From the IMG/VR virus record IMGVR_UViG_3300032731_000244, positions 1 to 46,500 of that record: 46,500 nucleotides of DNA. One strand, written 5' to 3'. Shown one piece after another: positions 1 through 46,500 of the stretch (within the stretch, counting starts at the first letter, position 1; every line of letters begins with the position of its first letter). Origin of the DNA: a virus. The position numbers and the translations under genes are program-made. The notes under the pieces were generated by a model, which was not told the origin of the DNA, did no database searches, and saw nothing but the letters and a program-made list of their open reading frames with translations.

Positions 1-617
1 CTGTAGATGTGCTCAAGGTCGATGGCCGCAACGACGCTGCTGTAGAAGTAGCAATTGCGCACTGTCAAGTTGTCAGCAAACATCGTCGTGCCATCCCACT
101 CGGCATAGATACCATTGCAGGCGGTGTATGTGGGACCATCATCGAACACAAAGCCCTCAATGGTGACGTTCACTCCGTGGACAGTGATGCAAGTCCCGCC
201 ATCCTGTACTGGATACCAGGGCACGCCCAGCGCACCAGCAGATAAGCCGACGAGGCGCACGCCAGCAACATTTATAGTCACTTCCTCACTCACTGAAGTG
301 GTATACTGCGCAGTGGCGACCCCCTGGCCGCCTTGTGCATACATCCACGAGCTATTGTCCATCACAGCGATGACATCGCCGCGATGTGGCTGGCACAGGG
401 TGATTGCCTTTGCCACAGTCAGTAGCGGCTCGGTTGGGTTAGTGCCGTCACGGTTGTCACTGGCTCCTGGGAAGTTGGGATCGACGTAAAATATCGCGCC
501 TGTGCAGTGAGTGCGCAAGCCCGTCTCATTGTCAGTCCCAAAGACTCCCGCCATCCCCGGATACCACGGATTCAGCCGCGTGAGCGGCACGGGCCACCGT
601 ACATCTGAACTAGGCAT
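1..617 (-). CDS. Parallel beta-helix structural protein, C-terminus cut off by window edge
   Basis: About 205 residues are visible from the start at 617, which follows an AGGAGG ribosome-binding site; the gene runs off the left edge. Near residues 40-70 it carries a YVDPNFPG...DGTNP..P...TVAKAI pattern, typical of the N-terminal cap of right-handed parallel beta-helix proteins (DUF1565-like), followed by short hydrophobic rungs rich in N, G, C and V. The next two minus-strand genes upstream share the same opening pattern, so the three are paralogues. It lies downstream of the capsid genes, which suggests a tail spike, fibre or surface protein. That role is inferred. Confidence 0.75.
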   Translation of the reverse strand, partial: MPSSDVRWPVPLTRLNPWYPGMAGVFGTDNETGLRTHCTGAIFYVDPNFPGASDNRDGTNPTEPLLTVAKAITLCQPHRGDVIAVMDNSSWMYAQGGQGVATAQYTTSVSEEVTINVAGVRLVGLSAGALGVPWYPVQDGGTCITVHGVNVTIEGFVFDDGPTYTACNGIYAEWDGTTMFADNLTVRNCYFYSSVVAAIDLEHIY

Positions 618-700
618 ATTTCAGCCTCCTATGAGTACATATTCTTGTGGGCGGGGCAGTTTCCTGCCGAGCAGGGTCTACACCCCGCCCCTGTATATTG

Positions 701-1591
701 CTACGCTGGCAATGTTGCCGTGATATTGCGATAGTTGAGCAGCCAGTGATTGCTACCTGCTGCCGCACTGTCCAGATACGGATTCGCTGCCATTGCAGTA
801 TCGCCGAAGTTGGCGCTGTTGCCATCAATCGTCACGCCACCCACGCAGGTCGCATCCAGCGTGATCGCGTATCCTTGGGTATCAGAGACCGGCGCGAACC
901 GATTGTCAAAGATGCCGCCTTGAGCGAACTCATTATTGATCCGGATGCCCTCGGCTCCCACCTGGCGGAACCAGTTAGACTCTCGCCCAGGAACGCCAAG
1001 CATTCCGCGTGTCGCGTTGTGATCTAGCCGAATGCCGTTCCGCGTCAGGCCCGCACCGAAGTGACAGGCCCACACTTGCAGATATGGTGGGTCAAACGGT
1101 GCGACACCTCGGATACCGTCTTGCCCCGTTCCCATCTCTCCGAACTGGCAGTGATGGATGTCGATGCCCCACACGCTTGCACCGATCTCGATACAGCCGT
1201 GTGCAGCCCCACCGTTGATAGAGAGATTGCATATCTCTACACCAGCAGCCGTGATGCTCATACCTGCTACGTCGCCAGTTTGGTTCACTTGCGCCCACGC
1301 CACTCCACCCAGCGGAACGCCGATGATGCGCACCATGCTCTTGTCGACGACGATGGGCCAGTCCTCAGTTCCTGCTGACCAGTAGTCGAGAACAACGATG
1401 GTGTCATTGCGGTCGTTAGTACACAACGCCAGTGCCGCTTTGAAGCTGGCAAGTGGCGTGGTCGGAGTCAGTCCGTCGTTTGTGTCTGGGCCGCTACCGT
1501 CGATGTAGTAGACATTGCCCAGGTTTGCACCAGGCCGCATTGCTGCGGCTAGGCCACCCCCATACCACGCAGGTGATTTTGGATTTGCCAT
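701..1591 (-). CDS. Parallel beta-helix structural protein (probable tail spike/fibre paralogue)
   Basis: 296 residues; AGGAGG lies just upstream of the start. Residues 27-55 read VYYIDGSGPD.NDGLTP..P..SFKAAL, the same DGT/DGL-P-P-T/S motif as its two neighbours, then many short rungs such as ICNLSINGGAAHGCIEIG and GGVTIDGNSANFGD, as expected for a right-handed beta-helix. No enzymatic motif is recognisable. It sits between two paralogues with 12-80 base gaps and should be in the same late transcript. Such proteins commonly form trimeric spikes or fibres that bind or degrade host glycans; that is inference from the fold. Confidence 0.72.
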   Translation of the reverse strand: MANPKSPAWYGGGLAAAMRPGANLGNVYYIDGSGPDTNDGLTPTTPLASFKAALALCTNDRNDTIVVLDYWSAGTEDWPIVVDKSMVRIIGVPLGGVAWAQVNQTGDVAGMSITAAGVEICNLSINGGAAHGCIEIGASVWGIDIHHCQFGEMGTGQDGIRGVAPFDPPYLQVWACHFGAGLTRNGIRLDHNATRGMLGVPGRESNWFRQVGAEGIRINNEFAQGGIFDNRFAPVSDTQGYAITLDATCVGGVTIDGNSANFGDTAMAANPYLDSAAAGSNHWLLNYRNITATLPA

Positions 1592-1603
1592 TATCTATTC
1601 CTC

Positions 1604-2620
1604 CTATGCCGCTGGCGGCGCGATTGTCAAGCCGTTATCGCCGACCTCAGCTTCAGCTACATCTTCCGCGATATTCCCACCCCACATGCCAGGATTCGCC
1701 GCGTGTGCCCAGTAGCCACCCGTATTCGAGTAGTCGCCACAGAACACATTGCCTGTGACGATGTTCTCGCCTTGCGAGCCACCGCGCAGGTCAATGTAGA
1801 TCGTCGGCGTTATCAGCGTCCCCCACTCAAACACGTTGCCCTGGATGAGACTGACGTTGAACCCACGATTACTGTTCAGGTTCCCGATGTAGTTATCCGA
1901 GTCGCTGAACCGATTGCCGATGATGCTACATTGGTACGGGTTCCCAGGCCCAACTGCCGAGTCGGTGATCATGATACAGAACGCACTGTCATCGCCCTGG
2001 TTCATTTCCATAAACCAGTTGTTCAGGATCGAGACGCGGTGCGGCGCACCATAGAAGTCGATGCCGTACAGCCCTGCCCACAGACCGTCGAACATGCAGT
2101 CGCGGATGACGGTCTTGTACGCATTCGTCCCATTGACCGTGTGCTCTTCGACACGGACACCAGCCGCACTCGCAGGGCAGTTGAACTCGATGTTCTGAAT
2201 CGTCCACCCTTCGGACTGGACCGTCAGGCAGTTCTCTGCCGCAGCGCCCGATGCCCACGTTGGCCGGTGCATTCCTGGCCCAGCCCCTACGAGCGTGCAG
2301 TAGTCAGGCGCAGCCGCAGGAATAGTCACTGTTTCTGTGTAGGCCATCCCGCCGAGCACGATGACACTGCCAGCCATCGACGTAGCTTGCGCTGTCTGAT
2401 GAGCCGTCAGCTTTGTCACCGCTGCCTGGATGGTTTCCATCGGGTGTACTGGGTCGGTGCCATCGTGCGCATCGCCAGTATCGGGATGGTCAGGGTCAAC
2501 CCACATCGTAATCGCCGTGGTTCCCCACCGCATTCCGAGTGAGACATCGCTGCCATCAACGCCCATTTGCCCTGGGAAGAGAGAAGAAAATCGAACGAGC
2601 GGGATACCTAAACTTGACAT
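1604..2620 (-). CDS. Parallel beta-helix structural protein (third paralogue)
   Basis: 338 residues from the ATG at 2620. An ATG 21 bases further upstream is less likely because AAAGGAG lies between the two and fits the inner start. Residues 40-75 contain MWVDPDHPDTGDAHDGTDP and METIQAAV, the shared cap motif, then beta-helix rungs such as CTLVGAGPGMHRP and IIGNRFSDSDNYIGN. It is the longest of the three. The -35 box of the opposite-strand HNH promoter lies just upstream of this gene's start codon. Confidence 0.75.
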   Translation of the reverse strand: MSSLGIPLVRFSSLFPGQMGVDGSDVSLGMRWGTTAITMWVDPDHPDTGDAHDGTDPVHPMETIQAAVTKLTAHQTAQATSMAGSVIVLGGMAYTETVTIPAAAPDYCTLVGAGPGMHRPTWASGAAAENCLTVQSEGWTIQNIEFNCPASAAGVRVEEHTVNGTNAYKTVIRDCMFDGLWAGLYGIDFYGAPHRVSILNNWFMEMNQGDDSAFCIMITDSAVGPGNPYQCSIIGNRFSDSDNYIGNLNSNRGFNVSLIQGNVFEWGTLITPTIYIDLRGGSQGENIVTGNVFCGDYSNTGGYWAHAANPGMWGGNIAEDVAEAEVGDNGLTIAPPAA

Positions 2621-2634
2621 ATTCTTTGCTCCTT

Positions 2635-2663
2635 TTGACAAAACAGACGAACTATGCTAGAAT
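2635..2663 (+). promoter_or_regulatory. Sigma70-like promoter for the opposite-strand HNH gene
   Basis: TTGACA at 2635-2640 and TAGAAT at 2658-2663 are separated by 17 bases, close to the bacterial consensus. It faces right, against the surrounding late genes, and the only plus-strand gene it can serve is the HNH gene at 2764. A 12-base palindrome GGGGCGCGCCCC lies in the leader at 2714-2725. Confidence 0.7.
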
Positions 2664-2763
2664 AGAACCGGGCTTGGGTGATATGATCAATCATCGACAA
2701 GCGTTCTATCCGAGGGGCGCGCCCCCTTGTGTTTGCTCGGTACATACTGTCGGAGGTATGACA

Positions 2764-3588
2764 ATGGGTAAGCGCCCCAGACTGATTTCGATTTGCCCGA
2801 TCTGTGATCAACCGTTTGACAATTGCCTTGATCCAGATGGCACCCCCCACAAGCTCTGCTGCTCCACTAGATGTGCGCGTATTAGCGGTGGTCGCAAGCG
2901 GCGGGTTCTGCGGATTCAACATACGTGCCCAATATGCCAGGTGACATTTTTGGACCGACCCAAGAAGGGGCGTATATATTGTTCTCGCAAGTGTTTTGGT
3001 GTGGGCAAGCAGAGAACACCCAAGCGCGTTACGGCAACCTGCGAATACTGTGGCAAGATATTTACAACCCTCGACCCTTCGGGATGGTCGGTGCCTATTG
3101 TACAACGTTATTGTTCCCACGCTTGTAGTGGCAAGGCAAACGCCATCGCGCGCGGGCAAGCTGTTCGCAAGAAGCTCGTCCGTCTTTGCATTCATTGCGG
3201 CACCAGATTTACCCGCCTTGCACGGCCAGGCAGAAAGTATCTCTATTGCAGCCGAAGATGTTTTTGGGCACATCATCGTGGTTCCAACCACACGTTTTGG
3301 CGGGGTGGAACTCACCGAGACTATGGGCCGAACTGGAAAGAGCAACGAACAGCCACGCTTGAGCGAGACGCGTATCACTGCCGCCGTTGCGGCTCTGACG
3401 ACCGGCCAGGCGTTCATCATATCGTTCCCCGTGTGGAGTTCGGCCAAGATTGGACACTCATGAATGAATTATCCAATCTGGTCACTCTTTGCCCTACTTG
3501 CCATGCCAACTTGCATCTCCATCCCACGGAAGAATGGTCTGCCGAAACACTGCCAGTGTCATTACTTACCTCCCTCTCATCTGTCTAG
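2764..3588 (+). CDS. Free-standing HNH homing endonuclease with tandem zinc ribbons
   Basis: 274 residues from the ATG at 2764, seven bases after GGAGG; the ATG at 2758 is too close. Four Cys-rich ribbons come first (CPICDQPF..., CPICQVTF..., CEYCGKIF..., CIHCGTRF..., each closed by CSxxC or CxTRC), then an HNH core: CRRCG, HHIVPR and CPTCHANLH at the C-terminus. HNH nucleases of this kind cut DNA to spread their own gene. It is the only plus-strand gene among the late genes, has its own promoter, and its 3' end overlaps the next minus-strand gene by 23 bases, so it looks like an insertion between the capsid and beta-helix genes. Confidence 0.85.
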   Translation: MGKRPRLISICPICDQPFDNCLDPDGTPHKLCCSTRCARISGGRKRRVLRIQHTCPICQVTFLDRPKKGRIYCSRKCFGVGKQRTPKRVTATCEYCGKIFTTLDPSGWSVPIVQRYCSHACSGKANAIARGQAVRKKLVRLCIHCGTRFTRLARPGRKYLYCSRRCFWAHHRGSNHTFWRGGTHRDYGPNWKEQRTATLERDAYHCRRCGSDDRPGVHHIVPRVEFGQDWTLMNELSNLVTLCPTCHANLHLHPTEEWSAETLPVSLLTSLSSV

Positions 3589-3982
3589 CTAGCTCGGGTC
3601 TTTTGTCCTCGGGCACCCACATGTCGAGTGCTTTGTCATGCGCCTTCGCAGGCCCACTCTCAAAGTTCTCTACTTTCTGCAACAGCGCGATACGCGCTGC
3701 CTGCCCTGGGTCTGCAAACCCAACGTACGGCCCGACCGGATCGACGAGGCGATATACTGCCCCGTCTTTGCCCGTGCGCGTGTCAAAGCCAACTTCGTCT
3801 GGCACGTCTGGATCAACGCGCACCAAGCCCAGGAATGCAAGATGGTCTTCGCTTCCAGGCTCCATATAGTCGGGCCGTAGCGTTGGGTCATCGCTAACCT
3901 CTGACTGCACGGGCGCACCCATGTTGCGCAGAAGTTCCTCAAGATCGTTTACCCGCTTTTCAAGCTCTTTGTTAGTAGGCAT
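3566..3982 (-). CDS. Small protein with N-terminal coiled coil, downstream of major capsid gene
   Basis: 138 residues, preceded by AAAGGGGGAA. Residues 4-20 (NKELEKRVNDLEELLRN) form heptads. The rest is acidic and includes YRLVDPVGPYVGFADPGQA and MWVPEDKRPELARQM. I do not recognise a family. Its position 36 bases after the major capsid gene suggests a virion or head-completion role. The last 23 bases overlap the end of the convergent HNH gene. Confidence 0.7.
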   Translation of the reverse strand: MPTNKELEKRVNDLEELLRNMGAPVQSEVSDDPTLRPDYMEPGSEDHLAFLGLVRVDPDVPDEVGFDTRTGKDGAVYRLVDPVGPYVGFADPGQAARIALLQKVENFESGPAKAHDKALDMWVPEDKRPELARQMRGR

Positions 3983-4018
3983 TTGTTTCCCCCTTTATTC
4001 GATTGTCCTCGGCTTCAC

Positions 4019-5143
4019 TTAGGCCGCGGTTCCAGTTGAGTAGTACGCACCCTTGCGGTCGAACAAGTTACCGTTCGTCGCATCAATGTACGTACCCCAG
4101 ATGTCCATCGCCTTGACGACGACGTTTCCAGTCTCGAAGTCACCCATGATTGGGTTGACGGCTGCGCCAGCGCCCAGCATCGATGAAATTGACTCAATGT
4201 CAGACTTTCGCCGCAGAACGCGCGGTGCGGGCCATCCCTGCATCCTGGCGAGCACCATTGCGATTAGACCAGTGCGCCATTCGGCAAACGCCCACCACGG
4301 GATATTCGGTGCTGTGTAAGCCACGTACGGGTCTTCGATGCCGATCCAGTTGGTTCGTACAACGTTCACGGCGTTGGTCGCATTCTCGGGCACAAGCTGG
4401 CTGCCGTGGATAGTGCGAACCACGTCCTCGAGCCCACTCGGATAGACGATGTACGCCAGCCGCGCGTTGATGGGTTCACCCGCGGCGTCCGTGCGTGCAT
4501 TGTACGCCATCCGTGCTTCACTGATGTGCGTAGTCGTCAAGCGCCCGTTCTGCGAGTACATCACACCACCATTTGTCAGCCGCAGGATAGATGTAACGTT
4601 GTTGTACAGGCGGCTGACGTACTTCTCAAGCGTGCGCCGTGCAGAATATCCCATCTCCTGAGCGGTTTCCCTGAAGTAATCCAGGTAGTCGTTCACGAGC
4701 ATCTGCCACGAGAAGTCGAACTGCTTCTGCCACACAAACACCTGCAACGTTCGTGAGACAGCGTCCGGGAACTCGCCAGCGCGGGCCGGAGCCTTGCTAG
4801 GCGTGTACTCTAGATCGTTCAAGCCCTGACGGCGCTGGAGCTTCGTAACTTCCTGGAAGTTCGGCAGCACCGCTGGTTTGACAAGAGGCTCAAACGCAAA
4901 GTTCTTCTTCTCATACGCTTCCCATACCTCGACGTCAACGAAGGTGCCCAGCGCGTTCGCGAAGTCGCCCGTAGTCATCGCCTCGCTCATCAGCCCGGTT
5001 GATCCGGCTGGCCCTGCGCCGCCCATCGTGTTGTCCAGGTAATTGAAGTAGTCGTCACACTCCTGAATGCGCTTGTCAGGAGCCCCAAGCTTAGACAGCT
5101 CTTCTTTTCTCAGGTCGTTGAACACACGTAGAATGCTTCTCAT
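4019..5143 (-). CDS. Major capsid protein (HK97-fold type)
   Basis: 374 residues; start preceded by AGGAGG. It has the features of a phage major head subunit: a helical N-terminus, a central segment with LEYTPSKAPARAGEFPDAVS and VWQKQFDFSWQMLVND, and a C-terminal half with ARLAYIVYPSGLEDVV, APNIPWWAFAEW and MGDFETGNVVVKAMDIWG. The order protease, small decoration-like protein, then this gene is the classic head-assembly order. I saw no separate scaffold gene; the acidic parts of the protease may serve that role. Assignment rests on sequence character plus position. Confidence 0.82.
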   Translation of the reverse strand: MRSILRVFNDLRKEELSKLGAPDKRIQECDDYFNYLDNTMGGAGPAGSTGLMSEAMTTGDFANALGTFVDVEVWEAYEKKNFAFEPLVKPAVLPNFQEVTKLQRRQGLNDLEYTPSKAPARAGEFPDAVSRTLQVFVWQKQFDFSWQMLVNDYLDYFRETAQEMGYSARRTLEKYVSRLYNNVTSILRLTNGGVMYSQNGRLTTTHISEARMAYNARTDAAGEPINARLAYIVYPSGLEDVVRTIHGSQLVPENATNAVNVVRTNWIGIEDPYVAYTAPNIPWWAFAEWRTGLIAMVLARMQGWPAPRVLRRKSDIESISSMLGAGAAVNPIMGDFETGNVVVKAMDIWGTYIDATNGNLFDRKGAYYSTGTAA

Positions 5144-5176
5144 GTTTATCCTCCTACTATTCGATTGCCGTCACCA

Positions 5177-5791
5177 CTACGGGGTCAGGTCGCGTGCGCC
5201 ATTGATCAGCAGAATGCAGACGGCATATTCGTAGACCGTTTCCGCCCACGATAGCGGCCACGACTGCGCCGTATTCGCACCACCCACGCTCACGTCCACA
5301 TACTCGTCCTGGTCGTACCACAGTACGCCAGCCATCGGGTTCTTCAAGGTGCCAGTGCTGTTGAACTGCGATAGCGAGAGCGTGCAGCCCGCGCCAAGCG
5401 CAGCGCTGTCATCGACGTAGACCGGCTGCCCGATAACAGGCGCGGACTCGAATGTGTCCGCCTCAGCCTGCGCATACCCCGTGATGTTAGACACGTAGTT
5501 CTTGACGATCTGGCCGTCAGCGATGTCCACCACCACGAAGTCGAAAGGCTCGGTGAGTCCTTCCTTCACCGTCAGAACGACGCCCGTCACGTTCAGCGGA
5601 CGCCCGTCATCCGCCGTGCGCCCACCGATGGCAATCACCGGGTGCAGTCCATTCTCAAGCTCATCCTTGTTCGCGCCAATGGCATTGTCGTGAACGGGCC
5701 AGCAGTCGGACTCGTGAACCACCACTGGGGTGTGCGGCTCTGAACTCGTTTCGTACGATGCCCCACTGTAAAACGTTGCCTGTGTCGTCAT
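5177..5791 (-). CDS. Probable capsid decoration protein
   Basis: 204 residues, with AGGAGG upstream. The protein is beta-rich and has a VIGQPVYVDDSAAL..GCTLSLS..NSTGTLKNPMAGVLWYD segment, resembling the small beta-barrel head-decoration proteins (DUF2190-like) that lie between protease and major capsid genes. The C-terminus is hydrophobic (YEYAVCILLINGA). The function is inferred from that segment and its place in the head operon. Confidence 0.55.
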   Translation of the reverse strand: MTTQATFYSGASYETSSEPHTPVVVHESDCWPVHDNAIGANKDELENGLHPVIAIGGRTADDGRPLNVTGVVLTVKEGLTEPFDFVVVDIADGQIVKNYVSNITGYAQAEADTFESAPVIGQPVYVDDSAALGAGCTLSLSQFNSTGTLKNPMAGVLWYDQDEYVDVSVGGANTAQSWPLSWAETVYEYAVCILLINGARDLTP

Positions 5792-5807
5792 TTCTTACCT
5801 CCTCTTA

Positions 5808-7469
5808 CTAATCGAATATGCCAACGTTGGGCAGAACCACGTCGTGATAGTGCTTCCGCATAGCCAGTCGTCGTTCCTTCGGCGACTGAGCAGCCTCAGC
5901 AACACTCGCGCTCCGCGTTGTTGGTCCTTGACCGAACGGCCTGCCTGAGCCAGTCGCAGCCTTGAAGTCATCCGTTGCCTTGGTGATTGCCCCTGCAAGC
6001 TCGTCTGCATCCGCATACTCGCGCACCTTGAGTGCGATCTTGAATGCTTCCGGCAAGCGCGTCTTGTCAACCTCTTCAGCGACAACGGCTTCTGCGATCA
6101 TCATCTCTTGGACTTCGCCTTCGGTCTCTACCACATCCTCTGGTGAAGGATCAGCCTCTTCGATCTCGGCAACCTGTTCCTCCACTGGCACTTCCTCGAC
6201 CACGTCTTCGACCGATCCTTCGGTCATATTACTCCCTCCATCTTCATTTTCGACGATCTCAAGCGCGCGCCCACCAGCGCCCGCCTTCGTCACCCAGTCA
6301 ATGCTCTCAACAGAGCTGATATTCTCGACGATGAATGCCTGCTTGCCATTGACCTTGCCCTTGCGCATATCGCCTTCGCCAAGTATCGAACACTCAAGCG
6401 AGCCAAGTGCATCAAGCGCTGCGCGGTTGCGCACGTTCCTGGCAAACGTTTCATCAAACACGCCAACAAGCGCGATTGGCCCACCACGCTCGGTGAAGCC
6501 AACGGGACAATCAAGCACCATGCTAACTTCGTTGCCGACTGACTTGTCTTTGCCACGATGGTTGACTGGATACATCTTCGCACCCTTGAACATATGCGCG
6601 TTCTCGCGCAGCATCGGTGCGCCGTAGTAGCGGCCCATCTTGGCGTTGCCCATTCCCGGACGGATGACTTCAATATGCAACTTCATCGGGGCAGCGCGTG
6701 TGCCCTCTCCATCTTCGACGATGGCAAGCACTTTCCCATCGCTGCTCTCTTCAAACTCAGCGCGCTCTGCGTCGCCTTCGTCAAACTCAATCAGCGGCTC
6801 TTCGACGACTGGCACGTCGTTGTCCGTTTCGACGACATCTTCCTTAACGTCTGTGGAAGGTTCTTGCTCTTCTGCGGACTCGGCAACATCATCAAGCCCA
6901 CACAAGACCTGATCAATCAGCTTAGAGGCTTCGACAAGCAATTTCGCTTGCCGTGCAGCATCAGTTGGGAAAAGCTCATCTTTCTTGGCTTCGACGACCT
7001 CTTCTTCCTCTCTCTCGGCAGCCTTGCCAACGCGGTAGAACTCAACGATGTCACTCAATGAAACACGCTCTCCATCAACCTCGACGTCGGCAATGGACAC
7101 GATAGGCGCTTGAGTTGTAGTCTCGCCAAGCTCGTTCCACTTCGAGTGCAGCAAGTCTAGCGTCTTTGCAGCTTCGTCATTCGCAATCTCGTCTGTCTCG
7201 CGTGCTACCGCCAAGCCAACTTCGATTGCCGTCTGCGCGACGCTTGCCATTGTCCATTCGCTGCCGTTGTCCATTTCGTTCTCCTGCACTTGTTTGGCGA
7301 TCACGCCATTAGCCTGCGTGACGGCCTTGGCGTCACATTTCTTCTCGCTGCCACCGTCCTTGATACATGCTGCCCTGACCGAGTTCGCAACGGCTGCCCA
7401 TTGCTTCTTGAGCTTGGCAGTCGTCGCTTTCGATTGAAACCTAACTGCGTCTTTCGCCGTCCAGGGCAT
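5808..7469 (-). CDS. Capsid maturation protease, probably fused to scaffold-like acidic regions
   Basis: 553 residues. Residues 1-60 begin MPWTAKDAVRF and include KKQWAAVANSVRAACIKDGG, a module often found at the start of phage protease or head proteins. Residues about 263-405 form the protease-like core, with HIEVIRPG, MYPVNHRGKD (His304), LGSLECSILGEG and SSVESIDWVTKAGAGG, matching the His/Ser layout of Mu I-like prohead proteases. Very acidic stretches (about 150-260 and 405-460) and a helical C-terminus could scaffold capsid assembly and be cut away. Catalytic residues were guessed by motif only. Confidence 0.75.
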   Translation of the reverse strand: MPWTAKDAVRFQSKATTAKLKKQWAAVANSVRAACIKDGGSEKKCDAKAVTQANGVIAKQVQENEMDNGSEWTMASVAQTAIEVGLAVARETDEIANDEAAKTLDLLHSKWNELGETTTQAPIVSIADVEVDGERVSLSDIVEFYRVGKAAEREEEEVVEAKKDELFPTDAARQAKLLVEASKLIDQVLCGLDDVAESAEEQEPSTDVKEDVVETDNDVPVVEEPLIEFDEGDAERAEFEESSDGKVLAIVEDGEGTRAAPMKLHIEVIRPGMGNAKMGRYYGAPMLRENAHMFKGAKMYPVNHRGKDKSVGNEVSMVLDCPVGFTERGGPIALVGVFDETFARNVRNRAALDALGSLECSILGEGDMRKGKVNGKQAFIVENISSVESIDWVTKAGAGGRALEIVENEDGGSNMTEGSVEDVVEEVPVEEQVAEIEEADPSPEDVVETEGEVQEMMIAEAVVAEEVDKTRLPEAFKIALKVREYADADELAGAITKATDDFKAATGSGRPFGQGPTTRSASVAEAAQSPKERRLAMRKHYHDVVLPNVGIFD

Positions 7470-7483
7470 CTCTATGTCCGATC

Positions 7484-7861
7484 CTATATCACCGTAACGG
7501 TCGGCTGTCTGCCATCAAGGTAATGTTTCACTGTGCGTCGACTGAGCACCGTCGTCAGGTCCGCGTCCACGTCGATAGTTTCTATCGTGTCGATCTCGCC
7601 AGTCGGGTAGTAGACATAGTTCGTGCGCCTGCCGCTTACAATGGCTCCCAGCGTGTCTCGGAACACCTCATCACATCGCGCAATCTGTCCGTCCACACCA
7701 TAGGTGATGTCAGGTCGGTCAGCGATGTTTGTCACGTCCAGCAGCAATTCGATGATCCGCCGCTTGGTGTGAATAGCGAGCCAGTTGTCGATGGCGACGA
7801 TGATCTGCGCCTTTGTGGCTGCTCGAAGCTGTGATAGCGTCAAGTTCGACCAGTTCGGCAT
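7484..7861 (-). CDS. Small head/connector-region protein of unknown function
   Basis: 125 residues. The start overlaps the stop of the upstream HNH gene by one base (TGATG), and its ribosome-binding site GGAGGCGT lies inside the end of that HNH gene. It contains helical LSQLRAATKAQIIVAIDNWL and a beta region with TNYVYYPTGEIDTIETIDVD. I do not recognise a family. Its place between the DUF1566 protein and the protease suggests a structural role. Confidence 0.7.
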   Translation of the reverse strand: MPNWSNLTLSQLRAATKAQIIVAIDNWLAIHTKRRIIELLLDVTNIADRPDITYGVDGQIARCDEVFRDTLGAIVSGRRTNYVYYPTGEIDTIETIDVDADLTTVLSRRTVKHYLDGRQPTVTVI

Positions 7862-8346
7862 CAGACGCCTCCAATTGTGTTGAGGCAGGCGAATTCGCCA
7901 TAGTATTTCAATGCAGCCTCATTGTATGCTTGAGCCGCACTCCGTTTGGATTCAAACAAGCCTAAGTATTTGTTTCTGCCATTCAGCCCAATCCAAGCTA
8001 TCCATTTACCACGTAGCTTATGCCAGGAGACCCCTTTGTATCCAGACGTATTAGTAACAGGCCGTCTGCGATTGCGCGTGTTTTCCGCAGGTGTGCATAA
8101 ACGCATATTGGCACGAGTGCAATTCAACCCATCGCCGTCTCGATGGTCTACCTGCAATCCATCCATAGGCTCCAATAGAAAGGCATGTAAGAATAATTGG
8201 TGCCGCTTGCTGCCCATATTTATCAGTCGGCTGGGATACCATGTGCGTTTCCGTTTCACGGCATGCCATTTATACTGGGACGCACGAGCATAGTCTGCAT
8301 CATCAACCAATGCAACTTTACCCTTAGTCAGACTGATTGTTCTCAC
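7861..8346 (-). CDS. HNH homing endonuclease with AP2-type DNA-binding domain
   Basis: 161 residues, GTG start overlapping the previous stop by one base. The middle contains LHAFLLEP, LQVDHRDGDGLNCTRANMR and ENTRNRR, the HNH_3 signature. The C-terminal 55 residues (SGYKGVSWHK...KWIAWIGLNGRNKYLGLF.S...AAQAYNEAAL) are an AP2/ERF-like domain common in phage homing nucleases. It has been inserted exactly between two structural genes. Both its upstream and downstream junctions carry the same GGAGGCGT ribosome-binding sequence, so expression of the downstream gene is kept. Confidence 0.9.
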   Translation of the reverse strand: MRTISLTKGKVALVDDADYARASQYKWHAVKRKRTWYPSRLINMGSKRHQLFLHAFLLEPMDGLQVDHRDGDGLNCTRANMRLCTPAENTRNRRRPVTNTSGYKGVSWHKLRGKWIAWIGLNGRNKYLGLFESKRSAAQAYNEAALKYYGEFACLNTIGGV

Positions 8347-9161
8347 TAAACGCCTCCTCGGACTATGGCGCCGAAGTAGGTTATCGTTTTGATATTGCCG
8401 TCAAGGCGACCTCTAGCAAAGTCTGCACGGACCGCAATAGTATTATTGTCTGCCGCCGTAGTAGATGTCCAGACATAATTTGCTGGCCAACTCGGAAACG
8501 CCACAGCATCTGGCACAGCAGTAGCAGCTTCAAGATTAAACAAACTGCCTAGCTCAAACATATTCGGCACTCTCCAATCCGCATACCCGCCCAGGCTCAC
8601 CGTGTTCGCCGCCGCGCAGTATTGGAAGATGTCGTAAAGCTGTCCAGTCCACGGCATCGTGCCAGTCCCTGCCGTGCCCATCGTCGCGTACTGTGCGCTC
8701 GTGTACCGTGACCACATCAGTCCCGTCTGCCGATCCAGCACGCAGTTGTTGCTGTGCGCTTCCCGCTTGGCTATAGACACGCTGGGGCCAGCGGCCCCGA
8801 GAATAGTTGCCTCAGTTGTGCGGATAGTTCCAGCAACGGCACCGGTGCTCACATTGTAAACCCCATCGTTGCCAACTGAACCCGATACGACGATGACTTC
8901 TCCCGTCTTGAACATCGCCAACTGGTTGTTAGTATCCGTGATCGTCCCTGGCGTAGTGGCTGCAAACGCGATGCTGATGTCAGTTAGGTGGACTAGGTCG
9001 ATATTGGACGTGCCAGAGTATGCGCCAACTGTGAGAACGGTATATGTCTTCGTCAGCCCTCTCTCATAGAACCCGTCATCCAACTCACCATTGTACTGGG
9101 TGGTTTGGCCAGTAACCAACAATCTTGCCCGCTTGCCGCCGAAGATACCTGTTAGGCCCAT
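8346..9161 (-). CDS. DUF1566 (C-type-lectin-like) virion protein
   Basis: 271 residues from the ATG at 9161; a GTG at 9203 would give 14 more residues but overlaps the upstream gene by 38 bases. The C-terminal half is a DUF1566/Lcl-type domain: NNCVLDRQTGLMWSR, MPWTGQLYDIFQYC, GGYADWRVPNMFELGSL, YVWTSTTAADN and a glycine-ended finish. The N-terminal half is beta-rich. Such domains have a C-type-lectin-like fold and are usually surface-exposed binding modules. In this late cluster it is probably a head or tail appendage. Confidence 0.75.
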   Translation of the reverse strand: MGLTGIFGGKRARLLVTGQTTQYNGELDDGFYERGLTKTYTVLTVGAYSGTSNIDLVHLTDISIAFAATTPGTITDTNNQLAMFKTGEVIVVSGSVGNDGVYNVSTGAVAGTIRTTEATILGAAGPSVSIAKREAHSNNCVLDRQTGLMWSRYTSAQYATMGTAGTGTMPWTGQLYDIFQYCAAANTVSLGGYADWRVPNMFELGSLFNLEAATAVPDAVAFPSWPANYVWTSTTAADNNTIAVRADFARGRLDGNIKTITYFGAIVRGGV

Positions 9162-9165
9162 ATCA

Positions 9166-9699
9166 TTAGCCCTGCGTCCAGGCGTGAACGTTGACGATTC
9201 CACTCACGCCAGCGCCACCGGCAGCTAGCGTGACAATCATCGCCGTAGCAGCCGTGCCCGCGAGGCCGGGTTCCCACTTGATGAAACCAGGGCCGCTTTC
9301 TGGAATATCTATCTTGAGGACGGTTGTGCCTCCACCATCTTCGATAACAAGGGTGCCTGCCACTGTCAGCAAGTCGTAACTCCACACCACCATGCCCAGA
9401 ACATTTGATACCCCAGCAGCACCAGCAGCAAGCGTCACAACCGCTGCCGTGTTTGCCGCCGGTTCGTCAGAATAAGCAGCGGCAGCTGCAACACCCGCTG
9501 GCGGGATATTGGTGATAACGATGATTTTCAGCCTGCCGAACTCGTCAGCAGAGAGGCGCGTGTGGCTGAGGTCGGCAGTTGCCAGTTGCGCGTCGGCGTC
9601 GTTGCGAAACCCTAGAATAGATACGCCGCTGTCACCATCGACGCCAACTGTATCTTCGTATTGTACACTGCCGCCTTGATGCGTTGTTCTCATTGCCAT
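9166..9699 (-). CDS. Structural protein with an internal duplicated beta segment
   Basis: 177 residues, with AAGGAG nine bases before the start. Two similar segments, TAAVVTLAAGAAGVSNVLGM (about residue 85) and a second copy with MIVTLAAGGAGVSGIVNVHA at the C-terminus, suggest an internal repeat. The protein is alanine-, glycine- and valine-rich with few charges, as in virion beta-proteins. No family recognised. It lies between two other small late proteins. Confidence 0.65.
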   Translation of the reverse strand: MAMRTTHQGGSVQYEDTVGVDGDSGVSILGFRNDADAQLATADLSHTRLSADEFGRLKIIVITNIPPAGVAAAAAYSDEPAANTAAVVTLAAGAAGVSNVLGMVVWSYDLLTVAGTLVIEDGGGTTVLKIDIPESGPGFIKWEPGLAGTAATAMIVTLAAGGAGVSGIVNVHAWTQG

Positions 9700-9715
9700 T
9701 TAGGTATGCTCCTTG

Positions 9716-10204
9716 TTACACCAAGACAGCCGTGATCTGCAAGACCCCTGGATTTGCTTGATCGCCGTCTGCGCTCTCTCTGGCAGGGATGCGCACTCTC
9801 TCTACAACCTTGTTTAGCACAACAGTGAACACATGGTCCTCGGCTCCAGCGCCGGTCGCGCCGTATGTGATGTATTCGCGTTGCGTGCGGCTCTGACTGT
9901 CTGCGGCGAGCGCAACTGGCCCAGGCGCGTATAAGCTCATCGTCACCCACTCAGATGCACCAGTGGGTACAAGCGCGACTACCGAGTAGTGACTGACTTC
10001 AAGCTGCCAGTCGAATGCGCCAACCGCACCCTGTTCAGCATCCTGGGTATACGTGAAGTGGATCGACATCTCAAGCGCGTTGGTCGAGAATGACTCGGTC
10101 GGCGCTGCATCCCACGCGCCAGCAGCTTCCAACGCTGCGCTCGCTCGCAAGACAACTGGGTTGGCATATCCTCGTGGATGCGGATCGCCTATGGGCATTA
10201 CCAT
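9716..10204 (-). CDS. Putative virion protein, first gene after the non-coding control region
   Basis: 162 residues; AGGGAG lies eight bases before the ATG at 10204. Beta-rich sequence, for example FDWQLEVSHYSVVALVPTGA and HVFTVVLNKVVERVRIP, with no known motif. It is the first structural gene downstream of the control region, directly next to phased ATTGC repeats, so it may be the first gene of the second late transcript. Confidence 0.68.
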   Translation of the reverse strand: MVMPIGDPHPRGYANPVVLRASAALEAAGAWDAAPTESFSTNALEMSIHFTYTQDAEQGAVGAFDWQLEVSHYSVVALVPTGASEWVTMSLYAPGPVALAADSQSRTQREYITYGATGAGAEDHVFTVVLNKVVERVRIPARESADGDQANPGVLQITAVLV

Positions 10205-10218
10205 TGATCAAGCTCCCT

Positions 10219-10298
10219 ATTGCTTCTGAATTGCATCTTGATTGCTTCCAATTGCTTCGTATTTACGCCTGCAATTGCGTCTAACCGCGTTCTATTGC
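10219..10298. repeat. Helically phased ATTGC repeats
   Basis: ATTGC occurs at 10219, 10230, 10241, 10251, 10274 and 10294, with spacings of 11, 11, 10, 23 and 20 bases, all near whole turns of the helix. The first four share the pattern (G)AAGCAAT on the minus strand. They lie immediately upstream of the gene starting at 10204. Repeats on one face of DNA suggest protein binding or intrinsic bending; the period is not a multiple of three, so coding is not the explanation. Confidence 0.6.
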
Positions 10299-10313
10299 AT
10301 GATACCCGCATGC

Positions 10314-10370
10314 GCAATAGACAGCCGCTACAGGCTGATTCATTCTTTGAAACCCTGTGCTGTCTATTGC
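10314..10370. repeat. Perfect 12-base inverted repeat
   Basis: GCAATAGACAGC at 10314-10325 and its exact reverse complement at 10359-10370, with a further nested ACAGG/CCTGT pair (10330-10334 and 10354-10358). It could form a cruciform or an RNA hairpin in the leader of the late gene at 10204. There is no U-run, so it is not an obvious terminator. Its arms contain the same GCAAT unit as the neighbouring phased repeats. Confidence 0.6.
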
Positions 10371-10444
10371 ACGTGACTGTTCTTTCCACTGAAACAGAAA
10401 GCTACTATCGGTCAGGCCGAACGCCATGCAGCCCCAAGGCGGAC

Positions 10445-10490
10445 AAACAAAAAGCGCCGCAGGCACGATTGCTCATGCTACTGCGGCGCT
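10445..10490 (-). terminator. Intrinsic terminator, minus strand
   Basis: AGCGCCGCAG at 10453-10462 pairs perfectly with CTGCGGCGCT at 10481-10490 (10 base pairs, GC-rich). On the minus strand it is followed by TTTTGTTTG. It lies about 40 bases downstream of the minus-strand promoter's start and upstream of the structural genes. Confidence 0.75.
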
Positions 10491-10525
10491 CCACTTCTGC
10501 GTGGTATACCGAATTATTCGATTGT
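10445..10525 (-). ncRNA. Predicted short minus-strand RNA bounded by promoter and terminator
   Basis: A near-consensus minus-strand promoter at 10532-10560 predicts a start near 10525. A strong intrinsic terminator ends the transcript near 10445, giving about 80 bases with no convincing open reading frame. It could be a stand-alone small RNA, or an attenuated leader that is read through into the structural genes below 10204 when an antiterminator is present. The two options cannot be separated from sequence. Confidence 0.5.
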
Positions 10526-10531
10526 GCTGTT

Positions 10532-10560
10532 ACTATACCACACTACTTACAGATTGTCAA
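10532..10560 (-). promoter_or_regulatory. Sigma70-like promoter, minus strand
   Basis: Read on the minus strand, TTGACA (10560-10555) and TATAGT (10537-10532) are 17 bases apart, with a TGTGG just before the -10 box. That extended form is shared with the other strong promoters of this phage. It lies back-to-back with the plus-strand promoter at 10569-10597; the two -35 boxes are eight bases apart. Confidence 0.7.
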
Positions 10561-10568
10561 GTGCCCCC

Positions 10569-10597
10569 TTGGCAGATCATCCGCAATGTGCTATACT
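10569..10597 (+). promoter_or_regulatory. Sigma70-like promoter, plus strand
   Basis: TTGGCA at 10569-10574 and TATACT at 10592-10597, 17 bases apart, with TGTGC before the -10 box (extended -10). Predicted start near 10604. The only thing downstream before a terminator is a highly foldable 150-base non-coding stretch. Confidence 0.68.
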
Positions 10598-10602
10598 GTC
10601 TA

Positions 10603-10758
10603 TGCGGGTATGGGACGCCATATCTGCTTATGAGTGCCCGCTGGGGAATGGGATGCGTAACATGCGACTCGCACTATAGGATTCCCTGGCACGGGGCGTG
10701 CCGCACCTACCAAGTGTAGGCGGCGATCTTAGACCGCTCTTCGGGGCGGTCTTTGTAT
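10603..10758 (+). ncRNA. Predicted structured small RNA, plus strand
   Basis: About 155 bases between a strong promoter and an intrinsic terminator, antisense to the general direction of the region, with no plausible gene. Consecutive hairpins can be drawn: GCGGGTA/TGCCCGC (10604-10610 with 10635-10641, starting at the predicted first base), GGGAAT/ATTCCC (10644-10649 with 10681-10686), GGCACG-GGG-CGTGCC (10688-10702), CCTAC-CAAGT-GTAGG (10706-10720), then the terminator. This hairpin density is typical of a regulatory RNA. Function and target are unknown; I do not recognise a family. Confidence 0.55.
10731..10758 (+). terminator. Intrinsic terminator, plus strand
   Basis: AGACCGC (10731-10737) pairs with GCGGTCT (10746-10752) and closes on a TCTTCGGG loop that can form a stable UUCG tetraloop. 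It is followed by TTTGTATTTG. It ends the predicted plus-strand small RNA. Confidence 0.75.
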
Positions 10759-10784
10759 TTGATAATCTGCACATAGCATGCCAG

Positions 10785-11006
10785 CTACATTGGCATGTTT
10801 AAAGTCATCGTGCTGAGATCGTCGGGCGCAAGCGTTACACGACAATCAAGCACTCGGCACAGTGGGTATCCGATCTCTTCACATACTGCTGAGATATACA
10901 ACATCCCCGCATCACAACGCGGGCGGCTGTGTGTTCTCACTATAGCAGTCTCTGATGGAGAATGAAGCACAACCCTGACTTCATATCGTGGTGTGGGGCA
11001 ATTCAT
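10785..11006 (-). CDS. Small protein of unknown function
   Basis: 73 residues; its ATG overlaps the preceding stop (ATGA), with AGGGG just upstream. The sequence MNCPTPRYEVRVVLHSPSET then CDAGMLYISAVCEEIGYPLC is cysteine-containing and beta-like. No family recognised. It is the last gene of the upstream late segment. A 7-base-pair hairpin (10777-10783 with 10791-10797) spans its stop codon. Confidence 0.6.
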   Translation of the reverse strand: MNCPTPRYEVRVVLHSPSETAIVRTHSRPRCDAGMLYISAVCEEIGYPLCRVLDCRVTLAPDDLSTMTLNMPM

Positions 11007-11209
11007 CTTCCCCTATTCTGCTTTCTTTCTCTGGCTATTACGTCTTCCAGCCTACAAGAATCAACAGATGCTTGTTTCAAGTCTTGCCATTCGGCGTCAG
11101 TGAAGTAGGAAGGTGGCTTTCCTGTGCGATAAACAAAGTCTTTACACTCCATTTTCCCAACATGCATCATATACTTTTGCAACAGTAGACGATAATCAGT
11201 ATCAGTCAT
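11003..11209 (-). CDS. Small helical protein of unknown function
   Basis: 68 residues, preceded by AAAGGGGGAACA, the ribosome-binding motif typical of this phage. Charged and helical (YRLLLQKYMMHVGKMECKDF, WQDLKQASVDSCRLEDV). Four-base overlap with the next gene indicates translational coupling. Function unknown. Confidence 0.65.
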   Translation of the reverse strand: MTDTDYRLLLQKYMMHVGKMECKDFVYRTGKPPSYFTDAEWQDLKQASVDSCRLEDVIARERKQNRGR

Positions 11210-11219
11210 TGTTCCCCCT

Positions 11220-11438
11220 TTATTTCCCCCTCTTCATCTGTCGCCACTCGGCTCTGATCTCAGCCGTTGTCGGGCTAATGCCTCTCAAAATCTCGGCAGC
11301 GTCTGCAATCTGCAACGCGCCAGAGCGGATGCGGTCAATCTGCTGAACGACGATTATCGCGCTGATGCCCCCGCCGTTGCCGTTCTCTGCGACGATGCCT
11401 TCGATGATGAGCGCGTAGTTGCCGTTGGGTTCGGTCAT
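11220..11438 (-). CDS. Small protein of unknown function
   Basis: 72 residues starting three bases after the previous stop. Composition: a glycine/asparagine patch (AENGNGGGISAIIVVQQI) followed by a helix (SPTTAEIRAEWRQMKRGK). Not recognised. Tight spacing on both sides puts it in the late operon between the minor head protein and the control region. Confidence 0.6.
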   Translation of the reverse strand: MTEPNGNYALIIEGIVAENGNGGGISAIIVVQQIDRIRSGALQIADAAEILRGISPTTAEIRAEWRQMKRGK

Positions 11439-11441
11439 ACT

Positions 11442-11813
11442 CTACTCAGTAGCTTCAATTTCAGCTAGCAACTCTTCTTGAAGCGCAAGAACATCTTGCC
11501 AGTCTACGACAGGCTTTCCCCTAAACGAGATAAGCCAGCCGTCATCCCAGCCTTCACTAAGATAGCCAGGCACCCACGCGGGATTGACAAAGCGTACCCA
11601 GCCATACCCTTCGTCATCAATGGCCGCTGCGCTTTCAGCCTTCACTTTTGCTAGATTGCTGAACGCAACGCGCATGTCAACCGTGTAGTCATTTCTGATA
11701 ACCGCACACTGAATGGCATCGACCTTGAAGCTCTCTTCCAGTTGTGCTAGAAGCTCGTACAACCTGAAGCACTTACGCGCTGTGCCCATAACATAGATAG
11801 CATCGATTTCCAT
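11442..11813 (-). CDS. Protein of unknown function in head operon
   Basis: 123 residues from the ATG at 11813, which follows AAAGGGGGAAACA; a longer reading from 11906 lacks such a signal and overlaps the upstream gene. Contains YVMGTARKCFRLYELLAQLE and WVPGYLSEGWDDGWLISF and an acidic C-terminus. No family recognised. Confidence 0.65.
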   Translation of the reverse strand: MEIDAIYVMGTARKCFRLYELLAQLEESFKVDAIQCAVIRNDYTVDMRVAFSNLAKVKAESAAAIDDEGYGWVRFVNPAWVPGYLSEGWDDGWLISFRGKPVVDWQDVLALQEELLAEIEATE

Positions 11814-11824
11814 TGTTTCCCCCT

Positions 11825-12418
11825 TTATGGCAAGCTCGGCAACGGTCCTGGTGAGCATCGGTCTGTAGTAACTACTAGACTGCAAAGGCAACGCCACCCT
11901 TGGCATGCGATTTTAGGATTTACCGGTGCTTGCGGGTATACGCCCACCTGCTGCCAGTACGACGCGCGTTTCACTTTACCATTCAGCTTAATGTCACACG
12001 AGATACAGCCTTCAATCGTAGGCCCGCGCACCCATTTGAGCTTCTGGTCTTGACCCGCCATCACTTTCGCCCGTGTGCTGACGTCCTGCCACCGTGCGGT
12101 CCACATCTTCACTCGGTTCAAGTGGCGAGATAGCTTCGCGCCACTAGGCTGTGAAAACTTGATGATAGAAGCTGCAAAGCCAGGAACGCGATTAGTTTCT
12201 TCAGTGATAACTGACTGTAGCGCATTGCGTTCGATGGGCGTTAGCTCACTTGGTTGTATGCCCATTTCAGCCGCGCCCGCGTACCACGCTTTTGTCAAGC
12301 CGCGCGCGATTGCAGAACTCATCCAGTCGTAGAACTGGTCAGCGTCTATCAGCCCCTTCCACAGCGCCCGTACCGCGCCGCGTATGCTCAGGCCGTAGTC
12401 GCTACTCCCCGCTGCCAT
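11825..12418 (-). CDS. Minor head protein, phage Mu F-like
   Basis: 197 residues; overlaps the end of the portal gene by 17 bases. The C-terminus has the hallmark of Mu F / SPP1 gp7-type proteins: GCISCDIKLNGKVKRASYW, then YPQAPV and IACQGWRCLCSL, a C-x2-C ... C-x4-C-x-C arrangement. These proteins bind the portal and help head assembly or DNA ejection. It is at the short end for the family, and the helical N-terminal part is compact. Confidence 0.75.
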   Translation of the reverse strand: MAAGSSDYGLSIRGAVRALWKGLIDADQFYDWMSSAIARGLTKAWYAGAAEMGIQPSELTPIERNALQSVITEETNRVPGFAASIIKFSQPSGAKLSRHLNRVKMWTARWQDVSTRAKVMAGQDQKLKWVRGPTIEGCISCDIKLNGKVKRASYWQQVGVYPQAPVNPKIACQGWRCLCSLVVTTDRCSPGPLPSLP

Positions 12419-14207
12419 TGCTGATGGCGTCGGCTACCATCTCCCTCACGATTGCTGTAATTCCTGATGTGTCGATGTCATGGACATTGTCCCCAAGATA
12501 TGTCGATGGAATCGTTCCCACATCGACACTTTTCTCTTCTGCTGGCCGTGGTACTACTGGTGGCGCTGCTACTGCATAGTCACCGAACTCGAACGACTCG
12601 GAAGACGTGATGGCATCTGCATTCGTCACGCCCGCTGACTGCAAGATGATGTGCCAGAACGCAGCGACGATCTTCTTCGCTGCTTCAACGGGCACGATGC
12701 CCGGCTCAATCAGTGGCCCAAGCGCGTTGCTCATCAGGTTGCCTACGCTCGTAGCGATCTGCGGCAAGTCATTCAGTGAAAGCGTGTCTGTACTGACCTG
12801 GACGGTGTAAGGGTCAACGGGATCGTCTGGATTATACTTCTCGTACATGCCGATGACAACGCGCACCATCTTCGTAAACTGCGCTGACCAGTACGTCTTG
12901 TACGTCTCGAACAACATCGACTGCGCCTTGTCCATCTCAAGCGCCGTCGCCCATCGTGTCGTATCCAGCCCCGCACTGGTGGGAAACAAGCCCGCTCCCA
13001 GCAACGCCGTCCACGCAAATAGCTCGTTGTCTGCCTTCGCGTCAGATGCGCCCGTTGTCATCGGCAAATCAACTGTGCGCACGGCCTCGTTATCAACCTC
13101 TACGCTGCCCGAGTACGGAGGCGCGTTTGTGTCACGGCTTTGAGTGCGCGACAATGCACTTTGTAGTTGAGCAGAGACAGCGTTGACGGCACGCGAGCCG
13201 CCAGCCACTTGCTTGCGGCGCACAAACATACTCTTTGCCTTTGCCACCGTCAGGCGGCTCTCGGTGAAGCCCTTGTGCGCACTCATAAACGCACGCGAGC
13301 ACGTCAGCAACGGCCATCCCCACAAGCTGTCACGCTCCTTGCGATTGTGGGCGATGTGTAGCACCGTGACGTCTGTGCCACCGCGCTGGGTTTCCATGCG
13401 TATTGCATTATCGGGCAGCTTGGCAACTGCGCCCATATCTACCGCTGGCTTGCTATTGCTACTACTACTACCATTGTCCCCGATAGCCGCGCTACTGCCG
13501 CTAGCAGTGGTAGCATCATCGTCTAGCTTGTTATCCAGATACCACAGCCAGTCGGTGTAGTACATCTCTTTTTGCGCATCAGGGCTAGTGCGCATGTAGA
13601 ACAAGGGCACTGACCAGTCATCGGGGTCCGTGACGATCTTCGTGATCTCGCGCGTCGGCAACTCACGCACGGTACATTTCCCATCTGGCGTGCTGGCGTA
13701 GAAGGCCAGAAACGTGTTCCCGTCACGTAGCAGGAAGTTGCTCAGGTCATGAATGATGTCCTCACCGATGACGGGCCTGTTGCGGTCAGCGTGCCAGAAC
13801 TCGTCCCATATCTCCTGCACCTTGTCATTGTCGCGAATGAGCACGGTGATCTCGTCCCCCAAGCCCCAGCCCGTCCACAGCCACAGCGAGAACTGCGCCA
13901 GCGGGCTGTACTTGAACAGACGGGCACTGTCGTTGATCGCACGCTCCCGTTCGGCTGACGTGTCACTAGCGTAGGTGCCCAAGCTCTCCCAGTCCATCTG
14001 GTTGAGAATGTCCTGGATCATCCACGTATCTTGCTCTTTCAGTTGCTGCACCAGTGCTTCTGGCGGCAACTGCCACGGCCCCTGCTCGTAAGCGCGTAGC
14101 AACCCCGACACTGTCTCTACGATCTTGTCGCGCTCGCCCTGCGGCTCTAGTGCGTGCGCTATAGCTGTGCGTGCCTTGTAGAAAAGCCCTTCGTTTTCTG
14201 CTGCCAT
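12402..14207 (-). CDS. Portal protein
   Basis: 601 residues; AGGAGTTGACACG precedes the ATG. The family is indicated by residues 95-175 (LFKYSPLAQFSLWLWTGWGL, DEFWHADRNRPVIGED, FLLRDGNTFLAFYA), the central HIAHNRKERDSLWGWPLL segment, and WATALEMDKAQSMLFETYKT. A low-complexity Ser/Asn/Gly linker spans residues 229-258. Portals form the dodecameric DNA entry ring. It follows the terminase and precedes the Mu F-like protein, the normal order. Length is normal to slightly long. Confidence 0.85.
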   Translation of the reverse strand: MAAENEGLFYKARTAIAHALEPQGERDKIVETVSGLLRAYEQGPWQLPPEALVQQLKEQDTWMIQDILNQMDWESLGTYASDTSAERERAINDSARLFKYSPLAQFSLWLWTGWGLGDEITVLIRDNDKVQEIWDEFWHADRNRPVIGEDIIHDLSNFLLRDGNTFLAFYASTPDGKCTVRELPTREITKIVTDPDDWSVPLFYMRTSPDAQKEMYYTDWLWYLDNKLDDDATTASGSSAAIGDNGSSSSNSKPAVDMGAVAKLPDNAIRMETQRGGTDVTVLHIAHNRKERDSLWGWPLLTCSRAFMSAHKGFTESRLTVAKAKSMFVRRKQVAGGSRAVNAVSAQLQSALSRTQSRDTNAPPYSGSVEVDNEAVRTVDLPMTTGASDAKADNELFAWTALLGAGLFPTSAGLDTTRWATALEMDKAQSMLFETYKTYWSAQFTKMVRVVIGMYEKYNPDDPVDPYTVQVSTDTLSLNDLPQIATSVGNLMSNALGPLIEPGIVPVEAAKKIVAAFWHIILQSAGVTNADAITSSESFEFGDYAVAAPPVVPRPAEEKSVDVGTIPSTYLGDNVHDIDTSGITAIVREMVADAISNGSGE

Positions 14208-14246
14208 CGTGTCAACTCCTATTCATTGTCCTGTTCCCCCTCAAAC

Positions 14247-14711
14247 TTATACCGCTTCTATAGCCAAGTCCGACACAACATAGATCATATCATGCGTGAG
14301 AGCTGCATCATTCTTGTGAACAGCCCAAAGACCGTCTTGGTACAGCGCAATACCATCGCCAGGCTGCAACTCGAAACGGCATTTGTCCCGCCATCCAAAG
14401 CCTTCTCTATGGGCAATGATACAAACCACAGGGTTGCTCTCATTGTCTACAACGACGACCCAGTCTCTTAGCTCAATAGCCATTTCTGCCTTCCACCCGA
14501 CAGGAATGTCTCTGAGCGGAATCGAGTAGCAGTCGTCTAAGTAACATCCATCGACACGTATCTCTTCCTCTGCCGATAGCACGAACTCCCCTTTGTGGAT
14601 TGGCACCAGCGTGCCACTCTCGATGTACCCGCCTGTGGCACTCAGCTTCAGCCTAGCTGCTAACACGGCAATCGTAGCTGCAATAGATGTCAGAAAACTA
14701 CGCCTGTTCAT
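14247..14711 (-). CDS. Protein with twin-arginine-like signal, function unknown
   Basis: 154 residues from the ATG at 14711, directly after GGGGGGACAAGGA. It begins MNRRSFLTSIAATIAVLAA, a short n-region with RRSFL and a hydrophobic core. This resembles a Tat signal peptide, although the family's usual S/T before RR and K after are replaced. The remainder is a beta-rich domain with acidic patches (FVLSAEEEIRVDG, DWVVVVDNESNPVVCIIAH). An exported or membrane-anchored phage protein is possible; the role is not recognised. Confidence 0.6.
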   Translation of the reverse strand: MNRRSFLTSIAATIAVLAARLKLSATGGYIESGTLVPIHKGEFVLSAEEEIRVDGCYLDDCYSIPLRDIPVGWKAEMAIELRDWVVVVDNESNPVVCIIAHREGFGWRDKCRFELQPGDGIALYQDGLWAVHKNDAALTHDMIYVVSDLAIEAV

Positions 14712-14790
14712 TCCTTGTCCCCCCATGTTTGATAATCCAGCCCATTGTAATTGAAGTCCCAATCTGTCTCGTATGACCTTACCCACGCAT

Positions 14791-15075
14791 CTATAGTATA
14801 GCCTGGAAAATAGACACCCACTCGGGCACGATGTCTCTGATAATAACGTCGCCACGCTCTCTGCGAACCGCGTTACGAATTTCCTCTCTCAATTCGGCAA
14901 CATCAATGCCACAAGGAATACAGGACGTGTTGTAAGTGTGCAGTTTTTCCCTCATTGTCTGCGGCTCGTCTAGCTTCTCGCTGATCTCTTTAAGCGTCGT
15001 GTCGATACTATCCAGCGTCTTGTTCATCTCTGTTAGAGCACTGACAACCTCGCCCATCCAGTAGTCGTCGTTCAC
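14791..15075 (-). CDS. Small coiled-coil protein of unknown function
   Basis: 94 residues from a GTG at 15075, five bases after AAAGGGGG; an earlier ATG frame to 15132 lacks a signal. Residues 10-40 are heptad-like (VVSALTEMNKTLDSIDTTLK). Contains SCIPCGIDVAELREEIRN. Two further coiled-coil genes follow upstream, forming a small group between terminase and portal. Confidence 0.62.
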   Translation of the reverse strand: MNDDYWMGEVVSALTEMNKTLDSIDTTLKEISEKLDEPQTMREKLHTYNTSCIPCGIDVAELREEIRNAVRRERGDVIIRDIVPEWVSIFQAIL

Positions 15076-15145
15076 CGTTTCCCCCTTTTTGTGCATTTCA
15101 TAATGCTGTTTCACGTCACTTTCTCCCCACACATTGGGCGCGAGC

Positions 15146-15185
15146 CGTAGCGGTTACGTAACACCGCAACTCTGTAACCGCTACG
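15146..15185. repeat. Perfect 12-base-pair intercistronic hairpin
   Basis: CGTAGCGGTTAC (15146-15157) is the exact reverse complement of 15174-15185, with a 16-base loop. No U-run follows on either strand, so it is not an ordinary terminator. It lies in a 150-base gap between two late genes and could stabilise or punctuate the mRNA. Confidence 0.6.
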
Positions 15186-15228
15186 CTCCCCCTAAAGCCG
15201 ACTGCTGCTGCGCGCCCGTCGATTTTGT

Positions 15229-15534
15229 TCATTCTGAAATGATATTTTGCCGACCATGCGCGGGGCAGTACCAGCCAACCGATGAGCCAACTGCACGCGC
15301 GAGATTCCTATTCCATTCGCAATCGCACTTGGGCGTAGTTGCGCCGTCCGTTGCGCTCACATCCCACGGCCAGCCATCTTCTGCGTGGCCCCAGCCGTCG
15401 TCCAGCGGCGGCAAAGACTTGATTGCTGGCGTTGCCTTCTCGACTACCTCTTTGAGACGGTCAAACGCGGCGCACAACTCGGCTACTTCCTGTTTCAGCT
15501 TGACAACTTCAGCGGCGAGCGCTTGGTCTGTCAT
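15229..15534 (-). CDS. Coiled-coil protein with Cys/His patch, unknown function
   Basis: 101 residues; ATGA overlap with the preceding gene and AGGAG upstream. Residues 1-35 form a coiled coil (AAEVVKLKQEVAELCAAF, DRLKEVVEK). The C-terminus has CDCEW and WYCPAHGR, which could bind zinc. The N-terminal heptads resemble those of the plus-strand protein at 26525 (IAQLKQEVAELRAE), so the two may share an oligomerisation module. Confidence 0.65.
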   Translation of the reverse strand: MTDQALAAEVVKLKQEVAELCAAFDRLKEVVEKATPAIKSLPPLDDGWGHAEDGWPWDVSATDGATTPKCDCEWNRNLARAVGSSVGWYCPAHGRQNIISE

Positions 15535-15842
15535 TGTACAACAACTCCTAGCATTTCCTCAAGGCGCTCAATGCGCGAGGTCAAGTTGCCGTGCATGATG
15601 AAAAGAACTCTATCAAGATGCTCAGTCTTAGCACGCAACTCAACTATAGAGACATTCTCGAGGTGATCGAGGCGAGTCGAAAGATGCTCGATGGCTTTCT
15701 GCAAGTCGGCAATCTTCATTCGCGCTGTCTTGTCTACTACACGCGGCGGCTCGCTGGGTGCTTGCAAGATTTCTACCTGCTCGCGTAGCCACTCACGCTT
15801 CTCAGCGACCTTCATCTCCTGCCACTTCTCTTCTGTGATCAC
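15531..15842 (-). CDS. Coiled-coil protein of unknown function
   Basis: 103 residues from a GTG at 15842 that follows AAGGGGGAACC. Almost entirely helical, with long heptads (KIADLQKAIEHLSTRLDHLE, VELRAKTEHLDRV). Not recognised. Coupled to the next gene by a 4-base overlap. Confidence 0.62.
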   Translation of the reverse strand: MITEEKWQEMKVAEKREWLREQVEILQAPSEPPRVVDKTARMKIADLQKAIEHLSTRLDHLENVSIVELRAKTEHLDRVLFIMHGNLTSRIERLEEMLGVVVQ

Positions 15843-15879
15843 GGTTCCCCCTTGTGAGTACATTCTGTGAGTACACATC

Positions 15880-17319
15880 TTAGAACGCTGGTCCGATGGA
15901 CTGCCAGGGCATCGTGATAACCTCTTCCGTTGTCATCATTGTACCACTTAAGGCATTGTACGCACCCGTAGACGCATCCATAATGTCATCGTGGCTCCAA
16001 TCGGGCTGGTGGTGCATATGCGTCAGCCACTCGTCGTTCCAATCCCCTCTGAGCAAGCGAATGTCACCTCTCTGCGAAGCAGCAGCTAGCGGCTTCGCCC
16101 GGACGACCTTATCGCCTTGTGGCCGTATGCCGCCGCAATCAAACGCACGCAGCATATCTCTCAGGCGATGGTCGTCGCGTAAGCCAGAAGAGCCACCTTC
16201 GATCTCCCAGCGCACCGCGTAGTGCGTGGTCGACTCTTTCGCATTCTCGTAGTCGGCAAGGGCCGTACGGAACATCAACAAATCAACTTCCGCTGGCCCC
16301 ATCTGTACTTTGATCATGTCTGTGATGAAGTACGCATCGCGCACGCGTCTGATCTTGATACCTACCGTATAATCGGCCCCCTTCTTGACAGACGCAGCCA
16401 AGTCCCAAAAGCGACATTCGATGCCCAGCGGGGGCACTTTGTCGATAGAGGGAATAAACCAAGCACGGTTGAACAGATTGCCCGCAGCCGGTCGTATCTT
16501 CCAGTTGCCGTGCAGCAGGCGCTCACGCTCGATCTCTGGCAGCAACCAGAGATTTGCTAGATAAGTGGGGTTCTTCTCCATCAGTATCTGGTTGTCACGA
16601 ATGTTACTAGGAATGAACGTGAATGACTTGTAGATATAGCGGGGGTCAACGCCCGTGCGCTCAAAGTAATCAGAATGTTGCTCGACAAGCTCTTGTGGCG
16701 TATCTGCCCATATAAGCTGCTCGCCCAGGCGTATGAAATAGCGCAAGATGCCACTACGGTCTTTGATTGGGTATCCGTCTTCGTCAAGCCACCAGTCAAT
16801 CATCTCTGCCAGAAAGCAGTCAGGATCGGGGTTGCACGTCATACGCACGTAAGGGCGAATGCCGGACATCGACCGATTGCGCTGCAACAGATACCAGAAT
16901 GCTTCGCTGGAGAATTGCTCCGCTTGATCGAAGCATAGCAAGCCGATCTGAGCACCTTGGTAAAGCATTCTGTCTTGCTCGTGCTGCAAGTGACGAAAGC
17001 GAATAGACGCGCCACCAGGGAACTCCCAGCGCAAGTCGGCCACTTTCGGCACAGCGCCCAGTTGTGGATAGATGTGCATCGTTTCGCTCCACATCCCGCC
17101 CGCTTCGGTAATCTGCTTGTACGTGCGCCTGAACGTCACGGCATTGAAAAGATTGGAAATGCTCTTGCCAGATTTGTCTTTCATCGGTCGAACGTGTCTC
17201 AGCGGCTCACAGATCAGCCAAAAAGTTTTCCCCCCGCCACTAGCTCCGCCAAACAACGCTATATCCGCGCTCGTTGTCGCGAACTGTGTCTGCGGGCCAG
17301 GCTGCGGGGCGATTTTCAT
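15880..17319 (-). CDS. terL: Terminase large subunit (DNA packaging motor and nuclease)
   Basis: 479 residues; the ATG overlaps the previous stop. Walker A is GGASGGGKT (24-32). The Walker B-like segment is LLCFDQAEQF (127-136), with Q where many relatives have the catalytic E directly after D, and an E two residues on. Coupling region: MTCNPDP (159-165). Nuclease domain: FWDLAAS...GADYTVG (305-320, acidic residues D306 and D316) and HDDIMDAS (443-450). It packages DNA into the prohead with the small subunit and portal. Residues about 258-348 are repeated, roughly 90% identical at DNA level, in the gene at 17653-18162. Confidence 0.92.
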   Translation of the reverse strand: MKIAPQPGPQTQFATTSADIALFGGASGGGKTFWLICEPLRHVRPMKDKSGKSISNLFNAVTFRRTYKQITEAGGMWSETMHIYPQLGAVPKVADLRWEFPGGASIRFRHLQHEQDRMLYQGAQIGLLCFDQAEQFSSEAFWYLLQRNRSMSGIRPYVRMTCNPDPDCFLAEMIDWWLDEDGYPIKDRSGILRYFIRLGEQLIWADTPQELVEQHSDYFERTGVDPRYIYKSFTFIPSNIRDNQILMEKNPTYLANLWLLPEIERERLLHGNWKIRPAAGNLFNRAWFIPSIDKVPPLGIECRFWDLAASVKKGADYTVGIKIRRVRDAYFITDMIKVQMGPAEVDLLMFRTALADYENAKESTTHYAVRWEIEGGSSGLRDDHRLRDMLRAFDCGGIRPQGDKVVRAKPLAAASQRGDIRLLRGDWNDEWLTHMHHQPDWSHDDIMDASTGAYNALSGTMMTTEEVITMPWQSIGPAF

Positions 17320-17540
17320 ACTAATGGATGCTCATTGAGTGGTGGCTGCATATCGTCATCTACGGCATCTTGGATGATTTTGATTGCATCGTCGATTGCA
17401 GAGATAAGATCGTCATCGTCACAGACAAAGTCTCTATAGGCGGCGGCTGCACACACGATTGTCTCTAGTGCGGCGCGCGGCACCCACACCTCAAGCACAG
17501 GACGCGTCAGAAGCACATCGTCACTGTGGGCGATTTTCAT
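17316..17540 (-). CDS. Small acidic protein upstream of large terminase
   Basis: 74 residues, with 4-base overlaps at both ends. Begins MKIAHSDDV; terminase also begins MKIA, probably by chance or shared start context. The C-terminal half is acidic (DDDDLISAIDDAIKIIQDAVDDD). Unknown function; translational coupling to terL suggests co-expression. Confidence 0.6.
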   Translation of the reverse strand: MKIAHSDDVLLTRPVLEVWVPRAALETIVCAAAAYRDFVCDDDDLISAIDDAIKIIQDAVDDDMQPPLNEHPLV

Positions 17541-17653
17541 AGACGCTTCTTCTTTGCTTCTTCGGCCTTGCGATCTATAAACTCCATCATCGCGTGCTGG
17601 CGCAGAAACAGGGCTAGTTTAGGCTTGATGCGGCTGATAGTCAACGCACGCAT
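17537..17653 (-). CDS. 38-residue basic protein, possible remnant of a longer gene
   Basis: ATG at 17653 overlaps the stop of the upstream fused gene (TGATG), and its own stop overlaps the next start. Sequence begins MRALTISRIKPKLALFLRQH and ends in EEAKKKRL. In the same frame the open region extends upstream as ERTYTDPSVGSWSRL before hitting a stop at the edge of the terminase duplication. This looks like the original C-terminus of a longer protein broken by that duplication. Confidence 0.5.
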   Translation of the reverse strand: MRALTISRIKPKLALFLRQHAMMEFIDRKAEEAKKKRL

Positions 17654-18162
17654 CAGGCGCGACCACGAGCCGACTGACGGGTCAGTGTATGTACGCTCGC
17701 CAGCAGGTCAACTTCCGCTGGTCCCATCTGTACTTTGATCATGTCTGTGATGAAGTACGTATCGCGCACACGTCTGATCTTGACACCTACCGTATAATCG
17801 GCCCCTTTCTTGGTAGACGCGGCCAAGTCCCAAAATCGGCATTCGACGCCCAGCGGGGGCACTTTGTCGATAGAGGGGATAAACCAAGCGCGATTGAACA
17901 GCTTGCCCGCAGCCGGTCGTATCTTCCAGTTGCCCTTTAGCAAGCGCTCACGCTCAACTTCCGGCAGCGTCCACAGTCGGATGTTTACCCGCCAGCCATC
18001 CTCGTACTCCTCCGTGACGACGAAGAAAAGTTCGTGTGTTGTACACGCCTCGTCTTGCAATTGGCATGGCACGTCACCATGCTCCTGCATGACAGCCCGA
18101 AGTTCATTTATTAGCTTGGTTGTTGTCCACGGCGTTTCCGGTCGTGCGTTTTGTTCGCTCAT
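17653..18162 (-). CDS. Chimeric protein: unknown N-terminus fused to a terminase nuclease fragment
   Basis: 169 residues. Residues 1-62 (with KLINELRAVMQEHGDVPCQL) look like a small phage protein of unknown function. Residues 63-154 are nearly identical to terminase residues 258-348, including FWDLAASTKKGADYTVG and its two nuclease acids. The last 15 residues are unrelated. The fragment lacks the third acidic motif and the ATPase, so it is probably not an active nuclease. The frame is open throughout, with mostly silent differences from terL, so the copy may still be translated. Start overlaps terS by four bases. Confidence 0.75.
   Translation of the reverse strand: MSEQNARPETPWTTTKLINELRAVMQEHGDVPCQLQDEACTTHELFFVVTEEYEDGWRVNIRLWTLPEVERERLLKGNWKIRPAAGKLFNRAWFIPSIDKVPPLGVECRFWDLAASTKKGADYTVGVKIRRVRDTYFITDMIKVQMGPAEVDLLASVHTLTRQSARGRA
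17708..17975. repeat. Duplicated segment of the terminase gene
   Basis: This segment aligns without gaps to 16283-16550 at a constant offset of 1425 bases. By eye I count about 26 mismatches in 268 positions (about 90% identity), mostly at third codon positions. The left edge (CTGGCGAGCG/TCAACTTCC) and right edge are abrupt. The direct orientation could allow recombination that deletes the two small genes and part of terL. Confidence 0.85.
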
Positions 18163-18827
18163 TCTGTACTTCCCCCTTGTTCATCTACGATTGTGTCTAC
18201 GTTCAGCCAGTCGCTCTCGTTTTCTCTGGGAGTGAGACCTTTGCCATCTTTGCTCAGACCAGCAATGCGTTTCTGGTGTCTGGCCTCTTCTAGCGTCGTC
18301 GCATACGTATATTGGCGTGTGACATCGCTACCATCGTTACCGTCGCTACCACCACCATCGCCTGCTTGTGTTACATTGACGGTCGCCATATCACCGTCGC
18401 GCGCGTTATCGGGAATAACAATCTGGATGGCGTTCAGCAAGTTCATATCTTGCGCCTGCTCGGCGCGCTTGAGCCACCCACGCTCGCGCCCTTCCTTGGA
18501 GTAGAAAAGCCAGTTCTCGATGGCCCACCTTGCACCCTTGTTGAGCGCTTGCAGTTGCTTATTCTCTGCAACGTCGACGTTCTCTTCTCGCGCCTCTTTG
18601 TACGCCAGCGCGACTTCTGGGTAACGCTCGATGTAGTTATAGATCGTACGCCGCGTACAACCGAGTATCTTCGCAGCGACAGTGGCAATGCCGTGCGCGC
18701 GCTGAACGGCATCGACCATCTTCGCTGGCGAGCAGATAGAACTTGGGTGCGCCTTCTTCTTGGACGCAGTGGTAGTTGTTGCTACAGCCGTTGTCGTCGT
18801 AGTAGCAACCGCTTTCCTCTTAGCCAT
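18159..18827 (-). CDS. terS: Terminase small subunit (probable)
   Basis: 222 residues. After a low-complexity Thr/Ala/Lys leader (residues 1-25), a helix-turn-helix is visible at about 40-75 (HGIATVAAKILGCTRRTIYN, YIERYPEVALAYKEAREE), followed by the helical AIENWLFYSKEGRERGWLKR segment typical of small terminases. A Gly/Asp/Ser-rich linker follows about residue 155. It should recognise the packaging site and load TerL. It lies directly upstream of the terminase region, apart from inserted small genes. Confidence 0.72.
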   Translation of the reverse strand: MAKRKAVATTTTTAVATTTTASKKKAHPSSICSPAKMVDAVQRAHGIATVAAKILGCTRRTIYNYIERYPEVALAYKEAREENVDVAENKQLQALNKGARWAIENWLFYSKEGRERGWLKRAEQAQDMNLLNAIQIVIPDNARDGDMATVNVTQAGDGGGSDGNDGSDVTRQYTYATTLEEARHQKRIAGLSKDGKGLTPRENESDWLNVDTIVDEQGGSTE

Positions 18828-19468
18828 TATGAAAAGACCACGAGATCAAGGCCGCTTCTACCATCACCACCATCAATGGTAGCAGCAACGTCCCCCATCC
18901 GACACGTATAACCATCTGCAACAAGGTGGCTGCACAACTCAGCCCGTGCCCCGCTCGTCTCGCATTCTACGATGAGCGCGTAGTAAGAAGCATCGTTATC
19001 ATCGCTACCATCTGCATCCCCCTCGCTACCATCGCCCATCCCGTTAGCAATGGCGTCTATCTGTAACTCGATCTCGCTGAAACCCCACTCCAATAAGTCC
19101 TCGACCTCGAACTCGTTTGCCAAGATGTCAAAGTCCCAAGCGCCCCCAGCTTTGTTTGCTACCACATTTGCGCGTTCCGCCGTGTGCTCGTCCCACCTTA
19201 CCGCCCGGTACGCATACCGCGAATCGCGCCATTCTACATAGCCAGTGGCTACCGTTCCCTGATCGTCCGGTTGGTCAAGCTCCGCCGTTAGTACAATCTT
19301 GCAGCGGTTGATGTCCATTACACGCATCCGCTGATTGCCACTTATGACCTCGTCCGTCTCTAGGTTGTGTACGATGGGGCTGAGATCGCCGAGCTCGTCC
19401 AGCGTCTCTGCTAACGCGTCGAATTGCTTCGTGGTGATCGTTCGAGGGTTCTTGTGATAAGATTTCAT
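18827..19468 (-). CDS. ParB/Srx N-terminal-like protein
   Basis: 213 residues. The N-terminus HKNPRTITTKQFDALAETL followed by ELGDLSPIVHN and ISGNQRMRVM is the ParB-like nuclease/Srx fold seen in phage proteins next to terminase or DNA methylase genes. An acidic Gly/Asp/Ser linker (about 145-162) separates a small C-terminal domain. No methylase domain is present. Function in phages is uncertain (DNA binding or modification adapter). Its first 43 bases are repeated at 20948-20990, in front of an HNH remnant. Confidence 0.7.
   Translation of the reverse strand: MKSYHKNPRTITTKQFDALAETLDELGDLSPIVHNLETDEVISGNQRMRVMDINRCKIVLTAELDQPDDQGTVATGYVEWRDSRYAYRAVRWDEHTAERANVVANKAGGAWDFDILANEFEVEDLLEWGFSEIELQIDAIANGMGDGSEGDADGSDDNDASYYALIVECETSGARAELCSHLVADGYTCRMGDVAATIDGGDGRSGLDLVVFS
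19426..19468 (-). repeat. Direct repeat copy 1: 5' end of the ParB-like gene
   Basis: The first 43 bases of this gene match 20948-20990 with six mismatches (by eye), then similarity stops abruptly. The two copies bracket about 1.5 kb that holds an HNH gene, a small gene, an XRE regulator and an HNH remnant, as if that segment had entered the ParB-like gene. Confidence 0.7.
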
Positions 19469-20148
19469 GACTGCCTAGAACACTCTTCAATGTGACACCG
19501 CTTGCATAGTGTTACCCCATTGTCAACGTCGTAACGCATGTCTGGATACTTGGCCCAGGGCTTTATGTGATGAGCCTGTACAGCGCCACTGATTTGCCCG
19601 CATTGCCGACAGGTGTAGCTGTCTCTCTCGAAAACCGCCCTACGCCACGTTTTGTATTCTGTGCGACCCATAGCTTTTTGGCGTGCCCATGCTGCCTTCC
19701 CGCCGTCTTTGTAGTTGGGGTGCTTGGGGCCTCGTAGCCAGGGCTGTGGCTTGCCTGTAAGTGCCGCGCTGATTTTCTTGCGCACCGCCTCATTGTGGAG
19801 GTGTGGAATTGGCTTGCCAATCTTTGCCGCAGACAGGGCTGCACAATGCGCATCGCCAAGGGAACGCCCTGTGCGCCATGCTGTATAACAATGCCGGGAA
19901 CAGAAAAGCGCGTTGCGCACTCCACTGTGCCCGGTTCTGTAAGGGCCACCGCATTGTTTGCAAGTTGACCACTTGCACTGGGCATTCCCACAACACTTGC
20001 TTGAACAATACTTCGGTGTATATGTGCTATATGCCTTGCGACTTCTGAAGACCGCTCCGCACCACTGGCATACGTAGTCACGATTTCTGTATTGTATCCA
20101 GGGTGTCTGTGCAGCGGTAGCATCTATTATTGACATCTTTATCGACAT
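19465..20148 (-). CDS. HNH homing endonuclease with zinc ribbons
   Basis: 227 residues. It starts MSIKMSII, then PWIQYRNRDYVCQWCG, a first zinc ribbon closed by YCSSKCCG, and a second ribbon (CKQCGG...FCSRHC). A NUMOD3-like KISAALTGKPQPW...HPNYKDG segment follows, then the HNH core RDSYTCRQCG, HHIKPWAKYPDMRYDVDNG and LCKRCH. It overlaps the ParB-like start by four bases. The PWIQY...CQWCG block recurs in the remnant at 20625-20990. Confidence 0.88.
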   Translation of the reverse strand: MSIKMSIIDATAAQTPWIQYRNRDYVCQWCGAVFRSRKAYSTYTPKYCSSKCCGNAQCKWSTCKQCGGPYRTGHSGVRNALFCSRHCYTAWRTGRSLGDAHCAALSAAKIGKPIPHLHNEAVRKKISAALTGKPQPWLRGPKHPNYKDGGKAAWARQKAMGRTEYKTWRRAVFERDSYTCRQCGQISGAVQAHHIKPWAKYPDMRYDVDNGVTLCKRCHIEECSRQS

Positions 20149-20188
20149 TGTTTATCTGGGGTCGACGCCGAGTGCAGTGCTGGTCGTG

Positions 20189-20380
20189 CTATACGCTGAC
20201 ATCTTCTGTCTCGTCTTCGATAATCTCGATCCCGCAGCCCATAATCCATGCAGCGAGTCGTATTAGTTGCGTTCCTAGCCATAGCCGCCACTCAAGCTGT
20301 CGAGTGTGTGTAAGCTCGACGGTCATAGTCACTTGGTGCATCACGTCACGCGCGTCGATAGTAACGTTAGTAGTTGGCAT
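20189..20380 (-). CDS. Small conserved-looking phage protein of unknown function
   Basis: 63 residues from the ATG at 20380; AAAGGAAAATGAT precedes it inside the end of the XRE gene. Contains EWRLWLGTQLIRLAAWIMGC, an amphipathic or membrane-associated helix, and an acidic tail (IEIIEDETEDV). Similar small proteins with this helix are frequent in phages. The role is unknown. Confidence 0.62.
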   Translation of the reverse strand: MPTTNVTIDARDVMHQVTMTVELTHTRQLEWRLWLGTQLIRLAAWIMGCGIEIIEDETEDVSV

Positions 20381-20381
20381 A

Positions 20382-20621
20382 TCATTTTCCTTTGTAGACA
20401 TGGGTCACAGTAAGCGAGGGGATTGTTCTGGGGCGCAAGAAGAACTCGACTGGCATATCGGTATGTGCGCTGATCTGTTGGAGTTTCGCTAGGCTTGGCA
20501 TAGTCTGGCCTAGTTCATACTTGTAGATCATAGCCCCGCTGACTCCTACTCTTCGCCCAAGCTCCCTTTGGGAGAGGCGCGCTGCGTGTCGTGCTAGCTT
20601 GACGCGTGGCCCAATTGACAT
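20382..20621 (-). CDS. XRE/Cro-type helix-turn-helix regulator
   Basis: 79 residues. Residues 5-60 form the Cro/CI fold: VKLARHAARLSQRELGRRVG, VSGAMIYKYELGQTMPSLAK, LQQISAHTDMPVEFF. It is a DNA-binding domain only, without a peptidase domain. It is among the first genes of the minus-strand operon, which starts at the promoter near 21842, so it could repress that promoter or the divergent early one. Which operator it binds is not known; a TGCACANATGTGCAA palindrome at 22230 is a candidate. Confidence 0.82.
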   Translation of the reverse strand: MSIGPRVKLARHAARLSQRELGRRVGVSGAMIYKYELGQTMPSLAKLQQISAHTDMPVEFFLRPRTIPSLTVTHVYKGK

Positions 20622-20624
20622 TAT

Positions 20625-20990
20625 TTATTCGGGGTCAACTTCTTGATATACTCTGATGCCGACCTCAAACCACATCTTGCGCCCGCATTGGGGGGCACGG
20701 CTCGCGCATTGAAGCACCACACCAGAGTATGTGGCTCCCCGCCGTGTATGGTCTAGGCGCGGTACTAATCCACGAGACCAAGCAGGGGGCGATGCAGCAT
20801 ATTGAGTTTTGCGTGGCTTGCGATGCGCAAATCCACAGTGCTGTTGTGAACAATACTTGGGTGTGCGCGCAGCACATCCTTTGCGAGTGTGGAATATGAC
20901 ACCGCACCATTGGCATACGTAATCGCGATCCTTGTATTGTATCCAAGGCTTCGTGGCGATCGTTCGGGGATTCTTATGATAGGTTTTCAT
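20625..20990 (-). pseudogene. Chimeric HNH remnant fused to the start of a ParB-like gene
   Basis: 121 residues: residues 1-14 (MKTYHKNPRTIATK) copy the start of the ParB-like protein, and residues 15-55 (PWIQYKDRDYVCQWCG...YCSQQHCG) copy the first zinc ribbon of the HNH gene at 19465. After that the sequence diverges and no HNH core remains. It is therefore a fragment, although the frame is open and it could still be translated. Confidence 0.7.
20948..20990 (-). repeat. Direct repeat copy 2: displaced 5' end of the ParB-like gene
   Basis: It matches 19426-19468 with six mismatches over 43 bases, ending at GAAGC. The next bases are CTTGGATACAATAC, which is where homology to the intact HNH gene begins. 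The junction therefore marks the edge of the HNH-type insertion. Confidence 0.7.
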
Positions 20991-20993
20991 TCA

Positions 20994-21149
20994 TTATAAC
21001 TTCGGACAATGGTTATAGGCCAAGATGAATAGACCACCCAACACAATGGTGAACAGTACAATCACAAACGCACAGAGCAGCGGGGTGGCCCAGCCGGGTT
21101 CATCATAGAGACGAGAGCAACTTGTAGGCTCTGGTCGCTCAGTATTCAT
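20994..21149 (-). CDS. 51-residue single-span membrane protein
   Basis: ATG at 21149 follows GGGGGGAGG and overlaps the preceding stop. Residues 1-18 are polar (MNTERPEPTSC...). Residues 22-46 (TPLLCAFVIVLFTIVLGGLF) form one transmembrane helix, ending in NHCPKL. A small membrane protein in the late operon could take part in lysis, but nothing specific supports that. Confidence 0.6.
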   Translation of the reverse strand: MNTERPEPTSCSRLYDEPGWATPLLCAFVIVLFTIVLGGLFILAYNHCPKL

Positions 21150-21439
21150 CCTCCCCCCTCCGCCTTGGCGATGGTGGCCAGGAAGGCACAGTCATCCCGA
21201 TGCTTGCGTGATGCGTAGGGGCTTCGCGTGAAGTATGCGCGCTTGCACCAGGGACACTCAACGCGTGATCCCCATTCATCAGCAGCCCACTCGCCCTGTC
21301 TGAGTACCGCCAGCAGCTCATCGCGCTGGGATTTGCAGATTGTAAGCTCTTGAGCTACAGCGGTAAGCGCCCCGTCAAGCTCGTTATCTGCGGCTTCTAG
21401 GTGATCAAGCCATCGTGCTGCCAAGTCCCTTACCGCCAT
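21146..21439 (-). CDS. Small protein with Cys/His zinc-binding pattern
   Basis: 97 residues; overlaps both neighbours. N-terminal half is a helix (LAARWLDHLEAADNELDGAL, ICKSQRDELLAVLRQGEW). The C-terminal half has ECPWCKRAYF...SRKHRDDCAF, a CxxC...HxxxC zinc motif. This layout is common among small phage proteins of unknown role. Confidence 0.65.
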   Translation of the reverse strand: MAVRDLAARWLDHLEAADNELDGALTAVAQELTICKSQRDELLAVLRQGEWAADEWGSRVECPWCKRAYFTRSPYASRKHRDDCAFLATIAKAEGGG

Positions 21440-21810
21440 CAGTCTCCCCCTGCCTTAGCGATGGCGACACGGGTGCGGGTGTTGGTCCTCTGAATCAACT
21501 CGACGGCTCTCTCGCATAACTGGTCTTGTGTACATATGCCACAAAACACCTTATGCTTCTCTACATATTCATGTGCCTCGCACGCCGCCAGCAGGTCGGG
21601 CGCAGCAGCAATCAAGGCGCGATCTGCCTTGGAAGGCCACGCACACTTGAACTCCTCACCCCCCTCTGTTGGGTCGTGCTCCGCACAGTCACCGCAACGA
21701 TCACACTGAAGAATTGAATTGTCAACCCACGTCTGCCCTGCTTGATGTAACAACAGTGCCCACTTGTCTGCTATGCTCCACTCCCATGGCCCTGGCGTAT
21801 GCTCGCTCAT
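21439..21810 (-). CDS. Phage protein with TPGPW motif
   Basis: 123 residues from the ATG at 21810, downstream of GGGGGGAATG. Begins MSEHTPGPWEWS and later has ADRALIAAAPDLLAACEAHE, a pair of motifs widespread in phage accessory proteins of unknown function. CDRCGDC and CGICTQDQLC could bind metal. It is the first gene of the minus-strand operon; the promoter at 21842-21871 leaves a leader of only about 25 bases. Confidence 0.72.
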   Translation of the reverse strand: MSEHTPGPWEWSIADKWALLLHQAGQTWVDNSILQCDRCGDCAEHDPTEGGEEFKCAWPSKADRALIAAAPDLLAACEAHEYVEKHKVFCGICTQDQLCERAVELIQRTNTRTRVAIAKAGGD

Positions 21811-21841
21811 CATTCCCCCCTTGGACTGGATAACTGTACTG

Positions 21842-21871
21842 AGTATACCACATCCACCCCCCACTTGTCAA
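21842..21871 (-). promoter_or_regulatory. Sigma70-like promoter for the minus-strand operon
   Basis: On the minus strand, TTGACA (21871-21866) and TATACT (21847-21842) are 18 bases apart, with ATGTGG before the -10 box. Expected start near 21835. The -35 box overlaps CAAGTGCAAAC (21869-21879), which recurs at 22117-22127 and could be an operator half-site. Confidence 0.72.
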
Positions 21872-22338
21872 GTGCAAACTGTGAGAATGTAGGAAAATAT
21901 AGGAAAATGCCCCAACCGCCCCAGGGCAACGCAGCAACGTAGAAGCATATCTCACTATGGCAATGCGCCGTTACACGCGCTAGAATTGTCACACGCTTGC
22001 TACAGAAGCAGCTAGAGTAATGTCGCAGGTGGCGGGGGCTGCAAGGGCCGTGAGTATGCGACTGCAACCGGGGGACAGAGAATCGTGTGGTAGGGGCTGC
22101 GATAACTGGGAGGTCGCAAGTGCAAACAGGCGATGGGAACTTGTGTGGTAGGGGCTTACGCTATGCATGCCGTCGAAACGTTTTGGCATACCAAAGCGGC
22201 GCAGGCCGACTGCACATCCGTTCACAGCCTGCACATATGTGCAATTGTACCATTGGTATACCAGAGTATGTGCAACCTGTCACAAGCCAAAGAAGAACAC
22301 AAGTTCTACTGTTTGCTATAGACGTGCACGCTAACATG
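21872..22338. promoter_or_regulatory. Non-coding divergent control region
   Basis: No convincing gene. It holds: two adjacent TAGGAAAAT units (21890 and 21900); an 11-base direct repeat CAAGTGCAAAC (21869, 22117); a 14-base direct repeat GTGTGGTAGGGGCT (22085-22098, 22143-22156); an inverted repeat TTTGG-CATA-CCAAA (22182-22195); the palindrome TGCACATATGTGCA (22230-22243); and GGTATACC near 22255. The density of repeats between two outward promoters suggests the main genetic switch, and possibly other cis functions such as an origin. Confidence 0.6.
22230..22244. promoter_or_regulatory. Operator-like palindrome, site 1
   Basis: TGCACATATGTGCAA is a near-perfect dyad, located about 100 bases upstream of the plus-strand promoter. 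A copy with one change, TGCACAAATGTGCAA, lies at 23947-23961. Half-sites ATGTGCAA occur at 22268-22275 and 23994-24001. Candidate repressor binding site. Confidence 0.5.
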
Positions 22339-22347
22339 TGGTATACT
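22339..22347 (+). promoter_or_regulatory. Extended -10 promoter for the plus-strand operon
   Basis: TGGTATACT at 22339-22347 (TG-N-TATACT). No good -35 box is present at the usual distance, which is common for extended -10 promoters. The surrounding ATGTGGTATACTG closely matches the minus-strand promoter at 21842. It lies about 40 bases before the first plus-strand gene. Confidence 0.55.
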
Positions 22348-22389
22348 GTTGGCACAGATCAGGCAACACACACATAGGAAGGCGATGCA

Positions 22390-22500
22390 ATGAGAATACT
22401 GATAGCAGCAACAGCAGCAGTGATCATCGCAGCAGTACTGCTAGCAGCAGCGGGTGGCGTGCTAGCAGAGCTGGCAGCAGTATTGCAGGGTATGCTATGA
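22390..22500 (+). CDS. 36-residue hydrophobic mini-protein, first gene of the plus operon
   Basis: ATG at 22390, seven bases after AGGAAGG. Sequence begins MRILIAATAAVIIAAVLLAA and ends in LAAVLQGML, so nearly all residues are Ala, Val, Leu or Ile: one membrane span. The DNA is rich in GCA/CAG repeats, and the other frames give only low-complexity products. As first gene behind the early promoter it could be an early host-interaction or membrane peptide; that is a guess. Confidence 0.5.
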   Translation: MRILIAATAAVIIAAVLLAAAGGVLAELAAVLQGML

Positions 22501-22503
22501 AAG

Positions 22504-22554
22504 GCGCTACCTGTAGCGCGCAGCAGGCGTCCTGGTTAGTCTAGGAGCCTGCTA
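22504..22554 (+). other. Two consecutive hairpins in early leader
   Basis: GCGCTAC-CT-GTAGCGC (22504-22519) is followed by AGCAGGC...GCCTGCT (about 22522-22554), with an inner TCCT/AGGA pair. No U-run follows. They lie between the 36-residue gene and the gene at 22582 and could be mRNA processing or stability elements. Confidence 0.5.
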
Positions 22555-22581
22555 CAGCAGAGAGAGAAGGAGGCAAGGACA

Positions 22582-22857
22582 ATGCTCGAGATAATCAGCA
22601 ACTATCACTGGAGAGAAACGGACTACGCTATACCAGAATGGGGCGACGCTGAGGAGGAATGCTTCACGTATCGTGGGGAATTGTACTTTCTCTCTGAGTT
22701 TATGCGAACGTCATTCCCCAATGCGCCAGCTTGGATTATGGACTGGCAAGGTTACCACGGTGACTCGTTCTTCTCTGGTATCCTGGTCCGGTTTGGTGGT
22801 TATGATGAAAACCCTGACCACTACGGGGACATCCAGGTCGCCACGTACATATCATAG
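22582..22857 (+). CDS. Small early protein of unknown function
   Basis: 91 residues; GAAGGAGGCAAGGACA precedes the ATG. Rich in aromatic and acidic residues (YHWRETDYAIPEWGDAEEE, APAWIMDWQGYHGD). Not recognised. One of a run of AGGAGGC-initiated small genes. Confidence 0.68.
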   Translation: MLEIISNYHWRETDYAIPEWGDAEEECFTYRGELYFLSEFMRTSFPNAPAWIMDWQGYHGDSFFSGILVRFGGYDENPDHYGDIQVATYIS

Positions 22858-22865
22858 GAGGCAAC

Positions 22866-23093
22866 ATGAGTATTCTACTGAAGGTCAAGAAAGGCGTACC
22901 ACAGAAGATGAAGGCAAGCGACAATCGCAGCTTTGACGTTTGGATGCGCGCGGTAGACAAGCTGGTCGGCTATCGCGGATTGTCCGTCTACGATCTGCCT
23001 GACTACTGCTACCGAGACTGGTACGACAGTCGGCTCAGGCCCATCCGCGCAGCGAACCGGGCTCTCAAGAATGCAGCAGGGGACTACTTCTAG
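22866..23093 (+). CDS. Small early protein of unknown function
   Basis: 75 residues; AGGAGGCAAC before the ATG. Basic N-terminus (MSILLKVKKGVPQKMKASDN), then FDVWMRAVDKLVGYRGLSVY, DLPDYCYRDWYDSRLRP. Similar short proteins with a D-x-W-Y-D motif occur in many phages without known function. Confidence 0.68.
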   Translation: MSILLKVKKGVPQKMKASDNRSFDVWMRAVDKLVGYRGLSVYDLPDYCYRDWYDSRLRPIRAANRALKNAAGDYF

Positions 23094-23218
23094 CCGATAC
23101 CTAACAGAGCTGAACGACTCGACAACAGAATAGGCGGCCAGCGCTTCGGTCGCCAATCGTGGCCAGCAGATCGGCTGCTAGCCAGGTAGAAGACCGAAGC
23201 AACAGGAGGAGCAAGGAG

Positions 23219-23614
23219 ATGCTAGCAAAGGCAGTTTGCGACCAGTGCGGGCAATCGTGCATCAGCGACGGGCCAACAACAGGCTATGGAACCGACCCCG
23301 AGACAGGCGACCGCTTGTGCTTCCGCTGCTGCGGGCTGGCAGACGCAGAGCGGATGATAGAAGACGGCCGAGCGGTTCTGTACTTGGGCGACGGCCAAGT
23401 AACCAACTGGCCTGGCAGTTTACACTTTGATGTCGGGGAGCCGCGCCAAGGCAGACACAACATAGCGGGCACACGCTATGATGTCTGGTTCATAGGTCCG
23501 GTCGGCCAGGCCTGGTGGGGAGTGCAATACGGGGAATGGACTCAGCTCTGTCATTGCAGACGCCTACAGCCGGGCGGAGCAGCAGCACGGGACGTACTAG
23601 GATCTGGCCTATGA
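23219..23614 (+). CDS. Zinc-ribbon phage protein of unknown function
   Basis: 131 residues from the ATG at 23219 after AGGAGGAGCAAGGAG. N-terminal ribbon VCDQCGQSC...RLCFRCCG. Then VLYLGDGQVTNWPGSLHFDV, RHNIAGTRYDVWFIGP and GEWTQLCHCRRL, a conserved-looking domain seen in phage accessory genes. No activity can be named. Confidence 0.7.
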   Translation: MLAKAVCDQCGQSCISDGPTTGYGTDPETGDRLCFRCCGLADAERMIEDGRAVLYLGDGQVTNWPGSLHFDVGEPRQGRHNIAGTRYDVWFIGPVGQAWWGVQYGEWTQLCHCRRLQPGGAAARDVLGSGL

Positions 23615-23620
23615 TCAAAA

Positions 23621-23636
23621 GGAGCCTTCGGGCTCC
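23621..23636 (+). other. UUCG-tetraloop hairpin
   Basis: GGAGCC-TTCG-GGCTCC directly after the gene ending at 23614. No U-run on the plus strand; on the minus strand a TTTTGATC follows. Likely an mRNA stability or punctuation element, as another TTCG hairpin occurs at 28435-28450. Confidence 0.55.
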
Positions 23637-23690
23637 AATCATGGGCCAGACGTCGGGTCAGGCCCAGGTAGAAGGCCGAAGGAGAGAATG

Positions 23691-23894
23691 ATGTCCAAGT
23701 ATGCGGTCAGGCGCGTGTTCACGGGCGGGATATCCGCCTACCACGGGGAGAGTGTAGCGGCTGTGCCCAAGATGCCCGAGCCGTGCCATGGGGATTGCGC
23801 CCACTGCGCCCAAGTAGGCATCGGCCGCAATACTCGTCGCCTATCCAGTGGGCGCAGTATTGAAACTGGGCTACCTAGCGACGAAACAGACTGA
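23691..23894 (+). CDS. Small protein of unknown function, low confidence
   Basis: 67 residues; AAGGAG six bases before the ATG at 23691. Sequence MSKYAVRRVFTGGISAYHGE then CHGDCAHCAQVG could bind metal. The 3' half is polar and low-complexity. The DNA contains inverted CAATACT/AGTATTG repeats. Confidence 0.45.
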   Translation: MSKYAVRRVFTGGISAYHGESVAAVPKMPEPCHGDCAHCAQVGIGRNTRRLSSGRSIETGLPSDETD

Positions 23895-23946
23895 GCCGTG
23901 CCCCAAAGACCCATCGGTGGTTCTGGTGGCAGAACGATGCTACTGT

Positions 23947-23961
23947 TGCACAAATGTGCAA
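23947..23961. promoter_or_regulatory. Operator-like palindrome, site 2
   Basis: TGCACAAATGTGCAA, one base different from the site at 22230-22244. It lies in a roughly 140-base gap between early genes, with an ATGTGCAA half-site at 23994-24001. No clear promoter was found beside it. Confidence 0.45.
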
Positions 23962-23977
23962 GCGTGAATGCCGAAGA

Positions 23978-23995
23978 ATAGCCCGTTCGGGCTAT
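23978..23995 (+). other. Intercistronic hairpin
   Basis: ATAGCCC-GTTC-GGGCTAT, a perfect 7-base-pair stem with a four-base loop, no U-run. Confidence 0.5.
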
Positions 23996-24034
23996 GTGCA
24001 AGTTATCAGTAGCCGTACCGAAGGGAGGCTAGGA

Positions 24035-24361
24035 ATGCCGAAAGTGGGGACTGCGCCCTGCTGCGCCCGTAGAATTGAGGCAAAGTGGGGAGTGTGCCCT
24101 ATTGCTACGCCTGTGATTCCGACGAAGTGGGGATTATTGCCCAAGCAGATGTACCGAAACGGAGGCTATACAATGTTCAGGCCGAGAATATTATACTGGG
24201 TGATGGGAACAATCGCCGCCATCAATCGCTGGACACATCCCGGGGTTGATGAATGGGACAATGTACACTGCGGTGGCGTACATAACTGGGCGGAGGGGCA
24301 ATACTTCCGCATTTGGGCCGAGTTGGGACACCCAAATTTGCAAGGCAAGTTTTCTAGGTAG
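24035..24361 (+). CDS. Protein with 14-residue repeats; alternative internal start at 24173
   Basis: 108 residues from the ATG at 24035 (after GGGAGGCTAGGA), or 62 residues from the ATG at 24173 (after GGAGGCTATACA). Both signals are strong and both are preceded by the same GTACCGAA sequence. Residues 1-42 repeat a K(V/W)G..P.. unit about every 14 residues. The C-terminal part (MFRPRILYWVMGTIAAINRW, HNWAEGQYFRIWAELGHPN) looks like the functional domain, so the upstream part may be a duplicated leader. Not recognised. Confidence 0.5.
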   Translation: MPKVGTAPCCARRIEAKWGVCPIATPVIPTKWGLLPKQMYRNGGYTMFRPRILYWVMGTIAAINRWTHPGVDEWDNVHCGGVHNWAEGQYFRIWAELGHPNLQGKFSR

Positions 24362-24367
24362 GCTGAA

Positions 24368-24808
24368 ATGTCAACAGCCTACCGAGTCTACTTGATAGCG
24401 GCCCAGATCAGAAGCGGCGAAACTGCCAGTGTCTATATTTGGCGAACGCCGCGAGGCGATGCGCGGCATTACGAGACGACAGCAAAGCACGCACAGCAAC
24501 TCATGGCAGCATTGCCGCCCCTTGGCTCAATAGAAGTCTGGCCATGGCATCAAGGCGGCTGGGGCTGGCGCTGGATGTTGCCCAAGACATCCTCGGGCCG
24601 ATTTTCACTGGCAGAAAAGCCCCAGTGTGCCTCTGCGTTGCCATATTGTGGCCTAGTTGCTTGGCAATGCCCAAGATGCGAGCGCTACTTTTGCCCCGCC
24701 TGTTGGTCGGAGGAGGACGGCGGCCTATGTACTAGATGCGCGATTGAAAAAGACCCTAGCTGGGCTGCTAATTTTGACGAGCCTGGGTTCCCATATGCTG
24801 GAAGGTAG
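24368..24808 (+). CDS. Zinc-ribbon protein of unknown function
   Basis: 146 residues; AGGTAGGCTGAA precedes the ATG. The N-terminal half is an alpha/beta stretch (YRVYLIAAQIRSGETASVYI, KHAQQLMAALPPLGS). The C-terminal half holds CPRCERYFCPACW...GGLCTRC, a double-CxxC zinc site. No family recognised. Confidence 0.65.
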   Translation: MSTAYRVYLIAAQIRSGETASVYIWRTPRGDARHYETTAKHAQQLMAALPPLGSIEVWPWHQGGWGWRWMLPKTSSGRFSLAEKPQCASALPYCGLVAWQCPRCERYFCPACWSEEDGGLCTRCAIEKDPSWAANFDEPGFPYAGR

Positions 24809-24834
24809 CCCAAAAACAGAGGAGGCAGTATGCA

Positions 24835-25083
24835 ATGCCAGGCAAGCGCGTGATTACAGTTTCGATGTACGCAGGGCCACTGTGCGGCAATGTGCTCCGG
24901 GTTGAATGGTGGGGCCAGAACGGGCACCTGAAGCGGTCGGGTCGCCACCACTTGTCCGAGGCCGCAGTCCGAAAGGTAGCCAAGCGGCTCAGCAGCATGC
25001 GCCGCGGGTCGTTTCGCCCCTTCTTGGCTGGGTATCCTGGTTGGGTGTGGCAGCCGGAGCACGCGCCCCAAAGATGCGAATAA
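24835..25083 (+). CDS. Small basic protein of unknown function
   Basis: 82 residues; GGAGG upstream of the ATG. Contains RVEWWGQNGHLKRSGRHHLS and RKVAKRLSSMRRGSFRPF, strongly basic, so possibly nucleic-acid binding. A 90-base gap with weak promoter-like AT-rich bases follows; no clear promoter there. Confidence 0.6.
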   Translation: MPGKRVITVSMYAGPLCGNVLRVEWWGQNGHLKRSGRHHLSEAAVRKVAKRLSSMRRGSFRPFLAGYPGWVWQPEHAPQRCE

Positions 25084-25176
25084 AGACGATTGTACTCTCA
25101 GCATTCTGACACAGAGCTGACACATTCGCGATATAACATATGGTAGACGCCAGACACACACACAGGAGGCAGTACA

Positions 25177-25815
25177 ATGATAACCGCAGCACAGAGAACA
25201 CGATTTGAGGCTAGGGAACAGCGCGAGCGGGATCAGTTGGCGAGGGGGACAACGCTGCTGGTGGAGATGACCAGGACACTAGACGGGGGCGCGTGGGCTA
25301 TAGTCCAGCGTGACCATATGCGTTATCTTGAGAAGGACGGCAAGCAGATCCTGATTCGCCCCGACCTTCAGAAGCGGCGCCTCCAGCTAGTTGGCGTGAC
25401 GCCCCGGCTGCCTGCGACTGCGCCGTACCGGGTGGGTGCCGTTGCGCCTTCGATCACTGTTTCTATTGATCGCTCGGCGGCGGCAGTTGCGCGCGATGTA
25501 GAGCGGCGGCTATTGCCGAAGCAGGAGGCTGCAGTAGCGGAGCAGGCCCAGAGTGTCGCCAAGTGGCAAGCGAGCACCGATTCGCTAGAGGCATTCGCAC
25601 AGCGGCTCGCTGCGGCTGCGGGGTCCAGCGTGGACGCAATCGGCCGGGGCAGTGGCCGAGACTATCGGCGCATCAGCCTATACACTGGCACGATGGCCAT
25701 AGGCGGCAAGGTCGAGATCGGCAGCGCTACGTCAGCGCGGTTTGAGATCAGCGTCAGCGGCGCGGCCAATGCCGAGCGGATTGCTGCACTGTTGCACGAG
25801 CTGAACACCCAGTAG
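25177..25815 (+). CDS. Protein of unknown function with helical N-terminus
   Basis: 212 residues; ACAGGAGGCAGTACA precedes the ATG. N-terminal helix (RTRFEAREQRERDQLARGTT), central alpha-helical AAAVARDVERRLLPKQEAAV, C-terminal beta region (SLYTGTMAIGGKVEIGSATS). No motif recognised. It is the longest gene of the early accessory block. Confidence 0.7.
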   Translation: MITAAQRTRFEAREQRERDQLARGTTLLVEMTRTLDGGAWAIVQRDHMRYLEKDGKQILIRPDLQKRRLQLVGVTPRLPATAPYRVGAVAPSITVSIDRSAAAVARDVERRLLPKQEAAVAEQAQSVAKWQASTDSLEAFAQRLAAAAGSSVDAIGRGSGRDYRRISLYTGTMAIGGKVEIGSATSARFEISVSGAANAERIAALLHELNTQ

Positions 25816-25913
25816 ATCGCCCATCGACCCAGCGCGCCAGCAGCAGCAGTTGCGTTGTTGACGCGCTGCCGTCGGCAGACGATTGCCGTATTATATCCAA
25901 CAGGAGGCTAGTA

Positions 25914-26267
25914 ATGCCGAAACACAAGTATCTGTGCCGAAATAGGCCGCCCGACTCGTTCAACATTCCACGTGATGGCTTGCTCCAAATTGATCGCTGG
26001 GAATGGGCCGAACGACACGCAAGCGGAGCCATCACGTTCGGGACTGTGACCTACAGCCGCAGGTTGACGCGGGAAGAGATTAGCAACCATGGGTTACGCC
26101 CAGATTCAGAGCTTGAGCGTGCCCAACTTGAGCTGGAGCGCTGGACTGGCGATGACATCGTAGCCGTATATCGCGGCATGCCCAGCGAGAAGCTTGCTCA
26201 ATGCCCGACCGACGAGCTCGCTCGGGCAATCTTAATTCTCAGGCAGCTGGAGGAGGCAAATGATTGA
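25914..26267 (+). CDS. Small early protein of unknown function
   Basis: 117 residues; AGGAGGCTAGTA precedes the ATG. Contains LLQIDRWEWAERHASGAITF and a helical acidic C-terminus (ELERAQLELERWTGDDIV). Overlaps the next gene by eight bases. Unknown function. Confidence 0.65.
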   Translation: MPKHKYLCRNRPPDSFNIPRDGLLQIDRWEWAERHASGAITFGTVTYSRRLTREEISNHGLRPDSELERAQLELERWTGDDIVAVYRGMPSEKLAQCPTDELARAILILRQLEEAND

Positions 26268-26484
26268 CGTCAAGATGATCCTTATGGAGCGCGACTCGGA
26301 CGACATTATCGAGGTATACCACACGCTGCTGCCCCAAGTGCCGCCCCGGGGAGCGGTTGTCATCATAAACTGGGGGGACGCCCGCGGCCGCGTGACCTAC
26401 AGCGACTGGTATATTACAACGCCCGTCCCACGCAGCGGTGCGGCGATTCATCATGTGACCATTGGCCTCAAGGATATGTCCTAG
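26260..26484 (+). CDS. Small early protein of unknown function
   Basis: 74 residues; GGAGGCAA upstream. Beta-rich (MIDVKMILMERDSDDIIEVY, GAVVIINWGDARGRVTYSDW). Not recognised. Confidence 0.62.
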   Translation: MIDVKMILMERDSDDIIEVYHTLLPQVPPRGAVVIINWGDARGRVTYSDWYITTPVPRSGAAIHHVTIGLKDMS

Positions 26485-26524
26485 CGTGCCCAAACAACAG
26501 AGGCAGCAAGAGACAGGGGAAACA

Positions 26525-26689
26525 ATGACATCAGAAGACATTGACGTCGTATTAGATACTGGCGGCGGAGTCTCCACAGTTGACAAAGAGGCACGTGCCG
26601 AAATCGCCCAGCTGAAACAAGAAGTGGCCGAGTTGCGTGCCGAGATAGACGACATTAACCGATGCCTAGCCGAGCTAATGAATGCATAA
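26525..26689 (+). CDS. 54-residue coiled-coil protein
   Basis: ATG at 26525 after GGGGAAACA. Residues 22-50 (ARAEIAQLKQEVAELRAEID) are a clear coiled coil, similar to the start of the late protein at 15229. No other domain. Confidence 0.58.
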   Translation: MTSEDIDVVLDTGGGVSTVDKEARAEIAQLKQEVAELRAEIDDINRCLAELMNA

Positions 26690-26703
26690 TGGAGGGTAGC
26701 ACG

Positions 26704-26910
26704 ATGCCGAAGATCAGACACAAGATTCGTAACGGGATCGTGCTCGGGCTGGCCTTTGGCAGCGCGATGTGGATAGCAGCATATGGCGCAGCGACCGTCA
26801 GGCGCTATGTGCTGTTCGGCGTTGTATATGGCGACTGGCTGAACGACTCGGTGACGCATCTGCCCCAGTTCGTCCAGGCCATTGCCCTACAGATCGTAAA
26901 GGGAGGCTAG
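26704..26910 (+). CDS. Small membrane protein
   Basis: 68 residues from the ATG at 26704 (GGAGGGTAGCACG upstream). Basic N-terminus MPKIRHKIRNG, then the membrane span IVLGLAFGSAMWIAAYGAAT, then a polar tail. Unknown role. Confidence 0.62.
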   Translation: MPKIRHKIRNGIVLGLAFGSAMWIAAYGAATVRRYVLFGVVYGDWLNDSVTHLPQFVQAIALQIVKGG

Positions 26911-26913
26911 AAA

Positions 26914-27345
26914 ATGCCACTAGGAACAGATCGGATGAGTCAGAGAGGTATGGTGCGCGAATACGTCGCGAACTGGACGCGGGCCGAAGAGGACGCCGGA
27001 AGTGTCAATTCATTGGTCATCGCCGTAACAATGAATGCCGTAGTCGGACGCTTCGTGACCAACGCGCTTGCCGAGCGATGGGTGCAGTATGTCAATGAAG
27101 TTGGAGGACGCTCGCTACTGGAAGCGGTCGAGGGCGACCCGCTTGCGTTCGTGGAAAATGCGGGGTATTTGGCGGCGCTTCAGGCCGAACTAGACAGCTT
27201 CGCCGACCAGATATTCGACGCCCTAACAAGTGCGGGCATAGTCGTTGAAAATGGAGGCGATGACACGCCCATTAGCGACTGGCTCAGCGAGATGGCGCGC
27301 AAGCAGGTAGATGACAATGGCAACAAGAGAACCGATCAGCCGTAG
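26914..27345 (+). CDS. Early protein of unknown function
   Basis: 143 residues; GGGAGGCTAGAAA upstream. Helical throughout (VIAVTMNAVVGRFVTNALAE, GYLAALQAELDSFADQIFDA), with an acidic surface. Not recognised. Confidence 0.66.
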   Translation: MPLGTDRMSQRGMVREYVANWTRAEEDAGSVNSLVIAVTMNAVVGRFVTNALAERWVQYVNEVGGRSLLEAVEGDPLAFVENAGYLAALQAELDSFADQIFDALTSAGIVVENGGDDTPISDWLSEMARKQVDDNGNKRTDQP

Positions 27346-27526
27346 CGCGCGTCTCGTCATCAGGCGAGACGCCGTGCTCAATCGGGTGGGACGCCGGGGC
27401 AAGTTCCTCGGCTCCCACCGCTTCACAGAGTCGTGTGACGCCCACACGATCAGGGATCGTCAGACGGGCCGCCGAATTGTCGTCGTTAAGAGCGGAGCGA
27501 ATAAGGGCCTGTATGAGTTCGCATAA
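27317..27526 (+). CDS. Small basic protein of unknown function
   Basis: 69 residues from 27317 (AGGT upstream; two more residues if 27311 is used). Overlaps the preceding gene by 29 bases. Very basic (SARLVIRRDAVLNRVGRRGK, IRDRQTGRRIVVVKSGANKG), possibly nucleic-acid binding. Confidence 0.5.
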   Translation: MATREPISRSARLVIRRDAVLNRVGRRGKFLGSHRFTESCDAHTIRDRQTGRRIVVVKSGANKGLYEFA

Positions 27527-27535
27527 GGAGGCTAG

Positions 27536-27730
27536 ATGATGGCATATATCCAGTGGAAGCACTTTCGGAAACCAAGAAACGACATTGAAAACAGGGCTAT
27601 CCCGCTGGTGCTAGCCTGGAAGACTCTCGGGCTGTTAACATCGTCGGGGTTGCCAGAAGACGTCGAGGCTGGCCTGCAAGTTATTGATCGGCGCATTAGA
27701 TCATTGGCCCAGGCACTGAAAGATCGCTAA
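27536..27730 (+). CDS. Small helical protein of unknown function
   Basis: 64 residues; AAGGAGGCTAG directly before two possible ATG codons. Helical (IPLVLAWKTLGLLTSSGLPE, DRRIRSLAQALKDR). Not recognised. Confidence 0.6.
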   Translation: MMAYIQWKHFRKPRNDIENRAIPLVLAWKTLGLLTSSGLPEDVEAGLQVIDRRIRSLAQALKDR

Positions 27731-27745
27731 GTGGGAGGTAGCGAC

Positions 27746-28069
27746 ATGAAATACTGGAAAGGCATGATGAATTGGCCCATTGACCCCGATGTTACATGCC
27801 AGACATGCGGAAAGAAGTTTGCCGAAGCTGGCATTGTCGGGACCATTCTCGGCACCGGATTGACGTGGGGCCTAGTCCACGGCGAGTGCCGATGCAATAT
27901 ATGCCACACGCACTATCACATGCGCGATGAAGACCGCGTGTTGATAAGGCCGACCTGCTGGCTCAAAGAAGAGTACAAGGCAGCGGCCAAGGCTGGATGG
28001 GAAATGTTCGGCGTCCCCATCGACGAGTTTACCGACGAACAGTGGGCGAAAGCCCAGGAGGCAACATGA
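27746..28069 (+). CDS. Cys-rich small protein of unknown function
   Basis: 107 residues; GGGAGGTAGCGAC precedes the ATG. Two CxxC pairs: DVTCQTCGKKF and ECRCNICHTHYH, with a glycine-rich stretch between them, suggesting one zinc site. C-terminal helix ends EFTDEQWAKAQEAT. Four-base overlap with the next gene. Confidence 0.65.
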   Translation: MKYWKGMMNWPIDPDVTCQTCGKKFAEAGIVGTILGTGLTWGLVHGECRCNICHTHYHMRDEDRVLIRPTCWLKEEYKAAAKAGWEMFGVPIDEFTDEQWAKAQEAT

Positions 28070-28428
28070 ACCAAGACGAGTTTGAGACGTTGATAAGCTC
28101 GCTGGCATCACAGTACGCCGATGCGTGCAATGAGGAGATCGAGGCACTGAAAGCCGAGATGACGGCCCAGAGGCTCTTCGCTGCTGCCGAGACAGCAGCC
28201 CTGTCTGTCGCATATGGAAGCGGGCAGATCACAGGGAAGAATGCCGAACTGCGCAAGATACAATGCAACGAGGCCCTGATTGCGTCTGGCCTCTACAATA
28301 CGCGCCTCTCGCAGCACGAGCTTGCTATACTTGACCGCAAAGCGGCGACCGCCGTGCGCGTCGGCGTCGAGCACGAGTGGAAGCTGTGGCGTGCGTGGCT
28401 GGCGTCGCAGCAAGGAGGAAGCGAATGA
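28066..28428 (+). CDS. Helical protein of unknown function
   Basis: 120 residues; CAGGAGGCAAC before the ATG. Nearly all helix (EEIEALKAEMTAQRLFAAAE, RLSQHELAILDRKAATAVRV). Not recognised. Confidence 0.65.
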   Translation: MNQDEFETLISSLASQYADACNEEIEALKAEMTAQRLFAAAETAALSVAYGSGQITGKNAELRKIQCNEALIASGLYNTRLSQHELAILDRKAATAVRVGVEHEWKLWRAWLASQQGGSE

Positions 28429-28434
28429 CATTGC

Positions 28435-28450
28435 CGGGGCTTCGGCCCCG
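28435..28450 (+). other. UUCG-tetraloop hairpin
   Basis: CGGGGC-TTCG-GCCCCG just after the stop at 28428; no U-run. Same type as 23621-23636. Confidence 0.55.
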
Positions 28451-28523
28451 CATCCTGCACCAACAACGCTGCGTTGGCGTGGGCCGAGTGGCCGAAGGTA
28501 TGTACTCAAACAGGAGGCGACCA

Positions 28524-28838
28524 ATGCTTGTCCAGGAGAGTTGTGTCAATGCAACAGAAGGCTATCGCCGCAGCGATAGCGAGGTCTACGATGCGTGGTG
28601 CGACACGCCAGGGGAATTGTTCCGCGAATGCCAGAAAGACCACGGGCGCTGCACAGGCAAGGTCTACATCGACTTGGCAGATGATGAGGTTCAGCAGATC
28701 GGTTGGGTTTTCCAGAAACGGAGACAGTACACCGACTGCAACGAAACGTATCTCGCCGAGACGTGGGTGACTGTGCATACGACAAAGCCGGAACGTTCAA
28801 TTGCCTATCACTACGCCGATCCTGGGAGAGGGATATGA
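28524..28838 (+). CDS. Small early protein of unknown function
   Basis: 104 residues; AGGAGGCGACCA precedes the ATG. Contains YRRSDSEVYDAWCDTPGELF, GKVYIDLADDEVQQIGWVFQ and LAETWVTVHTTKPE, a compact alpha/beta domain seen in other phages without known function. Confidence 0.65.
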   Translation: MLVQESCVNATEGYRRSDSEVYDAWCDTPGELFRECQKDHGRCTGKVYIDLADDEVQQIGWVFQKRRQYTDCNETYLAETWVTVHTTKPERSIAYHYADPGRGI

Positions 28839-29032
28839 CCAAGTTCCAAGTTGGCGACCGCGTTCTCTACAACGCAGAGCCCAGCGATGTGCTGAATGGA
28901 CACGAAGTTGCGGGCGAGATCGTTAGTATCGTCCACAACCTCGCGCTCATTCGGCCAGACGACCGTGCCGCATCTGGTATTATGGTCACGACCCGGCACA
29001 CCAGAGACATCAGACGAAAGGAGAACAAATGA
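28835..29032 (+). CDS. Small protein with KOW/SH3-like strand pattern
   Basis: 65 residues; ATGA overlap with the previous gene. Begins MTKFQVGDRVLYNAEP, then GEIVSIVHNLALIRPDD, the pattern of a small SH3-like barrel, typical of many accessory proteins. Function unknown. Confidence 0.62.
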   Translation: MTKFQVGDRVLYNAEPSDVLNGHEVAGEIVSIVHNLALIRPDDRAASGIMVTTRHTRDIRRKENK

Positions 29033-29280
29033 GTGAGGCGATAACTGTGCCAAGAGGCGAAGATTGTGTCTATGAGTCTGGTATCCGACTCTACGACAGG
29101 CGAGAATTGTACGCTAATAGGCTCCTCTCAATTAACAGATCCGTGTCTGGAGTTACGATACACACAGCAGAGTGGAAGCTAGACGAGCTTGGGCCTGAAG
29201 TCGTCTTGAGCTTGCACCAAATGTCTACGCTGCGCGACTGGCTCTCAAGCCGAATAGCAGAGATAAAGGAGACAGAATGA
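29029..29280 (+). CDS. Small early protein of unknown function
   Basis: 83 residues; AAAGGAGAACAA before the ATG. C-terminal helix VVLSLHQMSTLRDWLSSRIA. Not recognised. Confidence 0.62.
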   Translation: MSEAITVPRGEDCVYESGIRLYDRRELYANRLLSINRSVSGVTIHTAEWKLDELGPEVVLSLHQMSTLRDWLSSRIAEIKETE

Positions 29281-29480
29281 TGGCTTGTGTAACGAAGTGC
29301 CCAGAATGTGGCCAAGATGGTGAGTTGGTGCTGCTCAATGCACGTATTTACCCCCAAGACACCATATACATCCAGGCCGATGGCTTTGTCATTGAAGGCT
29401 CAATGGACACCGAAGACGAACAGATTGAATGCCGCAAATGTGGATGGCATGGCTTCATACAATACGTGGAGGACAAATGA
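29277..29480 (+). CDS. Zinc-ribbon protein of unknown function
   Basis: 67 residues; AAGGAG upstream. CPECGQDGELVLL and IECRKCGWHGFI form a complete four-cysteine ribbon spanning the protein. Unknown target. Confidence 0.65.
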   Translation: MMACVTKCPECGQDGELVLLNARIYPQDTIYIQADGFVIEGSMDTEDEQIECRKCGWHGFIQYVEDK

Positions 29481-29773
29481 AAGAAACCATCGGCGCGGTC
29501 ATCAAGGCCGCCCGAACCGAGGGAATGGGGCTAACACGCGTGGCCTTCGCTACGCTCGTAGCCGTAACCGACCAGACCGTGTACTATTGGGAGACTGCCA
29601 AGCGGCACCCGCACTACGACCACTTCGTGCGTTTACTGGGCGTCGTCCCCCCGTTCTTCGCATTGCGCCTGCTGAGTACAGCCGGAATGGACAATGCCGA
29701 ATGGTGGGCAGTAAGCCTAGTGGACGAGATCGAAAGCGGAATGGCTGATCCCGCAGACATACTCGGACAATGA
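29477..29773 (+). CDS. Helix-turn-helix (XRE-like) regulator
   Basis: 98 residues; TGGAGGACAA before the ATG. Residues 4-55 (IGAVIKAARTEGMGLTRVAF, ATLVAVTDQTVYYWETAKRH) fit an XRE-type helix-turn-helix with YYWE as recognition-helix end. C-terminal helical extension. A second candidate phage repressor besides the gene at 20382. Confidence 0.62.
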   Translation: MKETIGAVIKAARTEGMGLTRVAFATLVAVTDQTVYYWETAKRHPHYDHFVRLLGVVPPFFALRLLSTAGMDNAEWWAVSLVDEIESGMADPADILGQ

Positions 29774-29886
29774 ACCGCGACCAGACACCAGACTTCGCCT
29801 ACATCTACAAGATGCTAGGCTTTGCGATTGCAGTAGCGTTGATGATCGCTATGTGCGGGATGTGTTCCCGCTGTGTGCCGCTGTAA
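29770..29886 (+). CDS. 38-residue membrane protein
   Basis: ATG at 29770 overlaps the previous stop. MNRDQTPDFAYIYK, then a span MLGFAIAVALMIAMCGMCSR and a short Cys-containing end. Its stop is inside the first 20-base direct repeat. Confidence 0.5.
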   Translation: MNRDQTPDFAYIYKMLGFAIAVALMIAMCGMCSRCVPL

Positions 29887-29904
29887 GTTTAATTCCAGAA
29901 TGAA
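29885..29904 (+). repeat. 20-base direct repeat, copy 1
   Basis: AAGTTTAATTCCAGAATGAA, identical to 30399-30418. Together they flank the gene at 29956-30390. A CGTGG...CCACG hairpin follows this copy. Confidence 0.85.
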
Positions 29905-29955
29905 AATCGTCGTGGGCCGCGCATACGCTGACACCACGCGGAAGGAGACGAAACA

Positions 29956-30390
29956 ATGGGTACAAGAGCATCGTTTTGGTTGGGCGACCCGCGCGACCTG
30001 GAGCATCGCGAATGGCTAGGTTGCGTGGCGTGGGACGGGTACGAGTGGAAAGATGACGCTGAATGGGCGGCAATCGGAACTGCGGAGGGGTTTCGAGCCG
30101 CAGTAAGCATCGTGAAGGAACAGAGCGACGACTTCGCCGACCCAGCACGCGGAGGCTGGCCGTTTCCCTGGGCGGACGACATCTTCCTCACAGATTTCAC
30201 CTATGCCTTCTTCGATGGGGCAGTACACTACGCCGTGTACTACAGCCCATTCGTGAAGATTGGCGAGGAGCTTTCTGGTGATGGCAAGGACGACCCATCA
30301 AAGAAAAACGTCCCAAGCCCAAGTGCAGAATGGGATCGCTCGCAGCCAGACTCGATCATGATTTTCTCGGCGCGGCAGCGCGATCCGTAA
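29956..30390 (+). CDS. Widespread phage protein of unknown function in a repeat-flanked cassette
   Basis: 144 residues; GAAGGAGACGAAACA before the ATG. Begins MGTRASFWLGDP, then WLGCVAWDGYEWK and GWPFPWADDIFLTDFTYAFF, motifs I know from phage proteins of unknown role. C-terminal third is a disordered Ser/Pro/Lys stretch. The perfect 20-base direct repeat on each side suggests gain or loss by recombination. Confidence 0.7.
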   Translation: MGTRASFWLGDPRDLEHREWLGCVAWDGYEWKDDAEWAAIGTAEGFRAAVSIVKEQSDDFADPARGGWPFPWADDIFLTDFTYAFFDGAVHYAVYYSPFVKIGEELSGDGKDDPSKKNVPSPSAEWDRSQPDSIMIFSARQRDP

Positions 30391-30398
30391 GCCGAGTC

Positions 30399-30418
30399 AA
30401 GTTTAATTCCAGAATGAA
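30399..30418 (+). repeat. 20-base direct repeat, copy 2
   Basis: Identical to 29885-29904, 514 bases away, just after the stop of the flanked gene. Followed directly by a 12-base-pair hairpin. Confidence 0.85.
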
Positions 30419-30419
30419 G

Positions 30420-30459
30420 GTTGCGGGCGAGTGCTCAAACGCAACGGCTCGCCCGCAAC
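30420..30459 (+). repeat. Perfect 12-base-pair hairpin beside the direct repeat
   Basis: GTTGCGGGCGAG (30420-30431) pairs exactly with 30448-30459; 16-base loop; no U-run. Located between the direct repeat and the next gene's AGGAGG. Confidence 0.65.
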
Positions 30460-30477
30460 ATCAAAGGAGGCAACACG

Positions 30478-30778
30478 ATGGCTGAGACATTGTACGGCAT
30501 TGTAGAAGACGCAAGGATAGACCTGCGCCAGTGGGCCGAAGACAATCCCGATGAATGGGATGCAGATTCGTACATTTGGAGATACGTGCAATGCTGCCAT
30601 TCCTGTCTATGATGCAGACCTAGTTCGGCTAGCATTAGAGCATGGCGACCTTCGGCCCGACAACTGGGTTACTCCAATTGCCAACGCTGTGTATGACCAC
30701 GTTCGCCAACAGCTTGAGGCAGAGTGGAATGTCATTGTCGAAGAACGCGAAGAGGCGGAATACGAAGAAGACGCCTGA
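30478..30778 (+). pseudogene. Frameshifted small phage gene
   Basis: The ATG at 30478 has a strong AAAGGAGGCAACACG. Frame 1 reads METL-type helix ...DLRQWAEDNPDEWDADSYIW then stops at 30612. The continuation, NAAIPVYDADLVRLALEHGD...QQLEAEWNVIVEEREEAEYE, is in the +1 frame and ends at 30778. Together they give one normal-looking protein of about 100 residues of a common phage type, so one extra base near 30590 breaks the gene. It may be a real mutation, a sequence error or programmed shifting; I see no classical slippery site. Confidence 0.6.
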
Positions 30779-31179
30779 TGGATCGGTTCATGGCGATACT
30801 TTTGCAAGAGTATAAAGACTATCCCGTTGGCACCATCGTCGGTGCGATGGCTGGAATAGAGGGCGAGAGCCGCTGGCTCGTGCTGCGCCCAGTCGATCTG
30901 GCGGGGTCGTTGCTTGTGCCCCTAGTGGACGCCGACCGAGCGATCACGAAGAAAGAAGCGGCCCACATCCTCGGCTACAGGCGCGGCATTGGCCGCGACG
31001 AGCACACCAGCCATGTAGAACGCTACATCAAAAGCGGACGCCTTCAGCCGAGCGGACTGGCTGGCAAAGAGCTGGGCCACTACATCGGTGGACGCGGCTC
31101 ACGGTTCGTGAGCCTGCGGGCAACGTGGGAGATGCCCTTTCCAGAACCAAGGTATCGTAAACCCAAACAGGAGGACTGA
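30778..31179 (+). CDS. Putative DNA-binding protein (helix-turn-helix)
   Basis: 133 residues; start overlaps the previous stop by one base (TGATG). Residues 60-100 (KKEAAHILGYRRGIGRDEHT, VERYIKSGRLQPS) resemble a MerR/excisionase-type winged helix: KEAA..LG...V..YI..GRL. N-terminal part is hydrophobic (FMAILLQEYKDYPVGTIVGA). Possible regulator. Confidence 0.55.
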   Translation: MDRFMAILLQEYKDYPVGTIVGAMAGIEGESRWLVLRPVDLAGSLLVPLVDADRAITKKEAAHILGYRRGIGRDEHTSHVERYIKSGRLQPSGLAGKELGHYIGGRGSRFVSLRATWEMPFPEPRYRKPKQED

Positions 31180-31181
31180 CA

Positions 31182-31478
31182 GTGAAACTCAAGAAACCAG
31201 CTAAGGACCACCGTGGTGAATGGGACTTGGTGCTCGACAACGATGGCACAACAGTTGCCGCACTCAAGCACGTCCCGAAAGTTTGGCACGATAGCGTGCG
31301 ATCTACAGACACACATATCGACCTACTGTGGCCCGTGCCGTATATGGTCGAGATGGTGTGGGAATGGAAAACGCACTGGCTTCACTACAGGCCAGCCATC
31401 GAGTTCTTCGCGAACTTGGGCGTCGATACAGCGCCCCTAGAGAAACTGATGGAGGAGAAGAATGCCACCGGACTATGA
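31182..31478 (+). CDS. Small protein of unknown function
   Basis: 98 residues, GTG start three bases after the previous stop, with AGGAGGACTGACA upstream. Contains GEWDLVLDNDGTTVAALKHV and MVEMVWEWKTHWLHYRPAIE. Not recognised. Confidence 0.62.
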   Translation: MKLKKPAKDHRGEWDLVLDNDGTTVAALKHVPKVWHDSVRSTDTHIDLLWPVPYMVEMVWEWKTHWLHYRPAIEFFANLGVDTAPLEKLMEEKNATGL

Positions 31479-31632
31479 GATTCAGATATGGGATGGAAAA
31501 ACCTGGATAAGAGCACATACCTCAGCCCAGCTCGGTCAAGCCATACAGCTAGCCAAGAGGGCAGCGAGAAGGCTACAGATAGTGCGCATTGTCAAGACAG
31601 AAGTCGTGTGGGTCAGCCAAGAAAACATATAG
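31462..31632 (+). CDS. 56-residue protein of unknown function
   Basis: ATG at 31462 after GGAGGAGAAGA, overlapping the previous gene by 17 bases. MPPDYEIQIWDGKTWIRAHT, then a basic helix QLAKRAARRLQIVRIVK. The strand-helix layout suggests a small alpha/beta domain. Confidence 0.58.
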   Translation: MPPDYEIQIWDGKTWIRAHTSAQLGQAIQLAKRAARRLQIVRIVKTEVVWVSQENI

Positions 31633-31645
31633 AGGAGAAAGGCGA

Positions 31646-31861
31646 ATGAGAACTTACGCACCACTGACAGCAGATGACCCAATGGTTCGAGACAAGATGG
31701 TTTGCCCCGGCTGCGGCCAGGCGTTTCAGATCGGAGACGTGACAACGCTTGTCTGCATCGGCCCAGGCGACGACGAAGAAGCACGCACACGCGCTAAGGC
31801 TGGACGACCGTACAACGCGGTCGCCATTCCCGTTCACGCAGCGTGCGCCGATCCGAACTGA
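31646..31861 (+). CDS. Cys/His zinc-site protein, last gene before terminator
   Basis: 71 residues; GAGGAGAAAGGCGA upstream. CPGCGQAFQIGDVTTLVCIG and VHAACAD give a CxxC...HxxC metal site. Ends 12 bases before a strong terminator. Confidence 0.65.
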   Translation: MRTYAPLTADDPMVRDKMVCPGCGQAFQIGDVTTLVCIGPGDDEEARTRAKAGRPYNAVAIPVHAACADPN

Positions 31862-31873
31862 ACGACAAGACGA

Positions 31874-31916
31874 CGGGTGGCAGGGCTTCGCGGCTCTGCC
31901 ACCCGCCTCTCTTTTT
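31874..31916 (+). terminator. Strong intrinsic terminator of the first plus-strand block
   Basis: CGGGTGGCAG (31874-31883) pairs perfectly with CTGCCACCCG (31896-31905), with further pairing possible around the TTCGC loop, followed by CCTCTCTTTTTGC. Confidence 0.85.
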
Positions 31917-31992
31917 GCTGCCCAATATGTACGCCCTAACACACACTATGCTATATCAATATGCGCTATATTCAAGTATAACATAGTGGGGA

Positions 31993-32021
31993 TTTACAAG
32001 CGCATACTTATGTGGTACAAT
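31993..32021 (+). promoter_or_regulatory. Sigma70-like promoter of the second plus-strand block
   Basis: TTTACA (31993-31998), 17 bases, TACAAT (32016-32021), with TATGTGG before the -10. Expected start near 32028. Upstream is AT-rich (31938-31985, with two CTATAT units). Confidence 0.68.
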
Positions 32022-32064
32022 AGCATTGCACGCACAGCAACAGCACTTTGACAGCGCCAATCCT

Positions 32065-32188
32065 GGGGCGAGAGAGCCAATCTCCTTTCGTGTGCTGTGT
32101 AGTGCGTGCTAGTTGATCGCAAGGTCAACGTCTCCTGTGGGCTAGTCGTCGTGCCTCTAAACGACGCAAAAAACGGCTCTCTCGTCCC
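32065..32188 (+). promoter_or_regulatory. Structured 5' leader RNA, candidate cis-regulatory element
   Basis: GGGGCGAGAGAGCC (32065-32078) pairs with GGCTCTCTCGTCCC (32175-32188), 14 base pairs with one G-U, closing about 95 bases. Inside are GTTGATC-GCAA-GGTCAAC (32112-32129; GNRA loop) and CGTCGT...ACGACG (32147-32152 with 32161-32166). It sits between a promoter and the AAAGGAG of the gene at 32205. Together with 31862-31992 (AT-rich, no gene) it explains this 343-base gap. Confidence 0.6.
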
Positions 32189-32204
32189 ACCTGAAAGGAG
32201 ACAA

Positions 32205-32903
32205 GTGAAAGAGCGACCGATAATCTTTTCTGGCCCAATGATCCGAGCGATTCTGGATGGAACAAAATCCCAATCTCGCCGCGTCATCAAGCCACAGCCG
32301 TACAAGCTCGAAGATCAGCCGGTGTGGGTATATCCAAGCCCGAAGTCTCCATATGTGCGGGTTAGTTGGTTTTCCGAGGAACATATGCGGAGGGGGCTGC
32401 TAGGGTATTGTCCATTCTCGGTAGGGCAGCGCCTGTGGGTGCGGGAGACGTGGACAGCGGTTGACGATGACTACCAGGGCAGCGGTGACACCTGTAGCAA
32501 TGCCGAGATTCTCTACCGCGCCGATGGGCGCACGCTATGGCGCAACATTCCAGAAGCACGGCGGCCTGAGTGGTTCGCCAAGCTGACCCCGCTGATCGCT
32601 CGCACAAGCCGACTGTGGCGTCCATCCATCTTCATGCCCAAGTTCGCGGCCCGCATCTGGCTGGAGGTCGTCAGCGTCCGCGCCGAGCAGTTGCAGGATA
32701 TAACTGAGGACGACATCAGGGCTGAGGGTATCCTGCCAGACATGGTTGACAGTGGCGCAGTAGACCCCAATGGTGGTTGGGACATCGACGTTGCTGACTA
32801 CTACCATCCATTCATGGCACTGTGGGACAGATTAAATGCCAAGCGCGGCTACGGATGGGACACGAATCCCTGGGTGTTTGCCGTGGAGTTCACTGTAGCA
32901 TGA
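32205..32903 (+). CDS. ASCH-like phage protein
   Basis: 232 residues from a GTG at 32205, after AAAGGAGACAA. Begins VKERPIIFSGPMIRAILDGT and SQSRRVIKPQP, the R-P-I-x-F...I-L-x-G-x-K-x-x-x-R-R-V motif of phage ASCH-related proteins. VGQRLWVRETWTA and IWLEVVSVRAEQLQDITEDD follow, also typical. Such proteins are thought to bind nucleic acid; the exact function is unknown. The same frame is open upstream through the structured leader, so a longer form cannot be excluded. Confidence 0.75.
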   Translation: MKERPIIFSGPMIRAILDGTKSQSRRVIKPQPYKLEDQPVWVYPSPKSPYVRVSWFSEEHMRRGLLGYCPFSVGQRLWVRETWTAVDDDYQGSGDTCSNAEILYRADGRTLWRNIPEARRPEWFAKLTPLIARTSRLWRPSIFMPKFAARIWLEVVSVRAEQLQDITEDDIRAEGILPDMVDSGAVDPNGGWDIDVADYYHPFMALWDRLNAKRGYGWDTNPWVFAVEFTVA

Positions 32904-33616
32904 CAGACGAAACCGCCCTCACCGTTCCCAACCAGCAGTACAACGCAATCGTAGACGACCTGGAGTACGGCCTTGTACCCGCGCTGAAGAAAGTAGTCAC
33001 ATTCACGTCCCAGGGACTACAACTGCCCGATGACCTGACATTCGAGCAGGCGCAGGGCGTTACGCACTACATAGCCGAAGCCATCAAGCGCGACGTACTC
33101 GAAGTCAACTTGCTGCAATTCTGTTTAGGAGACATCGTCCAGTACGCCGAGCGCCGCTGGGGCGACACATACTCTCAACTATTAGATTCGACGGGGCTGG
33201 CTTACGGCACTTTGGCAAACACGGCCTGGGTGGCGCGAAGTGTTGACTATTCATGTCGGCGTGAAGACCTGAGCTTTGCACACCATGCCGTTATTGCTCC
33301 ATTGCCACCCAACGAGCAGCGCGAATGGCTACAAAGAGCAGCGAAAGACGAGATAGGGGCCAACGAACTACGCCGACAAATACAAGCATCAAAAGACGTC
33401 GCGGCGGGCAAAAATCCAGACCAGGCAGCAATAGTACGTGCTCTTCAGCGGCTTGCACAAAGAATGACTACTAGCATTGCCGACGCGCTCTGGACCGAGA
33501 CAATCAGCGAAGGATTGCTCAGGCCGCTGGCCGATCATCGGGGGCTAGACAGTGCTAGGCGCGTGCTATCAATCGTAGAAAAATCACAGAAGAACCCAAA
33601 TAATGGCTCCGCATAA
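32900..33616 (+). CDS. Phage protein of unknown function, possibly DNA-binding
   Basis: 238 residues; ATGA overlap. Contains the segment RRWGDTYSQLLDSTGLAYGT followed by LANTAWVARSVDYSCRREDL and LSFAHHAVIAPLPPNEQREW ... ELRRQIQ. This module (helical, with an H-H-x-V-x-A-L-P pattern) is common in phage and plasmid accessory proteins of unknown role. Helical C-terminus. Confidence 0.65.
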   Translation: MTDETALTVPNQQYNAIVDDLEYGLVPALKKVVTFTSQGLQLPDDLTFEQAQGVTHYIAEAIKRDVLEVNLLQFCLGDIVQYAERRWGDTYSQLLDSTGLAYGTLANTAWVARSVDYSCRREDLSFAHHAVIAPLPPNEQREWLQRAAKDEIGANELRRQIQASKDVAAGKNPDQAAIVRALQRLAQRMTTSIADALWTETISEGLLRPLADHRGLDSARRVLSIVEKSQKNPNNGSA

Positions 33617-34439
33617 GGCTTGTACCAAATGCGGCGAAGACAAGCCGCTATCGGAGTTCTATAAGAACAAACGCGCACGCGACGGCTTACAATATAGATG
33701 TAAGAGTTGCCAAAACTTGTATGCTGCCACATACAAGGCTGCGCATCCAGATCGTGTAAAGGCCGCTGTAAAAGCATGGCAAACTGCACATCCAGAACGC
33801 GTGCTAGCTGCGGCCCAGAGGTATAGAGAAGCACATCCAGATCGCACGAAGGCAGCACAAAAAGCCTGGGAAGTCACACACACAGAAGAGCGGGCGGCAT
33901 ATAAAGAGGCATACTACGCCGAAAACCAAGACTACATAAGGGCCGCAAGCAGGGCATACTACCACGCACATGTGGAGGAAAGGGCAGCATACAAAAAAAC
34001 ACGATACGCTGCAAACCCAGAACCTCAAAGGGCTGCCGCCAAGACATGGGCAGCTACTCATTCAGAGGAACGCAGAGCATACGAAAGGCGATACTTTCAT
34101 ACTGCCGCTGGGAAAGCCGCAAGAGCACGTAGCACGGCCAAGCGGCGTATACAGAAACTACGCACCGACGCTACTGTTGCATTGACAGCCGAGGAATGGC
34201 AAGCGCGCATCGCAGAGTATGGTAGCCATTGTTGTTGGTGTGGCAAAGAGCTTACTGAAGACGAGATTGTGATGGATCACATTGTTGCCTTAGCAAATGG
34301 CGGGGGACATACGGCATCCAATGTCGCGCCATCGTGCAAATCCTGCAATTCTCGTAAACGCACGCAAGATTGGGACTACCCATATCCTGGAATGCCGAGG
34401 GATGATGCGCAACCAGAAGGAGGCAGCGAATGGCTTTAG
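33603..34439 (+). CDS. HNH endonuclease with N-terminal zinc ribbon and repeated linker
   Basis: 278 residues. N-terminal CTKCGEDKPLSEFYKNK...YRCKSC ribbon. Then a lysine/alanine-rich linker of about 120 residues made of repeating AHPDR/AHPER-VKAA-x-KAW or EERAAYK units. C-terminal HNH core: CCWCGKELTEDEIVMDHIVA, NGGGHTASNV and CKSCNSRKRTQ. The linker repeats probably arose by tandem duplication. Overlaps the preceding gene by 14 bases. Probable homing endonuclease. Confidence 0.88.
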   Translation: MAPHKACTKCGEDKPLSEFYKNKRARDGLQYRCKSCQNLYAATYKAAHPDRVKAAVKAWQTAHPERVLAAAQRYREAHPDRTKAAQKAWEVTHTEERAAYKEAYYAENQDYIRAASRAYYHAHVEERAAYKKTRYAANPEPQRAAAKTWAATHSEERRAYERRYFHTAAGKAARARSTAKRRIQKLRTDATVALTAEEWQARIAEYGSHCCWCGKELTEDEIVMDHIVALANGGGHTASNVAPSCKSCNSRKRTQDWDYPYPGMPRDDAQPEGGSEWL

Positions 34440-34624
34440 ATACACAGGAGATATTGCCGCCGCCCAAGCCCGGACTAAAAGTGCCTACAGACAAGGGTGT
34501 CTGTACACTGCTCTACCCGGAAAACGCAGGCCATCCCGAAGGCAACTGGATCGGCGTGCTCGAAAGCGGGTATGCCCTAACTCTCACACAGGAGGAAATC
34601 GGTGCTTCTGCAACTGTCGCCTAA
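34430..34624 (+). CDS. Small protein of unknown function
   Basis: 64 residues; AAGGAGGCAGCGA upstream, inside the end of the HNH gene. Proline-rich start (ALDTQEILPPPKPGLKVPTD) and a beta segment. Not recognised. Confidence 0.6.
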   Translation: MALDTQEILPPPKPGLKVPTDKGVCTLLYPENAGHPEGNWIGVLESGYALTLTQEEIGASATVA

Positions 34625-34853
34625 GCTCGGGCTTAACACGGACAATGTCATCAACTGGGAAGTGAGCCACAGGAGCGTGTCTATCTGGGTCGTTGGACAG
34701 GGCTGCTCTGTTCAGGGGCCACCTAGTATAGTGCTCAATGCCGCTGAAGGATACGAGTTCCTCCAGCACGCACATGGTCCTAGCACTGTGCTGCTAGCAA
34801 TCGACAAGCTCACAGGAAAGGAGACAGACGATGGCGAAGTCAACGCTGAATGA
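34602..34853 (+). CDS. Small protein of unknown function
   Basis: 83 residues, GTG start after GGAGGAAATCG, overlapping the previous gene by 23 bases. Beta-rich (NWEVSHRSVSIWVVGQGCSV). Not recognised. Confidence 0.58.
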   Translation: MLLQLSPKLGLNTDNVINWEVSHRSVSIWVVGQGCSVQGPPSIVLNAAEGYEFLQHAHGPSTVLLAIDKLTGKETDDGEVNAE

Positions 34854-35133
34854 GATCGACCGCTTAGAAGGCATCGCGCAAGCGTGTCAACGCGGCCGCC
34901 CGATTGTGCCGATGACGGGAGTGCTTGAGGACATTAGCGACGCGCGCATTATCTCTAACGAGGTCGGCGAGTATGACAAGTTGCTAGAAGGCACCAGAGA
35001 GGACATAGCTGCTGCCAAAGAAGACTTGAGAGCCCTGCGCGATGATGAAGCGGAGTTTGTGGGCGCGCAGAGCGAAGCACAAGCACTCTTGGACAAGCTG
35101 ATGGCGTCTCTGTCCGCCCGGCTGGAGCGATAA
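34831..35133 (+). CDS. Helical protein of unknown function
   Basis: 100 residues; AAAGGAGACAGACG upstream. The C-terminal half is a coiled coil (LLEGTREDIAAAKEDLRALR, SEAQALLDKLMASLSARLE). Not recognised. Confidence 0.64.
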   Translation: MAKSTLNEIDRLEGIAQACQRGRPIVPMTGVLEDISDARIISNEVGEYDKLLEGTREDIAAAKEDLRALRDDEAEFVGAQSEAQALLDKLMASLSARLER

Positions 35134-35142
35134 AGGAGAACG

Positions 35143-35406
35143 ATGAGCACAGAAAGTCAGGTGTATATAGTATTCTTCATCGCGCTTGTGGTGATTGTTG
35201 TCGGCGGTCTGTTGTGGATGGTTGTAGACACGAAGCAGATGAAGCGAGAAAGGGTTGCCGCACTTGACGCTTGCTGGGGATGTGGCTGGGGCCGCGTCGA
35301 GTACATTCAAGACGAGTACCGCTGCTTGATCCTAGAGGACGGGGCAGAGGCCGTGCGCTCAATCGAGTGGGTGCAAGAGAACGCTTGTAGCGTACTGGAG
35401 CGGTAG
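35143..35406 (+). CDS. Single-span membrane protein with cytosolic domain
   Basis: 87 residues; AAAGGAGAACG upstream. Residues 8-27 (YIVFFIALVVIVVGGLLWMV) form a membrane helix, followed by a basic KQMKRERV stretch, predicting N-out/C-in. The C-terminal domain has CWGCGWGRVEYI. Unknown role. Confidence 0.66.
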   Translation: MSTESQVYIVFFIALVVIVVGGLLWMVVDTKQMKRERVAALDACWGCGWGRVEYIQDEYRCLILEDGAEAVRSIEWVQENACSVLER

Positions 35407-35408
35407 GC

Positions 35409-35762
35409 GTGGTCTCAGCTTCAACCGTCACCGAGATGGTTCACTTGCGCGACCAAGGCTTGACATACGTAGCCATCAGCAAGCGTCTGGGCATAAGTCG
35501 CCGCATCGTGCGCTACCAGCTAGAGAAAGCGAGCGTAGACGCGCTGGCACAAGTAGACGACGTGCCGTTGCCGCTAGTAACGCTGTCGGGCACAATGTGG
35601 TGCCGGAGAATCAAGCCGCCGTCTGTGCGCGATGGGGGCGAACGACACGACGTATGCCAGTTCTGTCCAATGGAGCCTCATTGCAAAGACGCCGTGAAGC
35701 GCAAAGACTTCATTGCGTGCGAGCAGCCACTGGTCATAGAGATGGCTGGACTTGACAACTGA
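35409..35762 (+). CDS. Helix-turn-helix protein with Cys cluster
   Basis: 117 residues, GTG start. Residues 5-40 (STVTEMVHLRDQGLTYVAIS, KRLGISRRIVRYQLEKA) form a resolvase/sigma-like helix-turn-helix. C-terminus: MWCRR, VCQFCPMEPHCKDAVKRKDF, ACEQP, a four-cysteine arrangement that could bind zinc or an iron-sulfur cluster. Possible transcription regulator (WhiB-like in spacing only; not assigned). Confidence 0.6.
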   Translation: MVSASTVTEMVHLRDQGLTYVAISKRLGISRRIVRYQLEKASVDALAQVDDVPLPLVTLSGTMWCRRIKPPSVRDGGERHDVCQFCPMEPHCKDAVKRKDFIACEQPLVIEMAGLDN

Positions 35763-35775
35763 AGGGAGAGGAAGG

Positions 35776-36060
35776 ATGACTAAGCTACGTGCGATAACTA
35801 TGGCAATCGTATTGGTTGCAGCCGGGTTTGTGCTTCTATGCTGGACGAATCTCGATGCGTCAGCGGCCCCGCCGTTGCAGATGACGAGTCCGCTGCCGAC
35901 GCCCACGCCCTGGTCCCGCATCCTATATCGGCTCCCAATCGAGATAGAGCCCCCGGTGACATCGACGCGATTGCCAACGTGGTCTTGGTGGCACCGGCGT
36001 CGTCCACTGCGCCCGTTCTGGTGCGTGTGGGCTGGCTGGCTACCGGGCTGCCAGAATTAG
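35776..36060 (+). CDS. Secreted or membrane proline/tryptophan-rich protein
   Basis: 94 residues from the ATG at 35776 after GGGAGAGGAAGG. A signal peptide is clear: MTKLRAITMAIVLVAAGFVL...ASAAPP with cleavage after ASA likely. The mature part is proline-rich (SPLPTPTPWSRILYRLPIEI, EPPVTS) then Trp/Arg-rich (WSWWHRRRPLRPFWCVWAGW). It could act at the envelope; lysis-related proteins sometimes look like this, but nothing specific supports that role. Confidence 0.55.
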   Translation: MTKLRAITMAIVLVAAGFVLLCWTNLDASAAPPLQMTSPLPTPTPWSRILYRLPIEIEPPVTSTRLPTWSWWHRRRPLRPFWCVWAGWLPGCQN

Positions 36061-36064
36061 GGAC

Positions 36065-36093
36065 TTGACAGCCGAAGCAATCTGTGATACAAT
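36065..36093 (+). promoter_or_regulatory. Sigma70-like promoter of the replication block
   Basis: TTGACA (36065-36070), 17 bases, TACAAT (36088-36093), with TGTGA before the -10. Expected start near 36100. Five bases after the stop of the preceding gene. Confidence 0.75.
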
Positions 36094-36112
36094 GATGTTG
36101 ACTGAAACAAAC

Positions 36113-36222
36113 GGGCTTGGCTGGCCCTAGCAGCAGATGACAAGGACACAAGTGCTCTTCTCGGAGCGCCGTTGACCAACCGTACCTTGTCGCGGGCAGC
36201 CAACGGCCAACGTCGTTCCGAG
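36113..36222 (+). promoter_or_regulatory. Structured 5' leader RNA of the replication block
   Basis: GGGC/GCCC (36113-36126) is followed by a long nested hairpin: CTCGGA (36160-36165) with TCCGAG (36217-36222), and inside it GCCGTTG (36168-36174) with CAACGGC (36201-36207). The leader is about 165 bases, long for this phage, where most genes have almost none. Confidence 0.5.
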
Positions 36223-36263
36223 CAGGGCATCTTTGCATTAGGGGGAGAAAGGGCGAAACAACG

Positions 36264-36587
36264 ATGACGAACTTTGGAAAACAGGGATACGTCTACATAC
36301 TCCAGGGCAGCGGGATGCGTGTTGGCACGACAGATGTCTGCAAGATTGGGATGACAAGGCGAAGGCCAGACATTCGCATCGCCGAAATATCTCCGAAGCT
36401 GCCGTTTGAGGTATTTTTGATTGGGTACTTTGAGAGCGATAATGCGCCGGGGCTGGAGTCTGCCCTGCATGTCTTCTTCGAAGACAGACGCTTGAACGGG
36501 GAGTGGTTTAGGCTGAGGGATGAGGATATTCTGCGTGCGGCCAGGTTCCAGACGGAATGGACAAAGTGGCAAGCAAATGCCCGATAA
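36264..36587 (+). CDS. T5orf172/GIY-YIG-like protein
   Basis: 107 residues; GGGGGAGAAAGGGCGAAACAACG region upstream gives the ribosome site. GYVYIL, VCKIGMTRRRPDIRIAEIS and the LHVFFEDRRLNGEWFRL segment match the T5orf172/MUG113 branch of the GIY-YIG nuclease fold. Present as a single domain, so either a homing-type nuclease or a small DNA-processing enzyme. Confidence 0.75.
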   Translation: MTNFGKQGYVYILQGSGMRVGTTDVCKIGMTRRRPDIRIAEISPKLPFEVFLIGYFESDNAPGLESALHVFFEDRRLNGEWFRLRDEDILRAARFQTEWTKWQANAR

Positions 36588-37536
36588 TCCGCAGTATACA
36601 GCCAGTGAGGGAGGCAATGACAGAAAGTATTTCATCATGACGCCGCAGATCGTATGGGCCGAGTGCGACAGCCCCTATGAGTTCATGCTTTGGAGCGTGG
36701 TAAAAATGATCGCCGCCGAAGATGGCGAATGTTATGTCGGAACAAGAAACCTTGCCAAGCTATGCACAATGGGGATAGGTACTGTCTCACGAGCACGAAA
36801 GGCGCTGCTAGATAAGGGCTTGCTGATGGGCAAGCTAGTTGAGCACGGAGATAACAAAGTCTGGCACCTATCAATACCCGATCTGTGGAGCGAGAATGTT
36901 CAGTGGCGCAAAGAGCACCAGAGCTTAACTGAACGCATATCACTCAAATCAGCAGCGCAAGATCGCCCCTGTTCCCCCCTGGAACACCCCTGTTCCCCCC
37001 TGGAACGTAAGAAGAACACATCTGAAGAAGAACCCAAAGATATATCTGTCAATTCAGAAAATCAAGCGTTTGCGTCAGAGCTAGAAGAAAAGTCGCGTCA
37101 TCTCAATGCTCAACCACAGAAGCACATATCCGCTGAAGAACGAATGGCTGCTACTAGACGTGCGTCTGCACGTGGGTGGGCTAACCGCTCAAAGCAGCCA
37201 ACAACTCACCGCTCGTTCGAGAAAGCACTTGCGCGTGCTGGTGATGACGCCCCAGCATTGCGTTCATTGCAAGAACAACTACACAGGGAGTTTGGGATCG
37301 AGCCTGACTGGTCGGATGTGTCACAAGTGAAGACTTGGGTTAGGCGGCTGAAAAACTTGAATGTAGCCTCTCATGGTAGTGCTGATATTGTGACGCAAGC
37401 TGGCAAGAAGCTCAGAAAGGGGAATATGACCATCTCTAGCCCAAAGAGTTTTGTCAACACCGCCCGTGCGATTGCAGCCGAACGCGCGACCGCTCGCACC
37501 GCGCCGTCAGCAAGAGCAGTGAAGGAGTACAGATGA
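36577..37536 (+). CDS. Replication initiator-like protein (winged helix)
   Basis: 319 residues; the ATG overlaps the previous gene by 11 bases. Residues 20-110 form a winged-helix/DnaD-like N-terminal domain (YEFMLWSVVKMIAAEDGECY, VGTRNLAKLCTMGIGTVSRA, RKALLDKGLLM). The middle is disordered and contains a repeated PCSPLE unit. The C-terminal part is basic and helical. This pattern, upstream of DnaB, fits phage replication initiators or helicase loaders. The repeated middle may hold the origin. Confidence 0.66.
   Translation: MPDNPQYTASEGGNDRKYFIMTPQIVWAECDSPYEFMLWSVVKMIAAEDGECYVGTRNLAKLCTMGIGTVSRARKALLDKGLLMGKLVEHGDNKVWHLSIPDLWSENVQWRKEHQSLTERISLKSAAQDRPCSPLEHPCSPLERKKNTSEEEPKDISVNSENQAFASELEEKSRHLNAQPQKHISAEERMAATRRASARGWANRSKQPTTHRSFEKALARAGDDAPALRSLQEQLHREFGIEPDWSDVSQVKTWVRRLKNLNVASHGSADIVTQAGKKLRKGNMTISSPKSFVNTARAIAAERATARTAPSARAVKEYR
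36966..37006 (+). repeat. Two tandem 20-base repeats with internal dyad; candidate origin
   Basis: CCCCTGTTCCCCCCTGGAAC occurs at 36966-36985 and 36987-37006. Each contains GTTCC...GGAAC. An AT-rich, purine-biased stretch follows (37007-37070). Iterons with internal symmetry inside the initiator gene, next to AT-rich DNA, are how the lambda origin is built; here there are only two units. Confidence 0.45.
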
Positions 37537-37745
37537 TGGATGATAGCCTTGACAACAAGTTGTATTGTAGCCAGTGTGACGAATGGATCATCCCAGTTGA
37601 GGGCGTCACTGTCGTATTTGGGCGGCAACGATGGTGGTGTGCGAAACATGCCACGATTCATCACTGGGAAGACGGCAAGCCCGTAGTTGATTTTCCGTCT
37701 GCGGGGATGCTAGTTCCAAGGACGATAATGAAGGAGTACGTCTGA
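37533..37745 (+). CDS. Zinc-site protein of unknown function
   Basis: 70 residues; GGAGTACAG upstream and ATGA overlap. LYCSQCDEWIIPVEGV and WWCAKHATIHH make a CxxC...CxxH site. Not recognised. Confidence 0.62.
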   Translation: MMDDSLDNKLYCSQCDEWIIPVEGVTVVFGRQRWWCAKHATIHHWEDGKPVVDFPSAGMLVPRTIMKEYV

Positions 37746-38092
37746 TGAAGGGAATGTACTTGATAGACGATATTGCGATTACAGAGGCTGGGCTTCGAGA
37801 CGCCGTCCAGCAGCACACAAAAAAGGGGGAATGTGAGATGACAACAACTAGACGAGAGCCGCGCCACTGGAAGATCAAAACACCGCCGCCAGAGCCGCCA
37901 CCACCTATAGAGCTAGTGACATGCGAGAGTGATATGCACGCGGTAGTAAGCGGCAGTGGGCACGTTGAAATCCGTAGCACTATAGACGAGTATTGTTTCA
38001 CTGGCACTGGCGACCTCCGCGGCCTGATCGCCAGCTTGCAGAGCATCCTGGCGCTGGCAGAGGAGCACTTCGGGGAGGACTGGGGGAAATAG
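37745..38092 (+). CDS. Small protein of a local paralogous family
   Basis: 115 residues from 37745 (GGAGTACGTCTG), or 84 residues from 37838, which follows the typical AAAGGGGGAATGTGAG signal. A proline run (KTPPPEPPPPIELV) precedes a beta region. The C-terminus LIASLQSILALAEEHFGEDW is shared with the gene at 38465 and weakly with 39189. Function unknown. Confidence 0.6.
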   Translation: MKGMYLIDDIAITEAGLRDAVQQHTKKGECEMTTTRREPRHWKIKTPPPEPPPPIELVTCESDMHAVVSGSGHVEIRSTIDEYCFTGTGDLRGLIASLQSILALAEEHFGEDWGK

Positions 38093-38094
38093 TG

Positions 38095-38475
38095 ATGGAC
38101 CTCACGCAGAAGCTGGATGCCTGGATTGTATGGAGCACCAACAAAGCTGGTTTGGTAACTATGGAAGTTATCGCGCTCACCAATAGACAGGCGAGGGACT
38201 ATAAGGATTTCCTAGAACATGTGTCAGAGCGAGACTATGTGGTGGTTCGTATCGAGAAGACGCAAGTGAATCATCTCCTTGCTGCCGACATGGACGACAT
38301 CTGGTATACGATGTACGGTGGTGTCGCGGAAGCGCAGGAAAGAACCGTGCAGCAGCGTATCAAGGTTCTCCAGAGGGAAGTGGAGCAGTGTAGGCTGGCG
38401 GAGAGTAGGGCCTGGGAATTGCTGAAGATGGCACAGGAGAGGATCAAGGAGCTGGAGGCGAAGCATGGCCGTTGA
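38095..38475 (+). CDS. Protein with C-terminal coiled coil, unknown function
   Basis: 126 residues; GGGGGAAATAGTG upstream. N-terminal alpha/beta part (WIVWSTNKAGLVTMEVIALT), C-terminal long coiled coil (QRIKVLQREVEQCRLAESRA). Not recognised. Confidence 0.65.
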   Translation: MDLTQKLDAWIVWSTNKAGLVTMEVIALTNRQARDYKDFLEHVSERDYVVVRIEKTQVNHLLAADMDDIWYTMYGGVAEAQERTVQQRIKVLQREVEQCRLAESRAWELLKMAQERIKELEAKHGR

Positions 38476-38752
38476 CCCGTTCGACTTCCAGCTCAATTAC
38501 AGTGAGCCGACGACGCAAGCAACGCCGACGGATCAGTGGGAGCTAGTGGACTCGCCCAGCTCCGATTGGGAGTGGGGATGGGCCAAGTACAGAGATGGCG
38601 AAACTGGCATAGAAGTTCACGTCTTCGCCCCCGATGAATTCAGGATAGTGAGCGATGACATGTATCTTCCCGCCAGCCTCATTGATCGCCTGCAATCTCT
38701 GAAAGCGTTGGCGAGAAAGCACTTCGGGGAGGATTGGGGGAAAGAACTGTGA
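38465..38752 (+). CDS. Paralogue of the gene at 37745
   Basis: 95 residues; GGAGGCGAAGC upstream. C-terminus LIDRLQSLKALARKHFGEDW nearly matches the 37745 protein. The middle (GWAKYRDGETGIEVHVFAPD) is beta-like. Overlaps the preceding gene by 11 bases. Confidence 0.63.
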   Translation: MAVDPFDFQLNYSEPTTQATPTDQWELVDSPSSDWEWGWAKYRDGETGIEVHVFAPDEFRIVSDDMYLPASLIDRLQSLKALARKHFGEDWGKEL

Positions 38753-38946
38753 CTAGAAGCCGACGTGAACAAGAAATCTCTGACTTGGATTCTATCCATA
38801 TTGCTATTGAGGAACTAGCGAAGCTCCGGCGGCGAGCACCCTACGATGGAGCAAACTGGATAGTAAAAGACGCCCTGGAAGCATACGACCGAATTAGCCA
38901 ACGATTACGTGATAGCGTACCTCTTGGGCCGCTGGATGCACGATAG
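38749..38946 (+). CDS. Small basic helical protein
   Basis: 65 residues, GTG start within GTGA overlap; GGGGGAAAGAACT upstream. Helical (DLDSIHIAIEELAKLRRRAP). Unknown. Confidence 0.58.
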   Translation: MTRSRREQEISDLDSIHIAIEELAKLRRRAPYDGANWIVKDALEAYDRISQRLRDSVPLGPLDAR

Positions 38947-38955
38947 GGGGAAATA

Positions 38956-39189
38956 ATGAAAGAAGCGTTGATGGATCACAAGATGCTGCGCCGCCTGGTG
39001 CTTGAGCAAAAGCTGATAGACTACGTGCGCACAGATGAACAACCATACGGCACACGATTGTTTGAATGCGGGCCGGAGTTTGGCATTGCACACTTTACTT
39101 GGAGGGTGCCTGCTGGCTGGTGCTTAGAGTGGCGATCTCTCGAAGAGTGCCCCGTAGACTTGAGCAAGCTACCGAAGGAGGGGGAATGA
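38956..39189 (+). CDS. Small protein of unknown function
   Basis: 77 residues; TAGGGGGAAATA upstream. MKEALMDHKMLRRLVLEQKL then FECGPEFGIAHFTWRVPAGW. Not recognised. Confidence 0.6.
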   Translation: MKEALMDHKMLRRLVLEQKLIDYVRTDEQPYGTRLFECGPEFGIAHFTWRVPAGWCLEWRSLEECPVDLSKLPKEGE

Positions 39190-39410
39190 TGACCGAGTTT
39201 GTTCTTGGCAAACACGGCTCTGATTGGGCTTACTTGACTGCGCAGGGGCCACTTTCCAGAGACGCTGTGGTCTACTCGGACGGGGTTATCGTATTGAATA
39301 GTTACGAGATCGGAAACCCGATGGAGTTCATTGCTGATCTCGAAGCCCTAATAGAGTGGGGCCACAAGCTGTTTTGTGAAGAGGAGACTGATGGCAAAGA
39401 CACCTTATGA
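39189..39410 (+). CDS. Small protein, distant paralogue of the 37745/38465 family
   Basis: 73 residues; GAGGGGGAATG upstream. DWAYLTAQGPLSRDAVVYSD is beta-rich, then FIADLEALIEWGHKLFCEEE resembles the C-terminal helix of the two neighbours. Confidence 0.58.
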   Translation: MTEFVLGKHGSDWAYLTAQGPLSRDAVVYSDGVIVLNSYEIGNPMEFIADLEALIEWGHKLFCEEETDGKDTL

Positions 39411-39612
39411 AGACTCGAATGTAGGCCAACCATTTCCAATACAGCAATCAATCTCACACAGCGAGCTATGGGAAGCTGTCTACGATCTGCAAAAGACAGC
39501 CAACAAGCTGGCGCGGCGCTTAGATGATCTTGAATGGAAAATGCAAGTGGTAAGCCAGGGCTGTATATCTCTAATAGACAAGCATCTCAAAGACTGCCAT
39601 CCATTAGCGTGA
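39391..39612 (+). CDS. Small coiled-coil protein
   Basis: 73 residues; GAGGAGACTG upstream. Helical (ELWEAVYDLQKTANKLARRL, DDLEWKMQVV). Overlaps the preceding gene by 20 bases. Unknown. Confidence 0.6.
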   Translation: MAKTPYEDSNVGQPFPIQQSISHSELWEAVYDLQKTANKLARRLDDLEWKMQVVSQGCISLIDKHLKDCHPLA

Positions 39613-39622
39613 AAGGAGAATG

Positions 39623-40012
39623 ATGGCAACTGACGAACGACTGCTGTACGAAGCACATACTATATGGGCTGAGAACAACGAGTGCAAGGCGCTTTACCTC
39701 GTTATCGAGGGTCACAATCGTGAGATATTCTTGTGCTGGGAGGATGATAAAGACTTGGCGTTCTGGCAAGCCGTGGGCCGACTGTGGGAACGTGCGCCGC
39801 TGATGCAGTTGCGGCTGAAAGATGCGCGCGATGCGATTGCATCTCTGCCGCCTGACGCGCTGGGCGTTACCGGCTTTGCAGACTTCATTAGCGACATGGA
39901 TGAAGATGGCAATCTCAGAGAGGGAGTGCAGTACGATACGACATGCATGTACACAGGCGATCTGTTGCTGGGGAACATTGAGCGAGCACTAGAAGAAGAC
40001 AAGGGGGAATGA
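39623..40012 (+). CDS. Protein of unknown function
   Basis: 129 residues; AAAGGAGAATG upstream. Contains KALYLVIEGHNREIFLCWED, FWQAVGRLWERAPLMQLRLK and an acidic tail. Not recognised. Confidence 0.64.
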   Translation: MATDERLLYEAHTIWAENNECKALYLVIEGHNREIFLCWEDDKDLAFWQAVGRLWERAPLMQLRLKDARDAIASLPPDALGVTGFADFISDMDEDGNLREGVQYDTTCMYTGDLLLGNIERALEEDKGE

Positions 40013-40506
40013 TGGCACATCATATATTAGAGTATGACAAGGCATGTACGTCATGCAGTGCTACAGGCATCTATGTTGGCCTAGCTGAGAGAGATGGTGC
40101 TGGTGTCGTCTGCCATGTATGCCACGGCACTGGGCATTGCCATGTCCGCATAAAGTATGATGACTTCGATGGGCGTGTGCCCCGCACCGATGTAGTGCGT
40201 GTTCAACTGGCCAATCCCGGGATCATTGTCGGACCAGAAATTGCTGAGTTCGGTGGACTCTCATACGATAGCTGGGTATCTGGCGCAAAGCTTGTTCCTG
40301 GCACTGAGGATCGTAGACATACGTGTCCTGCCTGGTGGTATCAGTGCGCCGATTATGAGTTCAAGCCACATTGGGACGAATGTGTCGGCGCCGGGTGCTT
40401 TTCTGGCTGTACGCAGTTTAGTTGTAAGAGTGGCTGTTGGGAACGATGGGATCAAGAGTTCGGCCAAGCTGCCATCGCCAAGGCAAATGCAAACCCTGCT
40501 GACTAA
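40012..40506 (+). CDS. Cys-rich zinc-finger protein, DnaJ-type ribbon
   Basis: 164 residues; AAGGGGGAATG upstream. The start has CTSCSATGIY...VVCHVCHGTGHCHV, i.e. CxxCxxxG pairs like the DnaJ central domain. A second Cys group lies at the C-terminus (CVGAGCFSGCTQFSCKSGCW). The role is unknown; it precedes and overlaps dnaB by 20 bases. Confidence 0.68.
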   Translation: MAHHILEYDKACTSCSATGIYVGLAERDGAGVVCHVCHGTGHCHVRIKYDDFDGRVPRTDVVRVQLANPGIIVGPEIAEFGGLSYDSWVSGAKLVPGTEDRRHTCPAWWYQCADYEFKPHWDECVGAGCFSGCTQFSCKSGCWERWDQEFGQAAIAKANANPAD

Positions 40507-42835
40507 CCCCGAGCTTGAAGCTGCGCTGTTAGGCGTTCTGCTGATTGATCCAGATGCCTATCTGCGCGTAGCCGACAATCTGCGCGACCATCACTTCTCT
40601 AGCACAGCACACGCTGCCATCTTCCAAGCTATAAGCGCAGCCGCATTAGGGGGCACGATCAACTATGTGTCAGTCGCAAACTTGCTCGAAGTAACGGGTA
40701 AACTTGAGGTTGCAGGTGGTGCCGTACATCTCACAGAGATAGTCAATGACGCATATGTAGCATTGCCGTTCGTACAACAGCACACACAGAAGATCATTGC
40801 TCTGTCACAGAGACGCGAGCTGGTGGGCGTGGCAGAACAGATGGTGCGTGACGCACACGACCTGGGCAAGAGCGTGGCCGATGTGCAAGCGTCAGCCGAG
40901 AGCTTGCTGCTTGATGCGGCTACACACACGAACAACGCCGTGGCTGTGTCAGCATCAACGCTGGCTGGGGACTTGCTTGCGCGTGTGGGCGCGTTTATGT
41001 CAGGAGAGGCACGGTGGAACAGCGTCCCCACAGGCATCAAGCCGCTCGATGACTGCCTGGCTGGCGGCTTGGAGCCGGGCGTGTACATCATTGCTGGCAG
41101 GGCCTCCATGGGGAAATGTCTCGGCAGAGGAACCCTCGTTATGATGGCTGATGGGACTACGCGCGCGGTAGAAGATGTGCATGTGGGAGACAAGCTGCTC
41201 GGGCCAGATTCTCAGCCACGGACAGTTCTGAGTACATGTACCGGGCAAGAGCCAATGTTTCTAATCAAGCAAGCACGATCTATCAACTATCTTGCAACTG
41301 GCGATCACGTATTGGCCCTAAAAAGAAGCTATAACGAGGGAGTTTGGCATCGGGGCGACAAGATATACCCGACAGCAAATGAAGTGAGTGAACGAGGGGC
41401 GGCTTGGCGCAAGAGATTCAAGGGTTATAAAGTGGCAGTGGAGTTTCCAGAACAGTTGCTACCAATAGACCCATATTTTCTTGGGCTTTGGCTCGGAGAT
41501 GGCAAATCAACCGATTCGCGCATATACACGGTTGATCCAGAGATCGTTGAGTTTCTATATGAGTATGCATATCGGCGACAAGAATATGTTGTTGTAGGCG
41601 ACAAGAACCGCGACTGCAAGAGCTATCGGATAACTAGCGGGCGTGGCGCAAGAAGCCATCAGGGATCGCTAAGAGCAGTAATGGGGCGCATGGGATTGTT
41701 GGGCAATAAGCACATTCCGCACAAGTATATTGCCAACTCGCGAGAAAATCGACTAAAACTCTTGGCAGGGCTAGTTGACTCGGATGGCTACTACCCAAAG
41801 AATAATAATGGTCCATATGAGATTACCCAAAAGAACGAGCGGCTAGCAAGGCAGATCAAGTTTTTGTGTGATACGCTGGGTTATAGAACGTCGCTGAAGC
41901 CAAAGATTGCAACGTGTCAAGGAGGATTCAGGGGGCTAGTGTGGCGGCTCACGTTCAACGGGAATGTGGACGAGATTCCAGTGCATGTGCCCAGAAAGAA
42001 GGCGCATAAGTGGGTTTCCAAAGTGGACTGGCAAGCAACGAGCCTCAAGATTGAGCCGTGGGGTGACGCAGAGTATTTTGGCTTCGAGCTGGAAGGCGAT
42101 GGGCTGTTCTTGCTTGAGGATATGACTGTTACACACAACTCAGCCCTGATGTTGCAGATAGCCACACACATCGCGTCCCACGGCAAGCGTGTGGCTTTCT
42201 TCTCAATCGAGATGAGCAATCGTGAAGTTGGCTTGCGAATGGCGTCTACGCTGGCGCGGGTGCCATTGCACACGCTCAAGGCGGGATTGACGACGCCAGA
42301 CCAGAACAGTGCCGTGATGAGTGCGCTGGGCGAGATCAGCGAGTGGCCGATGCACTTGATCGACCGCAGCGACTTACGTGCGGCTGACGTACTGCTGACG
42401 GCGCAGCGCATCGCACTAGAGCACAAAGACCTGGCTGCCGTGTTTGTCGATGGGCTGTGGCTGATGTCGGCGGACCGAAGGTTCAACAACCGAGAACAAG
42501 AACTAAGCGCTATTAGCAAGGGTGTGAAACAAGCACAACGACACCTGGATGTGCCTATCGTCATCGCGCACCAATTGTCACGCGGGCCGGAGCATAGAAC
42601 AGACAAGCGGCCAATGCTAAGTGATCTGCGCGATTCTGGTGCGGTTGAACAAGATGCGGACGTCGTGCTGATGCTGTACCGAGAGAAATATTATGATTAC
42701 TCAGACAGCAGCGACGAAGCCGAGATATGGATACGCAAGAATCGCTTGGGCGGTGCGAGCGGCGAACGTGTCACGATGTACTGGGTACAGAACATCGGTC
42801 GCTTTGAGCGCATATCATTCCAGGAGGAAGAATGA
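40487..42835 (+). CDS. dnaB: Replicative DNA helicase DnaB containing an intein
   Basis: 782 residues: 441 of DnaB plus a 341-residue intein. The N-domain (NPELEAALLGVLLIDPDAYL, HHFSSTAHAAIFQAI) and linker lead to the RecA-like domain: TGIKPLDDCLAGGLEPGVYI and IIAGRASMGK (P-loop, 201-210), the intein (211-551), then SALMLQIATHIAS. Walker B-like LAAVFVDGLWLM, the IVIAHQLSRG motif and LRDSGAVEQDADVVLMLYRE complete it. The ATG at 40487 matches the usual DnaB start; the frame is open further upstream, but over another gene. Unwinds DNA at the fork. Confidence 0.93.
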   Translation: MQTLLTNPELEAALLGVLLIDPDAYLRVADNLRDHHFSSTAHAAIFQAISAAALGGTINYVSVANLLEVTGKLEVAGGAVHLTEIVNDAYVALPFVQQHTQKIIALSQRRELVGVAEQMVRDAHDLGKSVADVQASAESLLLDAATHTNNAVAVSASTLAGDLLARVGAFMSGEARWNSVPTGIKPLDDCLAGGLEPGVYIIAGRASMGKCLGRGTLVMMADGTTRAVEDVHVGDKLLGPDSQPRTVLSTCTGQEPMFLIKQARSINYLATGDHVLALKRSYNEGVWHRGDKIYPTANEVSERGAAWRKRFKGYKVAVEFPEQLLPIDPYFLGLWLGDGKSTDSRIYTVDPEIVEFLYEYAYRRQEYVVVGDKNRDCKSYRITSGRGARSHQGSLRAVMGRMGLLGNKHIPHKYIANSRENRLKLLAGLVDSDGYYPKNNNGPYEITQKNERLARQIKFLCDTLGYRTSLKPKIATCQGGFRGLVWRLTFNGNVDEIPVHVPRKKAHKWVSKVDWQATSLKIEPWGDAEYFGFELEGDGLFLLEDMTVTHNSALMLQIATHIASHGKRVAFFSIEMSNREVGLRMASTLARVPLHTLKAGLTTPDQNSAVMSALGEISEWPMHLIDRSDLRAADVLLTAQRIALEHKDLAAVFVDGLWLMSADRRFNNREQELSAISKGVKQAQRHLDVPIVIAHQLSRGPEHRTDKRPMLSDLRDSGAVEQDADVVLMLYREKYYDYSDSSDEAEIWIRKNRLGGASGERVTMYWVQNIGRFERISFQEEE
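41117..42139 (+). mobile_element. LAGLIDADG intein in the DnaB P-loop
   Basis: 341 residues between GRASMGK and SALML, interrupting the ATP-binding loop (the site usually called DnaB-b). It starts with Cys (CLGRGTLVMMADGTT, block A), has LATGDHVLAL (block B), two DOD motifs (LGLWLGDG and LLAGLVDSDGYY), and ends FLLEDMTVTHN followed by Ser. All splicing residues are present: Cys1, the block B His, the final His-Asn, and Ser+1. The endonuclease acids (D in GDG and SDG) are present too, so it looks active. Confidence 0.92.
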
Positions 42836-43035
42836 CTAAGGGAGATGCAGCTGGCGCATTAGGAGGCTTGCTGGCGTTCGCTCTGTTCTGGGCTTGGTTT
42901 CTCACTATGCTGTACGCTAGAGATGGCACCAAGCTCAGGAAGTTCATCAATGCAGTGAGCGAAATCTTCATTGCTGCAATGGCATTAGGGATAGTTGTCT
43001 TTGTCATCTACTGCATCTATGTGTTGATTGCGTAA
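42832..43035 (+). CDS. Two-span membrane protein
   Basis: 67 residues; CAGGAGGAAGA upstream. Spans: LGGLLAFALFWAWFLTMLYA and IFIAAMALGIVVFVIYCIYV, joined by a charged RDGTKLRK loop. Size and two spans are holin-like, but position among replication genes gives no support for lysis. Confidence 0.6.
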   Translation: MTKGDAAGALGGLLAFALFWAWFLTMLYARDGTKLRKFINAVSEIFIAAMALGIVVFVIYCIYVLIA

Positions 43036-43044
43036 GGAGGAAGA

Positions 43045-43497
43045 GTGCTAACTACAGTTTATGGAGACATCTTTACGTCGTATGCACAAACTCTAGTCAA
43101 CCCTGTCAACACCGTTGGCGTAATGGGTGCGGGGTTGGCGCGGGCATTTAAGGATCGCTACCCCGAGATGTATCAAGCGTATCGAGAAGCCTGTGCCAAG
43201 GGATTACTAGCTATCGGGAGCTTGCAGCTATTCCAAGCACATGACCACTGGATCATAAACTTTCCTACAAAGGTTCACTACCGAGACCCCTCTGAGCTAC
43301 CGTACATCGCTCATGGGCTATGTGCCATTCGACAGAAACATGAATCCTGGGGCATCGAGGCGCTGGCAATTCCCGCACTGGGCTGTGGGCTGGGCGGGCT
43401 ACAATGGAGTGATGTATATTCGCTGATTGTACAGTATCTTGGCGATTTGCCTCTTTCTGTTCTAGTTTACCCACCCCTGAAAGGAAGCTATGAGTAA
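43045..43497 (+). CDS. DarG-type macro-domain protein
   Basis: 150 residues, GTG start after AAGGAGGAAGA. A single macro domain: VNPVNTVGVMGAGLARAFKD (12-30 region), YPEMYQAYREAC, INFPTKVHYRD, then AIPALGCGLGGLQWSDV. The NFPTK-x-H/Y-R and PALGCG-x-GGL motifs are those of the DarG branch, whose macro domain removes ADP-ribose from DNA. A phage copy without a toxin could counter host DarT-like defence; that role is inferred. Confidence 0.82.
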   Translation: MLTTVYGDIFTSYAQTLVNPVNTVGVMGAGLARAFKDRYPEMYQAYREACAKGLLAIGSLQLFQAHDHWIINFPTKVHYRDPSELPYIAHGLCAIRQKHESWGIEALAIPALGCGLGGLQWSDVYSLIVQYLGDLPLSVLVYPPLKGSYE

Positions 43498-43714
43498 GTC
43501 ACTCTATGAAATCGGCAAAGCGGGACTGCGCCAGTTCGTCGTGGCGCTGGGGGAAGTCATCGAGAAGGACGTTGAGTTGACACCAGAGCAAGCACGAGGC
43601 GTGCCAGAGAAGTTGCGCGAAGCAGAAGAGCGCTTGTTGCAGGCGTGGGACGAGGTATGTGAGATCAGATACGTGGTAAATCTGCCAGGGGGGAGAAAGG
43701 GTGATGCCAACTAA
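43490..43714 (+). CDS. Small helical protein of unknown function
   Basis: 74 residues; AAAGGAAGCT upstream, overlapping the macro gene by eight bases. Helical (LRQFVVALGEVIEKDVELTP, EKLREAEERLLQAWDEVCEI). Not recognised. Confidence 0.62.
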   Translation: MSKSLYEIGKAGLRQFVVALGEVIEKDVELTPEQARGVPEKLREAEERLLQAWDEVCEIRYVVNLPGGRKGDAN

Positions 43715-44216
43715 GAGAGAATGTGCTTCTGAGATGAGGACAATACCGGAATATGATGGGTACTATGCTACAGTTGATGGGACTGTGATTTCCTACAAAT
43801 CAGGGAAGCCGAAACGATTGAAACCGATACGAGCGAGTGATGGGCATCTGTACGTGTTTCTCTACGATGGCAATGGACATTCAGATAAAGTATGGCTCCA
43901 TCGTGCGATTTTGCTGGCCTTTGAGGGACGGCCAATGGATGGGCAAGAGTGCCGTCATTTGGACGGTAATCCAGCGAACAATCACCGAGACAACTTGAAA
44001 TGGGGAACGCACATGGAGAACGTGGAAGATAGGCGCAGACATGGCAGAATGCCCGTTTCCCATCTCAGCCAATTCACGAAGCTGCGACCATATGACATCC
44101 CTGAAATCCGAGCGTTACATGGGATATTGTCATCACGGCGTGTCGCTGCGAGATTTGGAACATCTCATGTGACGATCCAAAAGATATGGCGCAATGAACG
44201 CTGGAAGGGATATTAA
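43704..44216 (+). CDS. NUMOD4/HNH homing endonuclease
   Basis: 170 residues from the ATG at 43704. N-terminal NUMOD4-like segment IPEYDGYYATVDGTVISYKS. HNH_3 core: KVWLHRAILLAF, ECRHLDGNPANNHRDNLKWG and ENVEDRR. C-terminal helix-turn-helix (PEIRALHGILSSRRVAARFG) for site choice. Typical free-standing phage homing nuclease. Confidence 0.9.
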   Translation: MPTKRECASEMRTIPEYDGYYATVDGTVISYKSGKPKRLKPIRASDGHLYVFLYDGNGHSDKVWLHRAILLAFEGRPMDGQECRHLDGNPANNHRDNLKWGTHMENVEDRRRHGRMPVSHLSQFTKLRPYDIPEIRALHGILSSRRVAARFGTSHVTIQKIWRNERWKGY

Positions 44217-44217
44217 G

Positions 44218-45084
44218 GTGGGCAAAACGAAGATAGAGTGGGCGACACACAGTTGGTCTCCAATCACAGGATGCTCTAAAATCTCGGAAGGTTGTAGAAA
44301 TTGTTGGGCTGAACGAATGGCACGACGGCTAGCCGGACGCTACGGCTATCCAGAAGCACCGCACCACTTCGACGTGACGGTGCACGATGACAAGATGGAT
44401 CAGCCGCTGCGGTGGAAGAAGCCACGGCGCATTTTCGTCTGCTCGATGGGCGATTTATTCCATGAAGACGTACCGACTTGGGTAATTGACATCGTGTTTC
44501 TGAATATGCGCACAAGTCCACAGCACACGTTTCTGATCCTCACGAAACGACCCAGGTGGATGCACTATCTCTTATCTGGCCCCTTGCTGATGTCGGGTAA
44601 GACATGCGCCGAGCTGTATCCCAATGTCTGGCTCGGCGTCACTGCCGAGAACCAGCAGCGCGCCGACGAACGCATCCCAGTCCTGCTACAGATACCGGCG
44701 GTGGGCCACTTCGTGTCGCTGGAACCGATGTTGGGGGCCGTGGACTTGACACCGTACTTGTATGAGACCTGTCGATTCTGTGGTGGCTTGTTGGAACATG
44801 GAGAGTGGTACCACCACATCAACAAGCATTGCTCACGGCCTCAGTGGGGTGAAACGAATAAGCGACCCGCGCTCGACTGGGCCATTGTTGGCGGCGAGAG
44901 CGGCCCCGGCGCGAGGCCGATGGAAGTAGAATGGGCACGATCCATCAAAGACCAATGTGTTGAAGCCTGCGTGCCGTTTTTCCTGAAACAGATGCAGATT
45001 GATGGCAAAATGGTCAAGATGCCCGGGCTAGATGGCCGCGAGTGGAATGAGTATCCAAAAACGGGGGAGAAAGGGGAACGGTAA
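44218..45084 (+). CDS. DUF5131 (phage Gp37/Gp68) family protein
   Basis: 288 residues from a GTG at 44218; GGAAGGGATATTAAG upstream. The N-terminus KTKIEWATHSWSPITGCSKI then SEGCRNCWAERMA is the family signature, a Cys cluster like a radical-SAM enzyme's. RIFVCSMGDLFHEDVP, FLILTKRP, WLGVTAENQQRADERI and AIVGGESGPGARPM follow, all typical. Substrate unknown. Length is normal for the family. Confidence 0.88.
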   Translation: MGKTKIEWATHSWSPITGCSKISEGCRNCWAERMARRLAGRYGYPEAPHHFDVTVHDDKMDQPLRWKKPRRIFVCSMGDLFHEDVPTWVIDIVFLNMRTSPQHTFLILTKRPRWMHYLLSGPLLMSGKTCAELYPNVWLGVTAENQQRADERIPVLLQIPAVGHFVSLEPMLGAVDLTPYLYETCRFCGGLLEHGEWYHHINKHCSRPQWGETNKRPALDWAIVGGESGPGARPMEVEWARSIKDQCVEACVPFFLKQMQIDGKMVKMPGLDGREWNEYPKTGEKGER

Positions 45085-45087
45085 GAG

Positions 45088-45177
45088 ATGATGACGTGTA
45101 TCGGAGTCGTTGCTGTACTGGGACTAGGTACGTGTATGTGGATCATTCTGCGCAAGTGGTACGGTGGTGGAGGATGA
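45088..45177 (+). CDS. 29-residue membrane peptide
   Basis: ATG at 45088 after AAAGGGGAACGGTAAGAG. MMTCIGVVAVLGLGTCMWII then LRKWYGGGG: one span with a basic end. Too short for certainty. Confidence 0.4.
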   Translation: MMTCIGVVAVLGLGTCMWIILRKWYGGGG

Positions 45178-45180
45178 AAG

Positions 45181-45336
45181 ATGGGTAAGTTGCTAGTATG
45201 GTTTCTGTGGGCGATGGTCAGGCTGGCGTTTGCGGTGAATGCGACGCCACACAATGCTGCTGCGCTGGTGATGGTCGAGATGTACAGCGTTACCCCATTC
45301 GGTTTTATCCTCCGAGCCAGTGGTGGAAGCCAGTGA
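45181..45336 (+). CDS. 51-residue protein with N-terminal membrane helix or signal
   Basis: ATG at 45181, seven bases after GGAGG. Starts MGKLLVWFLWAMVRLAFAV, a signal-like span, then a short polar tail. A longer reading in another frame (from 45198, Cys-rich) overlaps it; only one of the two is likely translated. The good ribosome site favours this one. Confidence 0.4.
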   Translation: MGKLLVWFLWAMVRLAFAVNATPHNAAALVMVEMYSVTPFGFILRASGGSQ

Positions 45337-45494
45337 AGATAAATAGGCTGAACACCGCAAGCAGCTATTACGCGATGGCTGAACGTATCAGAAACAAGGC
45401 TGCGCAACTGGAGGACGCAGCGCGAAGGGAGATGAAGGATGCCTATGAGCGAAAGCTACAAGAACGTGCTGATAGACGTCAGGGAGCTTCTTAG
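45333..45494 (+). CDS. 53-residue helical protein
   Basis: GTG at 45333 in a GTGA overlap. VKINRLNTASSYYAMAERIR, then EDAARREMKDAYERKLQERA: a charged helix. In the same frame an upstream ATG at 45198 would add 45 Cys-containing residues; the choice between starts is open. Confidence 0.45.
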   Translation: MKINRLNTASSYYAMAERIRNKAAQLEDAARREMKDAYERKLQERADRRQGAS

Positions 45495-45648
45495 AGCTAC
45501 CCAGTGGGGCGGTAAGGCGATTGTAGACCAGTGTCCATACTGCGGGAAGCGGAGGGACACATTTCCCGCTGACAAGCATCGTGGGGGCTGCAAATATAAG
45601 TCACATATGCGCCGCATTGACGCGGTTCTGAGAATAGAGGGGGAGTGA
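45439..45648 (+). CDS. Zinc-site protein of unknown function
   Basis: 69 residues (or 67 from the second ATG). Helical start, then CPYCGKRRDTFPADKHRGGC, a CxxC...HxxxC site. Overlaps the preceding gene by 56 bases. Confidence 0.6.
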   Translation: MPMSESYKNVLIDVRELLRATQWGGKAIVDQCPYCGKRRDTFPADKHRGGCKYKSHMRRIDAVLRIEGE

Positions 45649-45935
45649 TGACAGCAAAGTCGTGTCCAGTTTGTAGCATCATAGATGAACACCCAGCGCA
45701 TGGGTTCTGGTACGTATGTACTGATTGTGGTACTAAGTTTCGTCCCGCTACCGTTGTAGATACCGAAACATATCCAAGGCCGTATCGCGCTGTTGTCAGA
45801 GAGCGTAACGATCTGCTGGCAGCGTGTGCAAGATTGCGCGCCTTGCACAACAGGTTGCGGGGCTGCACTTGCGAAATCTGTGCGGCGTGCGATGCAGCCG
45901 ATCTAGTCATCGCCAAGGCAAAGGGGGAGCAATGA
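45648..45935 (+). CDS. Cys-rich protein of unknown function
   Basis: 95 residues from the ATG at 45648; GAGGGGGAGTG upstream. SCPVCSIIDEHPAHGFWYVC with TDCG forms one zinc site, and CTCEICAACDAAD near the C-terminus another. A middle helix (YRAVVRERNDLLAACARLRA) separates them. Not recognised. Confidence 0.65.
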   Translation: MTAKSCPVCSIIDEHPAHGFWYVCTDCGTKFRPATVVDTETYPRPYRAVVRERNDLLAACARLRALHNRLRGCTCEICAACDAADLVIAKAKGEQ

Positions 45936-46240
45936 ACATTCCGTGGTGGGGACTGGGGCTTGTGTTAGGAGCGGCGCTATCGGCGGGGGCTTGCTTTGGC
46001 GCTCTCGTGATGGCAGCAGTCGCAGCCGGGAAGCGCGCTGATGATAGATACATCATCGCTGTGCTACACAAAGCAATTGACGAAGTCATCGGATGGATGG
46101 AACATGCCCCATTTGATTCTAGCAACGGAGTCACTGATCCAACTGGAACCGTCGATGAAGGCAATGTGGTTGGCTGGCGTTATCATGGTGAACTGCTGGA
46201 TATATTGCTAGACATTCGCAAGGCCAAGCAAGATGACTGA
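45932..46240 (+). CDS. Single-span membrane protein
   Basis: 102 residues; AAGGGGGAGCA upstream. Span: GLGLVLGAALSAGACFGALV, then MAAVAAG and a basic KRADDRY, so C-in. C-terminal helical domain (IIAVLHKAIDEVIGWMEHAP). Unknown function. Confidence 0.64.
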   Translation: MNIPWWGLGLVLGAALSAGACFGALVMAAVAAGKRADDRYIIAVLHKAIDEVIGWMEHAPFDSSNGVTDPTGTVDEGNVVGWRYHGELLDILLDIRKAKQDD

Positions 46241-46481
46241 CATCGGCCTGCCGTACGACCGGGTGTGCGAGATCATTGACGTAGTTGCCGTAAAGGAAAT
46301 ATGTCCATACTCAAAGGTTGCACGGACGTCCTGGGAGATTGCATCAGTTAGACATCTTATACAATACGGCCACGCGTTGCTGCGTGCGCTGGAAGAGGCG
46401 CATCTAGCTAGACAGGAAGAGGTCCGCCCTGATGAGGCCGAAATGGCGGGGCACGATGGCAGATATGATGGGCGGATGTAA
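46233..46481 (+). CDS. Small protein of unknown function
   Basis: 82 residues; overlaps the previous gene by eight bases. RVCEIIDVVAVKEICPYSKV, IQYGHALLRALEEAHLARQE; acidic C-terminus. Not recognised. Confidence 0.6.
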   Translation: MTDIGLPYDRVCEIIDVVAVKEICPYSKVARTSWEIASVRHLIQYGHALLRALEEAHLARQEEVRPDEAEMAGHDGRYDGRM

Positions 46482-46492
46482 TAGGGGGAGTG

Positions 46493-46500
46493 ATGGCCGA
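46493..46500 (+). CDS. Start of a further gene, cut by the window edge
   Basis: ATAGGGGGAGTG followed by ATG at 46493, the same ribosome-site pattern used by the preceding genes. Only MA and part of a third codon are visible. Confidence 0.45.

What the first reader, a model, noticed from the sequence alone, without database searches (positions are those of the whole stretch)
10440..10760. Two back-to-back promoters, each ending at a nearby terminator: a pair of divergent small RNAs inside the structural gene cluster
A minus-strand promoter (TTGACA-17-TATAGT, 10560-10532) and a plus-strand promoter (TTGGCA-17-TATACT, 10569-10597) face away from each other. Each is followed by a strong intrinsic terminator (10490-10445 minus; 10731-10758 plus). 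The plus unit starts with a hairpin at its first predicted base and has four more stems in about 155 bases; the minus unit is about 80 bases. Neither has a plausible gene. Promoters and hairpins are seen directly; that these are stable regulatory RNAs is inferred. A compact dual small-RNA cassette between head genes is not something I know from described phages.
Basis: partly seen in the sequence, partly recalled or inferred. Interest (0 to 1): 0.8.

Follow-up and report, generated by a model that had tools for sequence, protein, structure and literature searches.

The report
Terminated late-gene leader with divergent RNA
A phage known only from metagenomes starts its capsid operon with a strong promoter that runs almost at once into a strong stop signal, an on/off-switch layout found at the same place in about 20 relatives, and in four of these phages a second short RNA is made in the opposite direction.

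Summary
The reading "two sRNAs" is only partly supported. In about 20 uncultured relatives the minus-strand layout recurs in the same slot, between the portal/minor-head genes and the block leading to the capsid gene, in the direction of the late genes: near-consensus sigma70 promoter, 22-150 nt leader, strong terminator, usually 12-45 nt, gene. The strict score is 14 of 23 slots against 1 of 186 other gene starts, and that one is the same slot. No promoter of comparable strength lies between slot and capsid. RNA sequence is not conserved; layout is. A -10-like element 11 bp below the promoter, the spacing of sigma-dependent pauses, is enriched and present here. Best reading: a lambda pR'-6S-tR'-like terminated leader, so capsid genes need readthrough or antitermination. 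No Q homologue was found: "works like", not membership. The divergent plus RNA is a separate module seen in 4 of 18 slots, function open. In this window the terminator lies 246 nt from the gene, so the leader reading leans on relatives. No transcription was measured.

The parts
10532..10560 (-). Sense (late-direction) promoter TTGACA-17-TATAGT with extended -10 TG; predicted start near 10525
   Evidence: counterpart in about 20 relatives
10513..10526 (-). -10-like elements in the first transcribed bases: CACAAT (10526-10521, 11 bp below the promoter -10) and AATAAT (10518-10513); candidate sigma-dependent pause
   Evidence: spacing as in PMC7876045; pausing itself is inferred
10442..10525 (-). 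Short sense leader RNA, about 80 nt, ending at the terminator
   Evidence: fold -37.1 kcal/mol, z -5.5
10450..10493 (-). Intrinsic terminator of the sense leader (-29.9 kcal/mol, U-rich tail to 10442)
10205..10440 (-). Extra untranslated stretch between terminator and next gene, peculiar to this window: ATTGC repeats and a 17-bp inverted repeat (10309-10325 / 10359-10375)
   Evidence: the strict-rule relatives have only 12-45 nt here
9716..10204 (-). First gene behind the leader, 162-aa protein of unknown function in the structural cluster; marker of the slot in relatives
   Evidence: no PHROG, Pfam or NCBIfam match
10561..10568 (.). 8 bp between the two -35 hexamers (GTGCCCCC)
   Evidence: 6, 7 and 21 bp in the three other divergent cases
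10569..10597 (+). Divergent promoter TTGGCA-17-TATACT, extended -10 TG; predicted start near 10604
10604..10758 (+). Divergent short RNA, about 155 nt: 5' hairpin, two internal stems and terminator; antisense in direction to the late genes
   Evidence: fold -69.0 kcal/mol, z -3.3; z -2.2 without terminator; no sequence relative
10731..10758 (+). Intrinsic terminator of the divergent unit

Best explanation
The minus unit is the start of the second late operon (the genes leading to and including the capsid), built as a terminated leader. Host RNA polymerase starts at a near-consensus sigma70 promoter, probably pauses at a -10-like element just behind it, and ends at a strong intrinsic terminator after about 80 nt. 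The structural genes behind it are expressed only when polymerase passes this terminator, most likely because a phage factor loaded near the promoter makes it terminator-resistant late in infection, as Q does at lambda pR'. The plus unit is a second, divergent short transcription unit fired from the shared promoter region and stopped by its own terminator. It probably shares regulation with the sense promoter, and its RNA is either a by-product or a separate regulator. Shown: promoter and terminator sequences, conserved position and orientation, near-absence of other strong sense promoters before the capsid gene, enrichment of the -10-like element. Inferred: transcription, pausing, readthrough, and the existence and identity of the antiterminator, for which there is no candidate.
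For: Same-slot, same-direction promoter-leader-terminator units in window, L007, L008, L013, L014, L019, L022, L024, L028, L031, L044, L047, L050, L057 by strict rule (14 of 23 slots; 1 of 186 starts of other homologous genes, and that one, L029, is the same slot without the 162-aa gene). L060 and L062 were added by the portal search. L017, L018 and L021 have weaker promoters and were found by eye. Terminator end to predicted start codon is 12-45 nt in 13 of the 14, leaving no room for a further promoter. In 21 loci with slot and capsid mapped, no sense promoter above 10 lies between them and only 5 sites of exactly 10 do, against 10.5-12.5 for the strict-rule slot promoters. In two relatives, L017 and L050, a terminator also ends the upstream operon just before this promoter. 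A -10-like element exactly 11 bp below the -10 occurs in 5 of 20 units, the window included, expected 0.6, P about 0.0002. Over 12 genomes there are 22 short promoter-terminator units against 0-4 in shuffled genomes.
Against: No homologue of Q or another antiterminator among the window ORFs scanned with PHROGs, and no gene family outside the structural cluster is shared by all 12 genomes. In this window the terminator lies 246 nt from the gene, not 12-45. Several relatives have only the terminator or a weak hairpin at the slot (L009, L010, L041, L049) and L015 has neither. Some sense leaders have only 22-38 nt before the terminator hairpin, too short for a put-like RNA element. The phages G007 and G008 carry similar short units elsewhere that are not clearly leaders. 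No expression data.
Confidence: 0.5

Rival explanations
1. Both units are free-standing small RNAs acting in trans on phage or host mRNAs; the late genes are read by leakage or from elsewhere.
For: Both are complete promoter-to-terminator units with strong folds. G007 and G008, two of the four phages with the divergent pair, carry several further short units away from the slot; three in G008, including its divergent slot unit, share CAACTTA just behind the promoter. In this window the minus terminator is 246 nt from the gene.
Against: RNA sequence is not conserved in the slot, whereas position, direction and terminator-to-gene spacing are. No Rfam match. Plus and minus RNAs are not unusually complementary to each other in the window.
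Confidence: 0.27
2. The terminator is a passive attenuator or insulator: it ends the upstream late operon and lets a fixed fraction of polymerases through, setting expression without any antiterminator. The divergent unit blocks read-in or is a by-product.
For: No antiterminator candidate shared by the group; terminators also precede the promoter in L017 and L050, fitting an operon boundary.
Against: A strong promoter wasted on a strong terminator is an odd way to make the most needed virion mRNA; the -10-like element at the pause spacing is not explained; an insulator would sit before the promoter, not behind it.
Confidence: 0.2
3. Chance arrangement of promoter-like and terminator-like sequence in an intergenic gap.
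For: Such motifs are common individually (15 terminator-like sites in the first 20 kb, about 16 expected).
Against: 0 of 100 shuffles give a comparable divergent promoter pair; the slot architecture recurs in about 20 diverged phages.
Confidence: 0.02

Closest known systems
Lambda/phage 21 late promoter pR' with short leader and tR', switched by Q (PMC6606751; that the lambda leader is the 194-nt 6S RNA is own knowledge)
   Same: Strong sigma70 promoter, -10-like element in the first transcribed bases, short leader, intrinsic terminator, late genes behind
   Different: Here it sits inside the structural cluster, in front of the block leading to the capsid gene; no Q homologue or shared Q-binding element found; a divergent unit in 4 of 18 slots
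AlpA antitermination of Pseudomonas aeruginosa (PMC7969949, PMC9371919)
   Same: Antiterminator without sequence homology to lambda Q acts at a promoter followed by an intrinsic terminator immediately upstream of the gene; shows that lack of a Q homologue is no bar to the mechanism
   Different: Controls bacterial self-lysis genes; divergent short RNA not part of that account
IsrK of prophage Gifsy-1 (PMC4825925)
   Same: One promoter yields a terminated short RNA or, by readthrough of its terminator, an mRNA
   Different: The short IsrK acts in trans and leads to production of AntQ; no sequence relation seen here
HK022 putRNA (PMC9378689)
   Same: Shows that a nascent RNA can itself suppress termination; the L008 and L013 leaders have strong stems before the terminator
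   Different: The window's sense leader has no room for such an element before its terminator; put acts on early genes
P22 small RNA P22B, 16 bp upstream of gene 24, the N homologue (PMC13397905)
   Same: Short RNA right upstream of a phage gene
   Different: Early region; only its position is compared

Membership tests
Q-dependent late leader (lambda pR' type) | Strong sigma70 promoter, short leader, intrinsic terminator, then late genes in the same direction | tested here: met
   in this window the gene starts 246 nt behind the terminator
Q-dependent late leader (lambda pR' type) | -10-like pause element in the initial transcribed region | tested here: inconclusive
   present in the window and enriched over the group at 11-bp spacing (5 of 20, expected 0.6); test formalised after inspection; pausing not measured
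Q-dependent late leader (lambda pR' type) | Q binding element between -35 and -10 | tested here: inconclusive
   spacers listed side by side; no common element seen by eye
Q-dependent late leader (lambda pR' type) | Phage gene homologous to a known Q | tested here: not met
   no antiterminator family among the ORFs scanned with PHROGs; no universally shared gene outside the structural cluster; not every ORF was scanned and the record may be incomplete
put-type cis-acting antiterminator RNA | Structured RNA element of two stems transcribed before the terminator (two-stem anatomy from own knowledge) | tested here: not met
   window sense leader has about 35 nt before the terminator hairpin
Conserved trans-acting phage sRNA | RNA sequence or structure conserved in relatives, or a match to a known family | tested here: not met
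   no Rfam match; no blastn match of either unit to relatives; no covariance model was built
Conserved trans-acting phage sRNA | Discrete stable transcript | not testable with these tools
   needs RNA-seq or northern blot

The most novel reading that the evidence does not exclude
An undescribed antitermination regulon: a large uncultured phage group controls its capsid operon, and in some members several other short units, through promoter-proximal pause elements and leader terminators served by an unknown antiterminator, and a sub-group couples the switch to a divergent regulatory RNA fired from the same promoter junction.
Probability: 0.2. Interest if true: 0.8.

Novelty: new variant of a known kind. 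Interest (0 to 1): 0.6.

Why it matters
If right, it gives a simple, testable account of how an uncultured phage group times its capsid genes, shows terminated-leader control outside the lambdoid phages and inside the structural cluster rather than ahead of it, and provides about 20 natural promoter-leader-terminator variants with which to look for new antiterminators. The divergent RNA, found in four of them, would be a new kind of partner to such a switch.

Tried and rejected
Rfam at gathering and relaxed thresholds: nothing credible. DNA relatives among cultured phages: none; protein relatives of the slot gene among cultured phages: none; prophages of this group in the genome collection: none found, so no host. 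tRNA or tmRNA: none in the window. Replication origin: GC skew does not turn at the cassette, it turns near 22 kb with the gene strand. phi29-like packaging RNA: rejected because length and sequence vary freely between relatives. Sense/antisense pairing of the two RNAs: no excess in the window, about 1.5 sd in L028 and L031, not claimed. Conserved leader motif GCGYAGAA: in L007, L008, L013 and L014 only, three of them from one sample, not claimed. Search for a shared antiterminator gene: only structural-cluster genes are common to all 12 genomes.

Full report
What is there. The window is one IMG/VR virus record of 46.5 kb. Its late genes lie on the minus strand: terminase 15880-17319, portal 12402-14207, minor head protein 11825-12418 (by position and conservation only, no family match), then a gap, then gene 9716-10204, and further on the capsid protein 4019-5143. 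The cassette lies in that gap. Both promoters and both terminators are real sequence features at the stated positions. The -35 hexamers are 8 bp apart, and no dinucleotide shuffle of the window out of 100 gave a back-to-back pair of that quality. Both units fold better than all shuffles; without its terminator the plus unit still has z -2.2.

Relatives. DNA searches found nothing, so relatives were sought by protein: the slot gene, the capsid and the portal. They are uncultured phages whose core proteins are about 40-60% identical to the window's. No host could be named.

The conserved thing is the minus unit. In the slot upstream of the homologue of gene 9716-10204, relatives have, in the late direction, a near-consensus promoter, usually with extended -10, a leader of about 22 to 150 nt before the hairpin, a strong terminator, and usually after 12-45 nt the start codon. 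A strict scan found it in 14 of 23 slots and upstream of 1 of 186 other homologous gene starts; that one, L029, is the same slot in a phage lacking the 162-aa gene. Over 463 kb, 20 of 24 such pairs lie in the slot. Three further cases, L017, L018 and L021, have weaker promoters and were found by eye. L009, L010 and L041 have the terminator without a near promoter, L049 only a weak hairpin, and L015 neither. The window's units have no sequence match in the relatives; L008 and L013 share an identical terminator region of about 46 nt behind otherwise diverged leaders.

Why a leader. The terminator abuts the gene start, so no promoter fits between them in the relatives, and between slot and capsid no sense promoter scores above 10 in 21 mapped loci; five sites score exactly 10. 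Unless capsid mRNA starts at an unrecognised promoter, polymerase must pass this terminator. Lambda-type Q loads at a sigma-dependent pause caused by a -10-like sequence in the first transcribed bases (PMC6606751); in E. coli that sequence lies 11 bp below the promoter -10 (PMC7876045). Five of 20 units, the window among them, have a -10-like hexamer exactly there, 0.6 expected, P about 0.0002. The spacing comes from the literature, but I had seen the sequences before formalising the test, so I treat it as suggestive. AlpA shows that an antiterminator of this kind need not resemble Q (PMC7969949).

What speaks against it. In this window the gene starts 246 nt behind the terminator, the intervening stretch carrying ATTGC repeats and an inverted repeat, so the leader reading rests mostly on relatives. 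No antiterminator was recognised, and across 12 genomes, most of them whole records, only genes of the structural cluster are universally shared. A passive attenuator therefore remains possible.

The plus unit. A divergent promoter with its own terminator occurs in the window, L014, L028 and L031 (8, 21, 6 and 7 bp between the -35s) and in none of 14 other slots. The four RNAs are unlike each other in sequence and length (66-156 nt). In the phages of L028 and L031 (G007, G008) more short promoter-terminator units lie elsewhere in the genome, 11 in all including the slot against 0-1 per shuffle, and the divergent unit of G008 shares CAACTTA just behind its promoter with two of them. So the divergent unit may belong to a dispersed set of short transcripts in that sub-group. 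Its function is open.

Verdict. Observation confirmed. Interpretation partly supported: a conserved terminated late leader plus an accessory divergent short RNA is more likely than a pair of sRNAs. It works like a lambda late leader but cannot be filed as one, because no Q homologue was found.

Noticed in passing
window 2635-2800 (+): A second promoter (TTGACA-17-TAGAAT), a weaker hairpin with T-run (2710-2729, -10 kcal/mol) and then GGAGG and ATG of a plus-strand ORF (within 2539-3588) that reads like a Cys-rich HNH-type gene inside the minus-strand late cluster; family not tested.
   Followed up: partly
window 10205-10390: ATTGC repeats about every 11 bp on the plus strand, and a 17-bp inverted repeat built on CTGTCTATTGC, between the sense terminator and the next gene; no match in relatives.
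   Followed up: partly
window 10297-10309 and 10604-10616: GCGGGTAT at the predicted first base of the plus RNA recurs on the minus strand 300 bp away, with CTGTCTAT in front of it in both places; possible shared operator.
   Followed up: partly
L085-L088 (G007) and L089-L092 (G008): Several strong promoter - 25-36 nt - terminator units scattered over the genomes of two relatives, sharing initial motifs (ACTATAG, CAACTTA); G007:33464 and G008:51671 look alike in their terminators.
   Followed up: partly
L008:9932-9977 and the matching stretch of L013: About 46 identical bases covering the terminator and its approach in two phages of one sample whose leaders and proteins have otherwise diverged.
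   Followed up: no
window 40199-42835 (+): DnaB-type helicase interrupted by an intein-like Hint/LAGLIDADG insertion.
   Followed up: no
window 17653-18162 (-): Partial second copy of the large terminase subunit sequence upstream of the intact gene.
   Followed up: no
window 44194-45084 (+): DUF5131 gene with weak similarity to a radical SAM mobile pair protein.
   Followed up: no
L019:5624-5697: A tRNA-like gene with a four-base anticodon call lies directly in front of the slot promoter.
   Followed up: no
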